Source: Clostridia bacterium (GTDB lineage: Bacteria > Bacillota > Clostridia > Christensenellales > CAG-138). From it: a stretch of DNA of 64,000 nt. This document shows, one piece after another, positions 1 through 64,000 of the stretch; position 1 is the stretch's first letter; each line of letters opens with the position of its first letter. The notes under the pieces were generated by a model. The model was not told where the DNA came from and ran no database searches. It saw only the letters and a program-made list of their open reading frames with translations. The DNA lies in assembly GCA_017525875.1 (NCBI GenBank), contig JAFXSG010000031.1, positions 1-64,000 on the forward strand, given 5' to 3'. Made by a program: the position numbers and the translations under genes.

Positions 1-445
1 CATTGACCGTTAGTTTGAGTACCCCATAGATTTACACTACTCTCAAACTGCGATATCGCAGAAGGGCGATCCCGAACGGTTTGAGTACCCCATAGATTTA
101 CACTACTCTCAAACTCAACAAGCTTTTTTGCAATCGGCATATCCGTTTGAGTACCCCATAGATTTACACTACTCTCAAACAACGGCCAATATTTTCGCGT
201 GGTCAATTCGTTTGAGTACCCCATAGATTTACACTACTCTCAAACTGTATTATAGCCCGCCGTTATGATTTGTCAGTTTGAGTACCCCATAGATTTACAC
301 TACTCTCAAACTATCCGGCATTACCCGTCCGCCGCGATCATGTTTGAGTACCCCATAGATTTACACTACTCTCAAACTATCCTATGTGACTCGTGTTATT
401 TCGATCGGTTTGAGTACCCCATAGATTTACACACTACTCTCAAAC
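1..445 (-). CRISPR. Type II-A CRISPR array (7 repeats seen, continues left)
   Basis: Seven repeats start at 13, 79, 145, 210, 276, 342 and 408. Six are identical 36-mers; the one at 408-445 is 38 nt because of an extra AC. The six complete spacers are 30, 30, 29, 30, 30 and 30 nt, and positions 1-12 are part of a further spacer, so the array continues off the window. On the minus strand the repeat begins GTTTGAGAGTAG and ends GTACTCAAAC. That strand is taken as the crRNA strand because the tracrRNA anti-repeat at 6485-6515 is complementary to it and because the leader and csn2 lie to the right. The right-hand repeat is therefore leader-proximal. I saw no spacer match elsewhere in the window, but this was not an exhaustive search. 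Confidence 0.98.
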
Positions 446-533
446 CTCAAATTCGAGAAAACGGCACTACAAACCGCAGCGAACCATGGGGATTGTGCAT
501 ATTGATTATAGCCGATGACAGCAAAAGAAACAA
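446..533 (-). promoter_or_regulatory. CRISPR leader with pre-crRNA promoter and leader anchor
   Basis: This 88-nt stretch separates the csn2 stop codon from the first repeat. On the minus strand it carries TTGTTT (528-533), a 17-nt spacer and a perfect TATAAT (505-510), which predicts a pre-crRNA start near 498. The last seven leader bases before the repeat read ATTTGAG. This matches one of the conserved leader-anchoring motifs known for type II-A adaptation, where Cas1-Cas2 recognises the leader-repeat junction. Promoter and motif are seen directly; function is inferred from the family. Confidence 0.8.
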
Positions 534-1199
534 CTAAAACTCACACAGATCGTGATCCACTGTCCATCTGCGCTCATTCTCGAGCCTCCGTCTTGAAGTG
601 CTTTCGAGGAGCAGAAGACGAAGCTTTTTGCCAAGCACGTCTTTAAAAAAGCATTTCATGCTTTCATCATCGAACCAGCTTCGCATATTCACCGTTACGA
701 ACAATCGGTCGCGGTCTATCTGCCTGACCAGCTCCATATAGTTCAGCACTTCGCCAATTTGGTCTTCACTTTTACCTGCAGCGGAAATGCCGAGTGACTT
801 CAGTATGCCGGTGAAGCTCAGCTTGCTGCATTCGATGTCACACTGAAAGTCTTCCGCAAGTTCGCCGATATACATTTCGCATGAATTCAGCAGTTCCTGT
901 GTGCGCAGCCAGTGCTGCTCATTCCTTGAAATAGCATCGATCGCATTAGTCAGTTTGGTCTGCAGGGCTTTGCCGTTGAACTCGAAAGGCGCAAAATCCT
1001 TGATTATTTCAATGTTTTTTGCTATTGATATCGGCTTATTTGCTTCTGACAGAACCGTGCTGCCGTTGAAACCTTCCGCCTGCATACACAAATCCGTAAG
1101 CAACAACCGAAAAGCCTGTTGGTTTTCAACTACGAGCGAGGATACCCTGTCTTCATCGATCTCGATCACAGAGCCAAACAACGGTGAAACCAGCTTCAA
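534..1199 (-). CDS. csn2: CRISPR-associated protein Csn2 (type II-A adaptation)
   Basis: The 221-residue product has the usual length of the classical Csn2 family, whose members form calcium-stabilised tetrameric rings that slide onto DNA ends and work with Cas1-Cas2 (and Cas9) during spacer capture. It begins [10 protein letters not shown] and is predominantly charged and helical with no membrane segment. It is the last gene of the cas operon: its start overlaps the end of cas2 by 4 nt, and the leader and array follow its stop. Csn2 marks the locus as subtype II-A. Identification rests on position, length and general resemblance, since the family has few invariant residues. Confidence 0.93.
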
Positions 1200-1516
1200 A
1201 GGATCACCAGCCTTTCCGTGCTGTCTATCATCTCCGACGTGTTCTCTCCCACGAGATACTTCATACCCGCAAACTGCTTTTCAGTTACGGTCAGCACCTG
1301 AACGATCCCGGCAGGCGGACGGTTCCTGCGCAGCACCTCAATGACCGACGCTTCCACACTTTGGTTTAGTACCATACGGCAGTACACGGATTCCTGCATC
1401 ATAATAAACCCGTTGCCGATCAGCAGCTTGTGAAACTGCCGATAATCCCGCTTGTTCTCCGCCGTTTCCGTGGGCAGATCAAAAAAGACTACAATCCGCA
1501 TAAACCTATAGCTCAT
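1196..1516 (-). CDS. cas2: CRISPR-associated endoribonuclease-fold protein Cas2
   Basis: This 106-residue Cas2 has the typical ferredoxin-like opening strand, [12 protein letters not shown], whose aspartate is the conserved residue of the family. Cas2 dimers bridge two Cas1 dimers and act as the ruler and scaffold for spacer integration rather than as the catalyst. The start lies 11 nt inside the end of cas1 and the stop overlaps csn2, so the adaptation genes are translationally coupled. The length is normal and no lesion is visible. Confidence 0.97.
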
Positions 1517-2381
1517 ATTTGCAATACCTGATCAAAGAGGTGTCTCCATCGTTCAAAGCAGCGAATACGCTCCTGACATAGATCTTTATCCCGTTCAACA
1601 GCGTTTGCCGCGATCCGTCAACGACTACATCGTAATTCAGCAGCTCGATCATTCCATGCTTTTGTTCTGTGCCGAACTCCATATACTTTTCATTGACAAC
1701 GAGCCTGTCGACAAGGGGCCGAAGCGGCTCCATCAGGTCGCAGCCGAGGTTATAGGCATTGAATACGTTGTCGTGGTGTATGCCTATTTGATTAAGGTAG
1801 CCGTTTGCCGAGATCTCCCTGTTGCATACGGAAAGAATAAGGCTGTAGCCGTAGTTCAGCGCTGAATTGATCGGGCATTCAAAGCTCCGAGTGAAGCCCA
1901 TGCCGAAAAGTGCGTTGAAATAAACCTTTGCGGCATGCCCTTCCCTATTGGTGACGTCGCCAAGCTCTATCTCCTCGATGTACCGTGAAAGCAGCTCCGC
2001 CTCACGCTCTTTCCCGAGTTTCATAAGGAATGACGCCTGCCTTGCGATCTTCTCGGCAATGATATTCATCCATACGGCGCTTTTGAGTTCATCCGACCAG
2101 GCCATCTGTATTTTGATCTTTCTTGATGAATCATGGCTTCCCGCATACGGGACGAGCTCGGCGCACGGGTTCCTCTTTTCATCGCAAAAAATCACTTTGA
2201 TCTTTCTGTTTACGAGCTCGGTTATCAGGTATTCCGTCAGGGCGACTGCGGTGCTTTCGATCATCAGGACCGCTATCTCATCCAGATACAGCCTTTTCGT
2301 CGACTCTCCGCGCACTACCATACAGCCGAGTTCATAATCGAGCTTGCATCTGTTCGCTATTACGACCGTTCTCCAGCTCAT
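1506..2381 (-). CDS. cas1: CRISPR-associated integrase Cas1
   Basis: At 291 residues this is a full-length type II Cas1, the metal-dependent integrase that joins protospacers to the leader-repeat junction. The expected catalytic residues are visible: the glutamate in [16 protein letters not shown] (about residue 150), the histidine in [12 protein letters not shown] (about 205) and the acidic residue in [11 protein letters not shown] (about 220). It starts 4 nt inside the end of cas9, so the whole cas9-cas1-cas2-csn2 unit is likely one mRNA. Nothing indicates inactivation, so adaptation should be possible unless the altered leader-proximal repeat interferes. Confidence 0.98.
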
Positions 2382-5300
2382 ATGAGATCAAGCAGATTTG
2401 CCGTTCGCTTTTCGAACAAGCCGGCAGGAGAAACGTCGACTATCACCGCCGAACCGTACTTCTTTTTCCAATTCGAAATGGTCGAACTGAGCGTGAGAAC
2501 GCCTGATTTCTCCACGCCGCCGATCGATTTCAGGTTGCAGCCGCCGGCGCGCCCGGTCTTGAGAAGAGCGACGATCTGCAGCAGCACCTCGACCTGATCC
2601 TCGGTCGAAAGCTTTTTGAAGGTTTCCCTCCCCTTTTCAAGCACGCCGATCTGGCTGTCCAACAATTTATTGAAAAGAGTTTTTTCGATCTTTTCCCGAT
2701 ATTTATCGTAAAGTTCGATGTTCTGTTTTGAAGAGATCTCGTCAAACTCTTCGTCAACGGTCAGCTTCGGTGTTTTCTTTCTCCGTTCACTGAACTTTTC
2801 CAGTTTTTTTACATAGACTTCATGCAAATAATCAATGCGTATCGGCGTTTGAAGCACGATCCCCAACTGACGGCCGCCTCCTGATTTTCCTGTCAGGCAT
2901 ACTCTGCAGCCATCAAGTTCCAATACCGTGTTGATCTTAATGATCCTCATGCCGAGAGGGAAGCTGATATCGGAAACCGGTTTGTTGATTATGGACGATA
3001 TCGTTTTGCCGCTGTATTCACGGGCAAACGCTTCGTCAGAGAGGAACCTGTCCTTATACATAAGCTCCACGGGCATGATCATCAGGTCCTTCTTCTTGCC
3101 GGTGCTGAACCCGACAAACATGAAGAACGACGCTGTCGTCTTGTTGTAGCCGCCGTACTTCTCAGTATCCAGCCCGACCTTCCTCGGGACGAGGCCCGGC
3201 CTTGCGCGCAGGGGCATCTGATCGAACAGCCCGCCCTTGCGGCAGAAGGCATATCTTGTGAAATGAATACAATTTTTAAGCATCGTTTTTCTTACAGCCG
3301 CTATGGATTCCCCGCCGTTCCAAACCGTTCTCTGCCCTATCCTGACGGGCTTTTCAAAGAGCTTTTTCGGCTGAGCGTTATAGTGTTCGCTGACCTTGAA
3401 CCATTCTTTATTAAACCGCTCATGATAAACATTGCCCACAACGATGTTCAGGAAAGCGTCCTTTGCGTGATGTAGGTCATTCACGCTCCTCGTTTTGAGC
3501 ATATCGAAGTCATGACGAAAATCGGATACAATGCCGGCTTTAATATAAACGATCTCGGTCTCGGGGTACATTTCCTTCAGGATCGCCGCAACGGCTTTGG
3601 TGGACTGCCGGGTCTCGACGAGCTGACGATTGATGAAATTCGTTTTTTCCTCGTCGGTGAATCCCTTTGTGCGGGTCAGGCGATGATACTTTTCATCCGT
3701 GATCAATTTCGCCCGGTGAAGCATATCCCAGTGAGCGCGAACAGCGGGATCGCATCTGAACTTTTCCGGCACGGGATAACTGTCTCCCTTATCCGCATTC
3801 GTCGATGAGAGCACGAGCACCTTGTTATTCAGGATGCTGTCGTCCTTAACAAAGCACTGCGGATAGATATGGTCCACGTTGTAAGTGCCGTCCTTCAGCT
3901 TTGTGATATCGATCTTTTTACCCGTGTACATACAGCGGCCGAGCTGCAGATAATACAGGAACAGGCTTTCGCTGCGCAGCTTTTGATCGGCATCGGCGCC
4001 CATGGCGTCAAGGCTGCGCGAAAGCTCGCCGACGTCCTCCTCAACGGATGCATAAAGCTTTTTAAGCTGTTCACAGCGGGATTCAGTGCGCTTATTCTTC
4101 TGATCCTCGCTTGCGCCGCGTGCCATCTCAACGAAGATCTTCTCCGGTGCATGTCCGCATGCTTTGGCGACTTCCTTTACGATCTCGACCGTTCTGATGA
4201 TCGGACGTTTTACGGCATTGGAAACATACATTTCGTCAAGCCTGTTCGTTAGGTTCTTCACTTTTCCAAAATACGCCTTCTGCAGCGCTTCGATATCCTC
4301 AGCGAAAGAGTACCTGTCCGATAGGATCTGCATCAGGTTGTCGTTGGTCTCCCAAAGATAATGGAGTACCGTGTGCAGTTCGCCTGTTCCGTCTTCCCTG
4401 CGAACACCTTCGATGCCGTTCAGCAATTTCCCGGAAAGCCTTCCGAAATCAATGTACTTAAGGGCTGCGACGTACTTTCTGTCCGCCTCGGAAAGAGCCG
4501 GGAATTCCGTATTTATCCACTTAGTGAAGCGGCGGGTATCCTCGGTATACGTGCGCCGCTCAATAATCCGCTCGACGTCATTCTCGGAAAGGATTCCCGT
4601 TGTAAGCAGCCTTGCAAAATCATGATAGGATTTCAGCGAGGATTTGATCGCGATATCAATGCCCTCCAGCGTATCGCCCTTGTGCATCACGCCGTCCGAG
4701 AGAAGCAGCTCCTCGATTGCTTTGCGGGAGACTCTTTTCTTTTTCATAAAGAGCTCGCTGAAGATCCGCTGCTTGCAGCCCACTGTGATCGGTTCGCCGT
4801 TAACACGGATGTTGTTTATTTCGTTCAAGACCGTGTATTTTGAATAGAGAAGCGACTGCTTCGGCAGAACGAATTCATTCGGCAGATAGGAGCACTTGTT
4901 GACCATGCGGTTGAGGAACTCCTGCTCGGATCTGTCCAGATCGACCTTTTCTTCGAAGTTCCAGGGCAGGATCTTGCCCTCTGCTTTACGAACGATCCAT
5001 GTGTGCGAATCCTTCATACCGGTACCGTTCAGCGGACCGACAAAGTACGGCACTCTGAAAGTGAAGACCGACAGCAGCTTGTCCTTCGGCGTAATGCCGT
5101 CTGCGTCTTTTCCGCAGAGGAAAGGAAGATACGTTTCCGCATTATCGAGGATACGTTTGAGTTCATACCAATACAGCTGATATGGGATTATCCTGTTATC
5201 CGGATCAACCTGCTTGGGAAGGAACGTGCGCGTTTCGAGCCGCTGCCTCATATCAGCGAGGAATTCGCCGTCTGCGCCTTCGCATTCTATATCCTTAACA

Positions 5301-6439
5301 AGCTTCCTCAGGTAATCGGAAAAATCATCTTTGCTGGCTTTGGAGACCTTGTCGATATCTCCGATTATCTTTGACGATTTAAGATTCTTAACGTATGCCG
5401 TATAATTTTTCAGATCGCTTTTATAGGTCCTGAATACTTCGTTGTATCTGTCCGGCAGGTACTTTCGCACAAAAGCTTTCAATCCGGCAAGATCCTTTTT
5501 ATGCTGCTCATAGACTGCTACCTTTCCTTCCGAGATCGTATCCTTGCCCTTTCTCGCATCAACAAGGATCGCCCAATCGAACATTGCTTTCAGGCGAACG
5601 ATCAGTTCCGCATCCTCGTCCAGTTCGGCAAGGACCTCCGCTGCGAGAACATCGTCATCTGTGTCGAGTGAAAAGGACTTGATCTCGCTGTAGCTCTCGT
5701 TTTTGAAGAGATCTTCCGCTTTGACCTTACCGCCGCAGAGGAGCCTCAGCATGGCTGCTTTGCTGTACGGGAATCCATCGTCTGCCTTGGGCTTTTTGCC
5801 TCCAAAGAGGAGCTCATAGAAGTCTTTTTCCTTAGACGTAACGCCTTTCTTACTGCGCAAAACAGACGCAAACGCATCGGCGCTGCAATCCCATGGCTTT
5901 TCATCAAAAAGGCTGAGGAATGAATTATAAATGCTGTCAAAAGAGAACAGCCCCTCGATGTTGTCGGTACCGACTTCACTCAGGAAATGACCGCGATGTG
6001 CTATGAGCCATGAACACGCCCAATAAACCAGCCTAGCGTCATGAGGCTTGGTTGAATTCATGAGCTCGACGATAAGATGATGGATCGTCGGATATTTCTT
6101 TTCGTATCCTGTGTCTTCAAGCGCCGTTTCCTTGCAGGATGCGTCCTCGCGCCAAAGAGCACTTTCTCTGCGTTTGATAAAGAAATTCGGATCCGTCTTC
6201 AGGATCTCAGCAGCAAATATCTCATCAGTGAGGAGCTGCCTCTGCTGTCTTCTGTCCAGCCTGCGGCGCGCAGTTCGGTATCCTCTTCTTTCTTCGCATT
6301 GTTTTGCGGCCTCGAATACGGCAACGCCCCACATAGGTTCGCCTTTGAATTTCAGAAGCTTATAATTCTCATCTGTAACCGCATAACCTACGGAATCCGT
6401 TCCGGCGTCGATCCCGATGTAGTATTTTTCGGTTTCCAT
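2378..6439 (-). CDS. cas9: Type II-A CRISPR effector nuclease Cas9
   Basis: The 1353-residue RNA-guided DNA endonuclease is close in size to the streptococcal II-A enzymes. RuvC-I is YYIGIDAGTDSVGYAV with Asp11 as catalytic residue. The arginine-rich bridge helix follows (RRGYRTARRRLDRRQQR, about residues 52-68). RuvC-II is IFVEMARGASEDQ (about 765-780). The HNH nuclease has VDHIYPQCFVKDDS with the catalytic His near 857 and the downstream asparagine in NNKVLVLSS. RuvC-III is HHAKDAFLNIVVGN with Asp near 994. All nuclease residues are present, so double-strand cleavage is expected. The ATG is preceded by GGAGG at a good distance. The -35 box of the tracrRNA promoter sits on the opposite strand between that Shine-Dalgarno and the ATG. 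The PAM cannot be deduced from sequence alone. Confidence 0.98.
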   Translation of the reverse strand: METEKYYIGIDAGTDSVGYAVTDENYKLLKFKGEPMWGVAVFEAAKQCEERRGYRTARRRLDRRQQRQLLTDEIFAAEILKTDPNFFIKRRESALWREDASCKETALEDTGYEKKYPTIHHLIVELMNSTKPHDARLVYWACSWLIAHRGHFLSEVGTDNIEGLFSFDSIYNSFLSLFDEKPWDCSADAFASVLRSKKGVTSKEKDFYELLFGGKKPKADDGFPYSKAAMLRLLCGGKVKAEDLFKNESYSEIKSFSLDTDDDVLAAEVLAELDEDAELIVRLKAMFDWAILVDARKGKDTISEGKVAVYEQHKKDLAGLKAFVRKYLPDRYNEVFRTYKSDLKNYTAYVKNLKSSKIIGDIDKVSKASKDDFSDYLRKLVKDIECEGADGEFLADMRQRLETRTFLPKQVDPDNRIIPYQLYWYELKRILDNAETYLPFLCGKDADGITPKDKLLSVFTFRVPYFVGPLNGTGMKDSHTWIVRKAEGKILPWNFEEKVDLDRSEQEFLNRMVNKCSYLPNEFVLPKQSLLYSKYTVLNEINNIRVNGEPITVGCKQRIFSELFMKKKRVSRKAIEELLLSDGVMHKGDTLEGIDIAIKSSLKSYHDFARLLTTGILSENDVERIIERRTYTEDTRRFTKWINTEFPALSEADRKYVAALKYIDFGRLSGKLLNGIEGVRREDGTGELHTVLHYLWETNDNLMQILSDRYSFAEDIEALQKAYFGKVKNLTNRLDEMYVSNAVKRPIIRTVEIVKEVAKACGHAPEKIFVEMARGASEDQKNKRTESRCEQLKKLYASVEEDVGELSRSLDAMGADADQKLRSESLFLYYLQLGRCMYTGKKIDITKLKDGTYNVDHIYPQCFVKDDSILNNKVLVLSSTNADKGDSYPVPEKFRCDPAVRAHWDMLHRAKLITDEKYHRLTRTKGFTDEEKTNFINRQLVETRQSTKAVAAILKEMYPETEIVYIKAGIVSDFRHDFDMLKTRSVNDLHHAKDAFLNIVVGNVYHERFNKEWFKVSEHYNAQPKKLFEKPVRIGQRTVWNGGESIAAVRKTMLKNCIHFTRYAFCRKGGLFDQMPLRARPGLVPRKVGLDTEKYGGYNKTTASFFMFVGFSTGKKKDLMIMPVELMYKDRFLSDEAFAREYSGKTISSIINKPVSDISFPLGMRIIKINTVLELDGCRVCLTGKSGGGRQLGIVLQTPIRIDYLHEVYVKKLEKFSERRKKTPKLTVDEEFDEISSKQNIELYDKYREKIEKTLFNKLLDSQIGVLEKGRETFKKLSTEDQVEVLLQIVALLKTGRAGGCNLKSIGGVEKSGVLTLSSTISNWKKKYGSAVIVDVSPAGLFEKRTANLLDLI

Positions 6440-6440
6440 A

Positions 6441-6469
6441 TTGACATCCTCCGCAATGTGTGTTATATT
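6441..6469 (+). promoter_or_regulatory. tracrRNA promoter
   Basis: On the plus strand TTGACA (6441-6446), 17 nt, TATATT (6464-6469) form a near-consensus vegetative promoter that predicts a start near 6476, just before the anti-repeat. The -35 box abuts the cas9 start codon (6437-6439) and overlaps its ribosome binding region on the other strand. Confidence 0.85.
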
Positions 6470-6475
6470 CTCAAT

Positions 6476-6593
6476 GTAGTCTATTACCCCATAGACTTAC
6501 ACTACGAGTTCAAATAAAGATTTATCCAAATCGTCGGCTCTGCCGACCGCACAGTGTGTGCACAAGGCGACAACCATCAGGCTGTCGTTTTTA
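6476..6593 (+). ncRNA. tracrRNA
   Basis: The anti-repeat spans 6485-6515. TACCCCATAGA and TTACACTAC pair with the upper part of the crRNA repeat around one mismatch, then a GAGT bulge, then TCAAAT pairs with the GTTTGA that opens the repeat. Downstream are a GTCGGC/GCCGAC hairpin (6533-6547), a GCACA/TGTGC hairpin (6549-6561), and a terminator hairpin CGACAACC/GGCTGTCG with loop ATCA (6568-6587) followed by a T run. This anti-repeat, bulge, stem-loops and terminator order is the standard II-A tracrRNA plan. Expected length is about 115-120 nt. It is transcribed away from cas9. Confidence 0.93.
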
Positions 6594-6621
6594 TTATACT
6601 TTATTCTTTCTCGTTTTGCAA
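6593..6621 (-). promoter_or_regulatory. Likely cas9 operon promoter, downstream of tracrRNA
   Basis: On the minus strand TTGCAA (6616-6621), 17 nt and a perfect TATAAT (6593-6598) predict a start near 6586. Only about 36 nt separate the cas9 ATG from the tracrRNA start, leaving no good promoter between them, so this is the best candidate for the cas operon. The resulting 147-nt mRNA leader would be complementary to nearly the whole tracrRNA. The -10 box overlaps the T run of the tracrRNA terminator. Confidence 0.65.
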
Positions 6622-6758
6622 CGGGAAATTTAAATTAAGAGTCGTAATTTTATCGCTCTTTGTTCTTTTCGTTTTTGGAGGAAAGCGCAGCAGATGCAGG
6701 TTTTCCTATCCGGGGCACATTGACTCGGGTCGGCGGTCCCGAAGTATGATGCGATAAC

Positions 6759-6791
6759 AAAGCACAGTCGCTTCAACGGCAGCTGTGCTTT
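6759..6791. terminator. Hairpin between tracrRNA region and AlbA_2-type gene
   Basis: AAAGCACAG and CTGTGCTTT form a perfect 9-bp stem around a 15-nt loop. It lies between the end of the minus-strand regulator gene (6867) and the cas promoter, and probably ends that gene's transcript, although the T run is short. The rest of 6622-6866 holds no recognisable gene; one open frame there (6554-6757, plus) has no ribosome binding site. Confidence 0.5.
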
Positions 6792-6866
6792 ATGATTAAT
6801 GTTGGATCATTTTGACGCCGAGGCTCGGTTCATCCCCCATGGATCACAGATTGCATATGATCCTGC

Positions 6867-8303
6867 TCATTCTACCGAATAATACTTCTGGAACTTGCTC
6901 CTTGGCTTTTCCGGTATTGTGAGTGCGATCCTGCCTTTTACGATCATAGGTTTGATCAGCTTTTCCATAGCGTAAGCAATGCTCATCCTTCCCTTAAACA
7001 GCTCCTCCAATTCCGCCCTGCTTCTCGGGATCATGCAAAAGCGGAACACTTCGATCTCATCCGCATCGAGGTCCTGCGCGGCAGCCGCTTTGTTGTAGAG
7101 CGTTACCTTGAATACTCCTCTGTCACTTTCAAACTTCGGAGCCTGCAGACCGTGTTCTTCCATCGCATTCAGTATGGTAGGTATTCCGCTGTAACGGTTC
7201 TCGGTCTCTCCAAGTATCTCCATAGCGTTGGCGATCGACGGATTTCTGGTATCTGCCGAAACTTTACCCAGCCTGTCAAGCGTCATTCTTCCATACAGGC
7301 CGCCCGGATTCTCTATCTCGAAGCGGTCGCTGAACATTCGGATGGTAACCGGCGTTGAGTCCGTATGAATGCTGTAATCTCTGTGTATCAGGGCATTGAG
7401 TATCAGCTCTCTCAATGCGATAACGGGATATTCCGTTCGATCGACTCGTTTACCGGTGTTCGGATCTATTATCGTCGCCGTCTTCATATTCTTTCTGACG
7501 AACTGCAGCGATCCGTCTAATATCTGTACGAGCGTTCCGTCGATCCTTTTGTTGTCTATAAACCGCTCTCCCACGCTTCCGGTACTGCTGATCTCTGTTC
7601 CGGGAACGGATACCGCGGTCACGCAAAGCTGTGGGAAGAATGCCTGCGGATAGTTCGAAAAAAGCAGCAGCCCCGCTGCGGTCGGCTTGCCATTATCCAT
7701 AAAGCCCTGAAGCCTGCATATCTCCTCTTCCGGCAAGTCGGCAAGATTGGGCTTTTTGTTTTTCAGGATCCCAAGGTACAGACTGAACGCTGCGGTTTTC
7801 AGATCCCTTTCGGTCGCTCTGTCCGACGTTCTCAATTCATCCTGGATCTTTTTTTTGAACGCTTCATAACTGTAGACCTCGTATTCGGTCATAAGCCTGT
7901 CGGCATCGCCGGATCTGATATAAGAGCCTTTCAGCCTGCCGACGCCGCTGTAGAAGCAGGGCTTATCATTGTTGTCGAGCTCCTGGATCTCCGCGGAAAC
8001 GACGGTTTCCCCGTCGATTTGAGCGACGGTGAACAGCGGTCTTATGACGGGCGACATTTCCTGACACTGAGAATCCACTTTTTTGATCAGATCGGAGGCG
8101 TCGTAAACACCGCAAACGTTGAAACCGTCGTTCTCATCAACGCCGAAAACGATAGTACCTCCGCCCGATTGGTTGGAAAAAGCCGAAAGCGTTTCCCGCA
8201 CTTTTGGGCAGCCGTTCTTTGCCGATTTTGTCTCCACAGTGCTGCTTTCCGACTGCACAGTCTGAATGCTTCTGATCATCTTTTCGAGTTCGGTTTCGAG
8301 CAT
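6867..8303 (-). CDS. AlbA_2-domain/ATPase-type putative transcriptional regulator
   Basis: The 478-residue protein has the three-part architecture of the family often labelled RecG-like regulators or divergent AAA-4/AlbA_2 proteins. The AlbA_2 (Schlafen-related) nucleic-acid binding domain is at about residues 15-140, with ETKSAKNGCPKVRETLSAF and the glycine-rich NQSGGGTIVFGVDE. A GHKL-type ATPase-like domain is at about 270-390, with LILNALIHRDYS and ENPGGLYG. The C-terminal winged-helix-like part includes SRAELEELFKGRMS. It is likely a DNA-binding regulator, and some relatives are linked to defence or mobile elements. AAGGAG precedes the ATG. Its promoter and four upstream TTTATTAGA boxes suggest autoregulation. 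No cognate operon is beside it. Confidence 0.85.
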   Translation of the reverse strand: MLETELEKMIRSIQTVQSESSTVETKSAKNGCPKVRETLSAFSNQSGGGTIVFGVDENDGFNVCGVYDASDLIKKVDSQCQEMSPVIRPLFTVAQIDGETVVSAEIQELDNNDKPCFYSGVGRLKGSYIRSGDADRLMTEYEVYSYEAFKKKIQDELRTSDRATERDLKTAAFSLYLGILKNKKPNLADLPEEEICRLQGFMDNGKPTAAGLLLFSNYPQAFFPQLCVTAVSVPGTEISSTGSVGERFIDNKRIDGTLVQILDGSLQFVRKNMKTATIIDPNTGKRVDRTEYPVIALRELILNALIHRDYSIHTDSTPVTIRMFSDRFEIENPGGLYGRMTLDRLGKVSADTRNPSIANAMEILGETENRYSGIPTILNAMEEHGLQAPKFESDRGVFKVTLYNKAAAAQDLDADEIEVFRFCMIPRSRAELEELFKGRMSIAYAMEKLIKPMIVKGRIALTIPEKPRSKFQKYYSVE

Positions 8304-8323
8304 ATCATCATCTCCTTAAAGCT

Positions 8324-8352
8324 ATTCTAAGTTTTTTATGCGAATTTGTCAA
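8324..8352 (-). promoter_or_regulatory. Promoter of the AlbA_2-type regulator
   Basis: Minus strand: TTGACA (8347-8352), 17-nt spacer, TAGAAT (8324-8329). This is a near-consensus promoter 21 nt upstream of the start codon, directly preceded by the phased boxes at 8361-8430. Confidence 0.85.
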
Positions 8353-8360
8353 GAGGTATT

Positions 8361-8430
8361 TCTAATAAAATATCATTTATGTCTAATAAATTTAGCTTCT
8401 GTCTAATACAATACGATTAATTCTAATAAA
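8361..8430 (-). repeat. Four phased TTTATTAGA direct repeats upstream of the promoter
   Basis: On the minus strand TTTATTAGA occurs at 8422-8430, 8382-8390 and 8361-8369, with a one-base variant (TGTATTAGA) at 8402-8410. The spacings are 20, 20 and 21 bp, about two helical turns, so the boxes would lie on one face of the DNA. The set ends 8 bp upstream of the -35 box. This looks like an operator or activator array, plausibly bound by the downstream regulator itself. The repeats and spacing are seen; binding is inferred. Confidence 0.7.
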
Positions 8431-8693
8431 ATGCCATATTACTAGACAGGTTTCGCAATATTTCCCGTTTTTATGCATTCGATGCCAAAGCTTAAGAACT
8501 GCGTCCATATCCTTTGATCCACTCACCCTTTTCTTCTTTATCTGCATATATTTCAAGTACCGTTTTGCATAAAACCGCATATTTCTGTCAAGGCTGTCTG
8601 CCCCGACCGCAAGCAAGCGTCGATTTTGGAAAAGTTATTTTTGCCTAAAACCGTTGTTTTTGCAAAGAGTCACTTTATTATCTCTCTTAAGGC

Positions 8694-8840
8694 TTGCATT
8701 TTACTGCAAGACATGCTATAATGAGTTCACCGGCCGGAGAGATGCGGCCGGGAAAGCGGCTTCGTGCCGCAGTCCGCAGCGCCGACCCGCTATCAACCGG
8801 ATAGGAAATGATGGCGTTAGGTCTTGGGGCGGCCGGATAC
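8694..8840 (+). ncRNA. Candidate structured small RNA with its own promoter
   Basis: Plus strand: TTGCAT (8694-8699), 17 nt, TATAAT (8717-8722) predict transcription from about 8729. No convincing reading frame follows. The transcript would be rich in paired segments: CCGGCC (8730-8735) with GGCCGG at 8746-8751 or 8831-8836; GCGGC/GCCGC (8756-8770); CTATC/GATAG (8790-8804); CGCC (8780-8783) with GGCG (8813-8816); and GACC (8784-8787) with GGTC (8820-8823). The last two would cross as a pseudoknot. It does not match any riboswitch, SRP, 6S, tmRNA or RNase P consensus I know. The flanks at 8431-8693 and 8841-9094 hold no supportable gene. Confidence 0.4.
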
Positions 8841-9094
8841 GTTCACATCTTGCAGTTTTGTGACCTTGCTCTAAAAAATCCAGGCGTCATAAGCATTTTT
8901 GCCGACGATCGGTCGAGTGGGAATGATACAAAAACCGGAAAACCAAGTAAAATCAAGGTTTCCCGGCTTCTCAAAGGTTCTTTTGATAACAATTTGATAA
9001 CAGCTGCATGATTTTCCGTTATTCTCCGTGTCAAGGGGTTTAGGGGTAAAAGAGTCATTCTTGACGGTTTGCGACTGGAACGATCCATCTTATG

Positions 9095-9133
9095 AAAGCC
9101 CTTCGCTGTGGGTATGCAGCGAAGGGCTTTTTT
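9095..9133. terminator. Strong bidirectional terminator
   Basis: A 14-bp perfect stem (9095-9108 with 9117-9130, AAAGCCCTTCGCTG and its complement) has an 8-nt loop and a T run on the plus strand and an A run before it. It ends the minus-strand XRE operon and could also stop plus-strand transcription from the 8.7 kb promoter. Confidence 0.85.
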
Positions 9134-9168
9134 GTCGTTATGGGGGTGATAGATAAACTTGGGATGCA

Positions 9169-9387
9169 TTATCCGGCTTTCTTCTTGAAAAAGATTGCCA
9201 AAACAACACAAACAATGATTCCAACAGCATATGGAATCGCTACCAAAAATGCGGTCTGGGCTGGTGCACTATAACCGGCATATTTAATGCCCCACAGCAT
9301 GTCGCAATAGTTATATGCAACAACAGCACACATAACGTCAGACAGAAGAACTGCCAAAATCCAGAACACAGTAGATAATGCTTTCAT
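9169..9387 (-). CDS. Small membrane protein downstream of XRE regulator
   Basis: This 72-residue protein has two likely transmembrane helices, ALSTVFWILAVLLSDVMC near the N-terminus and FLVAIPYAVGIIVCVVLAIF before a KKK tail. The start at 9387 was chosen over a longer frame because GGAGGGATC precedes that ATG; the longer version would read into the upstream gene. It lies 13 nt downstream of the XRE gene and is surely co-transcribed. Small membrane partners of XRE regulators occur in many Firmicutes, but I recognise no specific family or function. Confidence 0.7.
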   Translation of the reverse strand: MKALSTVFWILAVLLSDVMCAVVAYNYCDMLWGIKYAGYSAPAQTAFLVAIPYAVGIIVCVVLAIFFKKKAG

Positions 9388-9400
9388 GAAAGATCCCTCC

Positions 9401-9874
9401 TTATTTGTTTGATGCACTCTTAAGGAGCAAAACAGCACCAGCAACTATGGCTGCAAGGCATATAAGCAGGAATATTCCATTCCCGTCTATCGTGATCATG
9501 GATGATTCGCCAATCTGGTCAGACGCTGAGGGCATGAGAACGGAAACAAGTCCCCATATGATCAGGCAAATGATTCCACCGATACAGGCAATCATCCCAA
9601 GAATACGCTTCTCTCTGCCGGTATTATTGGTTGGCTGAACATTCTCTGCACCGATAACCGGCTCAGATACAGCGGAGTCATCTTCCTTCATCAGATAGTC
9701 CAGTGATACACCGAAATACTCGCTGATGGAAATAAGCGTATCGCTTTCGGGAACTGCTTTTCCAGATTCCCACTTTGATACAGCCTGTCTGGATACGCCC
9801 AGCCGCTCCGCAAGCTGCTCCTGTGAAAGACCATCTTTCTTTCGAAGCTCGTATAGTTTTTCCGAAATTGCCAT
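9401..9874 (-). CDS. XRE-family regulator with C-terminal membrane helices
   Basis: The 157-residue protein has an N-terminal helix-turn-helix at residues 5-60 (LSQEQLAERLGVSRQAVSKWESGKAVPESD), a polar linker, and two hydrophobic helices (IACIGGIICLIIWGLVSVLM and IFLLICLAAIVAGAVLLL). It is a membrane-tethered DNA-binding regulator of the common Clostridia type. AAAGGAGGAAAAC precedes the ATG. A perfect palindrome lies over its probable -10 box, which suggests negative autoregulation. The downstream small membrane gene is probably its partner. Confidence 0.88.
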   Translation of the reverse strand: MAISEKLYELRKKDGLSQEQLAERLGVSRQAVSKWESGKAVPESDTLISISEYFGVSLDYLMKEDDSAVSEPVIGAENVQPTNNTGREKRILGMIACIGGIICLIIWGLVSVLMPSASDQIGESSMITIDGNGIFLLICLAAIVAGAVLLLKSASNK

Positions 9875-9892
9875 GTTTTCCTCCTTTCACGC

Positions 9893-9922
9893 AGAGTATA
9901 CTCTAACGTCAGGTAGAAGTCT
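9893..9922 (-). promoter_or_regulatory. XRE promoter with overlapping palindromic operator
   Basis: AGAGTATACTCT (9893-9904) is a perfect 12-bp palindrome. On the minus strand it contains TATACT as a likely -10 box, with TAGACT 17 nt further upstream as a weak -35. Occupation of the palindrome by the XRE dimer would block RNA polymerase. Confidence 0.6.
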
Positions 9923-10319
9923 ATACATACCCGTTTGCAATTACGCAACCAGCAGTAGCAGTTGTATTTTTTCGTGAAATTTTCGGCAGCAGATGCAGAA
10001 GGGGCTATCCTTCGGTATTGCCCTTAAGCGCTTTGATCATGGCATTCCTTGATTCCTCTTTGCTAGATTATTAGTTCGAGATCGCCATACTTGTTCATTC
10101 CGATCGGATAGATTATGCTAAATAATATTATACCATAATGAAGAGGAAAACGAAAGGGAAAACGGCGGTCGAATTGTCAGCGGAAAGCGACAGCAAGCTC
10201 CGCATCATGCAGCAACTGTCCGGTTTACGGCTCAATATAATGAAATAACTTGATTTTATAAAACATGATGGTATAATTTTCCCAAGGCTACTGCATCATT
10301 ATTCGAGGAGATATGAAAT
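9923..10319. other. Gene-free stretch with promoter of the Sel1 gene
   Basis: No complete gene is seen. On the minus strand around 10015-10070 a short frame reads KEESRNAMIKALKGNTEG and then stops; it may be the tail of a lost gene but is too short to judge. On the plus strand TTGATT (10250-10255), 16 nt and TATAAT (10272-10277) form the likely promoter of the Sel1 gene at 10320. Confidence 0.55.
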
Positions 10320-11111
10320 ATGAAAACGGAAGAAATCGAAAAGATCAAACTCGTGATCGATCCCGAGCTGCTGCCCGAAACCGCGGAGTTTTTCGAGAAC
10401 AGCATACTGACGGATATGGATCCCTACGAGCTTGCGGATGAGATCGTGCAGCGCGACAGGACGGTCGACATGCCCAAAGAGCTCTTCGACTTCGTGGTCG
10501 GGCTCTATCTCGAGGCGATCGACCGGGGGAACGCCAACGCGATGAACGACCTCGGCGCGCTCTATTACGACGGGCGCGGCTGCGAGCAGGATTTCACGAA
10601 GGCTGTGCATTACTACCGTATGGCGGCTCAGAACGGCAGCAGTCAGGCGCAGGAGAACCTCGGCTACTGCTATTACTACGGGCGCAATATGCCCGTGGAC
10701 TATGAGAAGGCGTTCCGCTATTTCGCGCTCGGCGCTTTCCGCGGGCGTCTGATCTCCCTCTACAAGATCGGCGATATGTACCGGAACGGCTTCTACGTGG
10801 AGAAGGATCCGAAGGAGGCGTTCGGCATATATATCCGCTGCCTCGATCTGATGACGGATGAGGCGGCCGCGACCGTCGCCGGGCCGGTCTATCTGCGCGT
10901 AGGCACCGCTTTGCTTACCGGGGAGGGCGTTGATGCGGATCCCAAGAAGGCCCTCGTCGCCTTCCAGCGCGCGGAGCTGTTCCTCTACGATATGGTCTCG
11001 GGCGGCGACGCGATGTATAAAAAGAGCCTGCAGGCCGCGATCGACGGGCAGCTGAAGGCGCGGGCAATGCTCGCCGAAGCCCTTCCGAAGCAGGAGTGGA
11101 CCGCGGACTGA
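10320..11111 (+). CDS. Sel1-repeat (TPR-like) protein
   Basis: The 263-residue protein carries at least three Sel1-like repeats between about residues 77 and 190: NAMNDLGALYYDGRGCEQDF, QAQENLGYCYYYGRNMPVDY, and a third with YKIGDMYRNGFYVEKDPKEA. Each pairs two helices with the typical YYxGxG turn. Such repeats mediate protein-protein contacts, often in signalling or stress pathways. There is no signal peptide, so it is probably cytoplasmic. GAGGAG precedes the ATG. The partner and pathway cannot be read from the neighbours. Confidence 0.88.
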   Translation: MKTEEIEKIKLVIDPELLPETAEFFENSILTDMDPYELADEIVQRDRTVDMPKELFDFVVGLYLEAIDRGNANAMNDLGALYYDGRGCEQDFTKAVHYYRMAAQNGSSQAQENLGYCYYYGRNMPVDYEKAFRYFALGAFRGRLISLYKIGDMYRNGFYVEKDPKEAFGIYIRCLDLMTDEAAATVAGPVYLRVGTALLTGEGVDADPKKALVAFQRAELFLYDMVSGGDAMYKKSLQAAIDGQLKARAMLAEALPKQEWTAD

Positions 11112-11113
11112 CG

Positions 11114-11263
11114 ATGCATCCGCATACGGCGCAGGCAGGCGAGAGCGGCAAAGAAGGTGCAGCAGTTTTCTGCAGAACGCTCAAAGACAACATCGATCAT
11201 GAAAAGCTGAATGAAAGATCCATCGGTGTTGCTGAAGAGATCATGCGTCTCGGGTTGAAATAA
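11114..11263 (+). pseudogene. Small frame, possible 3' remnant of a lost gene
   Basis: The frame encodes 49 residues ending LNERSIGVAEEIMRLGLK. The last 24 residues look like natural helical protein, whereas the first part is low in character and the ATG lacks a good ribosome binding site. It may be the C-terminal scrap of a displaced gene between the Sel1 and DUF2130 genes. It has no recognised family. Confidence 0.25.
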
Positions 11264-11295
11264 ACCCTGATATCGACTAACGGGAGGATAATACT

Positions 11296-12573
11296 ATGCA
11301 GGAGATCAAATGCCCCAATTGCGGGAAGGTTTTTTCGGTGGACGAAGCGGGCTATGCCGCGATATTGAAGCAGGTCCACGACAAGGAATTCGAGAAGGAG
11401 CTCAGCAGGCGCGAGCAAGCGCTGAACGAGGAGAAGCAGAACGCCGTCGAGCTGGCCGTCACGAAGGCGGAGGCGAAGAAGGACAAGCGTATCTCGGAGC
11501 TCGAGAATCAGCTCGAAGCCATGAAGGACAAAACGCGCAGCGAGCTGGAACTGGCTCTGGCGGAGAAAAATCTCCAGCTTTCCGAGAAGGACAGCGAGAT
11601 CACGCGCCTCAAGGGGCAGATCGAGCTCGACAAGTCCGTCGCCGAAAGCGCGGTGAAGGACGCCGTACAGTCGAAGGACAGCGAGATAATGAAGCTCAAA
11701 AACGATCTCGAGCTCGAGCAGAGCAAGCGTCAGCTGAACGAAAAGTCGCTCAAGGAGGCGCACGACGCGGAGCTCAGGCGCAAGGACGAGGAGATAGCCT
11801 ATTACAAGGATTTCAAGGCGCGTCAGTCCACCAAGATGGTCGGCGAAAGCCTTGAGCAGCACTGCATGATCGAGTTCGGCCGCCTGCGCGCGACCGCCTT
11901 CCGCAACGCGTATTTCGAGAAGGATAACGACGCGCGCACCGGCAGCAAGGGCGATTTCATCTACCGCGAGTCGGGCGAGGACGGCACGGAGTTCATCTCA
12001 ATTATGTTCGAGATGAAGAACGAGATGGACACCACCGCGACCAAGCACCGCAACGAGGATTTCTTCAAAGAGCTCGACAAGGACCGCCGCGAGAAGGGCT
12101 GCGAATACGCCGTGCTGGTCACTCTGCTCGAAGCGGACAACGAGCTCTACAACGGCGGCATAGTGGACGTGTCCCACCGCTACGAGAAGATGTACGTCAT
12201 ACGCCCGCAGTTCTTCATACCGCTGATCACGATCCTGCGCAACGCCGCGCTCAATTCGCTTTCCTACAAGCAGGAGCTCGCGCAGGTGAGGAGCCAGAAC
12301 GTCGACGTTACGAATTTTGAAAACAGCCTGCTCGATTTCCAGGCGAAGTTCGGGAACAATTACCGCATCGCCTCGGAGAAGTTCCAGAACGCCATCGACG
12401 AGATCGACAAGACCATCGACCACCTGCAAAAGGTGAAGGAGGCTCTCATAGGCTCCGACAGGCAGCTGCGCCTCGCCAACGATAAGGCGCAGGACCTCAG
12501 CGTCAAGAAGCTCACCCGCAATAATCCCACTATGCAGGCGAAGTTTGCGGAGCTGAGAGAAAACAAGCAGTAA
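11296..12573 (+). CDS. DUF2130 coiled-coil protein with zinc-ribbon start
   Basis: The 425-residue protein opens with a CPNCGKVF zinc-ribbon-like motif. A long, highly charged coiled coil follows at about residues 30-180, then the globular DUF2130 core at about 185-330, including [27 protein letters not shown] and [16 protein letters not shown]. The core resembles restriction-endonuclease-like folds in other family members (established for related families, not shown here). The C-terminal helices are again charged. AACGGGAGGATAATACT precedes the ATG. The biochemical role of DUF2130 is not established. Confidence 0.9.
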
Positions 12574-12635
12574 AGCCGTGCGAAGAGATCCCCGGCACAA
12601 AGGACCCCGAACGATGATCCACAGGAGGAAGCCTC

Positions 12636-14585
12636 ATGTCCGTATCCGAATCTTCCGGCATAGCCGAATACGTAAAAGCCAACCGCCTTGCGCAAAAGGA
12701 GAAGAAGGCGCTCGAAGCCCGCGGCCTCAGCGCCCACCCGGAGGTGCTCGAGGAGCTGTTTCCCGAGGCGGCGCACGCTTCCGGAGTGGATCTGCCGCTG
12801 ACGGAGATACCGGTCGACCGCATCGTGGGCACGGTCTCCGCGGGCAGGGTGAGCGCGTTTTCCGCGTCGTTCCTGCCGCTGCCGGAGGCGAATACCGAGT
12901 TCGGAGCGAAATGGATCGCTCTTTGCGAAGCGCATCTTTCCGACACGGGCATACGCGAGCCGATCGAATGCGTGGAGTATCTGGGCAGCTTCTACGTGAA
13001 GGAGGGCAACAAGCGCGTCAGCGTGCTGAAGTATTTCGGCGCGGTAAGGATCTCGGCAAGGGTCAGGAGGCTGCTGCCCCCGCGCACGGACGACCCCCGC
13101 ATAGAGGCGTATTACGAGTTCCTCGATTTTTATAAGCAGACCGGCATATACGACGTGCAGTTCACAAAGCCCCGCGAATACGCGCGCCTTGCCGCGGCCG
13201 TCGGGAAGAAGCCGGACGAGGAATGGACGGAGAAGGAGAGCAAACAGCTTGCCTCCGTCTTTTGCGGGTTCAAGGAGGCGTTCAACTCCCTCGTGGGGAA
13301 CGAACGGACGCTCGGCGCGGAAAGCGCGCTCATGCTGTTTTTAAAGGTCTACCCGTATGAGCAGCTCGCGGCAATGGCGCCGCAGGAGCTGAAAAAGGCC
13401 CTTTCCGCCATCTGGAACGACGTCAGGACGGTATCCGAACCCGAAACGATCACCGTTAAAACGGCGGCGGAGGACGGCGAGAAGAAGAGCGTCATATCAA
13501 AGCTGATATCCATAGTGCCCAAGCACCTCGATATCGCGTTCATCTATCAGGGCGACGCGCAGAGCAGCGCGTGGACGCGCGGCCACGCGGAGGGCGCCGC
13601 CCATCTGAAAAAAGCGCTCGCGGGGAGCGTGACCGTGGATGAATACTTCCATGCCGACACGGGCGAGGAGGCGGAGGCGCTTATCGCCGAAGCCGTGAAG
13701 AACGGCGCCGGCCTCGTTTTCACCACCACTCCCCCGCTGCTCGGCGCCTCGCTCAAGGCGGCTGTCAAATACCCGAAGACCGCCTTTTACAACTGCTCCG
13801 CCTGCCAGCCGCTTTCAAGCGTGAAGAGCTATTACTGCCGCACCTACGAGGGCAAATTCATAACCGGCGCGATCGCCGGGGCTCTTGCGGAGAACGGCCT
13901 CGTAGGCTACATAGGCTCCTACCCGATCATGGGCGTTCCGGCCTCGATAAACGCTTTCGCGCTGGGCGTGAGCATGACCAATCCGAGGGCGAAGATACTG
14001 CTCGAATGGAGCTGCACGGAGATCGACTGCGTAAGGAAGCTCCGCGAGAAGGGCGTTCGGGTGATATCCAACCGCGATATCCCGACCCCGGACGTGAGCC
14101 ATCTCAGTCACGGCTATTACGGCACCTTCATCCTGGATGAGAACGGCGTGCCCCTGCCCGCTGCCTCGCCCGTCTGGATGTGGGGCAGGCTGTATGAAAA
14201 CATAGTGCGCTCGATCCTTTCCGGCAGCACCGAAAAGAAGGAGCTCGCCGTCAACTACTGGTGGGGCATGGATTCCGGCGTGATCGACGTCGCGCTTTCT
14301 CAGAACGTTCCGGAGGGCGTGCGAAGGCTCGCGGGAGTGCTCACCGAGAGGCTGCGGGCGGGAGAGCTCGACGTGTTTGCACAAAGGCTCCCCGCGCAGG
14401 ACGGCAGCCTGATCTCCGACGGCGAGACGCCGCTTTCCTCGCTGGAGATACTGAAGATGGATAAGCTTGCCGCTTCCGTTGCGGGGCATATACCCGGGTA
14501 TGACGAGCTGCTCCCGCTCTCGCGCCCGCTCGTGCGGTCGCTCGGCATTTACAGGGAGGAGCTCCCGCTCGAGACCGACGAGTGA
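12636..14585 (+). CDS. ParB-like domain fused to BMP-type substrate-binding domain
   Basis: The 649-residue protein has two parts. Residues about 45-140 contain a ParB/Srx-like stretch, with IREPIECVEYLGSFYVKEGNKRVSVLKYFGA. Residues about 285-600 resemble the BMP/PnrA family of nucleoside-binding periplasmic proteins, with FIYQGDAQSSAWTRGHAEGA, NGAGLVFTTTPP and IGSYPIMGVPASINAFALG. There is no signal peptide or lipobox, so unlike true ABC-transporter binding proteins it should be cytoplasmic and may sense a nucleoside-like ligand. AGGAGG precedes the ATG. Its stop overlaps the start of the next gene, so the two are probably co-expressed. Confidence 0.8.
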   Translation: MSVSESSGIAEYVKANRLAQKEKKALEARGLSAHPEVLEELFPEAAHASGVDLPLTEIPVDRIVGTVSAGRVSAFSASFLPLPEANTEFGAKWIALCEAHLSDTGIREPIECVEYLGSFYVKEGNKRVSVLKYFGAVRISARVRRLLPPRTDDPRIEAYYEFLDFYKQTGIYDVQFTKPREYARLAAAVGKKPDEEWTEKESKQLASVFCGFKEAFNSLVGNERTLGAESALMLFLKVYPYEQLAAMAPQELKKALSAIWNDVRTVSEPETITVKTAAEDGEKKSVISKLISIVPKHLDIAFIYQGDAQSSAWTRGHAEGAAHLKKALAGSVTVDEYFHADTGEEAEALIAEAVKNGAGLVFTTTPPLLGASLKAAVKYPKTAFYNCSACQPLSSVKSYYCRTYEGKFITGAIAGALAENGLVGYIGSYPIMGVPASINAFALGVSMTNPRAKILLEWSCTEIDCVRKLREKGVRVISNRDIPTPDVSHLSHGYYGTFILDENGVPLPAASPVWMWGRLYENIVRSILSGSTEKKELAVNYWWGMDSGVIDVALSQNVPEGVRRLAGVLTERLRAGELDVFAQRLPAQDGSLISDGETPLSSLEILKMDKLAASVAGHIPGYDELLPLSRPLVRSLGIYREELPLETDE

Positions 14586-15265
14586 GCCCGCGTATGAAGA
14601 TACTTGCCGTTTCCGATCATGAATCCCCCGCGCTGTGGGATCACTATATCCCGGGCAGGCTCGACAGCTTCGACCTGATACTTGCCTGCGGCGATCTTAA
14701 AGCCGATTATCTCACCTTCCTCGTAACGATGAGCCGCGCGCGCCTGCTCTACGTTCACGGGAATCACGACGGGAGCTATTCCTCGCACCCGCCGGAGGGC
14801 TGCGACGATATCGACGGCAGGCTCATAGTTTACAACGGGGTGCGGATACTCGGCCTCGGAGGCTGCCTTTGGTATCACGAGGGGCCGCATCAGTACACCG
14901 AAAAGCAGATGGAGCGGCGCATCCGCCGCCTGAAGCGCGCTTTGAAAAAGGCGGGCGGCGTCGATATCGTTGTGACGCACGCCCCGCCAAGAGGCATGGG
15001 CGATCTCGAAGACCCTGCGCACAGGGGCTTCGAGGCGTTCGCAAGGCTGATAGAGACCTATCAGCCGCAGTACTTCCTGCACGGGCACGTCCACCTGAAC
15101 TACGGCTCCGCCATACCGCGCATGAGCGAACACGGCGCAACGAAGGTCATCAACGTATCGGAGCGGTTCGAGTTCGAGCATCCCGCCAAGGCGGACCGGT
15201 CGGCGGAGATAGAGTGGCTCTCCGGGCGCAGGGAGGAGCCCGGCCCGGACGTATTCACGGGCTGA
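14582..15265 (+). CDS. Metallophosphoesterase
   Basis: The 227-residue calcineurin-like phosphoesterase shows the family blocks in order: ILAVSDHES, ACGDLKADY, YVHGNHDGSY, VVTHAPPRG and FLHGHVHLNYG, which together build a two-metal site. The first block has Asp-His-Glu where the usual pattern is Asp-x-His. I recall acidic residues at this point in related Clostridial proteins, so it need not be inactivating. The start is a GTG overlapping the upstream stop; an ATG at 14594 is an alternative. The substrate is unknown. Confidence 0.88.
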   Translation: MSPRMKILAVSDHESPALWDHYIPGRLDSFDLILACGDLKADYLTFLVTMSRARLLYVHGNHDGSYSSHPPEGCDDIDGRLIVYNGVRILGLGGCLWYHEGPHQYTEKQMERRIRRLKRALKKAGGVDIVVTHAPPRGMGDLEDPAHRGFEAFARLIETYQPQYFLHGHVHLNYGSAIPRMSEHGATKVINVSERFEFEHPAKADRSAEIEWLSGRREEPGPDVFTG

Positions 15266-15373
15266 GGCCGGTTTTGGGCCCGGAAGGCGAAACCGCGGGA
15301 AAAGACCGAAAGGGCAAAACGATCAACAAACCGCATGCCGGCGAGTTCGGCGATGCGGTATCGGCAGGTGGGT

Positions 15374-15838
15374 ATGATGGATAATTGTGAATGGTGCAGC
15401 CTATCCGAAGAGGACAGACGGTTTCTTGTGTGCGAGAGCGCGGCCTGGTCCGTTTTTCTTTCGGATGAACAGGATTATATCGGACGGTGTATATTGGTTT
15501 TGAAGCGTCACTGCAGTTCGCTGCCGGAGCTGACGGATGACGAATGGAGCGAGCTTCGCGAGCTCGTTTGCAAAATGGAGGCGGCTTTAAAGGCAGTTTT
15601 CGGCGCGGCCGTATGCAATTGGAGCTGCCTGATGAACAGCTTCTATAAGGAGTCGGCGCCCGATCCTCATCTTCATATCCACGTAAGGCCGAGATACGAT
15701 CATCCCGTGACGCTGGGCGGGAACACCTATTGCGACGGCGAGTTCGGTCATCATTACGCGCTCCATAAGAGCGCGGCGATACCCGACAGCGACCGGGAAG
15801 AAGTGTTTGCCCGGCTGAAGGAACGGCTGAGTCGCTGA
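15374..15838 (+). CDS. HIT-family nucleotide hydrolase/transferase
   Basis: The chosen start gives a 154-residue protein. The histidine triad is DPHLHIHVRPR (about residue 100), matching H-x-H-x-H. Such proteins cleave nucleoside phosphoramidates or dinucleoside polyphosphates. The start at 15374 follows GGTGGGT; the frame is open further upstream but without homology-like sequence. A strong terminator follows at 15886. Confidence 0.9.
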   Translation: MMDNCEWCSLSEEDRRFLVCESAAWSVFLSDEQDYIGRCILVLKRHCSSLPELTDDEWSELRELVCKMEAALKAVFGAAVCNWSCLMNSFYKESAPDPHLHIHVRPRYDHPVTLGGNTYCDGEFGHHYALHKSAAIPDSDREEVFARLKERLSR

Positions 15839-15885
15839 ATCCCGTTCATCCGGCCGCGGGGCTCTTTTCCGCACGACGCAAAACA

Positions 15886-15921
15886 AAACCTCCCGCGGTC
15901 CGCAGGGACCGCGGGAGGTTT
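15886..15921. terminator. Bidirectional terminator between HIT gene and dfx
   Basis: A 16-bp GC-rich stem (AAACCTCCCGCGGTCC and its complement) with a 4-nt loop serves the convergent genes on either side. A related hairpin followed by a dfx-like tail occurs again at 24119-24170. Confidence 0.85.
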
Positions 15922-15939
15922 CCGCGTTCTTTCGGTCGA

Positions 15940-16314
15940 TCATGCCTTCCAGAGGCTGTGCAGGTTGCAGTAGGCGTAGACGGCCTCGACCTCGTCGCCC
16001 TCGCAGATGCTGAAGCAGACCTTCGGCTCGTCCCCGGGGTTCAGGGCCTTGCGCTGATTGCCCGCCTTGGTCTTGAGGGAGACCCATTCGATATAGTGCT
16101 CCGGGAGCATCGGGTGCGGAGCCGAGCCGACGGCGACCCTGACGGTCGTTCCGTCCACTTCGACAACGGGCACGTGCTTCTCGACGGAGGCGTCGGTGGA
16201 TGAGGGGATGATCTCCTGCATCGGTTCGCCGCAGCAGATCACGGGAGCGCCGGTCTTTTTGACGATGGCGATGATCTGGCCGCAGTGTTTGCAGCGGTAG
16301 AACTTCATTTCCAT
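15940..16314 (-). CDS. dfx: Desulfoferrodoxin (superoxide reductase)
   Basis: The 124-residue two-iron enzyme reduces superoxide to peroxide in anaerobes. The N-terminal desulforedoxin domain has FYRCKHCGQI and VICCGEPM, four cysteines for the rubredoxin-like iron. The catalytic domain has EKHVPVVEVDG, HPMLPEHYIEWV and CNLHSLWK, supplying the histidine and cysteine ligands of the active iron. All ligands are present. It is the clearest sign of an anaerobic host with oxygen defence. GGAGATAATCACC precedes the ATG. Confidence 0.97.
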   Translation of the reverse strand: MEMKFYRCKHCGQIIAIVKKTGAPVICCGEPMQEIIPSSTDASVEKHVPVVEVDGTTVRVAVGSAPHPMLPEHYIEWVSLKTKAGNQRKALNPGDEPKVCFSICEGDEVEAVYAYCNLHSLWKA

Positions 16315-16407
16315 GGTGATTATCTCCTTTTCTTATCGGGTGATCTCATTATATCAGACGGAGACTGAATTGTCATCCTTTTTCGCGGAAACGGCGAATG
16401 CCCGCCG

Positions 16408-16971
16408 TTATTTCAGCCCGAGCCCGTCCTTGAAGGCGTTGCCGACCCTGCCGCCGACCCTGTAATAGCCGTGGGTATAGGGATCGAAGGCGATCGCCTC
16501 GAGCGCGTCGACGTCGACCGTGCCGTCCTTCATAACGGCTTCCTCAACGGAGGTGCGAAGGACCCTGCCGATAACGCCCATGCCGGTAGCGTCGTTCTGG
16601 TACTCGATGAACTCGCACTCCATTGCGATGGGCAGCTCGTTGATGATCGGCGCGTCGACAAGCTCCGACCTTACGAAGGTCATGCCGCTCTTGCTGAACT
16701 TCCCGGGATCCTTGTTGCCGCTGACCACGCCGAAGAAGTCGGCCTCGACGGTATGCTTCGCGTCCGCGATGTGGATGACGAAGCCTCGCCTTGCCTTGAT
16801 GTTCTGCACGGTCCTGTGCGTTTCAGTAAGGTTCAGCGCGACCTTGTCGCGGTCGAGCATGGTGCCCCACGCTGCGTTCATTACGTCCACTGTGCCGTCC
16901 TCGTTGAACGTCGAGATCAGCAGTACCGGCATGGGGAAAATGGCTTCGGTGGTTTTGATCTGCTGTTTCAT
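16408..16971 (-). CDS. Flavin reductase-like FMN-binding protein
   Basis: The 187-residue protein has the flavin reductase/split-barrel signature, with TFNEDGTVDVMNAAWGTMLDRDKVALNL near the start and FGVVSGNKDPGKFSKSGMTF in the middle. Relatives bind FMN and act as flavin reductases or flavoredoxins, supplying electrons in the cytoplasm of anaerobes. It lies upstream of dfx on the same strand with a 93-nt gap, so a shared role in oxygen or redox handling is plausible but not proven. AGGAGGATAATAAA precedes the ATG. Confidence 0.88.
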   Translation of the reverse strand: MKQQIKTTEAIFPMPVLLISTFNEDGTVDVMNAAWGTMLDRDKVALNLTETHRTVQNIKARRGFVIHIADAKHTVEADFFGVVSGNKDPGKFSKSGMTFVRSELVDAPIINELPIAMECEFIEYQNDATGMGVIGRVLRTSVEEAVMKDGTVDVDALEAIAFDPYTHGYYRVGGRVGNAFKDGLGLK

Positions 16972-17094
16972 TTTATTATCCTCCTAAAATCATTTGGTCG
17001 TTTCCGTATCGGCTTTTGGCGTATCACATCACGTCATCCATGAGTATAGCACAGACCGCGGTATCATACAAGACGATCCGCCGCGTCGCTCTTG

Positions 17095-17123
17095 TTGAAA
17101 TAGCCCCGCGGTTATGGTAAACT
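17095..17123 (+). promoter_or_regulatory. Promoter upstream of the paralogous unknown pair
   Basis: TTGAAA (17095-17100), 17 nt, TAAACT (17118-17123). The same two hexamers with the same spacing precede the DUF4037 gene at 26014-26042. Confidence 0.6.
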
Positions 17124-17234
17124 TAGCAATACAAGCATAAGTCCGGCTGAAAAAGCGGGAAGCTCCGTCCCCGGGCGGAGACGGAAAGCTTTGAGGAGAA
17201 ACGGCTCCGAACGTAAACGAGCAGGGTGTGTTCT

Positions 17235-17867
17235 ATGAAAATACAGGATAATGACGCTTTCTATGAGTTTATAAAACGCTACGATCCCGACGATGAGTAT
17301 CATCTGGTCGGCGAGGTCTTGTACTATCTTTTGTGCGGCGACAAGCCTTACGAGGGGGTGAGCTCTCACAGGGAAGCGCTGCGTTTCGTCTTTGACCTGC
17401 TGGTGAAAGACAGCGTGGAGGATAAGGAAAAAGCCCGGATAACGTTCGGTGACGAATTTGCGGATAAGCTGCTCCCTTTGGTCTGTGACGTCGATAAGGC
17501 AAAGCCTTCGCCGCTGGATCCGCAGGCGTTTTTCTACTGCCCGAATATCGTGAGGACCGATCATTACGGCAACGCCTTTTACGACGCCGCGTGGGTACCG
17601 AACGACGAAAACTTCGGGACCACGGTCCCCTACTGGTATGCTTTGATGGAGCCGATCCACGGCAGAAGGAACAAGCCGGAGGACTTCAAAAAAGTGAACG
17701 AGGTCCTGTTCCCGAACGGTACGGACGCGCTTGACGTCTATGAATGGACAACGGACTGGTCGGATTATTTCGACGCCGGGCATGAATGGTACGGGGCATG
17801 CTGCTGGAGCGTATACGACAGGACCCTGAACAGATACGTGATAATGCTCGTATCGGCGACGGATTGA
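17235..17867 (+). CDS. Uncharacterised acidic protein, paralogue of next gene
   Basis: The 210-residue soluble protein has no signal peptide and no family I recognise. The C-terminal 80 residues, including KKVNEVLFPNGTDALDVYEW and WSVYDRTLNRYVIMLVSATD, align by eye with the end of the protein encoded next (DRVNAALFPGGADGLEVYRW and LTVYDKTLCRFVVITAAAEL), so the pair arose by duplication. ATG at 17235 was chosen over a GTG at 17226; both follow a weak GCAGGGTG. It is rich in aromatic and acidic residues, and no catalytic motif is evident. Confidence 0.75.
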   Translation: MKIQDNDAFYEFIKRYDPDDEYHLVGEVLYYLLCGDKPYEGVSSHREALRFVFDLLVKDSVEDKEKARITFGDEFADKLLPLVCDVDKAKPSPLDPQAFFYCPNIVRTDHYGNAFYDAAWVPNDENFGTTVPYWYALMEPIHGRRNKPEDFKKVNEVLFPNGTDALDVYEWTTDWSDYFDAGHEWYGACCWSVYDRTLNRYVIMLVSATD

Positions 17868-17921
17868 CGGATCCCCGTTTCCCGAAGGGCCCGGCGCGGG
17901 GAAACGGTAAGGAGAACGGAT

Positions 17922-18704
17922 ATGTACAGTGAACAGGAGCTGAAACACGCGGAGGAGTTCCGCGAAGGGATCCACAGCGAGGCTCTCTCAAGGGTCAGAG
18001 CGGTCTTTCCGGCCGCCGATCGCGTCGTGGACAAATATCCCGCGGACGCGTACTTTCAGCAGGTCTGGGACTATCCCGGGAAATGGTACACGGTGGTCGG
18101 AACGCCGCCCGGAGCCGGAGGCCGGAAGGACCTGGTCTGCGCGATCGTGCGCGAAACGCTGGAGTATTACCGCGGCTCGGGAGCGGCTTTTTCGGACTGC
18201 GAAGCCCTGGGGCTGATCGCGGAATACCCGGATACCGCCTGCGATTACCGCCTCATCGGCGCCGATGACCCGTGCGCGAAGGAGGAGGGCGTTTTCCCTT
18301 ACCGCGGAGCCGATTCGCACCGCCTCGCTCTCGCGTGCGCCGCGCGCGCTCTTATCGCGGGCGGCGGGGAGCTGTTCGGCGATATCGAACGCGCAAGGTG
18401 CAGAAAGCTCAGCGGCAAGGCGCTGTTTGCCCCCTCTGGCTCGGATAAATGGCCGAATTACCGCAAGGCTTTTCTTTGCCCGCCCCGCGGGAATGCCTAT
18501 ACGGACAGCGATTTTGACAGGGTCAACGCCGCCCTCTTCCCCGGCGGAGCGGACGGCCTGGAGGTTTACAGATGGACGGCGGACCGGTCGGGATGCTCCG
18601 ACGAGGACCGCGAACAGCGGGACGCGCTCTGCCTGACCGTCTATGACAAAACGCTCTGCCGCTTCGTCGTCATCACGGCGGCAGCGGAGCTCTCCGAGCC
18701 CTAA
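17922..18704 (+). CDS. Uncharacterised protein, paralogue of previous gene
   Basis: The 260-residue soluble protein of unknown family has a C-terminal third that aligns with the preceding gene product (see there), while the N-terminal two thirds are divergent and more alanine- and arginine-rich. TAAGGAGAACGGAT precedes the ATG and the gap to its paralogue is 54 nt, so they form a two-gene unit. The conserved C-terminal block suggests a small domain shared by both. I see no recognised active site or membrane segment. Confidence 0.75.
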   Translation: MYSEQELKHAEEFREGIHSEALSRVRAVFPAADRVVDKYPADAYFQQVWDYPGKWYTVVGTPPGAGGRKDLVCAIVRETLEYYRGSGAAFSDCEALGLIAEYPDTACDYRLIGADDPCAKEEGVFPYRGADSHRLALACAARALIAGGGELFGDIERARCRKLSGKALFAPSGSDKWPNYRKAFLCPPRGNAYTDSDFDRVNAALFPGGADGLEVYRWTADRSGCSDEDREQRDALCLTVYDKTLCRFVVITAAAELSEP

Positions 18705-18836
18705 AAAGCAGCCCCGGGCGGCGGAAAGACCGCGGGGACCGGGGAAGAAAAGACGAGTGATCCCGGGCGGTTTTATGATATGACGGATAGAAAAGAAAGC
18801 CGCCGGGACCGGCTGTGAAAAAAAGAGGGGGATCCC

Positions 18837-19568
18837 ATGGATCGCATCGAAACGGACGAATATCTGATCAGATTGCTTGACCGAGATAACGAAGAGGAAT
18901 TGCGGGAGGTCCAGCGGCTGCGCTATAAGTTCCTGCTGCAGAAATTCGATGAAAGGAAGAACGACCGGGACGGGCTGGACGACGACGGCTGGGACGCTTT
19001 TTCCGATTCGATCCTGGCCATTGAAAAAAAGACCGGCCGGATCGTCGGCACCTATAGGGTGGCCACGGAAAAGACGCTGCGGGGAAGGCCGTATAAATCC
19101 GAAGGGGAGTTCGACATCTCGTCTCTGAAGGCGGATCCCGACGGCGTCATCGAGGCCAGCCGGGCGGTAGTCCATCCCGAACACCAGAACGGCGGCATAA
19201 TCGGTCTCCTCTGGCGGGGCGTGATCTCCTATGCCGGGGATCGGCAGCTGCGCTACATCTTCGGCACCTGTTCCCTGCACGGCACGGATCCCAACGCCCA
19301 TATCATGTGCACTTCCGTTCTGAACCGGCAATACCGCTCCGACAAGCACGACGTACGTGCAACGCATAACGCCTTTGCATACGGGACCGAGCAGGTCCGG
19401 ACCATGTCCAGGGCAGGCGTTCCCGGTCTGCTCCGGGCATATCTCATGATCGGTGCCCGGGTCTCGCAGGACGGCTTCATCGATTACGAATTCAACTGCT
19501 GCGACGTGATGATCATCCTGGACCGTCTGAACATAAACGAAAGGTTTTTCAACCGATTCCTGTGCTGA
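18837..19568 (+). CDS. OlsB-like N-acyltransferase (Acetyltransf_5 type GNAT)
   Basis: The 243-residue protein has the block pattern of the OlsB/hemolysin-like GNAT family, which moves a fatty acyl chain from acyl-ACP to an amino acid or amine. The blocks are REVQRLRYKFLLQKFDERKN, a FSDSILAIEKKTGRIVGTYRV strand pair, GEFDISSLKADPDGVIEASRAVVHPEHQNGG, FGTCSLHGTDPNA, and a C-terminal LLRAYLMIGARVSQDGFIDYEFNCCDVMIIL. Homologues make ornithine lipids or N-acyl amides. No PlsC-like partner that would complete ornithine lipid lies beside it, so a single-step N-acyl amide product is an alternative. AAGAGGGGGATCCC precedes the ATG. Confidence 0.8.
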   Translation: MDRIETDEYLIRLLDRDNEEELREVQRLRYKFLLQKFDERKNDRDGLDDDGWDAFSDSILAIEKKTGRIVGTYRVATEKTLRGRPYKSEGEFDISSLKADPDGVIEASRAVVHPEHQNGGIIGLLWRGVISYAGDRQLRYIFGTCSLHGTDPNAHIMCTSVLNRQYRSDKHDVRATHNAFAYGTEQVRTMSRAGVPGLLRAYLMIGARVSQDGFIDYEFNCCDVMIILDRLNINERFFNRFLC

Positions 19569-19665
19569 GAGACCCGGAAGGAAGACGTGAGGGGAACACG
19601 GCTTCCGTATCATGATTTCCCGTTTGCCCGAATACCGCAAAACGGGATCTGCGGAGGTGAATATT

Positions 19666-20529
19666 ATGGAATACAGGATCGAGGACCTTACAGGGGAAGA
19701 AGCCACCCGGATCGGCGGGAAGATCGTTGAGATCGTTCCTCACGAGGTTGACGCGGATGAAGAAACTTTCGTTCTCAAGGTCGAGAACGAAAACGGCGAG
19801 ATCATCGGCGGATGTATTGCGGAGGCCTATGAATACCATTGGTCGAGAATGTTCCTGGACGTCCTCTGGGTGGATGAACGCTGCCGCCGTCACGGGATCG
19901 GCTCCATGATCATCCGCGAGATCGAGCGCATCGCGAGAGAGAAGGGCTGCCGGGTCATGACGCTCGGCACCGCCAGCTATATGGCGAGACCGTTCTATGA
20001 AAAACACGGCTACACGGTTTTTACGACGCTGAAAAATCCGAACGGCTATATCAGTTATTCCCTGGTCAAATACCTTGACAGGGGAGCGGCCGACTATGTC
20101 CCGACCGACAACAGCGGCGCGCGGTTCACGGTCTCGCTCGGCGCCGGGGACGACGCCGGGGTGATCGAAAACGGCATCAAAGCATACAACAAAGCCTACG
20201 AGCCGGAATACGAGAGCGTTGTTTTTTGCAGGAAGCTCGTGGATAAAGACGGCAGGTTCCTTGCCGGCGTGATAGCGGACGCGGACAAAGGCTCCCGGGC
20301 CTTCATCAAAGCGGTGTTTGTGGAAGAGCCGCTCAGGCGTCAGGGCCTGGGCACGTATCTTTTGAAGGAAGCGGAAAAATCGGCAAAGGAAAACGGCGCT
20401 TCCATGGTTTTGACAAACGCCGGGGATTGGAACGTCGATTTTTTCAAAAAGAACGGCTATTTGTTGAGAGGCGAGCTCAAGGACGTCCCCAAAGGACACA
20501 GCTGCTTCGAGCTCTACAAAATGATTTGA
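19666..20529 (+). CDS. Protein with two tandem GNAT acetyltransferase domains
   Basis: The 287-residue protein has two GNAT folds. The first, about residues 1-140, has VDERCRRHGIGSMIIREIER as the acetyl-CoA pyrophosphate loop and ARPFYEKHGY. The second, about 155-287, has VEEPLRRQGLGTYLLKEAEK and VDFFKKNGYLLRGEL. Both loops keep the R/Q-x-x-G-x-G/A pattern, so both may bind acetyl-CoA. GCGGAGGTGAATATT precedes the chosen ATG; the longer frame upstream lacks a site. The substrate is unknown, and it may share a transcript with the OlsB-like gene 97 nt upstream. Confidence 0.85.
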   Translation: MEYRIEDLTGEEATRIGGKIVEIVPHEVDADEETFVLKVENENGEIIGGCIAEAYEYHWSRMFLDVLWVDERCRRHGIGSMIIREIERIAREKGCRVMTLGTASYMARPFYEKHGYTVFTTLKNPNGYISYSLVKYLDRGAADYVPTDNSGARFTVSLGAGDDAGVIENGIKAYNKAYEPEYESVVFCRKLVDKDGRFLAGVIADADKGSRAFIKAVFVEEPLRRQGLGTYLLKEAEKSAKENGASMVLTNAGDWNVDFFKKNGYLLRGELKDVPKGHSCFELYKMI

Positions 20530-20612
20530 AGCAAATAAGCACGGGTCCGGCCGCAGTTTGTCCGAAACGGCTGAAGCGGCCCGGCCCTCCCTCGCCGCAA
20601 AACGCCGGCTCC

Positions 20613-20762
20613 TCAGTTCTGCCCGTAGCTTAGCGCGCACTCCTCCCCGAAGCACTCGTAAAGGACCGTTTTGTTTTCCTCGTCGATGGATCCGAGGAAG
20701 GAGGCGGACGCAAAAAAGCCCGATATCCGCGGGCAGGACCGGAGCTTTGATTTTGCCGCGAG
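20613..20762 (-). pseudogene. Possible 3' remnant of a minus-strand gene
   Basis: On the minus strand a frame ending at 20613 reads FLGSIDEENKTVLYECFGEE and then a short tail, which looks like natural protein, but it has no start and runs into the front of the secreted peptidase gene. It is probably a decayed C-terminal fragment. The rest of 20530-20792 shows nothing else. Confidence 0.25.
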
Positions 20763-20792
20763 GTAAAGAAAAAGGACCAACAGAGTATTGAA

Positions 20793-22175
20793 ATGAAAAG
20801 GATCACAGCTGCGATATTGATTTTCCTGATGCTTCTTACGATGACGCCGGCCTGTGCGCGCAGGCCCGCGGACAGCGGGACCGACGCGCCGAACACGCAG
20901 ACCGCGCAGCCGGACGCGACGCCGGGCCAAACCGCGGAGCCGACGGAGGCGCCGACGGAGGAACCTACCGCCGCGCCCGCGCCCACGGAGGATCCCGTCC
21001 CCGCGAGGGCCACAGCGCTCGCCGCAGAGCACGGGCTTGCCGAAGAGGAGCTTCACGGCGAGTACGCGCTGTTCCTTAGGTTCAGCGAGGCCGTGGAGGG
21101 CAATGCGGCCCTCGGCAAATACAAGGAATTCGTCTATCTGATCTTCCCCGTCGTTGCGGACGCTTCGCCCTATCTGGATCACGATCATTTTTTCGATATG
21201 CTCGCCGGCCTCAGCTTCAACGAGTGCGTGCTGGATACCGGCATCGCGGGCATGTACACCTCCGGAGTGAACGTGGTGGATATAAACACCGAGATCGATC
21301 CCTACGACTCCTATCACGTTCCGGACGTAGTGTTCCACGAGCTGATGCATTTTGTGGACTTCAACGTGAACAGCGAGCTCCCCGCGATCTACGTGCTTAA
21401 CGGCAGGCGGCTCAGCGTTTCGGAGCTGGACCGGCTGCCCGAGGAGGAGCGGGAGCAGGCCGTGGCGTGCTATGAGCCGGACGTGGTCACCGAGGGCGGC
21501 GCGGAGTATTTCGCCGCCAGGTATTTTGCCGGGGCGGAGCGCGCGTATTTCATCCCGGCCCAGTTTCTCGCGGGCGTCGAATACGTTTTCGGCGAGGAAA
21601 AGATAAAAGAGCTCTTCTTCAGCCGGGATTCCGGCGCGGTGCTTGCGGAGCTTTTCATTGAGGCCGGCTATTCCAAAGAAAAGTTTTATAACGCCAACCA
21701 AACTCTGAGCTGGCTTACGAACTCGGCTGCCCACGGCGAGCCCTCGGTCTATATCGCGCCGGAGGACATGCTGATCGACCTGTACGAGAGCAGGCTCGGC
21801 GAAGGCTGGCAGACCGACGAGGGCTTCCTGTATATCCTGAAAGCCATAAACGGCGTCGTAGGAGAGGGATATCAGCGCAGCGAGCACGCCGACTTCCTGC
21901 GCGGCGTCGAGTTCCGGACTTGGGCGCAGTACGACGCTTTTACGGAGAAGCTGTTCGGGGAGCTCCCCTTTGAGCCGGACCTGAGGTACCTGCCCCCCAC
22001 TCCCCTGGTCCGCGGCGGGCGCCTGATGCTCGGCGCATTCGCGGAATGGACCGACCCGGAATCGCAGGAGCATATCCGCGGGGCGCTGACCCTGGACTAC
22101 GATTTCGAGTCGGAGACCCTGCTCGGTTATCAGGCGACCGATTATGACGAGATGACGGACCGCTATTTCGGCTGA
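20793..22175 (+). CDS. Secreted HExxH zinc metallopeptidase, probable lipoprotein
   Basis: The 460-residue protein has an N-terminal hydrophobic signal ending TMTPAC, a plausible lipobox, followed by a proline/threonine-rich linker (residues 25-70, repeated EPTEAPTEEPT pattern). The peptidase core has VFHELMHFVDF (about residue 190), an HExxH zinc site, and EGGAEYFAARYF about 50 residues later, whose glutamate is the likely third zinc ligand, as in gluzincins. It should act outside the cell, anchored to the membrane. The last 45 codons are duplicated at 23923-24061. The substrate is unknown. Confidence 0.8.
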   Translation: MKRITAAILIFLMLLTMTPACARRPADSGTDAPNTQTAQPDATPGQTAEPTEAPTEEPTAAPAPTEDPVPARATALAAEHGLAEEELHGEYALFLRFSEAVEGNAALGKYKEFVYLIFPVVADASPYLDHDHFFDMLAGLSFNECVLDTGIAGMYTSGVNVVDINTEIDPYDSYHVPDVVFHELMHFVDFNVNSELPAIYVLNGRRLSVSELDRLPEEEREQAVACYEPDVVTEGGAEYFAARYFAGAERAYFIPAQFLAGVEYVFGEEKIKELFFSRDSGAVLAELFIEAGYSKEKFYNANQTLSWLTNSAAHGEPSVYIAPEDMLIDLYESRLGEGWQTDEGFLYILKAINGVVGEGYQRSEHADFLRGVEFRTWAQYDAFTEKLFGELPFEPDLRYLPPTPLVRGGRLMLGAFAEWTDPESQEHIRGALTLDYDFESETLLGYQATDYDEMTDRYFG

Positions 22176-22405
22176 GACGGTCTTTGATGCAGACAATTCG
22201 TGATCCGGGGTAAATTGAACGGCTGTGATAAAAGGCTCGTTGAATTAGCTTTCGAGGTATCAAAAGAAATAAGATTATTCAAGCAGTATAAAGGATAATC
22301 CGTAAAGCGCAAGCGGCGCTTGACAACATCAAGCATGAACTGCTTGCCAAAGTATATGCCACGCCGTAGAATGAAGCAGAGGAAAGCGAAAGGAACGACA
22401 GAATA

Positions 22406-23803
22406 ATGACGCTTGGACAGAAGCTGCATCTTTTCAGGAGCAAAGCAGGTCTCTCGCAGGAGGATGTTGCCGGCAGGCTGCTTGTAAGCCGACAGACCGT
22501 GAGCCAATGGGAGAAGGATCAGACCATGCCCACGGTCGATAATCTGCTGCGGCTTCGGGAGCTTTTCGGCGTTTCTCTCGACGAGCTCTTCAGTGAGGAG
22601 GCGCCGGATCATAATGAACCGCAGACCCGTATCGAACGCTGCTCCTATACCCCTACTGATGAGGATTATAAGCGCGTGCGCAGCATGACGCTAAAGCCGC
22701 TCTATCTGCAGCTTGCCCGCTTCATTCCCGTTCTCGTTATAGTTGCGGCAGGCGCATTCTTCGCCGACAGGGATCTTATCGGTTTTTTCATCGGGATGTT
22801 CTTCTGCCTGCTTGTGTTTGCCCTGAGCGGCCTTATCCGGGGAATAAGGGCTTTCTCCGCTTCGGTAAAAAAGGCAAGCGGGGGTACCTATACCCTTGAA
22901 CTCAACGGGGATGAACTCTTCCTGAAAACATCGAGGGAAGGCGCGGAGCGCAACAGCTTCCATATAGACAGAACAAAGCCGCTGAAGGTTTGCTATATGG
23001 GCAATATCGTGGCGGCGATGTTTGACAAGAATTCATTTATCATCGAAAAAGCGGCGCTTGAGAACGCCCCTGCAATAAAGGAAATAATCGAACGGGCTGC
23101 CGCCGCGGACGATTCGCAGAAGGCCGGGCACAGCTCCCGCCTCGTTTCGCGGCTGCTGTTATTTGCCGCAATTGTCTCTCCGGTGATCGGGCTCTTTCTG
23201 ATAACAAGATTTCGCGATTTGGCTTTTGCGCAGTATGCTTTGTTATTGTTGCTGCCGCTGCCGATAGCCTGCCTGGTTTTCGGCATTGTGAAGCTCAAAA
23301 AAGGGCTCGGTGGCAAAGCGAATGTGATAGTCGGTGCGATCTTTGCGGGGATCCTGGTGATCTACGGCTGTATGTTTATCGGCCTGAACTCACAAGTAAA
23401 GAAAGCCCAAACGCGTGCCGGCGAAATCGGGACGCTCTGCGGGATCGATATCCCGCAAAAACTGAACAGCGCACTGTCCTATGATGCGGACGAAGATCCG
23501 AATGCGGAAAGCATCCATATCACGACATTGATCGTGCCGAAAGGCGACCCCGCCTATGAAAAAATGTTTGCGGATGACGATGAGCGTTGGCTGAGCGTGC
23601 TTCCGGACGAGCTGCGGGATTTCATACCCGTGCGATACAAGCAGGGCGACTATGACCGTTGGCTGATGTATAATGCCGACACGGGCGAATACAACACCGT
23701 GCCTGCCGGAGGAGAAAGCAATAACATGATCCTGCTCTGCGCGAACGACAGGATAAGAAGCCTCGATATAGCCGAGTATAGGCTGAAGACCCGTTCGGAA
23801 TGA
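22406..23803 (+). CDS. XRE regulator with large membrane/extracytoplasmic part
   Basis: The 465-residue protein has an N-terminal helix-turn-helix at residues 4-60 (LSQEDVAGRLLVSRQTVSQWEKDQTMPTVDNL), two helices near 110-150, and a YcxB-like soluble stretch with SFHIDRTKPLKVCYMG. A second group of hydrophobic helices lies near 250-330 and a soluble tail follows. It is probably a membrane-anchored sensor-regulator. It lies between two copies of a 140-bp sequence derived from the peptidase gene, so it may have been inserted as a unit. GAAAGGAACGACAGAATA precedes the ATG. The 230 bp before it contain a short frame ending EIRLFKQYKG, possibly another gene scrap. Confidence 0.82.
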   Translation: MTLGQKLHLFRSKAGLSQEDVAGRLLVSRQTVSQWEKDQTMPTVDNLLRLRELFGVSLDELFSEEAPDHNEPQTRIERCSYTPTDEDYKRVRSMTLKPLYLQLARFIPVLVIVAAGAFFADRDLIGFFIGMFFCLLVFALSGLIRGIRAFSASVKKASGGTYTLELNGDELFLKTSREGAERNSFHIDRTKPLKVCYMGNIVAAMFDKNSFIIEKAALENAPAIKEIIERAAAADDSQKAGHSSRLVSRLLLFAAIVSPVIGLFLITRFRDLAFAQYALLLLLPLPIACLVFGIVKLKKGLGGKANVIVGAIFAGILVIYGCMFIGLNSQVKKAQTRAGEIGTLCGIDIPQKLNSALSYDADEDPNAESIHITTLIVPKGDPAYEKMFADDDERWLSVLPDELRDFIPVRYKQGDYDRWLMYNADTGEYNTVPAGGESNNMILLCANDRIRSLDIAEYRLKTRSE

Positions 23804-23922
23804 TCCGATATCTACCATAAAATATGGTGTGCATGAACTGTCCGGTCAGCAAATGAAGTCATCGGCTGCGCCGACAATGCTGTCAGTATCCGATGCATAG
23901 TATTCTGCCGGAGCGACGCGTT

Positions 23923-24061
23923 CGCGGAATGGACCGACCCGGAATCGCAGGAGCATCTCCGCGGTGCGCTGACCCTGGACTACGATTTCGAATCGGAGAC
24001 CCTGCTCGGTTATCAGGCGACCGATTATGACGAGATGACGGACCGCTATTTCGGCTGAGAC
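23923..24061 (+). pseudogene. Duplicated 3' end of the metallopeptidase gene
   Basis: About 139 bp nearly identical to 22037-22178, beginning TTCGCGGAATGGACCGACC and including the stop codon, with only about four base differences. Both edges are abrupt. It encodes only the last 44 residues and has no start, so it is a scrap. The two copies flank the XRE gene in direct orientation. Confidence 0.85.
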
Positions 24062-24118
24062 GAGCCGACGGTGCGATAAGCAAAGCTCTGCGCGCGGCAA
24101 ACGCAGGCTGTAAATCAA

Positions 24119-24170
24119 AACCTCCCGTGCCGCCTGATCGTGCTGCGGCAAACGCGGGAGGTTTTTCTGT
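24119..24170. terminator. Terminator, related to the one downstream of dfx
   Basis: AAAACCTCCCGTGCCGC pairs with GCGGCA and CGGGAGGTTTT around a 4-nt bulge. It is followed at 24187-24210 by bases resembling the dfx 3' end (on the minus strand HSLRKA in place of HSLWKA), so terminator and tail were probably copied together from the dfx region. It also serves the HAD gene. Confidence 0.7.
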
Positions 24171-24229
24171 TCTTTTGATCGCCGGATCGCGCCTTCCGCA
24201 GGCTGTGCGAACTCGGGCGGGAGCGGTCA

Positions 24230-25009
24230 TCAAATCAGGCCTATGATATCGCGGAGCGATCCTGCGCAGGCGAAAAGCATCGGTCCGATCTCCCCGTCCG
24301 GCTCCGTCTGATCGGGGACCATGATCACCCTGCACCCGGCGGTATGGGCGCTTTTGACCCCGTTCGGGGAATCCTCCACGGCGACGGCCTCCTCCGGCCT
24401 GACGCCGAGGACGGCGCAGGCGTGCAGGTAGGTATCCGGAGCCGGTTTGCCCCGCGCCACCATGTTTGCTGAGATGACCTCGTCAAAATAGCCCCTGACG
24501 CCGGTCTCCTTGAGTTGCTTTTCCGCTCTGTCCGTCGTTCCGGCGGTCGCGAGAGCTATGACGACGCCCCTTGCCTTCAGCCACGCAAGCAGCTCTTTCG
24601 CGCCGGGCTTGAGCTCTATGCCCTGCTCCGCCGCGATGGAATTGAAGATGCTGTGGGTCAGCGCTCTTATCTCCGAAGGGCGGCATGCCTCGCCGAACCA
24701 TTCCTTCAGCTGCCCGTCAACGAAAGGCGTCCCGAGGGAACGGAGCGCAAGCGTCTTCTCCCTGTCCAGCTCAAAGCCGGACCGCTCCCCCGCCTCGGCC
24801 CATGCCCTCTGAAAATATTTTTCCGTGTCCGTCAGCGTCCCGTCAAGGTCGAAAATGAACGCGCGGACAGTATCGGTCCCGCCGTGCGCCGGACCGGTCC
24901 TTTTTTCAAGCCGGAACGTCCCGCCGGGGAGCCGGCCTTCCGTCCGCTCCGCTCCGTCCGCGTCCCGTAAAACAGTGTTGATCATCTTCAGCCCTGCTCC
25001 TCGTATCAT
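24230..25009 (-). CDS. HAD-superfamily hydrolase, beta-phosphoglucomutase-like
   Basis: The HAD core begins about residue 49: FIFDLDGTLTDTEKYF (nucleophile and acid-base Asp), a four-helix cap, ATAGTTDRAEKQL (motif II Thr), GKPAPDTYLHAC (motif III Lys) and VAVEDSPNGVKSA (motif IV). It is probably a sugar-phosphate phosphatase or mutase. About 47 extra residues precede the core, which is unusual for the family. No better start is visible between them and the core, and an ATG at 24985 is possible. The extension could come from fusion with neighbouring sequence. Confidence 0.85.
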   Translation of the reverse strand: MIRGAGLKMINTVLRDADGAERTEGRLPGGTFRLEKRTGPAHGGTDTVRAFIFDLDGTLTDTEKYFQRAWAEAGERSGFELDREKTLALRSLGTPFVDGQLKEWFGEACRPSEIRALTHSIFNSIAAEQGIELKPGAKELLAWLKARGVVIALATAGTTDRAEKQLKETGVRGYFDEVISANMVARGKPAPDTYLHACAVLGVRPEEAVAVEDSPNGVKSAHTAGCRVIMVPDQTEPDGEIGPMLFACAGSLRDIIGLI

Positions 25010-25042
25010 CGTTCCCTTTCGCAGCTCACGGCGGAGCTGTTT

Positions 25043-25525
25043 TCACTTTTCATGCACGAGCTTGCCGCTCATGTGCCCGATGCTTATTTCCATGATGCAG
25101 GCGCGGCCGAGATCGCGCGCGAGCTCTTGCTCGAGCTCCTCCTCGCTCGGATAATACTTCATGCCGAACGCTTTTGCCTTTTCGTATTTGACGGCGGCGT
25201 CCTCTACCGGCCTGACCCGTCCGAACACGATCACGCTCTTTACGTAATACGACCAGTCGCCGCGCTGCTCGCCCGCGTCGTGCGCGGTAAAGCAGACCTT
25301 ATCGCAGTTTTTCATCGCGTCGGCCTTGTGCCCCTCGCGTGCACAATGGAAATAGAGCTTGTTTTCGGCTTCATCGTAATAAAAGTTGATGGGCACGGCG
25401 TAGGGGTAGCCGCCGTCCCCGATGACGGCGAGCGTGCCCCGCTTTTCGGTTTTGAGAAGGCTTACGCATTCCTCCTTCGAAAGCGCCTGCCTGAATCGGC
25501 GCATCGGCCTGAAAGACTGTTCCAT
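25043..25525 (-). CDS. Pyridoxamine 5'-phosphate oxidase-like FMN protein
   Basis: The 160-residue split-barrel flavoprotein of the PNPOx/NimA-like type has EKRGTLAVIGDGGYPYAVPINFYYD and LYFHCAREGHKADAM, the usual FMN-binding blocks, followed by DKVCFTAHD and KSVIVFGRVR. Relatives include nitroimidazole reductases and many oxidoreductases of unknown substrate. It begins within 2 nt of the upstream gene's stop, indicating translational coupling to the small membrane protein. Confidence 0.87.
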   Translation of the reverse strand: MEQSFRPMRRFRQALSKEECVSLLKTEKRGTLAVIGDGGYPYAVPINFYYDEAENKLYFHCAREGHKADAMKNCDKVCFTAHDAGEQRGDWSYYVKSVIVFGRVRPVEDAAVKYEKAKAFGMKYYPSEEELEQELARDLGRACIMEISIGHMSGKLVHEK

Positions 25526-25526
25526 A

Positions 25527-25919
25527 TTATTGCTCCATTTCGTTCAGTTTGGTCTCGATCCCGTTAAGTGTATCGAAGAACCGCGCGGTCGCGATCATCG
25601 GCCCGAAGCACGGGCAGCCGAGCACGTTCCAGAGGAACATGTGCCTCCACGAGGTGTGCGGGCCTTCGATCCCCATTGCGTCGGCTTTCGCTTTCAGCTC
25701 CTCCGCGATCCGCGCCATCCACACGAGCGTGTAGATGAACAGCGTCGGGATCCCGAGCAGATACGCCTGCCGGTACGGCAGCACCTTATGGCCGAGGACC
25801 TCCTCAAGCTCGTCCTGCAGCCCGCCGAACGGCATATAGAACAGGAAGAACAGCCCCGCGGTGAAGAAATCGATAAAGCCGAGCCAGAAGCCCTTTCGTT
25901 TTGTGTGAGTGAATCTCAT
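25527..25919 (-). CDS. DUF4234-like small membrane protein
   Basis: The 130-residue protein has helices FWLGFIDFFTAGLFFLFYMPFG and YLLGIPTLFIYTLVWMARIA, and a weaker third near RHMFLWNVLGCPCFGPMIA. The pattern of paired helices with charged loops resembles the DUF4234 group. The function is unknown. It is transcribed with the FMN protein downstream. Confidence 0.65.
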   Translation of the reverse strand: MRFTHTKRKGFWLGFIDFFTAGLFFLFYMPFGGLQDELEEVLGHKVLPYRQAYLLGIPTLFIYTLVWMARIAEELKAKADAMGIEGPHTSWRHMFLWNVLGCPCFGPMIATARFFDTLNGIETKLNEMEQ

Positions 25920-26013
25920 GCGCGCTCCGTTGCACAGTTATAGCTTTCCGCTTGAATTATACCACAGATCGCCGTTGAAGGAAAGCCGTTCGCCAGCGGG
26001 GCTGCCTGCCGCG

Positions 26014-26042
26014 TTGAAAAAAGGCGGCGGATGTGGTAAACT
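26014..26042 (+). promoter_or_regulatory. Promoter of the DUF4037 gene
   Basis: TTGAAA (26014-26019), 17 nt, TAAACT (26037-26042), both hexamers and spacing identical to the promoter at 17095-17123. Confidence 0.6.
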
Positions 26043-26168
26043 GACGGCAATAAACCGTGTTTCCCGCGGGAGAGGGAGCGGCTGCGCGGGCGGGAACGGC
26101 CGTAAAGCCGGCCGCAAAAGCGGATGAAACGGACCCGGATCGCTTTCGCTCCCGCCGGGGAGCCGCCT

Positions 26169-27140
26169 ATGAACAAAGGAAAGCCTTATATGAAGAGCGT
26201 AATCGAAAAGAACAGATGGTTCTACGAGCACTGCGTCGCCGAAATGATACGCGAAAGGTTCCCCGAATACGAGGACCGCATCGCGGTCGGCATCGTCGGC
26301 GAGGGTTCGGACTGCTTCGGCTATGACGACGAGATCTCCCGCGATCACGACTTCGGCACGGGCGTGTGCCTGTGGCTCACCGACGAGGACATGGCGCGCT
26401 TCGGGAACGCCCTCTCCATCGCCTATAACGAGCTCGTGGACAGCGCGCAGCGGTCGTATCTCACTGAACGGCTCCGCGAGCGCAGGGGCGTCATGACCGT
26501 CCGCAGGTTCTATTCCAACATACTGAACGTCGAATGCGATGCGGAGATCCCCTTCCTTTCGGAGGAGCAGTGGGCAGAGCTCGATCATTCCTGCCTGAAG
26601 ACCGCGACGAACGGAGAGGTGTTCCGCGACGATCCCGGTGTTTTCACCGCCTTCAGGCAGTATCTCGCGGGTTATTATCCGGACCGCGTCTACCGGATGC
26701 GGCTTGCGGAGCAGCTGCACGAATACGCCTCCGCGCTCCAGGTGAACTACGCGCGCTGCATGACGCGGGGCGATACCGTGGCGGCGGAGCTGTGCAGGGC
26801 GAAGGGCCTGAGCTCCGCGATGGAGCTGTTCTTCCTGCTGAAAAGGGAGTATCCGCCGTACTATAAGTGGACGTTCCGCGCGCTCTCGGAGCTGGACGCG
26901 GAGGGCGGCTTTGCGGCGAAGATCCGCGAGCTTTCGCTGGAGCCCCTCCGGCTTGAAGCGTGGAAAGGGACGAGGTACCTCCCCACACGGTCCAACTATA
27001 AGGACAGGATCGTCTCCCTTTCGGAAGAGCTTGCTTCCGAGATCGAGATCATGCTGTTTCAAAGCGGGTTGACCCGCGTGAGAGGCCGATACCTCGAAGC
27101 GCACGTCGGCGCGGTCCTCGATGGCGGCGTATCCCCATAA
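26169..27140 (+). CDS. DUF4037 protein with nucleotidyltransferase-like start
   Basis: The 323-residue protein has a front part containing GIVGEGSDCFGYDDEISRDHDFG, a Gly-Ser followed by spaced acidic residues as in the nucleotidyltransferase fold. DUF4037 fills the rest, including FYSNILNVECDAEIP and QLHEYASALQVNYARC. It may transfer a nucleotide to a small molecule, but the substrate is unknown. ATG at 26169 follows CGGGGAGCC; the longer frame upstream is arginine-rich and unlikely. Confidence 0.82.
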   Translation: MNKGKPYMKSVIEKNRWFYEHCVAEMIRERFPEYEDRIAVGIVGEGSDCFGYDDEISRDHDFGTGVCLWLTDEDMARFGNALSIAYNELVDSAQRSYLTERLRERRGVMTVRRFYSNILNVECDAEIPFLSEEQWAELDHSCLKTATNGEVFRDDPGVFTAFRQYLAGYYPDRVYRMRLAEQLHEYASALQVNYARCMTRGDTVAAELCRAKGLSSAMELFFLLKREYPPYYKWTFRALSELDAEGGFAAKIRELSLEPLRLEAWKGTRYLPTRSNYKDRIVSLSEELASEIEIMLFQSGLTRVRGRYLEAHVGAVLDGGVSP

Positions 27141-27183
27141 GGAGATACGGGCATGAGGCCCCGTCCGATCACTAAAAAACAAG

Positions 27184-27225
27184 GATCCCGGGAATATTCG
27201 GTATTCCCGGGATCTGTGGTTTTTG
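27184..27225. terminator. Terminator after DUF4037 gene
   Basis: GATCCCGGGAATA (27184-27196) pairs perfectly with 27202-27214 around a 5-nt loop, with a T run at 27220-27224. Confidence 0.8.
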
Positions 27226-27364
27226 GCGGATGAAAAGAGGAAATATCCTTGCCGGGCGAGGCAAAAAGCGCAGTGATACCCGATAAATATCCGGCACGGC
27301 GAGCGAAGCCCGGTGCGGCAGGGGCTCTTTTGAGGCTGTTTTTCCCCGTGCGGATGCGCCGGGT

Positions 27365-28351
27365 TTATCCCAGCTCGGTCAGCTCGCCAACGAGGTTCTT
27401 CTGCATCAGCATACGGACGACCTGCATGTTTTTCGTCCTGCCGAGCACCCACATGAGCTTGGTTATGGCGGCCTCGGTGGTCATGTCCCCGGCGGAGATG
27501 ATGCCGAGGTCCCGAAGGGGCCGGCTGACCTCGTAGATATCGGGCGAAGACTGTTCATACAGGCACTGGCTGGTGAGCACGACCGGGATGCCCTTCTCCA
27601 TCAGGCGGCGGATCGCCTCGAGATGGTTTCTGCGGATCGAGTGCATGCCGCCCAGGCCGAAGCCCTCCACGACCACCCCGTGGATATCGCAGTCCGGCAG
27701 GAGGTCGAGCATATGCGGGCTCATGCCGGGGATCAGCTTGATCAGCGCGACGTTCGCGTCGATGTCCGTGGAGAAATTGAAGCCCGAGGGCAGGACGGGG
27801 TTATAGAGGGTGAACATCCGCCCGTCGCTGACGGTGCCGACGTAGGGGTAGTTGATGGACTCGAACGCGTTCAAGGAGGTGGTCCTCGTTTTGACCGCGC
27901 GGCAGCCGAGCATTAAGGAGTTGCCGAAGCAGATATACACGCCCCCGGTCAGGGAATTGGCGGCGATCAGGGCGTTCTCGAGATTGCGCCTGCCGTCGGA
28001 ATCCGGGTACGCGGCGGGGAACTGCGCGCCGGTCAGCACGACGGGGATCGGGATCCCCGCGAGCATGAAGCTGAGCATGCTGGCGGTGTAGGCCATGGTG
28101 TCCGTGCCGTGGGTCAGCACCACGCCGTCGCATTTTCCGATGCAGGAGCGGACGGCCTCCGCGATCGTTACCCATTCCTCGGGCTGGATGTTGGAGGAAT
28201 CCATGCTGAAAAGGTCGAGGCAGCTGACCTCCGAATAATCGCCGGGAAGCAGGTCGAGAAGCTCCCTCGCGGTCAGCCCCGGGGCAAGCCCGTTTTCGGT
28301 CGGAACACAGGCGATGGTGCCGCCCGTGGATATCAGGTTGATCTTTTTCAT
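27365..28351 (-). CDS. ansA: L-asparaginase
   Basis: The 328-residue enzyme hydrolyses asparagine to aspartate and ammonia. The first catalytic threonine is in STGGTIACVPTENG at the N-terminus. The second is in VVLTHGTDTMAYTASMLSFM (about residue 85), followed by PVVLTGAQFP. There is no signal peptide, so a cytoplasmic, type I-like enzyme is favoured. It sits just downstream of serS on the same strand (30 nt). AGGAGGACGCTGTC precedes the ATG. Confidence 0.95.
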   Translation of the reverse strand: MKKINLISTGGTIACVPTENGLAPGLTARELLDLLPGDYSEVSCLDLFSMDSSNIQPEEWVTIAEAVRSCIGKCDGVVLTHGTDTMAYTASMLSFMLAGIPIPVVLTGAQFPAAYPDSDGRRNLENALIAANSLTGGVYICFGNSLMLGCRAVKTRTTSLNAFESINYPYVGTVSDGRMFTLYNPVLPSGFNFSTDIDANVALIKLIPGMSPHMLDLLPDCDIHGVVVEGFGLGGMHSIRRNHLEAIRRLMEKGIPVVLTSQCLYEQSSPDIYEVSRPLRDLGIISAGDMTTEAAITKLMWVLGRTKNMQVVRMLMQKNLVGELTELG

Positions 28352-28381
28352 GACAGCGTCCTCCTTCTCCCCGGAAAGCTT

Positions 28382-29650
28382 TTATTTGATGTATTCGCAG
28401 CGCATGTACGGCACGAGCGCTTCGGGCACCTTTACGCTGCCGTCGGGCTGCTGATAGTTTTCAAGGATGGCGGCGACGGTCCTGCCGATCGCAACGCCGC
28501 TGCCGTTCAGCGTGTGAACGAGCTCCGGCTTGCTCTTCGCGTCGCGGCGGAAGCGGATCTGCGCCCTGCGCGCCTGGAAGTCCTCGAAGTTGGAGCAGGA
28601 GCTGATCTCAACGTAGCGGCCGTAGCTGGGCATCCAGACCTCGATATCGTAGGTCTTGGCGGAGCTGAAGCCGAGATCTCCGGTGGAGAGGCAGACCACG
28701 CGGTACGGAAGGCCGAGGCCCTGAAGCACGCGCTCCGCGTCGTTCGTTAGCTTTTCAAGCTCGTCATAGCTGGTCTCCGGCTTTACGAACTTCACGAGCT
28801 CCACCTTGTTGAACTGGTGCTGGCGGATGAGGCCCCTCGTGTCGCGCCCGGCGCTGCCGGCCTCGCTCCTGAAGCAGGCGCTGTACGCGCAGTACTTGAT
28901 GGGCAGGTCCTCGCCGTTCAGGATATCGCCCCTGTGGAGGTTGGTGACGGGCACCTCGGCGGTCGGGATCAGGAAATAATCCGTCCCGGCGACCTTGAAC
29001 GCGTCCTCCTCGAACTTCGGCAGCTGGCCGGTGCCGGTCATGGAAGCCCTGTTCACCATGTAGGGCGGCAGGATCTCGAAATAGCCGTTCTCGGTATGCG
29101 TGTCCAGAAAATAGCTGATGATCGCCCGCTCGAGCCTTGCGCCGAGGCCGCGGTAGACCGTGAACCTTGCGCCGGTGATCTTGCCGGCGGAGGCAAAATC
29201 GAGGATGTTGAGGTCCTCGCCGATGTCCCAGTGCGCCTTGGGCTCGAAGCCGAACTCGGTCGGCTTGCCCCAGCGGCGCATCTCCGCGTTGTCGCGGTCG
29301 TCCGCGCCGTCCGGAACGGAGGGATGCGGGATGTTCGGGATCTTCATCAGCAGCTCGTCGAATTTGCCGTCGATCTCGTTGAGCTCGCCGTCCATGCCCT
29401 TGATCTCGTCCGCAAGGGTCTTCATCTCCGCGAGGAGCTCGGTCACGTCCTCGCCCGCCTTTTTGAGAGCGGGGACCTTCGCGCTGTCCTCGTTGCGCTT
29501 TGCCTTGAGAAGCTCGACCTTCTGGATCAGCTCGCGGCGCTTCTCGTCGAGCGCGAGGATCTCGCTCACGTCCGCGCCCTTGCCGCGGCGCGCCTTCATC
29601 GCGGCGATCAGTTCTTCGGGGTTCTTTCTGATACGTTTGATATCAAGCAT
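28382..29650 (-). CDS. serS: Serine-tRNA ligase
   Basis: The 422-residue class II synthetase has an N-terminal coiled-coil arm at about 30-100 that holds the long arm of tRNA-Ser. The catalytic core has [27 protein letters not shown] (motif 2) and [18 protein letters not shown] (motif 3). The length is normal and no lesion is seen. AAGGAGATACAGAA precedes the ATG. The 57-nt gap from secA has no T-box. Confidence 0.98.
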
Positions 29651-29707
29651 TTCTGTATCTCCTTAAAATATCGGTTATCGGTTCAACGCACTTTCCGTGC
29701 GGGATCG

Positions 29708-32479
29708 TCAGTCGGGCAAGCGGCCGCAGCACTTTTTGTATTTCTTGCCGCTTCCGCAGGGGCAGGGATCGTTCGGGCCGGGGGCCCTCACTACGACCTT
29801 CGGCTTTTTCTTCTCCGTCTGCACGTTCGCGCCGCCCTGGTTGGTGGTGAGGTTCTGCCTCTCCTGCGGGCGGGGCATCGCCTGACGGGCGCGGAGCCTC
29901 GGGTGATAGAGCCTTTTCACCGTCTCGCTGCGGATCTCCGCGGTCATCTGGTCGAACATGTCGAAGCCCTCGTTGCGGTACTGGATGACCGGGTCCTGGC
30001 TGCCCATCGCGCGGAGGCCTATGCCCTCGCGGAGCTGATCCATCGCGTCGATGTGGTCCGCCCAGTGCGTGTCGACCGAAAACAGCAGGCAGTTCCGCTC
30101 GAAATCGTGGATATCGATCTCGTGCTCCGCAAGCGCGGCCGCGATCGCGCCGTAGATCTTGTCGGCGATATCGGTCATCAGCTTTTCAAGCTCCCTGTGG
30201 CTGTTCGCCCGGGAAAGCAGCTTTTCGGCCTCCTGGCAGCTGAAGGTCTCGCCGAACTCGTGCGCGAGGCCCGCAAAGTTCCATTCATCCTGTTTCTGCT
30301 TTTCGGGGCAGTAGAAATCGAGGAGCTGGCGGATGACTTCCCCGCGCATGCCCATGACCTGGTCGTGCACGTCCTCGCCCATCAGCACCTTGCGGCGCTG
30401 GGAGTAGATGATCTCGCGCATCTTGTTCATGACGTCGTCGTATTTGAGGACGTTTTTGCGGATATCGAAGTTGTAGCTCTCGACGCGCTTCTGCGTGTTT
30501 TCGATGGTCTTTGAGAACACGCCCTGCTCGAGCGATTCGAGCGAACCGCGGGTCATGAGCTTATCCATGCTGGCCGCAAGGCGGTCCATGCGCTCCTCGC
30601 CGAAGCGGCGCATCATCTCGTCCTGCAGGGAAACGTAGAACCTCGTGGCGCCCGGGTCGCCCTGGCGGCCCGAACGGCCGCGCAGCTGGTTGTCGATACG
30701 CCTTGATTCGTGGCGCTCGGTGCCGATGACGAAGAGGCCGCCGGCCGCGACGACCTGCTCGTGCTCCGCGTCGGTCTCCTTCCGGAAATCCTGATAGAGC
30801 CTGTTGTATTCATCGCGCGCGGCCTTTATCTCCTCGTCGTCGGTCTCGACGTGGCTGGTCGCGTTCTCGATCATTTCGTCGGTATAGCCTGCCTTGCGCA
30901 TCTCGCGCTTGGCCATGTATTCGGGGTTGCCGCCGAGCAGGATATCCGTGCCGCGGCCCGCCATGTTGGTCGCGATCGTGACCGCGCCGAACTTACCGGC
31001 CTGGGCGACGATATCCGCCTCCTTGGCGTGCTGCTTCGCGTTCAGGACCTCGTGCCTGATGCCCCTGCGGTCGAGCATGCGGCTCACCTTTTCGGATTTT
31101 TCAACGGACACGGTGCCCACGAGCAGCGGCTGGCCTGTTTCGTGGATCTTGGCGATATCGTCCACGATGCGGCGGAACTTATCCTCCTCTTTTGCGAACA
31201 TCGCGTCGTTATAGTCCACCCTCTTGACGGGCTTGTTGGTCGGGATCTCCACGACGTCCAGCCCGTAGATGCCTATGAACTCGTCCTCCTCGGTCTTCGC
31301 GGTACCGGTCATGCCGGCGAGCTTCTCGAACATGCGGAAATAGTTCTGATAGGTGATCGTGGCGACCGTCTTGTTCTCGTCGTTGATCGGAACGCCTTCC
31401 TTCGCCTCGAGCGCCTGATGCAGGCCGTCCGAATACCGGCGGCCGTGCATGATGCGGCCGGTGAACGCGTCCACTATAAACACCTGCCTGTCGGCCACGA
31501 TATAGTCCTTGTCGACCTCGAACAGCGCGTGAGCGCGCAGCGCCTGCTTGATGTAGTGGTTGGTCTCGGTGCTGTCCGCGGAGGAGATATCCTCCATGTC
31601 GAAATACTCCTCGGCCTTGCGCATGCCCTGCTCCGTGAGGGCTACGGTGCGGGCCTTGATATCGCACATATAGTCGCCGCTCTCCTGCTGGACGTTGCCC
31701 ATCTGGATATCCATCTTGCTGACCTGCTTCACGTCCTCGCCGCGCGTGAGCGTGCGCACGAAGCGGTCGGCCCGCTTATACATTTCGTTGGATTTGCCGC
31801 TCGGGCCGGAGATGATGAGCGGCGTCCTCGCCTCGTCGATGAGGATGCTGTCCACCTCGTCCACGATCGCGTAATGCAGCTCGCGCTGAACGAGGTGCTC
31901 GCGGCTGACGCACATATTGTCCCTCAAATAGTCGAAGCCGAACTCGCTGTTCGTGCCGTAGGTGATGTCGCACTCGTACGCCGCCTTCTTCGCCTCCTGC
32001 TCCATGTCGCTGACGATGCAGCCCACGGTGAGGCCGAGGAAGCGGTGGATCTTGCCCATCCACGCGGCGTCGCGCTGGGCGAGGTATTCGTTGACGGTGA
32101 CGACGTACACGCCCCTGCCGGTCAGCGCGTTCAAATAGCTCGGCAGCGTCGCGACGAGGGTCTTGCCCTCGCCGGTGCGCATCTCGGCGATCCTGCCCTG
32201 GTGCAGTATGATGCCGCCGATGAGCTGAACGTCGTACGGGCGCTGGCCGATCGTGCGGATCGCCGCCTCGCGGACGACCGCGAACGCCTCCGGCAAAAGG
32301 TCGTCGAGCTTCGCGCCCGCGGCGAGCCTTTTGCGGAAATCCGCGGTCTTAGCTCTCAGCTCCGCGTCCGACAAGCCGTGGATCTCCGGCTCCCATTCGT
32401 TTATTTTCTTTACGAGCGGCATGACCTTTTTGATCTGCTGCGCGCTGGTGTTTCCCAAAAGTTTATCGATAAGTCCCAT
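29708..32479 (-). CDS. secA: Preprotein translocase ATPase SecA
   Basis: The 923-residue motor drives proteins through SecYEG. It starts MGLIDKLLGN, preceded by GCGGAGGACAGA; a longer frame to 32527 has no ribosome binding site. Visible motifs are RTGEGKTLVATLPSYLNAL (Walker A), VDEVDSILIDEARTPLIISG (DEAD box), TIATNMAGRGTDILLGG and RGRSGRQGDPG. The C-terminus carries the zinc-binding SEC-C motif DPCPCGSGKKYKKCCG. It supplies the export route used by the secreted proteins in this window. Confidence 0.98.
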   Translation of the reverse strand: MGLIDKLLGNTSAQQIKKVMPLVKKINEWEPEIHGLSDAELRAKTADFRKRLAAGAKLDDLLPEAFAVVREAAIRTIGQRPYDVQLIGGIILHQGRIAEMRTGEGKTLVATLPSYLNALTGRGVYVVTVNEYLAQRDAAWMGKIHRFLGLTVGCIVSDMEQEAKKAAYECDITYGTNSEFGFDYLRDNMCVSREHLVQRELHYAIVDEVDSILIDEARTPLIISGPSGKSNEMYKRADRFVRTLTRGEDVKQVSKMDIQMGNVQQESGDYMCDIKARTVALTEQGMRKAEEYFDMEDISSADSTETNHYIKQALRAHALFEVDKDYIVADRQVFIVDAFTGRIMHGRRYSDGLHQALEAKEGVPINDENKTVATITYQNYFRMFEKLAGMTGTAKTEEDEFIGIYGLDVVEIPTNKPVKRVDYNDAMFAKEEDKFRRIVDDIAKIHETGQPLLVGTVSVEKSEKVSRMLDRRGIRHEVLNAKQHAKEADIVAQAGKFGAVTIATNMAGRGTDILLGGNPEYMAKREMRKAGYTDEMIENATSHVETDDEEIKAARDEYNRLYQDFRKETDAEHEQVVAAGGLFVIGTERHESRRIDNQLRGRSGRQGDPGATRFYVSLQDEMMRRFGEERMDRLAASMDKLMTRGSLESLEQGVFSKTIENTQKRVESYNFDIRKNVLKYDDVMNKMREIIYSQRRKVLMGEDVHDQVMGMRGEVIRQLLDFYCPEKQKQDEWNFAGLAHEFGETFSCQEAEKLLSRANSHRELEKLMTDIADKIYGAIAAALAEHEIDIHDFERNCLLFSVDTHWADHIDAMDQLREGIGLRAMGSQDPVIQYRNEGFDMFDQMTAEIRSETVKRLYHPRLRARQAMPRPQERQNLTTNQGGANVQTEKKKPKVVVRAPGPNDPCPCGSGKKYKKCCGRLPD

Positions 32480-32545
32480 TCTGTCCTCCGCCGCGGCGTG
32501 CCGCGGTATTAGTTTATGTAAAGGCAAAAAGCCGATGGTTCGCGT

Positions 32546-33619
32546 TTATTGTTCCTCGCCCGCGAGCAGCCTCGTCCGCTCCGCAAGGATCAGCGCCTCG
32601 ATGATCTCGTCCATATCGCCGTCGATGAACTGCGGCAGCTTATAGAGGGTCATGTTGATGCGGTGATCGGTGACGCGGCCTTGGGGGAAGTTGTAGGTGC
32701 GGATGCGCTCGCTGCGGTCGCCGGAGCCGACCTGGCTCCTGCGCGCCGAGGCCTCCTTTTCGGCCTGCTCGCGGGAGTAAAGCTCGTAGAGCCTCGTCTT
32801 GAGCACCTTCATGGCCTGTTCCTTGTTGCGCCCCTGGCTGCGCTCGTCCTGGCTCTGGACGACGAGCCCCGTGGGGATATGCGTGATGCGGATCGCGCTC
32901 TCAGTCTTGTTGACGTGCTGTCCGCCCGCGCCGCTCGAACGGTAGGTATCGATCCTCAGGTCGCCCGGGTCGATCTCGACCTCGATATCCTCCGCTTCCG
33001 GCAGCACCGCGACCGTCGCCGCGCTCGTGTGGATGCGGCCCTGCGTCTCGGTCTCCGGAACGCGCTGGACGCGGTGGACGCCGCTCTCGAACTTGAGCCT
33101 CGAATACACGCCGCGCCCGCTGACGCTGAACACGGCCTCCTTCACGCCGCCCATCTCGGTCTCGTTTATGTCGATGAGCTCGCAGCGGAAGTTATGCCGC
33201 TCCGCGTAGCGCTCGTACATACGCATCAGCACCGCGCCGAACAGCGCCGCCTCGTCCCCGCCGGTGCCGGCGCGGATCTCGACGATGACGTTCCTCTCGT
33301 CGTTTTTGTCCTTGGGGAGCAGCAGGACGCGCAGCTCCGCAAGCTCGTTTTCGGCCTTTGCTTCAAGCTCCGAAAGCTCCTCTTCGGCAAGCTCGCGCAG
33401 CTCCTTTTCGGAGGTCTTGTCCCCGATCATGGCTTTGCACTCCGCGATCGACGCCTCGGTCCCGGAGTATTTATCGTACGCCTCGACGATCGGCCCGAGC
33501 CGCGAATGCTCGCGCACGAGCTCGCGCCAGCGCGCCTGGTCCGCTATGATATCGGGATCGGCGATCTCCTCTGCGAGGCGAGCGAAGCGCTCCTTCATTT
33601 GTTTGAGCCTTGTCAGCAT
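32546..33619 (-). CDS. prfA: Peptide chain release factor 1
   Basis: The 357-residue factor reads UAA and UAG. The GGQ loop is RSSGAGGQHVNKTESAIRI (about residue 230), which triggers peptide release. VPETETQGRIHTSAATVAVLP is typical of RF1, and there is no programmed frameshift, so it is not RF2. Its start overlaps prmC, whose product methylates the GGQ glutamine. The two genes are partners in one operon. Confidence 0.97.
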   Translation of the reverse strand: MLTRLKQMKERFARLAEEIADPDIIADQARWRELVREHSRLGPIVEAYDKYSGTEASIAECKAMIGDKTSEKELRELAEEELSELEAKAENELAELRVLLLPKDKNDERNVIVEIRAGTGGDEAALFGAVLMRMYERYAERHNFRCELIDINETEMGGVKEAVFSVSGRGVYSRLKFESGVHRVQRVPETETQGRIHTSAATVAVLPEAEDIEVEIDPGDLRIDTYRSSGAGGQHVNKTESAIRITHIPTGLVVQSQDERSQGRNKEQAMKVLKTRLYELYSREQAEKEASARRSQVGSGDRSERIRTYNFPQGRVTDHRINMTLYKLPQFIDGDMDEIIEALILAERTRLLAGEEQ

Positions 33620-34443
33620 TTTTTATCGAGAATAACGGTCACGACGCGGTCGCGGCCGCCGTAGTCCTTTGTGAGCCGCACGCTGCCGAGCGGCGAAAAA
33701 AGCTCCGTCACGCGCTCGCCCTGATCGCAGCCTATCTCGGCCGCGAACGCGCCGCCCGGAGCAAGGTGCGCGGGCAGTTCGCGCGCGATGCGGCGGTAAA
33801 TATCGAGCCCGTCCGCCCCGCCGTCGAGCGCGAGCACGGGCTCCATCCTGACCTCCTCGGAGAGGGTCTTGACGGTCTCCGTGGGGATATACGGCGGGTT
33901 CGCTGTGATGATATCGAACCTGCGGCCGGTGAACGCCCCGAACAGGTCGCTTCGGACGATCTCGCAGTCCGCGCCGAGTGCAAGCGCATTCTTCGCCGCC
34001 ACTTCGAGCGCGGCGGCGCTGATATCGGAGATCGCGGTGCGCACGCCCGTGCGCTTTGCGAGCGATATGCCCACGCAGCCGGAGCCCGTGCAGATATCGA
34101 GCAGGGTCTTGTACCCGCGCTCCGCGATAAGCCGTTCCGCCTCGATAACGAGCGTTTCGGTATCCTGCCTGGGGATGAGCACTTCGGGCGAGACCGAAAA
34201 GGTGAAGCCCATGAGGTCCCATTCGCCGATGACGTACTGCAGCGGTTCGTGCGAAAGCCGCCTCGCGACCGCCGCTTCGAGCCTTGACCTCTGCTCTTCG
34301 GTCAGCACGGCCTCCCCGTCCCGAAAGCCCACGCGCCGCCCGATCGCGAAGGAAACGAGCTCCCTCGCCTCGGCAGCCGCGTCCTCGCCGGAAACGGGCA
34401 GTAGGCGGCGCTGCGTTTCCTGCAAAAGCTCGCGCAGCGTCAT
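33613..34443 (-). CDS. prmC: Release factor glutamine methyltransferase
   Basis: The 276-residue SAM-dependent enzyme methylates the GGQ glutamine of release factors. The N-terminal helical domain is followed by DICTGSGCVGISLAKR (SAM loop) and FDIITANPPYIPTETV, the NPPY motif that binds the glutamine side chain. It ends 7 nt inside prfA and begins in a 4-nt ATGA overlap with the DUF1385 gene. Confidence 0.96.
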   Translation of the reverse strand: MTLRELLQETQRRLLPVSGEDAAAEARELVSFAIGRRVGFRDGEAVLTEEQRSRLEAAVARRLSHEPLQYVIGEWDLMGFTFSVSPEVLIPRQDTETLVIEAERLIAERGYKTLLDICTGSGCVGISLAKRTGVRTAISDISAAALEVAAKNALALGADCEIVRSDLFGAFTGRRFDIITANPPYIPTETVKTLSEEVRMEPVLALDGGADGLDIYRRIARELPAHLAPGGAFAAEIGCDQGERVTELFSPLGSVRLTKDYGGRDRVVTVILDKKC

Positions 34444-35546
34444 TCGTTTTCGCCGTCCGCGGGGGTCTCCGCTGGCTCGTTTTCGGCGGGCTCTTCCGGG
34501 CTCTCCGCGGGTCCTTCGGTCTCCGCGGGTCCTTCCTTATTTTCCGAGGTAAGGTCGACGTCGGGCGCGTCGGCAAGCGCGTTGTAGTACTCCGCGGTGC
34601 GTTCGCCCATCGCGATATAGAACGCCGCCATCGCGACCTCGATCATGTCCTCGGTGGGTTCCTTGGTGGTGATGAGCTGCAGGCCCATGCCCGGCGCGCG
34701 GACGGCCTTTGTGAACCAGTTATCGCGCTTGGCCGCCCAGCGCAGCACCTCGTAGCTGAGGCCCGCGATCAGCGGGATCAGCAGGATGCGCACGCCAAAG
34801 CGGAACAGGAACGCGAGGGGCTTGCTCTCGATCGTGAGGCCGAAGCCGTACTGGAACACCACGTCCACGACCGTGAGCACGAAGATGGAGATGGCCATCA
34901 CGAGGAACAAGTAGTTGGTGCCGCAGCGTGGGTGCAGGCGCTTGTGCTTCATCGCGTTTTCGGGCGTCAGCTCGTCCTCCGCCTCGTAGCAGGCGATGGT
35001 CTTATGCTCCGCGCCGTGGTACATGAAGAGCCTGCGCATGTCCTTGATGGAGCTCATCGCGAGCAGGTACCCAACGTAGATCGCAACGCGCAGCAGGCCC
35101 TCGACGAGCGAGCGCCACACGCTCCTGCCCTCGCCGAAGATCAGCGAGGAGATCAGCTGGGGCAGGAAGATGAACAGCCCCACCGCGAGCGCCACGCCGA
35201 GCACCGCGCCGATGCCGATGATCACGTTCTCGATGCTCTTGCCGAAGGTCTTGGATATCCATTTCTCGAACTTTGTCGGCTCCTCGTCCTCGAAGATGTC
35301 CTCGCCGTACATCTTGGCGGAGTCCATGGTCGTGCTGAGGCCGGTCGAAAGGGACTCGAACAGCGCCACGACGCCGCGGACGACCGGGAGACCGAGGAAG
35401 GTCCCCTTCTTCGCGCGGGTGGTCTGCGGCTTGAAATCCGCAACGATCTTGCCGTCCGCACGGCGCACCGCCATCGCGATGCCCTCCTCGGACTTCATCA
35501 TAACGCCTTCCATGACGGCCTGGCCGCCAACATTGCAGCGTTTCAT
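34440..35546 (-). CDS. DUF1385 membrane protein
   Basis: The 368-residue protein has the family opening NVGGQAVMEGVMMKSEEGIAMAVR, several hydrophobic helices (ENVIIGIGAVLGVALAVGLF, RVAIYVGYLLAMSS, NYLFLVMAISIFVLTVV) and RLHPRCGTNY. The acidic C-terminal tail of about 40 residues (repeated PAE and EEP) is low complexity. DUF1385 genes are commonly found beside prmC and prfA, as here. The function is not established. Confidence 0.92.
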   Translation of the reverse strand: MKRCNVGGQAVMEGVMMKSEEGIAMAVRRADGKIVADFKPQTTRAKKGTFLGLPVVRGVVALFESLSTGLSTTMDSAKMYGEDIFEDEEPTKFEKWISKTFGKSIENVIIGIGAVLGVALAVGLFIFLPQLISSLIFGEGRSVWRSLVEGLLRVAIYVGYLLAMSSIKDMRRLFMYHGAEHKTIACYEAEDELTPENAMKHKRLHPRCGTNYLFLVMAISIFVLTVVDVVFQYGFGLTIESKPLAFLFRFGVRILLIPLIAGLSYEVLRWAAKRDNWFTKAVRAPGMGLQLITTKEPTEDMIEVAMAAFYIAMGERTAEYYNALADAPDVDLTSENKEGPAETEGPAESPEEPAENEPAETPADGENE

Positions 35547-35572
35547 AATCTCTCCTTAAAGTACACAGTTTT

Positions 35573-36979
35573 TCAGGCCTTTGTCCAGGTGGTCCCCTCT
35601 TTGGAGTCCTTGAGGACGACGCCCTTTTCGCCGAGCTCCGCGCGGATCTCGTCCGCACGCGCCCAGTTCTTCGCCTTCTTCGCCTCGGCGCGCTCCGCGA
35701 TGAGCCTTTCGACGTATTCGGTGAACTCGCCTCCCTGCGCTTCGGCCTTCTCTTCGGCGGTGAGGCCCAGCGAAAGCACGCTGTCGAAATCGCGCACGAG
35801 CGCGAGCTTGGTGGCGCCGTTCATATCGGCCTTCAGAACGTCGTAAAGCACGGTGAGGCCGAGTGAGGTGTTGAGGTCGTTCCCGACGTTCCCGATGAAC
35901 TTCTGCCTGTATTCATTGAATTTCTCCGTATCGACCCCGCCCTCTTCGGCGATCGCCTGAATGCGGTTTTTCAGCTTTTCATAGGCCGCCTTTGAGTTGT
36001 CCAGCGTTTCGTAGCTGAACTCGAGGGGCTTCCTGTAATGGCTCTGGAGGCAGAACATGCGGTACACGAGCGGGTCGTAGCCCTTTTCGCGCAGCACGGA
36101 GACGGTGAGGATATTGCCCTTGGACTTGCTCATCTTGCCCGAGCGGTCGTTCAGGTGCTGAACGTGGAACCAGTGGCTGCACCAGCCGTGGCCGAGCGCG
36201 GCCTCGCTCTGGGCGATCTCGTTGGTGTGGTGCGGGAAAATATTGTCCACGCCGCCGCAGTGCAGGTCGAGGTACTCGCCCAAATGCTTCATGCTGATCG
36301 CGGAGCACTCGATATGCCAGCCCGGGTAGCCAACGCCCCAGGGACTGTCCCATTTGAGCTCCTGGCTGTCGAACTTGGACTTGGTGAACCAGAGCACGAA
36401 GTCGGTCTTGGTGCGCTTGTTGCCGTCCTCCTCCACGTCGTCACGCACGCCGACCTTGAGTTCGTCCGCGCTGTGACCGGTGAGGACGTAGTAATCTGCA
36501 AGCTTCGACGTGTCGAAATACACGTTGCCGCCCGCCTCGTAGGCAAAGCCGTTTTCAAACAGCTTTTCGATGAGGGCGATGTATTCCCGAATGCAGTTCG
36601 TGGCGGGCTCGATAACGTCCGGCCGCTTGATGTTCAGCGCGTCGCAGTCCTTAAAGAATGCGTCCTCATAGAACTTGGCGATCTCCATAACGGTCTTGCC
36701 CTCGCGCTTTGCGCCGGCGACCATCTTGTCCTCGCCGGTGTCGCCGTCGCTCGAAAGATGGCCCACGTCCGTGATGTTCATAACGCGCTTCACGTCATAG
36801 CCGATGTAGCGCAGGAACTTTTCGAGCACGTCCTCCATGATGTAGCTGCGCAGGTTGCCGATGTGCGCGTAGTGGTAGACGGTCGGGCCGCAGGTATACA
36901 TGGTGACCTTGCCCTCCTCGCGGGGGACAAACTCGCCTACCTGCCTGGTCAAAGTGTTGTAAAGATAGAACTTTTCCAT
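35573..36979 (-). CDS. cysS: Cysteine-tRNA ligase
   Basis: The 468-residue class I synthetase has a HIGH-type motif in YHYAHIGNLRSYIMEDVL and KMSKS in GKMSKSKGNILTVS. The zinc ligands include the cysteine of TCGPTVYHY and the GWHIECSAIS block with HCGGVDNIFPHHTNE. The length is normal. It has no T-box upstream and is embedded in the housekeeping block. Confidence 0.98.
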   Translation of the reverse strand: MEKFYLYNTLTRQVGEFVPREEGKVTMYTCGPTVYHYAHIGNLRSYIMEDVLEKFLRYIGYDVKRVMNITDVGHLSSDGDTGEDKMVAGAKREGKTVMEIAKFYEDAFFKDCDALNIKRPDVIEPATNCIREYIALIEKLFENGFAYEAGGNVYFDTSKLADYYVLTGHSADELKVGVRDDVEEDGNKRTKTDFVLWFTKSKFDSQELKWDSPWGVGYPGWHIECSAISMKHLGEYLDLHCGGVDNIFPHHTNEIAQSEAALGHGWCSHWFHVQHLNDRSGKMSKSKGNILTVSVLREKGYDPLVYRMFCLQSHYRKPLEFSYETLDNSKAAYEKLKNRIQAIAEEGGVDTEKFNEYRQKFIGNVGNDLNTSLGLTVLYDVLKADMNGATKLALVRDFDSVLSLGLTAEEKAEAQGGEFTEYVERLIAERAEAKKAKNWARADEIRAELGEKGVVLKDSKEGTTWTKA

Positions 36980-36997
36980 AATTGCCTTTCTAAAATA

Positions 36998-38089
36998 TCA
37001 GTCGAGGAGCATATCGCCCTTCTTGATCCAGCCGAGCTTGCGCATCAGCTCGCTTGTGCCGAGAGCGATCAGCGCGGGGGCGACGATGTGCAGCAGGAGC
37101 ACCTTGAGCAGGATCACCCACCACGGCGTGCCTTCCGCGAGCATCGTGGTGAAGGTGCCGATCTGGCCTACGAGGCCGCAGGTGCCCATGCCGCCGGAGA
37201 TGCCGATGTTCTTCATTTGGAACACGGTGGTGCCGAGGGGCCCGAGGATCACGCTCGCCACGACGGGCGGGATCAGGATCTGCGGGTGGCGCAGCACGTT
37301 CGGGACCTGGAGCATCGAGGTGCCGAGGCCCTGGGAAACGACGCCGCCCCATTTGTTCTCGCGGAAGCTCGCCACCGCGAAGCCGACCATGTGGCAGCAG
37401 CAGCCGATCGTCGCCGCGCCGGCGGCAAGGCGGATGCCCTCAGCCGTATTCGGGTCCGTACCCTCCGTGATAACGAAGATCATAGCGGCGACTGCGGCGC
37501 TCGAGATGGGAGCGGTGAGGATGAGGCCGAGCGCGGCGGAGACGATGATGCCCATCGGGATCGGGGCCATATAGGTCGCCATGCCGATCTTTTCGCCGAG
37601 CCAGCGCATGAAGGTGCCGAGGGGGCCGCCGAGCAGGTAGCCGACGAGGCCGCCGGTCATCAGGCACACGAGTGGAACGACGATGATGTCGACCTTGGTC
37701 TTGCCCTCGACGAGCCTGCCGAATTCGATGCCGACGATCGCCGCGACGTACGCGCCGACCGGGCCCGCGCCGCCCGCGCCGCTCATGTAGCCGATCGCGC
37801 CGACGACGACCGCGGAGCACAGCGTGAAGGTCTTCGCGCCGAGCGCGAGCGCTATCGCAGCGCCGATCGCGCCGCCGATGACGTATCCGTTCTGGCAGAC
37901 GGAGACGACGAAATTGAGGAAGGTCTGCAGCGGCGCCCAGGGGATACGCGCAAACTGCGCGAGTATCGTGCCGATGAGCAGCGACGCGAAGATACCCTTC
38001 GCCATAGCGCCCATGGCCTTGATGAAATACCTGTCCGCATAGTACTTGAGCGCTTCAGAAAAGCTCCTCTTTTGTTTGTTGGTTCCCAT
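36998..38089 (-). CDS. PTS EIIC-like (PTS_EIIC_2) integral membrane protein
   Basis: The 363-residue protein has about ten hydrophobic, glycine-rich helices, for example FASLLIGTILAQFARIPW and VVGAIGYMSGAGGAGPVGAY. The family is annotated as a PTS sugar transporter IIC-like component (PF13303), but members usually lack EIIA and EIIB partners, as here, so phosphotransfer-coupled sugar uptake is doubtful. GGAAGGAAAAATG marks the start. The substrate is unknown. Confidence 0.82.
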   Translation of the reverse strand: MGTNKQKRSFSEALKYYADRYFIKAMGAMAKGIFASLLIGTILAQFARIPWAPLQTFLNFVVSVCQNGYVIGGAIGAAIALALGAKTFTLCSAVVVGAIGYMSGAGGAGPVGAYVAAIVGIEFGRLVEGKTKVDIIVVPLVCLMTGGLVGYLLGGPLGTFMRWLGEKIGMATYMAPIPMGIIVSAALGLILTAPISSAAVAAMIFVITEGTDPNTAEGIRLAAGAATIGCCCHMVGFAVASFRENKWGGVVSQGLGTSMLQVPNVLRHPQILIPPVVASVILGPLGTTVFQMKNIGISGGMGTCGLVGQIGTFTTMLAEGTPWWVILLKVLLLHIVAPALIALGTSELMRKLGWIKKGDMLLD

Positions 38090-38136
38090 TTTTCCTTCCG
38101 GCGGCTTAACAAGCCTTCCTTTCCTTTTTCTTTGGT

Positions 38137-39036
38137 TTATTCCTTGGGATCGTTTTTGATATCGTCCACGGTGGGCTCGTTATCGTCGAAATCGAACGCC
38201 GCATCCGGGGAGTGCTTGCCGTCGGCGCCGTAGCGCCCTTCCTGCGCTTCGCGGCGCTTATCCCTGTCCATACACTTGCTCATCAGCACCGCGCTGACGA
38301 TGAACAGGACGATCATCACGCCGAACAGGACGATCTTCACGATGCGGAGCTTATCGTAGGCGTCGAACGCGGCGATCGCGGCGGTGGCGAGCATCAGAAG
38401 ACCGACGACGAGCGCGGTGACGCGGACGATGGTCTTATGCTTTTTCTCCATGCCCTCCCGCACGAAGCTCTGGTCGAACAGCCTGCCCTTGCCGAGGATC
38501 GCGGAGACGATCAGATACAGGCCGATGGCTGCGATGACGATGTCGAACAGCGAAAGGCCCTTGCCCTGTATCGGCACGGTGACCTCCGCGGCCGTGCTGC
38601 CGTTCGCGCAGACGCCCTCAACGCGCGCCTCGCCGATAACGGAGGACTTGAGGTAGATATAGCCGTTGTCCCTGAGGGTGCAGGTGTATTTGTCCGCGGA
38701 CGCCTCGGTGAGGCTGCCGTCCTTGCCCTTTTCATAGACGGTGACGGTGTAGCTGACGCTGTCGTCGTGCTCACCGGTCTTGCTGTCCGGCGTGAGGATG
38801 CGGAGCTGGTTGTCGTCATAGATGAAGTAGCCGAGCGGCGATTCGTAGTTGACCTGCACTGCGCTTGCGTGCATGAACACGAGCTTGCGCTGCTCGTAGG
38901 GCACGGTGGAAGCGGAATCGTCCGCGTCCTTGCTCGGGGTCGAGGCGCTGTTCATCGGCATCAGGCAGCCGGTGAGAAGCAGCGCGGCTGCGAGGATGAC
39001 CGCTGCGAGCGCGGTGATGCGGAAAAGCTTTTTCAT
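38137..39036 (-). CDS. Lipoprotein with membrane helices, function unknown
   Basis: The 299-residue protein has a signal peptide ending LLLTGC, a clear lipobox. An extracytoplasmic beta-rich part of about 130 residues follows (DDSVSYTVTVYEKGKDGSL). Four hydrophobic helices at about 155-250 (DIVIAAIGLYLIVSAILG, TALVVGLLMLATAAIAAF, IVLFGVMIVLFIVSAVLM) and a charged, acidic cytoplasmic tail complete it. I recognise no family. It lies between the EIIC-like gene and the KamC-like gene on the same strand. Confidence 0.78.
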   Translation of the reverse strand: MKKLFRITALAAVILAAALLLTGCLMPMNSASTPSKDADDSASTVPYEQRKLVFMHASAVQVNYESPLGYFIYDDNQLRILTPDSKTGEHDDSVSYTVTVYEKGKDGSLTEASADKYTCTLRDNGYIYLKSSVIGEARVEGVCANGSTAAEVTVPIQGKGLSLFDIVIAAIGLYLIVSAILGKGRLFDQSFVREGMEKKHKTIVRVTALVVGLLMLATAAIAAFDAYDKLRIVKIVLFGVMIVLFIVSAVLMSKCMDRDKRREAQEGRYGADGKHSPDAAFDFDDNEPTVDDIKNDPKE

Positions 39037-39084
39037 AGCGAAAATATCCTCCGATGATTATTTGCGTTTATATGTGTCAGCGCT

Positions 39085-40554
39085 TTATTCGTGAACGAAG
39101 CGCATGAATCCGTCCGAGATGCCGAGCGCGCGGCAGATCCGGAGCGCGTCCCTCGGCGGGTTCACCCCCGCGGGCACGCGGTACAGCCCGTAGTCCATAA
39201 AGCGGGAGAGCAGCTCCCCGGCGGATCTTTCCTCCGCCGCGGCAAGGGCGGAAGCGAGCGCGCTCTCGTCCGCTCTTCTCAGGCCCATGACCTGGTAATG
39301 CACGGGCGCGAGGACGGCGACGTCGTCGAAATGCGTGGTCAGCACCGCGAACGCCTGCTTTTTTTCTTCAAAATATCTGACGGCCGCGCGTACGAGCGCG
39401 GAGCCCTCGTGGGGGTTGGTGCCGCGCGCGAATTCGTCGAGGAGGACGAGCGCGCCGGGGTTTTCGCTGCAGCCGCGCAGTATCGCGTCGAAACGCACCA
39501 TCTCCCCGCCGAAGCTCGAAAGGCCGCCCCGGCTGTCCTCCATATCCTCCGCAAGCAGATGAATATCGGAGAGCATCGGCAGTACGGCCTCTTTCGCGAA
39601 GACGGGCATCCCCGCCATCGCGAGGTACGCGTTCAGCGCAAGGGTCTTGACGGCGACCGATTTGCCGCCCATATTCGCGCCGGTGATGACCGTGCTGCCC
39701 CTCGCGAGCTCTATCGAAACGGGCGTGAACTCCCGCCCCTTTTCGCGCAGCGCCTCCCCGAGCGCCGGGTTCACCATATCGGTGAGCACGAGCTTTGCTT
39801 CGTTTTCCCCGGCTTCCTCGGCGATCTCGGGCACGCAGCCGTGCAGATCGAGCATCAGCCTTGCCTTCGCGAGCGCGAAGTCGAGCCGGGCGATGCTTTC
39901 GATGAGCTTCCCGAGCTGTTCGGAATAAACCGCGAACGCGCGCGTCATCTCCCCGCGCAGGCGGAGCTCCTCGTTTTCTTCGAGGGCGGCGAGCCGGGTC
40001 CTTTTTGCGGAAAGGCCGTCCTTTTCATCGGGCGAAGCCGTGCGCAGCGCGATATCGGCCGCCTTGCGTTCGCGGCGGATGCGGGCAAGCTCCTCCGAGG
40101 AATCGTCGGGCAGGCGGAAGGTCTGCGCGCGCATGCCGTCCGGGTCGACGATATCGAGCGCCGCGGTCATGGGGAAGATCTCGACGCCGTTCAGTTCGCG
40201 CGCGGCGGGCAGTTCCGCGCAGGCCGCTGCCAAGCTCTCGAGCACGATGAGGAAGCGCTTGATCTCGAAGAGCTCGATATCGGTCAGCGTGGTCTCGCGG
40301 CTCCTTGCAAGCGAGCGGCGGATATCCTTGAGCAGCATCAGCGCCCTCGCGAGCGGCGAAAAGCTCGCGGGGTCCCTTTCGAACGCCTTCGCAAGCAGTT
40401 TGACGTTTTCAAGCTCCGCCGTCAGCTTTTCCCGTTCGTCCTTTTTATACGGGCGCACGCGGCGGCGCAGCTCGTCCCCGTAGACGGAGAAGGGCTGAAG
40501 GTTTTGTATTATGTGATCGAAGCCGATGTTTGTCAGCTGTTTCGGTTCAAGCAT
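39085..40554 (-). CDS. kamC: MutS-related ATPase, KamC-like aminomutase reactivase
   Basis: The 489-residue protein contains the MutS ATPase domain but not the mismatch-binding domains. Walker A is VITGANMGGKSVAVKTLALN (about residue 290), the ABC-type signature region is SSFGGEMVRFDAIL, and Walker B is ALVLLDEFARGTNPHEG. The size and pairing with the KamB-like gene (8-nt overlap) match the reactivase described for adenosylcobalamin-dependent lysine 5,6-aminomutase, rather than DNA repair. No aminomutase gene is in this window, so the target enzyme must lie elsewhere. It could also serve ornithine aminomutase. Confidence 0.72.
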   Translation of the reverse strand: MLEPKQLTNIGFDHIIQNLQPFSVYGDELRRRVRPYKKDEREKLTAELENVKLLAKAFERDPASFSPLARALMLLKDIRRSLARSRETTLTDIELFEIKRFLIVLESLAAACAELPAARELNGVEIFPMTAALDIVDPDGMRAQTFRLPDDSSEELARIRRERKAADIALRTASPDEKDGLSAKRTRLAALEENEELRLRGEMTRAFAVYSEQLGKLIESIARLDFALAKARLMLDLHGCVPEIAEEAGENEAKLVLTDMVNPALGEALREKGREFTPVSIELARGSTVITGANMGGKSVAVKTLALNAYLAMAGMPVFAKEAVLPMLSDIHLLAEDMEDSRGGLSSFGGEMVRFDAILRGCSENPGALVLLDEFARGTNPHEGSALVRAAVRYFEEKKQAFAVLTTHFDDVAVLAPVHYQVMGLRRADESALASALAAAEERSAGELLSRFMDYGLYRVPAGVNPPRDALRICRALGISDGFMRFVHE

Positions 40555-41545
40555 CTTTCGTTTTGACGTTCAGCACGGGCACGCCCGCCGGAACGGCGCG
40601 GCGCATGGCGTCAAGGAACGCGTCCGTGTCGTAGTGGGTGCCGTACGCGGAAAAGGGGTTGACCGTCACCGCGAGGAGCCTGGTGGTTTTCAGCACCGTG
40701 AAGCGGCTGCCCGCACGGAGCAGTTTTTCGTAATTCCCGGCGGAGAGGAGCAGGCGGCTGCCGTCCTCCGCGATGAACTCCGTGCCCGAGAGCGCGCGCC
40801 CCGCGGAGAAGAACGCCTCCGCCGCCCGGTCGGTCACGCCGCCGCGGATCAGCACCGCTGCCTTTTCGGCCCTGCGGAGCGCGTCCGCCGCGTCCTCCGC
40901 GAGCTCGAAGCACTGCGCTTTGCTCCCGCAGAGCACGGTGAATTTCTGTTCCGCGTCCTCCGGGACGTCTTCGCGCTCCGTCCTTTCAAGGCTCATGAGC
41001 GCAGCCGAGTGCGCGGTGTCGTTGACCGTCTTTTTCATATCGCGCGAATAGCTCGCGCCGGTACTCAGGATCGCGGCATCGCTGACGGCGGGCATCGCGA
41101 GGGACTTGCGGCTGAGCGCGCCGTCGATGAACACGCGCCCGGCGCCGAGCTCGAGCATTTTCTCGCGGATCACGCGGAGCTGCGCGGTCATGGAAGGCCC
41201 CGCGAGCTGCACGAGGCCGTCGCTCCACGCACGGGCGAGCACGACCTCGCCCATCGGTGTGGGCATGCCGCTCGTCCAGAGGATCTCGCGCGAAACGTCG
41301 CCGAGGTCCAGGCAGTCCGCCGCGGTCGCGATCAGGGTGCCGGAATAGACGAAGATCTCCGGCTTTTTCGTGCCGGTCACAAGGTCGCTGCGTTCGCCGT
41401 CCCTGCCGACGGAGGTCAGCGCGACGGTCTCTCCGTGCTCCGCACAAAGCCGGATAAGCTCGTTCAGCACGGTGGTCTTGCCGGCATTTTTGCACATTCC
41501 GACGGTCGAAACGGAGGTATACGGTTGTATCAGTTCATACAGCAA
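40547..41545 (-). CDS. kamB: P-loop protein, KamB-like aminomutase reactivase subunit
   Basis: The 332-residue protein has an N-terminal P-loop, TVGMCKNAGKTTVLNELIRL (residues 14-33), and further conserved stretches LTSVGRDGERSD and VFIDGALSRKSLA. The architecture and the overlap with the MutS-related gene match KamB, the partner of KamC in restoring inactivated lysine 5,6-aminomutase. No membrane segment. The assignment rests on the gene pair, as the sequence alone would give only an ATPase of unknown role. Confidence 0.68.
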   Translation of the reverse strand: MLYELIQPYTSVSTVGMCKNAGKTTVLNELIRLCAEHGETVALTSVGRDGERSDLVTGTKKPEIFVYSGTLIATAADCLDLGDVSREILWTSGMPTPMGEVVLARAWSDGLVQLAGPSMTAQLRVIREKMLELGAGRVFIDGALSRKSLAMPAVSDAAILSTGASYSRDMKKTVNDTAHSAALMSLERTEREDVPEDAEQKFTVLCGSKAQCFELAEDAADALRRAEKAAVLIRGGVTDRAAEAFFSAGRALSGTEFIAEDGSRLLLSAGNYEKLLRAGSRFTVLKTTRLLAVTVNPFSAYGTHYDTDAFLDAMRRAVPAGVPVLNVKTKDA

Positions 41546-41622
41546 GCCAAAAAACCTCCAAATACCATTATAACACAGTATGCCGGGAGGTTCAAGCGCA
41601 TTATTTTTTTGCGTATCTGGGA

Positions 41623-41650
41623 CAAAAAAGCTCCGCGCAGCGCGGAGCTG
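41623..41650 (-). terminator. Terminator of mgtE
   Basis: AGCTCCGCG (41629-41637) pairs with 41641-41649 around a 3-nt loop, followed on the minus strand by a run of T. It ends the mgtE transcript. Confidence 0.85.
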
Positions 41651-41668
41651 AAAAGGTTTCGTTATTGA

Positions 41669-43072
41669 TTATCCGACGAACGCGATCGCCTGCTGAAGCT
41701 TGTCCGCGATGGGCATCACGACGTTCGAAGCGATCAGGAAGTAGACGAGCAGGGAGAGCGCGTCCACGATGGTGGTGATCATCGGGCTTGCCATGACCGC
41801 AGGGTCCAGACCGATCTTCTTGACGAGGATCGGGAGCGTGCAGCCGAAGAATTTGGCCAGAATGACCGTGATAAGGAGCGTTCCCGCGACGGTGAGGGAG
41901 ATCGCGAGGGAGTAATGGGCGGGAAGTCCGTCGATGAGCATCAGCTTGCCGAAGCTGAGGGCCGCAAGGGTCGCGCCGCAGAGGACGGCGACGCGGAACT
42001 CCTTGAAGATGACCTTGAAGATATCCTTGAATTCGATCTCGCCGAGTGAGAGGCTGCGGATGATCGTGACCGAGGCCTGGCTGCCCGAGTTGCCGCCGGT
42101 GTCCATCAGCATCGGGATATAGGCCGTCAGATAGACCACCCTGTCGAGCGCGCTCTCAAAGCCGCGGATGATGAGCTGGGTGAAGGTGGCGGAGATCATG
42201 AGGAGCATCAGCCACGGGATACGGTTTTTGTAGAGCTCGAAAACGGAGAGGCGGGGATACGGCTTGTCGGAAGGCGTGATAGCCGCCATCTTTTCGATGT
42301 CCTCGGTGGCCTCTTCGCGGATGACGTCGATCGCGTCGTCGACGGTGACGACGCCGACGAGCCTCATGTCGCTGTCCACGACGGGGATGCTCAGAAGGTC
42401 GTACTTCGCGAACATGTCCGCGACCTCCTCAACGTCCTGCCTGGTCTCGACGGTCACGAAGTTTTCGTCCATGAGCTCGCTGACCATCGTGTCCTCCTGC
42501 GCCAGAACGATCTCGCGGAGGGTGACCGTGCCGAGCAGGCGGCGCTTTTCGATGACGTAGCAGGTCTCGATCGTTTCCTTGTCGACGCCGTTTTTGCGGA
42601 TCAGCGAGATCGCCTCCGCCGCGGTCATGTGGGGCCGCAGGTCGATGAACTCGGTGGTCATGATGCTGCCCGCGCTGTCCTCGGGGTACTTGAGCAGCTC
42701 GTTGATCGTGCGGCGCATCTCCGGGTCCGCCTGCTTGAGGATACGGCTGACGACGTTCGCGGGCATCTCCTCGACGAGGTCGGCCGCGTCGTCGTCGTAC
42801 ATCTCGTTCAGGATTTCGGACAGCTCCTTATCGGAGAAGCCGTTGATCAGCTCCTGCTGCAGATCCGTATCCATTTCCACGAAAACGTCCGCCGCGATAT
42901 CCTTCGGGAGCAGACGGAAAAGACGCATCAGCTTGTCAGCAGGCTGATCCTCGAATATGACGGCGATATCCGCCGGGTTGACCGTGACCAGAATATCCCG
43001 AATGCTGTTGTACTGCTTGCGTTCGAGGAGGGTCTCGATCGTTTGTGATAGATCCATTGATAATGCTGCCAT
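41669..43072 (-). CDS. mgtE: Magnesium transporter MgtE
   Basis: The 467-residue magnesium channel has a cytoplasmic N domain at about 10-140 (helical, VNPADIAVIFEDQPADKLMRLF), tandem CBS domains at about 140-265 (MTTEFIDLRPHMTAAEAI and SIPVVDSDMRLVGVVTVDDAIDVI), a connecting helix, and five membrane helices with TGGNSGSQASVTIIRSLSLGEI, the signature of the pore entrance. CBS and N domains normally close the pore when cell magnesium is high. The gene has a 240-nt transcribed leader with a small ORF and a terminator-like hairpin. Confidence 0.97.
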   Translation of the reverse strand: MAALSMDLSQTIETLLERKQYNSIRDILVTVNPADIAVIFEDQPADKLMRLFRLLPKDIAADVFVEMDTDLQQELINGFSDKELSEILNEMYDDDAADLVEEMPANVVSRILKQADPEMRRTINELLKYPEDSAGSIMTTEFIDLRPHMTAAEAISLIRKNGVDKETIETCYVIEKRRLLGTVTLREIVLAQEDTMVSELMDENFVTVETRQDVEEVADMFAKYDLLSIPVVDSDMRLVGVVTVDDAIDVIREEATEDIEKMAAITPSDKPYPRLSVFELYKNRIPWLMLLMISATFTQLIIRGFESALDRVVYLTAYIPMLMDTGGNSGSQASVTIIRSLSLGEIEFKDIFKVIFKEFRVAVLCGATLAALSFGKLMLIDGLPAHYSLAISLTVAGTLLITVILAKFFGCTLPILVKKIGLDPAVMASPMITTIVDALSLLVYFLIASNVVMPIADKLQQAIAFVG

Positions 43073-43117
43073 TGCCCGATCTGATGGAACGGCATCTGAG
43101 AAGCGCTTGAGCCGATT

Positions 43118-43180
43118 TAAAAGAAAAGATCCGGATCAGTTTTCGGAGCCCCCATGGGAAGCCTCTGCCGAACGATCCCG
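43118..43180 (-). promoter_or_regulatory. Terminator-like attenuator in the mgtE leader
   Basis: On the minus strand GGATC (43174-43178) pairs with GATCC (43133-43137) and TTCGG (43168-43172) with CCGAA (43142-43146). Between them GAGGC and CCC pair with GGG and GCTC, and TTTTCTTTT follows at 43119-43127. This resembles an intrinsic terminator located between promoter and mgtE. The stop codon of the leader ORF lies in its 3' arm, so translation could open it. Confidence 0.5.
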
Positions 43181-43246
43181 CTTTTCAGACCCGCATAAGG
43201 GATACGGGCCCGCAACTTCCGCGCCTATGCTGCCTTCAGCTTCCAT
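43136..43246 (-). CDS. Possible 36-residue leader peptide upstream of mgtE
   Basis: The ATG at 43246 is preceded by AAGGAG at a 6-nt spacing, one of the best ribosome binding sites in the window. The peptide starts MEAEGSIGAEVAGPYPLCG and ends SHGGSEN. It has no homology I recognise, and its composition does not show runs of a single amino acid. It is transcribed ahead of mgtE from the promoter at 43316-43343 and overlaps the hairpin described above. Confidence 0.5.
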   Translation of the reverse strand: MEAEGSIGAEVAGPYPLCGSEKRDRSAEASHGGSEN

Positions 43247-43315
43247 ATTGACTCCTTACGATTTATTTGACTCCCCCGCTGAAGCTCTCCGGCAGGTGTA
43301 AAGCCCTGTATTTCA

Positions 43316-43343
43316 GTATACTTGATTTGAGAAAAAAGTCAAG
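43316..43343 (-). promoter_or_regulatory. mgtE promoter
   Basis: Minus strand: TTGACT (43338-43343), 16 nt, TATACT (43316-43321), start near 43309. The leader to the mgtE ATG is therefore about 237 nt. It does not match the M-box magnesium riboswitch. Confidence 0.75.
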
Positions 43344-43384
43344 AGGAAAACGGGGGCGTTTTCGCTCCGGGACCACCGATCAAA

Positions 43385-43410
43385 AAAGAGCTCTCAGCTG
43401 AGAGCTCTTT
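43385..43410. terminator. Terminator of the large dockerin protein gene
   Basis: A 26-bp perfect palindrome centred at 43397/43398 (arm AAAGAGCTCTCAG). The A and T ends make it work in both directions. It lies 17 nt after the stop of the 1308-residue gene. Confidence 0.8.
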
Positions 43411-43426
43411 CTTTTGATGAGTTGTT

Positions 43427-46400
43427 TTACATGCCCATGACAGCACGCATGATCAGGATAGCGTCGGTCGCATTGATTGATCCGTCACCGTCCATATCGC
43501 CGTTGACAAAGCCCTGGCCGCTTACTACAGTGATGCTCATCGCGTGGCGCATCGCGAGCAGTGCGTCCGCCGCGGTGACTTCGCCGTCGAGGTCGACGTC
43601 GCCGAGAAGGGTCACGGCGGGGCCGCTTGCGGTGTAGGTCGCGGTGACGGTCAGATCGCCGGTGATATAGGAGAAGTCGACGTCCCAGCCTGTGAAGGTG
43701 TAGCCCTGGCGAACGGGATCCGCCGGAGCTATGGCTGCATTGCCGTAGGAAATGGTCTGCGTATCGAGCACGGTGCCGTCCCAGTCGACGAAAGTGACAG
43801 TGTAGGTGCCGTTGACGGCGACGCCGACCGTTACGGTCACGTCGGACGTGATATTCTTCCCGTCCCAGGGCTCGCCGTTAACGGTAAAGGTATAATGGAT
43901 GGAGTTCGAGTTGTAAACAGGAAGATCGCAGTCACAGCCGTGCTCAACTACCACGGTGCCGGTATAGACGCCGGTGAAGGTGACGGTGTAATAGTTGCGG
44001 CTCCAGGTCGCATTGACGACCAGGTCATGCTCGATGCAGGAAATATCGGTATCCCAGCCGGCAAACGTCCAGCCCTCGCGTGCCGGGACTTCCGGCGCAG
44101 CCGCGGCGGCGCCATAGGGAACGGACTGTATCTCGATCACGTTGTCGCAGCCGTCCATGAAGATAACGGTGTAACTGACCGGCGTATAGATCGCGTTGAC
44201 GGTGAGATCGCTCTTCACGTTCGTAAACGCCTTGTCCCAGCCGTCAAAGGTGTAGCCGTAATGCTCCGGTGCTGAAGGCGCTGCCGCATTCTGCCCGTGA
44301 GTGATCTGCTGGGTATCGAGCACGGCGTTGTCGATGGGGTCGACAAACTGAACGGTATAGACGTTGATATCCATCCCGACCTCAACGGTCACGTCCTCGG
44401 TGAGATTCGTGCCGTCCCAAGGTTCACCGTTCACGGTGAAGGTATAGTGCACGCCTTCGGCCTCCAGAACGGGCAGCTCCGCGTTGCCGCCGTAGGGGAC
44501 CTCGGCCGTCCCGTTGTACGCGCCGGTGTAGATGACGGTGACGTAGTTGCGGGTGAGCATGCCGTAGACGGAGAGATCGTCCGCAGGCATCGCCGCGGGA
44601 ACGGCGGAGCCGTCCGAAAGCATCCAGCCGGAGAAAGTATAGCCTGCCTCGTCAACATCGGGCAGGGGTATGGCCGCGCTGTATTCGACCTGCTCGGTAG
44701 TGTACAGCTCGCCGTCGAGATAGTAGGTCACGGTGTAGATGTTGACGGTGTACTGCGCGGTCACGTCTGTGTCCGTCGTAATATTGCTGAAGTCCTTGTC
44801 CCAGCCGGTGAAGGTGTAGCCCTCGCGTTCGGGATCGGCGGGCGCGGTGGCGGCCTCACCGTGCGCGACGACTTCGATTTTCAGAACGTCGCCGTTCCAG
44901 TCCCTGAAAACTACGGTATGGCCTACGATCGCCGGGATGCTCTCGTTCCTCGTCGCTCCGCAGAGGGTGCAGGTATAGGTCATTGTGCCCTCATGTCCGA
45001 GAGAGGGTTCATCGGTGACTTCGCCGTCGTCCCAGACGTGGTCGCCGAAACCGGATACGATATAGCGATAGAGCGTCGTCTTTTCGCTCTCCGAGCCGCC
45101 TCCGGGAGCGGGGGTCAGCGGATAGAGGCTCCAATCGCCCCACTCTCCCCAATAGCCGTAGGTGTAGACCTTCCTGTAGGTCGAATAGTTCTGACGGTTG
45201 ATCGGCGTGCAGAAGTACCAATAGGTATCGAGGCAGCAATCGCCGTTGGAGACGCAATAGCAGGTCGGCGGATTGGTGCTGCCCGTCTGCGAATAATAAC
45301 CCGAAGGATCCGTCGTGCTGTAGAAGCAATGGAAGGTCGTGTATGGGCTTTCGTATTCGTCGCTGATCAGGTTGTTGTTGGGACCGTCCGTCCTGCCGGT
45401 GCACCAGTGCCAGTAGAGATACCCCCCAATGCCGGCGGAATTGATAACGGTCTTCTCGGTCTCCGTTTCCGAATTTGTCAGCGCTGACTTATTGTACTGG
45501 GTATAATAGCTGCTGCTGCGGCTGAATCCGGGGGACCATGAAGTGATGTAATCCCAGTTGTAGGTGCCGGAAAGCTCCCAGTCGCTGCCGATAAGGTCCA
45601 TATCCGTCAGGGACGGATCATACGACTCGACCGTCTCGTATTTCCTCTGGCGATATCCGTCGTGCGATTCGATCAGCCACTCGGGCACACCCTCGGGATA
45701 CTCCGTCGACCATTCGGAATAGCATTCATCCGCCGCATGGAGATAGTAGTAGCCGCAGCGGCTGCAGGTGTACACGGTCCCGGCGGGATGCTGACAGTTG
45801 GCCCCGACCTCCTCGGTCGTATAGCTGTGGCCGAGCGGCTGAACGGCGACGTCCGACAGCTCGTTCAAGCCTTCAGAATCGGAAAAATACTTTCCGCAGC
45901 CGGCACAGTACCAATAATCGATATTGCCGCTGTTTGTACATGTGGGTTCCATAGCGGGAACGAACACCATGCTGTGTTCATGCGGCAGGGAATCGATCTC
46001 GAGAACAAAGCCATATTTCGGATAACCGCCGCAATCGTTCCAAAGACCTGTAGATTTGATCATCAGATAGTCTTCAGTAGCAACGTTGTCATTTGGGTTG
46101 TCATTAGGTTCGCTGCCAGAGGAAGAGGAATCCCAGTTGCTGTACGCAAAATCTTCACCCGTTGTCCAACTCCAATTGTTATCGGTTCCGTAATCAGTGC
46201 CTCCCAGCCACAAGTAGGTGTCGGATGACGGGATCAATGAAGCGATATATGCGTTCTCTGCGGCACTGGTAACTGTTGCGAGATGGCCTCCGTTCGCTTC
46301 ACAAAAAGCGTTTGCGGTAAACCAAGATACCGGTGTCGTATAATACAGATAGGAGTGTCCGTTAAAAGTCTGCACTTCGGGACTCTCGGATACAGAGTCG

Positions 46401-47353
46401 ACATTTATCGTCGAGAAGCTAAGACTGTAGGTCGTGGTTCCCCCGGTCAAGTAACCTGTTCTGCTTCCGCTGGAGCATCCATCATAAGAATAACCGGCAC
46501 AGGGCTTGATATCACGGAATTCATATTTCGTTCCGGTCGAATACTGAGCATAGTAATCGCTTACGTCATCCGCAACTTTGGTGTCGTTGATATAAACGTC
46601 GACAGTTCCGTAGCTGCCCAGCGTGTCGCTGGTCGATCCGTCCAGAACGCCGTTAAGATCAAGATATGCGGACGAAGGTCCTCTGAACCTCTTCGCAGCC
46701 TGAGCATACTTATAATGCGTGAAGAGAGCACAGCCTTCATTCCAGCTTGAATCCCATGAAGTATCGAAGATATATACTTCATAGGTGCTGTTCAGTGTTC
46801 TTTCATTGTCCACGGCAACAAAATGAGTATCGCCAACACCTATTTCTCCACCTGAAACGCGTAGTATGACCTGTTCTCCGTTTTGAACATAACCGCGGAT
46901 GATCGCGCGCGGATCTTCCCAGTAACCCTCATAAAACTCAGTTTCATCAACGAATGTAAACCCGTTTCCGATCAGAGATGCTGCCTGTGAAGAGCTGTTA
47001 AGCGCTCCGCCAGAATTAAAGCCACCATTATTATTCAAATCAGTAACCAGGTTGTACGGTGTATAATAATTCGGGTTCCTGCAGCCTGCTTGTATTGCAA
47101 GCTTGGCAAGCGAAACGACCAGACAGCCTGAGCTCGCCATGGTATTGGTTGATGACCCCAATCGAATACTGCCCCATCGGCTGTCTGATTGAGACCATTT
47201 TTTCCAATCTTCATCTCTGAAAACAGGTGCATCCTGCTCAGCATGTTCTTCATGGACTTCCGTCTTTGCAAATGCGCCTGCCGGCAAGACGGAAGCGAGC
47301 ATCACAAGCGCGAGCAATGCGGCCAGCATGCTCTTCAGTCGGATAGATTTCAT
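43427..47353 (-). CDS. Secreted C39-like peptidase/C-lectin/InlB-repeat protein with dockerin
   Basis: The 1308-residue secreted protein has a signal peptide at 1-29 (ALLALVMLASVLPAGAFA). A C39/papain-like domain at about 45-220 has SSGCLVVSLAKLA (Cys), GVGDTHFVAVDNE (His) and IFDTSWD. A C-type lectin-like domain at about 330-455 has GHLATVTSAAENAYI, YLWLGGTDYG and WNDCGGYPKYGFVLE. A tryptophan- and tyrosine-rich region follows, then about five InlB-type beta repeats at about 840-1235 (GYTFTGWDKDF pattern). A type I dockerin with two calcium loops ends it (GDVDLDGEVTAADALLAMRH and GDMDGDGSINATDAILIMRA). It is probably attached to a cohesin-bearing surface protein. The N-terminal half is visibly lower in GC than the rest, which suggests a mosaic origin. 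Confidence 0.88.
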   Translation of the reverse strand: MKSIRLKSMLAALLALVMLASVLPAGAFAKTEVHEEHAEQDAPVFRDEDWKKWSQSDSRWGSIRLGSSTNTMASSGCLVVSLAKLAIQAGCRNPNYYTPYNLVTDLNNNGGFNSGGALNSSSQAASLIGNGFTFVDETEFYEGYWEDPRAIIRGYVQNGEQVILRVSGGEIGVGDTHFVAVDNERTLNSTYEVYIFDTSWDSSWNEGCALFTHYKYAQAAKRFRGPSSAYLDLNGVLDGSTSDTLGSYGTVDVYINDTKVADDVSDYYAQYSTGTKYEFRDIKPCAGYSYDGCSSGSRTGYLTGGTTTYSLSFSTINVDSVSESPEVQTFNGHSYLYYTTPVSWFTANAFCEANGGHLATVTSAAENAYIASLIPSSDTYLWLGGTDYGTDNNWSWTTGEDFAYSNWDSSSSGSEPNDNPNDNVATEDYLMIKSTGLWNDCGGYPKYGFVLEIDSLPHEHSMVFVPAMEPTCTNSGNIDYWYCAGCGKYFSDSEGLNELSDVAVQPLGHSYTTEEVGANCQHPAGTVYTCSRCGYYYLHAADECYSEWSTEYPEGVPEWLIESHDGYRQRKYETVESYDPSLTDMDLIGSDWELSGTYNWDYITSWSPGFSRSSSYYTQYNKSALTNSETETEKTVINSAGIGGYLYWHWCTGRTDGPNNNLISDEYESPYTTFHCFYSTTDPSGYYSQTGSTNPPTCYCVSNGDCCLDTYWYFCTPINRQNYSTYRKVYTYGYWGEWGDWSLYPLTPAPGGGSESEKTTLYRYIVSGFGDHVWDDGEVTDEPSLGHEGTMTYTCTLCGATRNESIPAIVGHTVVFRDWNGDVLKIEVVAHGEAATAPADPEREGYTFTGWDKDFSNITTDTDVTAQYTVNIYTVTYYLDGELYTTEQVEYSAAIPLPDVDEAGYTFSGWMLSDGSAVPAAMPADDLSVYGMLTRNYVTVIYTGAYNGTAEVPYGGNAELPVLEAEGVHYTFTVNGEPWDGTNLTEDVTVEVGMDINVYTVQFVDPIDNAVLDTQQITHGQNAAAPSAPEHYGYTFDGWDKAFTNVKSDLTVNAIYTPVSYTVIFMDGCDNVIEIQSVPYGAAAAAPEVPAREGWTFAGWDTDISCIEHDLVVNATWSRNYYTVTFTGVYTGTVVVEHGCDCDLPVYNSNSIHYTFTVNGEPWDGKNITSDVTVTVGVAVNGTYTVTFVDWDGTVLDTQTISYGNAAIAPADPVRQGYTFTGWDVDFSYITGDLTVTATYTASGPAVTLLGDVDLDGEVTAADALLAMRHAMSITVVSGQGFVNGDMDGDGSINATDAILIMRAVMGM

Positions 47354-47392
47354 GTTTTTCCTCCTTAGCGTCCCGATTTGTTATACTGATTT

Positions 47393-47420
47393 ATTATATC
47401 AAACTATTAAATATTGTCAA
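47393..47420 (-). promoter_or_regulatory. Promoter of the large dockerin protein gene
   Basis: Minus strand: TTGACA (47415-47420), 16 nt, TATAAT (47393-47398). GAGGAAAAAC precedes the ATG at 47353. Confidence 0.85.
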
Positions 47421-47687
47421 CGATTTTCAAAATATAATAATCAATTTGCATTACTATAACCGCGCTCTGTTAAAGCCGTCTTCACCGCCTTTCGCGTCCT
47501 CTCTCACCGCCGGCGCAGCGGTCAAGTCTGGCGCCGCGCCGGCTCCTGCCCGTTTTTGCGAAATCACGCCCGCATTTGCCCCTGAACGCGTTTTAGCGCT
47601 TTATCGTACAGGTATACTAAAAAAGGGCTTCAAAGCCTCTCACGGCGAATTTAAGCCGAATTTCGCGGCTTGGGGTGCCCAAACCCC

Positions 47688-47716
47688 TTGAATTCCGAAA
47701 GGAACTGTGGTATAAT
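47688..47716 (+). promoter_or_regulatory. recF-gyrB-gyrA promoter
   Basis: TTGAAT (47688-47693), 17 nt, TATAAT (47711-47716). The preceding 47421-47687 holds no gene; one open frame there has no ribosome binding site, and I see no cluster of DnaA boxes. Confidence 0.8.
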
Positions 47717-47762
47717 GCAATAGTATAGGAAAGTATGCCCGACACCCGTAAGGAGGTCCCCA

Positions 47763-48881
47763 TTGCTCGTTACCGGACTGCGACTTCATTCATACCGGAG
47801 CTACGACGAACTGCGCTTTGAGCCCGCGCCCAGGCTGAACGTCATCGTCGGCGCCAACGCCGCCGGAAAGACGAACGTGCTCGAGGCGATCTGCCTCTGC
47901 GCGATCGGCAGGAGCTTCCGCACGAGGCGCGATCAGGAGCTCATAAACATGTCGGCTTCCGGCGCGTACGTCGGCCTCGAGCTCGAGAACCGCAGCGGCA
48001 GCCGCAGGATCGAGTTCCGGTTCCGCAGGGACGGCAAGCAGGTGCTGATCGACGGGAAGGGCGTGCACCGGATGGGCGAGCTGATGGGCATACTGAACGC
48101 CGTGCTGTTTTCGCCGGAGGATCTGTCCCTCGTGAAGGACACGCCCGAGGCGCGCAGGCGCTTTATGGACATGGAGCTGTGCCAGCTCCGCCCCGCGTTC
48201 TTTTACAAGCTGCAGCAGTACAACGCCGCCCTCAAGCAGCGCGGCGCCCTTTTGCGCACGGCGATCGAAACAGGCGTGCCGCCCGACGAGAGCCACCTCG
48301 ACATGTGGGACGACCGGCTGACCGAGCTGGGCGGCGACATAATGCTGATCCGCCGCGAGTTCATGGATGAGCTCAGCACCCTCGCAAGGGATATCAACCG
48401 GCGCATCACCGGCGGGCGCGAGGAGCTGTACGCGTTCTACAAGCCGAACGTGTCCTTCCAGGACGGCGGCAGGCAGGACGTGCGCACCGTGCTTTCGAAC
48501 GCGCTGTATAACTCCCGCGAGGAGGATATCCGCCGCGGCTTCACCACTCGCGGCCCGCACAGGGACGACGTGGGCATTCTGATCGGCGACTGCGACGTGC
48601 GCGTTTACGGCTCCCAGGGGCAGCAGCGCACGGCGGCGCTGAGCATGAAGCTTTCCGAGATCGCGCTGATGCGCAGCGAAAAGGGCGAATCGCCCGTGCT
48701 GCTGCTGGACGACGTTTTGAGCGAGCTCGACGGCGACCGGCAGAGGGAGCTTCTGTCCTCCGCGTTCGACTGCCAGTGCATCCTCACCACCACCTCGCTC
48801 GACGGGCTCAGCGGCGTTCCGAACGTGACCGCGTTCGAATGCGCGGACGGCACGCTGACGAAGCTCCCCGCCATCGATTGA
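47763..48881 (+). CDS. recF: DNA replication and repair protein RecF
   Basis: The 372-residue SMC-like ATPase loads RecA at gaps. It starts with TTG after AAGGAGG. Walker A is VGANAAGKTNVLEAICLCAIG (split here from VIVGANAAGKT), the signature region is GSQGQQRTAALSMKLSEIALM, and Walker B is PVLLLDDVLSELDGDRQREL. The gap to gyrB is 31 nt, the usual order in Firmicutes, but dnaA and dnaN are not upstream here. Confidence 0.97.
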   Translation: MLVTGLRLHSYRSYDELRFEPAPRLNVIVGANAAGKTNVLEAICLCAIGRSFRTRRDQELINMSASGAYVGLELENRSGSRRIEFRFRRDGKQVLIDGKGVHRMGELMGILNAVLFSPEDLSLVKDTPEARRRFMDMELCQLRPAFFYKLQQYNAALKQRGALLRTAIETGVPPDESHLDMWDDRLTELGGDIMLIRREFMDELSTLARDINRRITGGREELYAFYKPNVSFQDGGRQDVRTVLSNALYNSREEDIRRGFTTRGPHRDDVGILIGDCDVRVYGSQGQQRTAALSMKLSEIALMRSEKGESPVLLLDDVLSELDGDRQRELLSSAFDCQCILTTTSLDGLSGVPNVTAFECADGTLTKLPAID

Positions 48882-48891
48882 GAACAATTAA

Positions 48892-50925
<2,034 letters not shown>

Positions 50926-50944
50926 CGGGGATCGGAGGAAGAAT

Positions 50945-53554
<2,610 letters not shown>

Positions 53555-53566
53555 AGCAAAGAGCTG

Positions 53567-53595
53567 CCGCCGCGGAAAGACCCGCGGCGGTTTTT
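53567..53595 (+). terminator. Terminator of the recF-gyrB-gyrA unit
   Basis: CCGCCGCGG (53567-53575) pairs with CCGCGGCGG (53582-53590), followed by TTTTT. Confidence 0.9.
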
Positions 53596-53606
53596 CTTTG
53601 TTTTGA

Positions 53607-53635
53607 TTGACATACGGCCTGCGTGAGGTTATACT
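53607..53635 (+). promoter_or_regulatory. Promoter of the first LRR-dockerin gene
   Basis: TTGACA (53607-53612), 17 nt, TATACT (53630-53635), start near 53642. Confidence 0.85.
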
Positions 53636-53703
53636 TATTTTCAAAGGCGAGGCCTCTCGCCCGACGCATATTTCAGGAATCCATTATTTCAGGAGGCAAT
53701 CAA

Positions 53704-55206
53704 ATGAAGAAGACCTTTATCGCGGCCGCGCTGGCGCTCGCGCTGGTGCTGACCTGCCTGCCGCTCAGCGTGCTCGCGAAGACCTCCGCGACCCGCTGGA
53801 CCGTGCCCGAGGGCTACAACGAGCACGACTACAACAAGCTCGCCGCGTTCCTTGAGCAGACCGATGAAAACGGCGTGAAGAACGGCGCAAAGCTGAGCGA
53901 GACCTACGACCCGAACGACCCCACGACCTGGGGCACCTATGAGCAGTACCTTTGGGATGACGAAGGCAACTACACCATCGTCGACGCGCCGCGCTTCGAA
54001 TGGGAGAACTACGGCGAAGGCGGACTGCGCATCAGCTGGATCTATATCCACGACGAGGACTACGATCCGGACTGGGGCCTTTGCGGCGAGCTGGATCTTT
54101 CAAACTGCTCCTTCCTTATTGAACTGAACTCCGCCGACAGCTTCATCACGGCGGTCGACGTTACCGGCTGTGATGTGCTCGCGGCGGTCAACGCCAGTTA
54201 CAACCTGCTGACCGGGATCGACGTTTCGGACTGCCCCGAGCTTGGCCGCCTCGAGGTCTCCGGCAATCAGCTGACCGAGCTGGACGTTTCCCATAACCCG
54301 GGGCTTCAGACCCTGTTCTGCCCCGAAAATATGATCGCGGAGCTGGACGTTTCCGCGTGCCCCATGCTTGCGACCCTCGTCTGCTACAGCAATCAGCTGA
54401 CCGAGCTGGACGTTTCCCATAACCCCGATATCAGCTACCTTGACTGCGACGACAATATGCTGACCGAGCTCGATATCTCCCACAACCCCGCGCTCGAAGT
54501 CTTCTACTGCAGCGGCAACCGGCTGACCGAGCTGGACGTTTCCGCGAACCCCCTGCTTTACATCCTGAATTGCTACGACAACGGGCTGACCGAGCTCGAT
54601 CTTTCAAACAATCCCGACATGACCGAGCTGGACGTCGGCATGAACGCGCTGACGGAGCTGGACGTTTCCGGCCTTGCAGAACTGACCTATCTGAGCTGCG
54701 AAGGCAACCTGCTGACCGAGCTCGATCTTTTGAACAATACGGAGCTGCAGGCCGTCAATTGCTATGACAACCCGCTCAAAAACGTCGCCCTTCCCGACTC
54801 CCCCCTCTTCCCCATGCAGGTGCTCCGCGCCGAGGGGAACGGCGCCGTCGGATTTTCCTACAGCGAATGGGAGACCTTCACCGCGTACGCCTATCAGGGT
54901 CCCGGCGCCGAATTCCTCGGCTGGTACGATGACGAGGGCGGGTTCATTTCCTATGATTCGGCGTTTGAAGCCTCCGGCCTCGCGGTGCTGGAGCTCATCG
55001 CCCGCTTCGAGGGCGGCGCGATCCCCGGCGACATGAACGGCGACGGCGCGGTAGATATCTCCGACGCGCTCTCCATCCTCCGCGCGGCGATGGGTCTTGT
55101 AACCGCCGCGCCCGGGCAGATCGCGGCCTGCGATATGGACGGCGACGGCCAGCTCACCGTTGCCGACGCGCTGCAGGTCATGCGCATGGCGATGGGGCTT
55201 ATCTGA
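53704..55206 (+). CDS. Secreted leucine-rich-repeat-like protein with dockerin
   Basis: The 500-residue protein has a signal peptide (FIAAALALALVLTCLPLSVLA), then an N-terminal region with VPEGYNEHDYNKLAAFLEQT that recurs in the next dockerin protein. Eight uninterrupted 21-residue repeats follow at 188-355 (pattern NxLTELDVSxNPxLxxLxC), an internalin-like beta solenoid. A 70-residue linker domain with EFLGWYDDEGGFISYD comes next, and the end is a complete dockerin (GDMNGDGAVDISDALSILRA and CDMDGDGQLTVADALQVMRM). TCAGGAGGCAATCAA precedes the ATG. It is probably a surface-attached binding protein. Confidence 0.88.
   Translation: MKKTFIAAALALALVLTCLPLSVLAKTSATRWTVPEGYNEHDYNKLAAFLEQTDENGVKNGAKLSETYDPNDPTTWGTYEQYLWDDEGNYTIVDAPRFEWENYGEGGLRISWIYIHDEDYDPDWGLCGELDLSNCSFLIELNSADSFITAVDVTGCDVLAAVNASYNLLTGIDVSDCPELGRLEVSGNQLTELDVSHNPGLQTLFCPENMIAELDVSACPMLATLVCYSNQLTELDVSHNPDISYLDCDDNMLTELDISHNPALEVFYCSGNRLTELDVSANPLLYILNCYDNGLTELDLSNNPDMTELDVGMNALTELDVSGLAELTYLSCEGNLLTELDLLNNTELQAVNCYDNPLKNVALPDSPLFPMQVLRAEGNGAVGFSYSEWETFTAYAYQGPGAEFLGWYDDEGGFISYDSAFEASGLAVLELIARFEGGAIPGDMNGDGAVDISDALSILRAAMGLVTAAPGQIAACDMDGDGQLTVADALQVMRMAMGLI
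54265..54768 (+). repeat. Eight 63-bp in-frame repeats (LRR-like)
   Basis: Eight consecutive 63-bp units encode 21-residue repeats, with CTGACCGAGCTGGACGTTTC nearly invariant in each. The uniform length and high identity indicate recent tandem expansion or gene conversion. Confidence 0.9.
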
Positions 55207-55219
55207 CGGACAAAGAGTT

Positions 55220-55250
55220 CCGCCGCGGGGATCCCCGCGGCGGTTTTCTT
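55220..55250 (+). terminator. Terminator of the first LRR-dockerin gene
   Basis: A perfect 24-bp palindrome (arm CCGCCGCGGGGA, 55220-55243) is followed by a T-rich tail. Confidence 0.85.
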
Positions 55251-55282
55251 TTGTTTTTTCCTTATTTTTCCATTTCCCGATA

Positions 55283-55311
55283 TTGACAATCCCTGCGATA
55301 AAGATTAGAAT
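55283..55311 (+). promoter_or_regulatory. Promoter of the second LRR-dockerin gene
   Basis: TTGACA (55283-55288), 17 nt, TAGAAT (55306-55311), giving a leader of about 108 nt. Confidence 0.85.
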
Positions 55312-55425
55312 GTAATATATAAAGTCGCCGTGCATACAGTACGGCTGTTTTCTGTGACTGTTTTTCAATTTTTCGAGACCATGCTCCTTCCTTTTATGGG
55401 ATAAGGCGTTCAGGAGGCAAACCAA

Positions 55426-56421
55426 ATGAAAAAACGCATTCTTTCCGCATTCGCCGCAGCGCTTGCGCTCGTTTTGGCGCTGACCTGCCTGCCGTTTTCC
55501 GTGCTGGCGAAGACCGCCGCGCCGTCGTGGACCGTGCCCGCGGGCTATAACGAGCACGACTACGACGCGATGGCCGCATTCCTCGAGACCGTCGACAGCA
55601 GGGGCGTCAAGAACGGCCGTAAGCTCAATCTCGACTATTCCGTCGACGATCCCTCCACCTGGCGCAACATCAACTGGGCCGAGATCGGCGGCGAGAAGCG
55701 GCTCGTTTCCGCGCTGATCGAGAACCGCTCGCTCGTGGGAACGCTCGACCTTTCCGACTGCTCCGGCCTCTACTGGCTGGCCTGCTACTACAACGACCTC
55801 GACGCGCTGAGCGTTGCGAACTGCACCGAGATGATCGAGCTGTTCTGCTTTGAGGATCATCTCAAATCGCTCGATATCGCAAACTGCACCGCGCTGCGCT
55901 ATCTGAGCTGCGCGAACAACGAGCTGACCGAGCTGGACGTCACCTGCTGCCCGGATCTCTACCTGCTCAATTGCTGCGGCAACAAATTTACGGAGCTGGA
56001 TCTCTCCGGCAACCTGCTGCTCGCGCTCGATACGCTCCGCGCGGAGGGCGAGGGGACGGTCGAGTACCGCTACCGCCGCGATATCGAATCCTATGAGATC
56101 ATCGAAGAGGGCTGCGTCATCGCCACCGCGGAGGACGGCGCCGAATTCCTCGGCTGGTTCAACGCCGATGGCGAGCTCGTCTGCGAGGATGCGGAGTTCG
56201 ACATCTCCTATACCGAGGAGACCGAGCTCACCGCCCGCTTCGGTTCGGCGGAAGCGCTTTACGGCGATCTCAACTGCGACGGCGAGATCACCGTTGAAGA
56301 CGCGGTGCTCGCGCTCCGTGCCGCGATGGGCCTTGTTGAGCTGAGCGGCTCCGCGCTGGTTTGCGGTCAGATCACCGTTGAGGACGCCGTGACCATCATG
56401 CGCATAGCGATGGGGCTTTGA
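55426..56421 (+). CDS. Secreted LRR-like protein with a degenerate dockerin
   Basis: The 331-residue protein is a shorter paralogue of the preceding one. It has a signal peptide (AALALVLALTCLPFSVLA), the same VPAGYNEHDYDAMAAFLETV opening, about five degenerate 20-21-residue LRR-like units at 100-205 with many cysteines, and the EFLGWFNADGELVCED linker. The first dockerin half is present (GDLNCDGEITVEDAVLALRA), but its loop has Asn-Cys-Asp in place of the usual Asp/Asn-Gly-Asp spacing. The second half reads CGQITVEDAVTIMRIAMGL and lacks the calcium loop entirely. AGGAGGCAAACCAA precedes the ATG. Confidence 0.85.
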   Translation: MKKRILSAFAAALALVLALTCLPFSVLAKTAAPSWTVPAGYNEHDYDAMAAFLETVDSRGVKNGRKLNLDYSVDDPSTWRNINWAEIGGEKRLVSALIENRSLVGTLDLSDCSGLYWLACYYNDLDALSVANCTEMIELFCFEDHLKSLDIANCTALRYLSCANNELTELDVTCCPDLYLLNCCGNKFTELDLSGNLLLALDTLRAEGEGTVEYRYRRDIESYEIIEEGCVIATAEDGAEFLGWFNADGELVCEDAEFDISYTEETELTARFGSAEALYGDLNCDGEITVEDAVLALRAAMGLVELSGSALVCGQITVEDAVTIMRIAMGL

Positions 56422-56464
56422 CGGTGTGATACAGTAAAAGCCAAGCCCGACGGGGCTTTAACAG

Positions 56465-56496
56465 AAACAGGCATTTTCACAATGCCTGTTTTTTAT
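56465..56496 (+). terminator. Terminator of the second LRR-dockerin gene
   Basis: AAACAGGCATT (56465-56475) pairs with AATGCCTGTTT (56481-56491), followed by more T. Confidence 0.85.
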
Positions 56497-56531
56497 TCGC
56501 GGCGCACAGCCCTTTTATGCCCCGCCCGTAA

Positions 56532-56560
56532 TTGACATTTTCGCACCGTGATGGTATTAT
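56532..56560 (+). promoter_or_regulatory. Promoter of the CotH-dockerin gene
   Basis: TTGACA (56532-56537), 17 nt, TATTAT (56555-56560). Confidence 0.8.
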
Positions 56561-56602
56561 TCGAATATCGAAAAAGGGCCCGGAACGCAGCCCGGGGTCC
56601 CG

Positions 56603-58855
56603 ATGAAAGGCGCATTTATGAAGAGATCAAAACTCCTTTACGCTTTGCTCGCCGCAGTCATGCTGGCGGTCTGCATCGCCCCCGCCGTTTCCGCAGCGGC
56701 CGAGCTCGGCGCGCTTAATTCCGGCGCGGTCGAATACCCCATCACTCCCTATGTGGGCGACGGCGTCACCCTTGAATACGACCCGGCCGCTTTCAGCCTG
56801 CGCGTGACCGAGGCCTACGGCTTTTGCCGCGTCACCGAGAGCCGCGCGCTGACCCTCACCGCGCGCTTTGCCGAAGGCTGGACGTACAGCGCGGCGTACA
56901 CAAACTTTTTCCGTAATTACAGCGAAAGCGTGACCGTCACCGATAACGCGGACGGCAGCAGGACCTTCACCTACCGCGCCGCCGCGGGCGACCTTCTTGC
57001 GAAGGACGACCTCATGCAGGTGGGCATATACGCCACCGCCGCGGAGCTGCCGAAGCTCTATATCACGACCGAGGTGCCCTTCTCCCAGATCGGCAAGGAC
57101 GAATACGTCACGGCGAGCTTCTCTATCACCCCCGGCACGAAGCAGTTTGAGAGCGGCGCATACGAGGGCACGGGCGCGATCAAGGGCCGCGGCAACACCT
57201 CCTGGGGGCAGCCGCAAAAGCCCTATTCGATCAAGCTGGACGCCAAGGCCTCCCTGCTCGACATCCCGAAGACCAAGAAATACGCGATCGTGCCGAGCTA
57301 TTCCGACCAGTCGATCCTGCGCAACTTCCTCACCTACAAGGCCGGCCTCATGCTGGACGGCATCGGCTACGTCCCGAAATGCGAGTTCACCGAGGTCTAC
57401 CTGAACGGCGCCTACAACGGCATCTACATCCTCGTGGAGCGCGTCGCCCTCGAAAGCAACAAGATCGATATCGACGATGCGACGGCGGACGAGCTGACCG
57501 GCGGCTACCTGATCGAGAAGGACGTCAAGGACAAGATCGACTTTTCGCAGGATCAGTGGTTCAACTGCCCCTACTGGGCCAATCAGAACCAGGATTACTT
57601 TGTTTTGAAGGATCCGGAGCCGGAGGACAGCGCGCTGCTCGCCGATATGCTCAGCTACCTCACGAGCTATATGCAGCGCCTGCACGATGCGGTCATGGGC
57701 ACGAGCGGCGAGGACTACACGAATTACGTGGACGCCGCCTCCTGGATCGATTTCATCATCGTGCAGGAGCTTGCGAAGAACATCGATGGCAACCTCAAAA
57801 CAAGCTGCTTCATGTATAAGCAGGCGCAGGACGATCACCTTTATATGACCGCGCCGTGGGATTTCGACCTTGCGTACGGCAACCCCGCCACCACCTGGGA
57901 CAACGCGAGCTATGAGCACAACGATTATTACGACTGCCCGGACGCGATCTCGCCCTCCGACTTCATGGTCATCAACAGCTCGTGCCCGTGGTTCGACACG
58001 CTCTATGACGACCACGAGGAGTTCGCCTCCGCGCTCAAGGCCAAATACACCGAGTACCGCTCCTCGCTGATCCCCGCGATGTTCCGCATGATGGACAGCC
58101 AGGGCGCGTACCTCTCCTCGGCCGCGCCGCGCAACGACGCGAAGTGGGGCAAGCATTTCGCGCAGGGCGTTGCGGACCTTAAAAGCTGGTTCACGAGCCG
58201 CGTGGAGTGGCTGGACGGCCAGTGGAGAACGGATCTTGAGACGATCGGTCTCGATTACGCCCTGAACGCCGAAAACGGCACTCTCCATTTCACCACCTCC
58301 TCCCAGTACCCCTTCACGGGCGTCATCAAGGACGGACGCGCAGCGGCGGTCAGCGGCAACGCGGGCCGCGACAGCTCCTCCTCGAGCGTCGCCTTGACGC
58401 TTGAAATGCAGGCCGGCGAGACGCTGAGCTTCGATTACCGGGTCAGCAGCGAAAGCGGTTACGACAAGTTCACCTTCTCCGTGAACAACAGCCAGAAGTT
58501 CGAGAAGTCCGGCGAGCAGGGCTGGCAGAATTATACTTTCACCGCCTCCTCCGCGGGCAGCTATTCCTTCATTTGGAAATATGAAAAGGATTACAGCGTC
58601 GCAAGCGGCAGCGACTGCGCCTGGCTTGATGAGGTCGTCTGGTCCGGCGATCCGGGCGCGGGCGAAACGCTCCCCGGCGATGTCGACGGCGACGGCGAAG
58701 TCACCGTTTCCGACGCGCTGCTCGTGATGCGCTATGCGATGGGCATCATCTCCGAGCTGCCGCATATCGAAAACGCGGATATGGACGGCAGCGGTGTGAT
58801 CGACGTCTCCGACGCGCTGCTGATCATGCGCATGTCGATGGGGCTTGCCGAATGA
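56603..58855 (+). CDS. Secreted CotH-family protein with dockerin
   Basis: The 750-residue secreted protein has a signal peptide (LLYALLAAVMLAVCIAPAVSA). A front beta-domain is followed by the CotH kinase-like core at about 185-460: IKGRGNTSWGQPQKPYSIKL, YAIVPSYSDQSILRNFLTYK, VYLNGAYNGIYILVERV, GGYLIEKD and APWDFDLAYGNP, the blocks seen in spore-coat CotH and in cellulosomal CotH proteins. A C-terminal beta-sandwich of about 110 residues (AGETLSFDYRVSSESGYDKF) and a complete dockerin (GDVDGDGEVTVSDALLVMRY and ADMDGSGVIDVSDALLIMRM) end it. An ATG at 56618 is an alternative start. It may phosphorylate or cross-link surface proteins. Confidence 0.88.
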   Translation: MKGAFMKRSKLLYALLAAVMLAVCIAPAVSAAAELGALNSGAVEYPITPYVGDGVTLEYDPAAFSLRVTEAYGFCRVTESRALTLTARFAEGWTYSAAYTNFFRNYSESVTVTDNADGSRTFTYRAAAGDLLAKDDLMQVGIYATAAELPKLYITTEVPFSQIGKDEYVTASFSITPGTKQFESGAYEGTGAIKGRGNTSWGQPQKPYSIKLDAKASLLDIPKTKKYAIVPSYSDQSILRNFLTYKAGLMLDGIGYVPKCEFTEVYLNGAYNGIYILVERVALESNKIDIDDATADELTGGYLIEKDVKDKIDFSQDQWFNCPYWANQNQDYFVLKDPEPEDSALLADMLSYLTSYMQRLHDAVMGTSGEDYTNYVDAASWIDFIIVQELAKNIDGNLKTSCFMYKQAQDDHLYMTAPWDFDLAYGNPATTWDNASYEHNDYYDCPDAISPSDFMVINSSCPWFDTLYDDHEEFASALKAKYTEYRSSLIPAMFRMMDSQGAYLSSAAPRNDAKWGKHFAQGVADLKSWFTSRVEWLDGQWRTDLETIGLDYALNAENGTLHFTTSSQYPFTGVIKDGRAAAVSGNAGRDSSSSSVALTLEMQAGETLSFDYRVSSESGYDKFTFSVNNSQKFEKSGEQGWQNYTFTASSAGSYSFIWKYEKDYSVASGSDCAWLDEVVWSGDPGAGETLPGDVDGDGEVTVSDALLVMRYAMGIISELPHIENADMDGSGVIDVSDALLIMRMSMGLAE

Positions 58856-58873
58856 CCGAACTGACCAGATAAG

Positions 58874-58915
58874 AAAACCCTCCGGAAACCGAATCGTTTC
58901 CGGAGGGTTTTTGCT
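58874..58915. terminator. Bidirectional terminator between CotH and peptidase genes
   Basis: A perfect 16-bp stem (58874-58889 with 58896-58911) has a 6-nt loop, and A and T runs on the two sides, between convergent genes. Confidence 0.9.
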
Positions 58916-58925
58916 TGCTCCGTTT

Positions 58926-60155
58926 TTACGCCATGAACGCCTCGATCGCGTCCGGGTCCTTGATGATATCCTTCGAGAGGACCTCGCACCCGTCCTCGGT
59001 GATCAAAAGGTCGTCCTCGATGCGGATGCCGATCTCCTCCTCGTCCACGTACAGCCCCGGCTCGTTGCTGATGACCCAGCCGGGCTTGAGCACGTCGCCC
59101 ACGAGGGAGATGTCATGCACGTCGATGCCGATCGCGTGGCTCACGCCGTGCATATAATACTTGCCCACCTCGGAGACGTCCGCGATCTTGCCCATGGCGA
59201 CAAGGCCCTCTCCGAGGACCTTCTTCGCAACGTCGTTCAGCTGCCTCGTGGTAAGTCCCGGCTTCGCGGCCGCGGCGACCGCCTCGTTCGCCTTAAGGAC
59301 CAGCTCGTAGAACTCGCGCTGCCTCGGGCTAAACCTGCCGTTTGCGGGATAGGTCCTCGTGATATCGCTGCAGTAGTTGCCGTACTTCACTCCGAGGTCC
59401 AGCAGGATCAGCGAGCCGTCCCTGACCTCGCAGTGGTTGGTGCCGTAGTGCATCATGCAGCCGTTGATGCCGGAGCCGACGATCGTGGGGAACGACTGGC
59501 GCGCCGCGCCGAGCCGCCTGCAGGTGTACTCGAAGTCCGCCTGCACCTGGTATTCCATCATGCCCGGCTTGAGGTTTTTCATCACGAACTCGAGGCCCTG
59601 CCGCGTGATATCCACCGCCTTGCGGATGCTCTCCACCTCGTCCGCGTCCTTCTGTTCCCGAAGCGGCACGCAGGCCGTGTGCAGATCCTTGAGGACAACG
59701 AAGGGATAGGCCTTGTTGAACTTTTCCGCCATCACGAGATTGTAGTCCGGCAGGTCGTTCATCCCGCAGCGGTACATATCGAAGTACGCCCGCTCCACGC
59801 GGAAACGCCCCAGGAAGCTGCTTATCGCGCTTTCCAGGCTGTCCGTATACCGCACGTCCTCGATCCCGGAGATCTCCCGCACCTCTTCCTTGGTGGGCAT
59901 CTTGCCCGTCCACCTTTCGGCCAGCGGTTCGGGCTCCTCGATGAAAAGGGCCTCCTGCGTCTTTTCCGCATTTTTATATGCGATGAACGCCGTGTTCTCC
60001 CGTTCAAGGCCGGTCAGGTAGAAGTACTGGCTGTTGACCATGAAATCATAATAATCATCCTCGTTGGCGTGGATGGGGATGCCGGCATAGGCGATCACTA
60101 TGGTGTTTTCCTCGAGAGTTTGGTACAGTTTTTCCCTGTGCTCTTTGAATGACAT
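58926..60155 (-). CDS. pepP: Xaa-Pro aminopeptidase (M24 family)
   Basis: The 409-residue enzyme has an N-terminal AMP_N-like domain at about 1-130 and a pita-bread peptidase domain at about 175-400. The metal ligands are visible in LLDLGVKYGNYCSDITRTYP (two Asp), YMHGVSHAIGIDVHD (His), SNEPGLYVDEEEIGIRIEDD (two Glu). It removes N-terminal residues before proline in the cytoplasm. All ligands are present. Confidence 0.95.
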   Translation of the reverse strand: MSFKEHREKLYQTLEENTIVIAYAGIPIHANEDDYYDFMVNSQYFYLTGLERENTAFIAYKNAEKTQEALFIEEPEPLAERWTGKMPTKEEVREISGIEDVRYTDSLESAISSFLGRFRVERAYFDMYRCGMNDLPDYNLVMAEKFNKAYPFVVLKDLHTACVPLREQKDADEVESIRKAVDITRQGLEFVMKNLKPGMMEYQVQADFEYTCRRLGAARQSFPTIVGSGINGCMMHYGTNHCEVRDGSLILLDLGVKYGNYCSDITRTYPANGRFSPRQREFYELVLKANEAVAAAAKPGLTTRQLNDVAKKVLGEGLVAMGKIADVSEVGKYYMHGVSHAIGIDVHDISLVGDVLKPGWVISNEPGLYVDEEEIGIRIEDDLLITEDGCEVLSKDIIKDPDAIEAFMA

Positions 60156-60310
60156 TATGTTTTCGACCTTTCTTAACGCCGCCGGGCTTCCGCTTTGCGC
60201 TCCGCCCGCGCGGGCGTCGTTTTTTTGCTCCCTTATGTTATCATATTTTATCGGCTTTTACAATCGGGTCTTTTCACGGCCCTGCTGCGCGCCGATCGGC
60301 CTTCCGGCAT

Positions 60311-60341
60311 ACAAAAAACGGGAGCGGCGAACCGCTCCCGT
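60311..60341 (-). terminator. Terminator of rplJ-rplL
   Basis: ACGGGAGCGG (60318-60327) pairs with 60332-60341 around CGAA; on the minus strand a T run follows (60313-60318). Confidence 0.9.
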
Positions 60342-60360
60342 CCTTTTGTGACAAGAAAAA

Positions 60361-60732
60361 TTATTTGATCTCGATCTCTGCACCGGCCTCTTTGAAGACT
60401 GCTGCGAGCTTCTCGGCGTCTTCCTTGGAGATGCCCTCTTTGAGGGTGGTGGGAGCGGACTCAACAGCGTCCTTAGCTTCCTTCAGGCCGAGGCCGAGCT
60501 CTGCACGGACGACCTTGATGACGTTCAGCTTGTTTGCGCCGAAGCTCTTGAGAACGACGTCGAACTCGGTCTTCTCTTCAACTTCTTCTGCTGCTGCGGC
60601 TGCGGGGCCTGCAACTGCGACTGCGGTAGCCGCTGCGGAAACGCCGAACTCCTCTTCGACCGCGTGAACGAGGTCTGCAAGCTCAAGAACGGTGAGGGAC
60701 TTGATATAATCGATAAATTCCTGCTTATTCAT
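60361..60732 (-). CDS. rplL: 50S ribosomal protein L7/L12
   Basis: The 123-residue stalk protein has an N-terminal dimerisation helix ([20 protein letters not shown]), an alanine-rich hinge ([17 protein letters not shown]) and a C-terminal domain with [26 protein letters not shown] that contacts elongation factors. AGGAAAACAAA precedes the ATG. It follows rplJ by 50 nt. Confidence 0.98.
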
Positions 60733-60782
60733 TTTGTTTTCCTCCGAAAATATTTTTTGTTTGAAAGCGGGTGGTGCGCGGA

Positions 60783-61310
60783 TTATTCAGCCGCAGCGGT
60801 GTCGTCGGCATTGCCGCCGAGCTTCTTGGCAAGCTGGTCGAGCACGATGGCAAGACCGGAGATGGGGCTCATCATGCTGCCCAGCATACGGGCGATGAGG
60901 ACCTCACGAGAGGGCAGATCGGCAAGAGCGTCGACGCCTGCGGGATCGGTGACGGTACCGTCCACGATGCCGCCCTTAACGGCGCACTTTTTGACCTTCT
61001 TAACGAAATCCTTGAGGACCTTTGCGGGCGCGACGGGATCGTCATAACCGAACGCGAAAGCGGACGGCCCTTTGAGCATCTCATGGACCTTCTCATCCAC
61101 ACCGAGCTCACGGCAGGCTCTCTCGACCATGGAGTTCTTGAGCACGACGTACTCAACACCGTTCTTGCGCATTTCGTTGCGCAGGTTGGTGTCCTCCTCA
61201 ACGGTCAGTCCGCGATAGTCGAACATGACGACGGACTGTGCCTTCTTGATCTTCTCGCAGATCTCAGCAACATGCTGCTCCTTCATTGCAATAATGGAAG
61301 CATTTGCCAT
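60783..61310 (-). CDS. rplJ: 50S ribosomal protein L10
   Basis: The 175-residue base of the L12 stalk has an N-terminal rRNA-binding domain with [22 protein letters not shown] and [17 protein letters not shown]; the C-terminal helix binds L12 dimers. AAGGAGGATAATTCC precedes the ATG. The operon has its own promoter and L10 leader, and rplK-rplA are not adjacent. Confidence 0.98.
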
Positions 61311-61520
61311 TTGGAATTATCCTCCTTGTCACAGTTTCAAACAAATATCCCCCGGCAGTTGGCTCAAGCCATAGCTCAGGGGAGAGGAATAGGATCTATG
61401 CCCATGCGGGCAAGCCCTTGCGGGCGGAAGGATACTATTTTGCTTCACCTCGGCGGGATATTGAGCGGTTTTCATTCAAAAACCGCACCAGCTGTCTATG
61501 GCGGATATTCATTTGCCCGA
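61311..61520 (-). promoter_or_regulatory. L10 ribosomal leader (autoregulatory RNA)
   Basis: The 5' leader on the minus strand contains GCCATAGACAGCTGGTGCGG (61482-61501) and CCGCTCAATATCCCGCCGAG (61447-61466), the two conserved halves of the Firmicute L10 leader that the L10-L12 complex binds to repress its own operon. Further GC-rich hairpins (GCCCGCAAGGGC) lie between it and rplJ. Confidence 0.88.
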
Positions 61521-61522
61521 AT

Positions 61523-61551
61523 ATTATAATCGCTCCCCCGCCGTTTGTCAA
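61523..61551 (-). promoter_or_regulatory. rplJ-rplL promoter
   Basis: Minus strand: TTGACA (61546-61551), 17 nt, TATAAT (61523-61528), a perfect consensus promoter just before the L10 leader. Confidence 0.92.
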
Positions 61552-61666
61552 CCGCTTTTTTCAGCGTTTTTCAATATATTTTAGTGGTAATTTCGCAGCG
61601 GCTCCGGTCATCCGCATCACGACCGGCGCCAGGTATTTGCTTTCGGCAGCTTTAGCCTTGCCGCGT

Positions 61667-62554
61667 TCAAAAGCCGAAGTCACTTCGCAGGCTTTCCCAA
61701 TCCGATGAATCATCAGCTCTGTATGAGCTTGCGTTCAGCCTGACGCGGGTCCCGGCACGCTCGCCCAGGCAGGGACACCGCTCGCCGATAAGAGCAAGAG
61801 TTATGCCGTTATCCGAGGGCTCGAACCGGATCAGCAGCATCGTTTCGCCGTCCTGCCAGGTCGGCGGTTCGTAAGGGAAAACGTACTCGATTTGAGCGAT
61901 ACGCTTAATAAGCGGCTCCCATTCCTCCGGGCCGAAGCTCTTTATCACGCTGTATTCGAGCTCGTCCTCATACTCCGCCGTTTTTGTAACTGTAACGGCT
62001 TCAACGGAGCTGATGAGATCCAGTTTTTCGGTATAATCGTATGTGCAGGCAGTTTTGTATGAAAGCATTCCCGAAAGTGCGACAAGCGCAGTATACAGCG
62101 CCATGGAGACCATAGTGCCGCCGATCGCGATACTGACGATGCGGCCTGCTTTTCTTTTGGTTCCCGACAAAAGCGAAATAACGCCGAAGGCGATCAGTCC
62201 GAGACCGAAGAGCCCGCAACCAGCAAACAGAACTGCTATTACGGGTTCCTGTCTGGTATAGTAAGTTAGGATAAGAAACAGAACGGCAAGCACGGAGAAG
62301 ATCGGGATGATCACTGCCATGCCTCTTGCTCGTCGTTTTGCGGTCACGTTCACGGAAGCGAGCAGCTCGCCGATGTTTCCTACAGATTCAGCGGCGATCC
62401 GATAGGCCTGATCCTCCGAAGCGCCACTGTTTATCTCCTCGTCATATCGGTCAAGCGCGTTCGCGATCATTTCCTGACGCAGTTCCTTCAGCTCCGCAGA
62501 GCCGTAGGTCGCGCCGAAGCGCTTGCTGATGAACTTTGCTAACCTCTCACGCAT
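61667..62554 (-). CDS. Membrane protein with HAAS/DUF1700-like prefix, PadR partner
   Basis: The chosen start gives 295 residues. The N-terminal 70 residues (ELRQEMIANALDRYDEEINSGASEDQAYRIAAES) resemble the permease-prefix/HAAS segment often encoded beside PadR regulators. Four hydrophobic helices follow and an extracytoplasmic tail of about 110 residues. The ATG follows CGGAGGTACC and overlaps the end of padR by 8 nt. It is likely a stress or antibiotic-responsive membrane factor, but no substrate can be named. Confidence 0.75.
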   Translation of the reverse strand: MRERLAKFISKRFGATYGSAELKELRQEMIANALDRYDEEINSGASEDQAYRIAAESVGNIGELLASVNVTAKRRARGMAVIIPIFSVLAVLFLILTYYTRQEPVIAVLFAGCGLFGLGLIAFGVISLLSGTKRKAGRIVSIAIGGTMVSMALYTALVALSGMLSYKTACTYDYTEKLDLISSVEAVTVTKTAEYEDELEYSVIKSFGPEEWEPLIKRIAQIEYVFPYEPPTWQDGETMLLIRFEPSDNGITLALIGERCPCLGERAGTRVRLNASSYRADDSSDWESLRSDFGF

Positions 62555-62891
62555 TTTCGGTACCTCCGTAGGACAAGAGTTTGTCAAGTATCTCTTTTGT
62601 TTCGTGCCAGCTTTCCATTTGGCCAATAAGCGCCATACGGCCCTTCGCCGTTATGTGATAGTATCGCCGCCTCGCGCCGATATCGCTCTCTCCCCAATAC
62701 GATTCGATAAGCCCCTCGGCTTCCATGCGGCGGAAGGCCGTGTAGAGCGTCGCTTCCTTCATTTCAAACAGGCCGCCGGAGAGCGTGCGAACGGCTTTGC
62801 CGATCTCATAGCCGTAGCTGTCCCCCTCCGCAAGCCGGGCGAGTATTATCGAATCCGTATGTCCGCGGATCTCATCCGCCGAAATCGCCAT
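62547..62891 (-). CDS. PadR-family transcriptional regulator
   Basis: The 114-residue winged-helix protein has SIILARLAEGDSYGYEIGKAVR, EATLYTAFRRMEAEGLIESYW and RRRYYHITAKGRMALI, the PadR blocks, with a short dimerisation helix at the end. It probably represses its own operon, which includes the membrane protein downstream. The start at 62891 follows GAGGGGGACGCATAAA. Confidence 0.92.
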   Translation of the reverse strand: MAISADEIRGHTDSIILARLAEGDSYGYEIGKAVRTLSGGLFEMKEATLYTAFRRMEAEGLIESYWGESDIGARRRYYHITAKGRMALIGQMESWHETKEILDKLLSYGGTENA

Positions 62892-62920
62892 TTTATGCGT
62901 CCCCCTCGCTTTATGGGTAT

Positions 62921-62949
62921 AGTATAACACACAGTACCTCGCCTGTCAA
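62921..62949 (-). promoter_or_regulatory. padR operon promoter
   Basis: Minus strand: TTGACA (62944-62949), 17 nt, TATACT (62921-62926). AGTATAACACACAGTACC around it contains short inverted elements that PadR could bind. Confidence 0.8.
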
Positions 62950-62996
62950 GGTAGTTATGCAATAAATCATATACTTTGTATTTTTGAAATTTGGTA

Positions 62997-63025
62997 TTGA
63001 CAAATGCCTCATTCGGCGGTATAAT
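62997..63025 (+). promoter_or_regulatory. tRNA-Leu promoter
   Basis: TTGACA (62997-63002), 17 nt, TATAAT (63020-63025), 19 nt before the tRNA. Confidence 0.9.
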
Positions 63026-63044
63026 GGCTTTCGCAATTTGAATT

Positions 63045-63127
63045 GCGGTTGTGGCGGAACAGGCAGACGCGTACGTTTGAGGGGCGTATGGGAGACCGTA
63101 TGGGTTCAAGTCCCATCAACCGCACCA
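63045..63127 (+). tRNA. tRNA-Leu (anticodon GAG)
   Basis: An 83-nt class II tRNA with encoded CCA. The acceptor stem is GCGGTTG/CAACCGC. The anticodon stem TACGT/GCGTA encloses the loop TTGAGGG with anticodon GAG. A long variable arm follows, and the T arm is ATGGG TTCAAGT CCCAT. It reads CUC/CUU codons. Confidence 0.96.
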
Positions 63128-63130
63128 AGA

Positions 63131-63160
63131 AAAAACCCAGTTTTCACTGGGTTTTTTTGT
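63131..63160 (+). terminator. Terminator after tRNA-Leu
   Basis: AAAAACCCAGT (63131-63141) pairs with ACTGGGTTTTT (63146-63156), with extra T. Confidence 0.9.
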
Positions 63161-63199
63161 TGCTGTTTTGGGGCTGTGTGTGTACTTTTGTGTGCACTC

Positions 63200-63328
63200 T
63201 TATTTGTTTGCCAATTTCCGAAAAGCATCATCGTTCATTTTTGCAGCGGTTGCAAGATCGCCCGCCATCGCGTGATCATAGACTGCACCGCCGTCAAACT
63301 TCGCAGAATGACCGAAGAGCAGCTTGCA
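63200..63328 (-). pseudogene. Remnant resembling the C-terminus of a tyrosine integrase
   Basis: On the minus strand 42 residues are open to a stop at 63200: KLLFGHSAKFDGGAVYDHAM and then AGDLATAAKMNDDAFRKLAN. GHS followed after 10 positions by Tyr-x-His matches the motif of the catalytic His and Tyr region of tyrosine recombinases. No start or front part exists. Together with the tRNA 3' end 73 nt away it suggests an old integration site. The rest of 63329-63399 shows nothing. Confidence 0.45.
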
Positions 63329-63399
63329 TGAATGATCTGATTGACAAATGCAAAGTGTCACCGGTTATAGTTAATAACCTTTAATAATCATATTCAACG

Positions 63400-63438
63400 A
63401 ATAAAACGATGGCGGCATAAATGCCGCCATCTATTTTA
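63400..63438 (-). terminator. Terminator of the serine recombinase gene
   Basis: GATGGCGGCAT (63408-63418) pairs perfectly with 63421-63431 around AA, with T runs on both sides. Confidence 0.85.
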
Positions 63439-63440
63439 AT

Positions 63441-64000
63441 TTACTGTTCTGACATTTGAACCAGCTTGTAAAAGCTCGTGCGCTTTGTGTCGGTTAACTC
63501 CATTGCCTTTTTAGCGGTTATCTCTCCCGCTTTCCAAGCGTTATATACCTCTTTCCAATTAGCAGGGAAGATTAACGCAGGGCGTCCAAGTTTACGCCCC
63601 TGTTCTTTAGCCGCAGCAATACCCTCCGCCTGTCTTTGTTTGATTGTGGCTCGTTCCTGCTCCGCGATTGTTCCCAATACTTCGATTAGAATGTTATTCA
63701 CCATTTCAAAAACCCATTGCTGTCCTTCCGGTAGATCCATCATTGTTGTTGGTAAGTCGATAACTTTAACGCGAATGCCATTGTCTTTAAAAAACTGCAA
63801 CTCATTGTGGATATCATTCTTGTTTCTTGAAAGTCTATCAAGCGATTTGATAATCAATGTGTCGCCATGGCGCAGAATAGCGTTTTTAAGTGCCTGATAA
63901 CCTGCACGATCTAAGTCTTTACCGCTTTCTTTGTCGGTGATTATATCGCGCTCTGTTGCTCCAAGAGCTTTAAAAGCGGCAATCTGCCTGTCAAGATTTT
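63441..64000 (-). CDS. Serine recombinase (resolvase/invertase type), cut by window end
   Basis: The frame is open to the right edge, giving 186 residues without the N-terminus. Visible parts are NLDRQIAAFKALGATERDII, DKESGKDLDRAGYQAL, then TLIIKSLDRLSRNKNDIH, the conserved resolvase catalytic-domain block, IAEQERATIKQRQAEGI (long helix E) and a short C-terminal helix-turn-helix ending in TDTKRTSFYKLVQ. The catalytic serine should lie beyond the window. The internal ATG at 63857 is not the start. Lower GC than the core marks it as mobile-element DNA. The small size suits a resolvase or invertase rather than a large phage integrase. Confidence 0.9.
   Translation of the reverse strand, partial: NLDRQIAAFKALGATERDIITDKESGKDLDRAGYQALKNAILRHGDTLIIKSLDRLSRNKNDIHNELQFFKDNGIRVKVIDLPTTMMDLPEGQQWVFEMVNNILIEVLGTIAEQERATIKQRQAEGIAAAKEQGRKLGRPALIFPANWKEVYNAWKAGEITAKKAMELTDTKRTSFYKLVQMSEQ

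What the first reader, a model, noticed from the sequence alone, without database searches (positions are those of the whole stretch)
6441..6621. cas9 mRNA leader would be fully antisense to the tracrRNA
Seen: the tracrRNA promoter (TTGACA-N17-TATATT) touches the cas9 start codon, and only about 36 nt separate cas9 from the tracrRNA start. The only good minus-strand promoter (TTGCAA-N17-TATAAT, 6593-6621) lies beyond the tracrRNA terminator. The two promoters therefore face each other across the whole tracrRNA gene, so the cas9 leader (about 6586 to 6440) is complementary to nearly all of the tracrRNA and contains a repeat-like segment opposite the anti-repeat. Inference: cas9 expression and tracrRNA level could be mutually controlled by transcriptional collision or by RNase III cleavage of the duplex. 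In the streptococcal arrangement I know, the tracrRNA is transcribed away from cas9 with the cas promoter between them.
Basis: partly seen in the sequence, partly recalled or inferred. Interest (0 to 1): 0.75.

Follow-up and report, generated by a model that had tools for sequence, protein, structure and literature searches.

The report
Cas9 message runs across its tracrRNA
In one bacterial CRISPR-Cas9 system the best match to a cas9 promoter lies beyond the far end of the tracrRNA gene and points back across it, so the cas9 message would begin with a mirror copy of about 95% of the small RNA that Cas9 needs, and the two RNAs are predicted to hold each other down; many relatives share the layout, a promoter at this place is already known in one streptococcus, and the effect is untested.

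Summary
The two facing promoters are where stated, and the predicted cas9 leader (6586-6440) would cover 111 of about 117 nt of the predicted tracrRNA. In the window alone the promoter matches are not beyond chance (2 found, 1.6 expected). Relatives lift them: tracrRNA is divergent from cas9 in 61 of 78 loci, its -35 box within 10 nt of the cas9 start in 42 of those 61. A cas9-directed promoter beyond the tracrRNA terminator (score >=10) occurs in 29 of 57 non-redundant loci, 12 of 57 on the reverse strand, about 10 from shuffles. A second sample of 18: 11 at >=12, reverse strand 0; at >=10, 13 and 8.

Not universal: 13 of 36 loci without an abutting upstream gene lack it; 23 of 61 tracrRNA terminators look two-way.

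The geometry is known once: in Streptococcus agalactiae an antisense RNA overlaps the tracrRNA 3' end (PMC4448216), and promoter P2cas, located there, drives the cas operon (PMC12216829). New is its recurrence in a mainly clostridial II-A group, usually with the tracrRNA promoter filling the gap before cas9. Regulation by pairing and RNase III is inferred.

The parts
2378..6439 (-). cas9 (1353 aa), type II-A
   Evidence: TIGR01865 E=1.2e-261; Cas9_REC, HNH, RuvC, PI domains
1506..2381 (-). cas1
   Evidence: TIGR03639
1196..1516 (-). cas2
   Evidence: TIGR01573
534..1199 (-). csn2
   Evidence: TIGR01866, type II-A
10..454 (-). CRISPR array, 7 repeats in the window (cas9-sense repeat GTTTGAGAGTAGTGTAAATCTATGGGGTACTCAAAC); strand inferred from the anti-repeat
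   Evidence: direct repeats, 65-66 nt spacing
6441..6469 (+). predicted tracrRNA promoter TTGACA-N17-TATATT, extended -10; the -35 box ends 1 nt from the cas9 start codon
   Evidence: -35 complement [TA]GTC[AT]A within 10 nt of the cas9 start in 42 of 61 divergent loci
6448..6452 (-). cas9 Shine-Dalgarno GGAGG, inside the tracrRNA promoter spacer
   Evidence: sequence
6476..6592 (+). predicted tracrRNA, about 117 nt
   Evidence: promoter, anti-repeat and terminator; single full copy in the held genome
6475..6501 (+). hairpin at the tracrRNA 5' end that would mask the upper anti-repeat; mirrored in the cas9 leader
   Evidence: fold -7.8 kcal/mol, z -3.0; 52 of 61 loci z < -1.5
6485..6517 (+). 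anti-repeat (repeat-like on the - strand)
   Evidence: 6485-6505 95% identical to the repeat; lower-stem motif GTTCAAATAA 6508-6517
6533..6547 (+). nexus-like hairpin GTCGGC-TCT-GCCGAC
   Evidence: sequence; recognised by eye, not by a family model
6567..6592 (+). tracrRNA intrinsic terminator
   Evidence: stem 6567-6588 and T-run; no strong T-run on the cas9-sense side (3 of 8)
6593..6621 (-). predicted cas9 promoter TTGCAA-N17-TATAAT, beyond the tracrRNA terminator
   Evidence: score 14.1; in L020, with a different outer flank, TTGCGA-N17-TATAAT at the same place
6440..6586 (-). predicted cas9 mRNA leader, 147 nt, complementary to tracrRNA 6476-6586
   Evidence: inferred from the promoter; overlap 111 nt; duplex energy -228.6 kcal/mol against -36.4 for tracrRNA with the repeat

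Best explanation
The best cas9 promoter match lies just beyond the tracrRNA terminator and faces the tracrRNA promoter across the tracrRNA gene, so the cas9 message would start with a leader complementary to about 95% of the predicted tracrRNA, and the two transcripts likely restrain each other. Shown from sequence: the two promoter matches, a 36-nt gap before cas9 that the tracrRNA promoter fills, and the recurrence of the layout in many relatives. Inferred: polymerases starting cas9 cross the tracrRNA gene and its promoter, while tracrRNA polymerases end at the cas9 -10 box. Free tracrRNA (not held by Cas9) pairs with the leader, RNase III cuts the duplex, and cas9 mRNA is left with a trimmed 5' end near 6476 that still carries the ribosome site but is likely shorter-lived. 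A perfect duplex also leaves no bulge or nexus, so the leader would act as a decoy for tracrRNA, not as a guide. Cas9 protein that binds tracrRNA would relieve this.
For: Geometry in the window. External promoter enriched beyond the terminator: mean 10.96 against 8.03 on the reverse strand, Wilcoxon p=3.6e-6, n=57. Sister L020 (90% Cas9 identity) keeps TTGCGA-17-TATAAT although its outer flank differs. The external promoter (>=12) is found mainly where no codirectional gene abuts: 23 of 36 against 2 of 18, p=3.6e-4, reverse-strand control 2 of 36 and 0 of 18. In those loci without an abutting gene the tracrRNA terminator also more often lacks a cas9-side U-run (two-way in 7 of 36 against 12 of 18, p=0.001). 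RNase III is encoded; one full tracrRNA copy. Precedents: P2cas and an antisense RNA at the tracrRNA 3' end in S. agalactiae; RNase III acting on a cis-antisense sRNA pair in C. jejuni (abstract of PMC8687705).
Against: No transcript was measured. 13 of 36 loci without an abutting gene have no external promoter at >=12, including L043 (70% Cas9 identity). At the looser threshold of 10 the second sample is much less clear: 13 of 18 against 8 of 18 on the reverse strand. 23 of 61 terminators have a cas9-side U-run that would stop an incoming cas9 transcript. Cas9-directed sites inside the tracrRNA gene are slightly above shuffles (8.60 against 7.98, p=0.04; 18 of 57 at >=10 against 9.9 expected). 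Loci are related by descent, so the p-values are optimistic. The direct link between promoter score and U-run depends on the threshold: p=0.028 at 10, 0.011 at 12, 0.15 at 13. In S. agalactiae, crRNA transcription did not depend on P2cas (PMC12216829), and I saw no tracrRNA level reported there in what I read.
Confidence: 0.48

Rival explanations
1. The overlap is real but has no regulatory meaning: a compact locus in which cas9 is transcribed from the nearest available promoter, and the tracrRNA, in large excess, is unaffected.
For: External promoters differ in sequence and distance and lie in flanks that differ between loci, as expected if the island uses whatever promoter lies outside. 18 of 54 loci have a codirectional gene ending within 100 nt of the terminator, mostly without such a promoter.
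Against: The tight packing (tracrRNA -35 within 10 nt of the cas9 start in 42 of 61) leaves no room for a proximal promoter in many lineages although one would be easy to evolve. A fully complementary transcript in a cell with RNase III is unlikely to be inert (inference).
Confidence: 0.3
2. cas9 is transcribed from a promoter inside the tracrRNA gene or from the back of the tracrRNA -10 box, so its leader is short and overlaps little or none of the tracrRNA.
For: Internal sites slightly exceed shuffles over 57 loci (p=0.04), with a recurring TTGAAT-N17-TATAGT in some distant relatives such as L062 and L069. Two-way terminators in 23 of 61 loci would favour it there.
Against: In the window the best internal site scores 5.8, below its shuffle mean of 8.7; in the second sample 0 of 18 internal sites reach 12 and 2 of 18 reach 10. 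By eye, the feature shared at the -10 box is the tracrRNA-direction extended -10.
Confidence: 0.17
3. A tracr-L-like natural single guide RNA represses the cas9 promoter, as in S. pyogenes.
For: The tracrRNA 5' end carries a segment that pairs with its own anti-repeat, as a single guide would.
Against: The only tracrRNA-direction promoter match in 6000-7200 starts the RNA at that segment, leaving no guide. No stretch of 8 nt or more of 6340-6490 recurs in 6500-6760 on either strand, whereas tracr-L needs a match to the cas promoter (PMC11417352).
Confidence: 0.05

Closest known systems
P2cas promoter (PMC12216829) and tracrRNA-3'-end antisense RNA (PMC4448216) of Streptococcus agalactiae; passages and one section seen
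   Different: There P2cas is a second, CovR-repressed promoter beside a proximal P1cas (lost in CC-17); the tracrRNA-cas9 intergenic region is given as 389 bp, or 280 bp without P1cas. Here the tracrRNA promoter fills the 36-nt gap, so no separate proximal promoter fits, and the layout recurs in a mainly clostridial II-A group.
tracr-L natural single guide RNA autoregulation of Pcas (S. pyogenes, S. mutans; PMC11417352, abstract and passages seen)
   Same: tracrRNA-linked negative control of cas9 would result in both.
   Different: No long tracrRNA promoter and no guide match found here; the proposed action is RNA pairing and interference in cis.
CJnc190/CJnc180 cis-antisense sRNA pair (C. jejuni; PMC8687705, abstract and outline seen)
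   Same: A trans-acting small RNA faced by an overlapping antisense transcript, with RNase III processing.
   Different: There the partner is another sRNA; here it would be the leader of the mRNA for the protein that uses the small RNA.
Non-canonical crRNAs from cellular transcripts (PMC8224270, passages seen)
   Same: An mRNA stretch pairs with the tracrRNA anti-repeat.
   Different: There pairing is partial and can yield guides; here complementarity extends over nexus and terminator, so a functional guide is unlikely (inference).

Membership tests
Type II-A CRISPR-Cas | cas9, cas1, cas2 and csn2 side by side on one strand with an array | tested here: met
Type II-A CRISPR-Cas | tracrRNA with anti-repeat and terminator near cas9 | tested here: met
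   no Rfam family marked it at the gathering threshold
P2cas-type cas promoter at the tracrRNA 3' end | cas9-directed promoter at or beyond the tracrRNA terminator | tested here: met
   promoter match only; activity not measured
P2cas-type cas promoter at the tracrRNA 3' end | mapped start site and cas transcription from it | not testable with these tools
   no RNA data for this organism
P2cas-type cas promoter at the tracrRNA 3' end | distal partner of a proximal P1cas | tested here: not met
   36-nt gap filled by the tracrRNA promoter; best internal cas9-directed score 5.8, below shuffles. S. agalactiae CC-17 strains also lack P1cas, so this marks a variant
tracr-L natural single guide autoregulation | second, upstream tracrRNA promoter giving a long form | tested here: not met
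   only one + strand promoter match in 6000-7200; consensus scan only
tracr-L natural single guide autoregulation | guide stretch matching the cas promoter (11 nt in S. pyogenes) | tested here: not met
   no match of 8 nt or more
cis-antisense RNA pair acted on by RNase III | overlapping complementary transcripts | tested here: inconclusive
   follows from predicted promoters; transcripts not observed
cis-antisense RNA pair acted on by RNase III | RNase III present and cutting the duplex | tested here: inconclusive
   gene present; cutting not testable here

The most novel reading that the evidence does not exclude
Across a mainly clostridial branch of type II-A systems, the cas9 mRNA leader is a built-in antisense decoy of its own cofactor: cas9 mRNA and tracrRNA destroy or block each other until Cas9 protein shelters the tracrRNA, making the locus a double-negative switch that can hold a Cas9-low and a Cas9-high state, with mirror hairpins in both RNAs as the pairing start points.
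Probability: 0.2. Interest if true: 0.78.

Novelty: new variant of a known kind. Interest (0 to 1): 0.52.

Why it matters
How bacteria keep Cas9 low yet ready is an open question; the answers I saw come from streptococci (tracr-L and CovR). If cas9 in this II-A group is transcribed only across its tracrRNA, then Cas9 and its RNA cofactor cannot be made independently at that locus. That gives a simple, testable wiring for matching their amounts, and warns that tracrRNA or cas9 constructs cut from such loci may change expression when the promoters are separated.

Tried and rejected
Natural single guide (tracr-L): no second promoter and no guide match.

Leader as a non-canonical crRNA: rejected by reasoning only; a full-length duplex would hide the nexus and bulge (the need for the bulge is recalled, not from a call).

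Strand of the conserved 5' hairpin: I asked whether it is selected in the tracrRNA or in the leader by counting wobble pairs; G-U 38 and A-C 43 over 60 stems, and mean fold energies are alike on the two strands (-8.15 and -8.09), so no strand is favoured. Both RNAs, a DNA palindrome or sequence conversion between arms all remain possible.

Internal cas9 promoter: weak overall, absent in the window.

Read-through from the upstream gene 6867-8303: considered only; the scan showed no - strand terminator between 6621 and 6866, so it is not excluded.

Rfam gave only a tRNA. Ten paper searches (open-licence PMC only; listings seen) showed no paper, beyond the two on S. agalactiae, on a cas transcript antisense to tracrRNA; not every listed paper was opened (PMC3656092, for one, was not). 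PMC6882279, PMC11288051 and PMC6546361 were seen as passages and gave nothing on it. Chylinski 2013 was not held; Workman 2021 and Faure 2019 were not looked up.

Full report
What is there. [quoted passage not shown] The tracrRNA gene lies upstream of cas9 on the plus strand. Its promoter TTGACA-N17-TATATT (6441-6469) begins one base from the cas9 start codon, its anti-repeat is at 6485-6517, and its terminator ends near 6592. The cas9 ribosome site GGAGG lies inside the tracrRNA promoter. The only minus-strand promoter match in 6000-7200 is TTGCAA-N17-TATAAT at 6621-6593, with its -10 box just past the terminator T-run. A transcript from it would start near 6586 and be complementary to 111 of about 117 nt of the tracrRNA. 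All transcript starts and ends are predictions.

Chance. In the window alone this is weak: two promoter-like sites against 1.6 +/- 1.3 in shuffles. The case rests on relatives.

Relatives. One search kept 79 loci (36-90% Cas9 identity; record titles mostly name Clostridia, many from rumen or gut); 77 had upstream sequence. With the window, 61 of 78 have the tracrRNA divergent from cas9, 12 codirectional, and 5 neither by motif, three of these with under 360 nt of upstream sequence and two (L073, L091) with a divergent anti-repeat. In the 61, a terminator-like hairpin was found in each, and the tracrRNA -35 complement lies within 10 nt of the cas9 start in 42. I scored cas9-directed promoters up to 80 nt beyond the terminator in 57 non-redundant loci: 29 reach 10, against 12 on the reverse strand and about 10 expected from shuffles; means 10.96, 8.03 and 7.87. 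The sister locus L020 has a different outer flank, yet TTGCGA-N17-TATAAT stands at the same place. L021 and L022 have high-scoring promoters about 50 nt beyond the terminator edge, and L005 (58% Cas9 identity) has TTTACA-N17-TATAAT; L043 (70%) has none.

Two kinds of neighbourhood. In 18 of 54 loci a codirectional gene ends within 100 nt of the tracrRNA terminator. There only 2 of 18 have an external promoter (>=12), and 12 of 18 terminators have a U-run on the cas9 side too. In the other 36, 23 have the promoter and only 7 a two-way terminator (Fisher p=3.6e-4 and 0.001; reverse-strand promoter control 2 of 36 and 0 of 18). This fits one-way terminators that let cas9 transcripts pass where cas9 depends on an outside promoter. 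It also means that loci with two-way terminators may transcribe cas9 otherwise, and 13 of 36 loci have neither an abutting gene nor the promoter. Relatedness of the loci makes these p-values optimistic. The direct test of promoter against U-run gives p=0.028, 0.011 and 0.15 at thresholds 10, 12 and 13.

A conserved hairpin. In 52 of 61 loci the tracrRNA 5' end folds onto its own upper anti-repeat (z < -1.5, mean z -3.3); the best stems have 9.4 Watson-Crick pairs against 6.0 in shuffles. Over 48 loci with an array, the 5' arm resembles the locus's own repeat more than other repeats (mean score 14.0 against 11.3), although in the window 9 of 26 other repeats score as well. G-U (38) and A-C (43) are about equally common, so the data do not say whether the hairpin serves the tracrRNA, the leader, both, or a DNA-level role.

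Mechanism. I commit to mutual restraint, with these steps inferred: (1) each cas9 polymerase crosses the tracrRNA gene and promoter, and tracrRNA polymerases stop at the cas9 -10 box; (2) free tracrRNA pairs with the leader (computed duplex -228.6 kcal/mol against -36.4 for tracrRNA with the repeat); (3) RNase III, encoded in this genome, cuts the duplex; (4) the trimmed cas9 mRNA keeps its ribosome site but is likely less stable; (5) Cas9 protein shelters tracrRNA and relieves the effect.

Known. In S. agalactiae, RNA-seq found an antisense RNA of about 100 nt over the tracrRNA 3' end, called unique to that species and suggested to modulate tracrRNA (PMC4448216, passages). [quoted passage not shown] That P2cas makes the RNA seen in 2015 is my inference. 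That paper's main text does not hold the words antisense, collision or convergent. The geometry is therefore known once. Its recurrence in a mainly clostridial group, usually with the tracrRNA promoter against the cas9 start, was not found in my searches.

Verdict. Observation confirmed; interpretation plausible and partly supported; a new variant of a known kind.

Noticed in passing
window 6475-6501; L020-L098: The tracrRNA 5' end forms a conserved hairpin with its own upper anti-repeat (52 of 61 loci at z < -1.5), mirrored in the cas9 leader, with no preference for either RNA strand. Function unknown.
   Followed up: partly
L028, L034, L035, L036, L058, L065 upstream of cas9: A WYL-domain regulator gene, codirectional with cas9, ends close to or overlapping the tracrRNA terminator; a candidate regulator of these II-A loci.
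   Followed up: partly
L059, L061, L074-L076, L083-L086, L088, L092 (L068 by motif only): A second layout in which the tracrRNA is codirectional with and upstream of cas9 (12 of 78 loci by motif).
   Followed up: no
window 1-454 and G000 contig C26:76-690: The array runs to the window's edge, and at least 8 more copies of the same repeat core lie at the start of another contig, so the array is probably split by the assembly.
   Followed up: no
window 6867-8303 (-): Upstream gene encodes a Schlafen AlbA_2 / HATPase_c_4 protein, not an obvious CRISPR partner.
   Followed up: no
L062, L063, L069, L090: A cas9-directed promoter-like site TTGRAW-N17-TATAGT inside the tracrRNA lower stem, scoring 10-12; it may be an internal cas9 promoter in that subgroup.
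   Followed up: no
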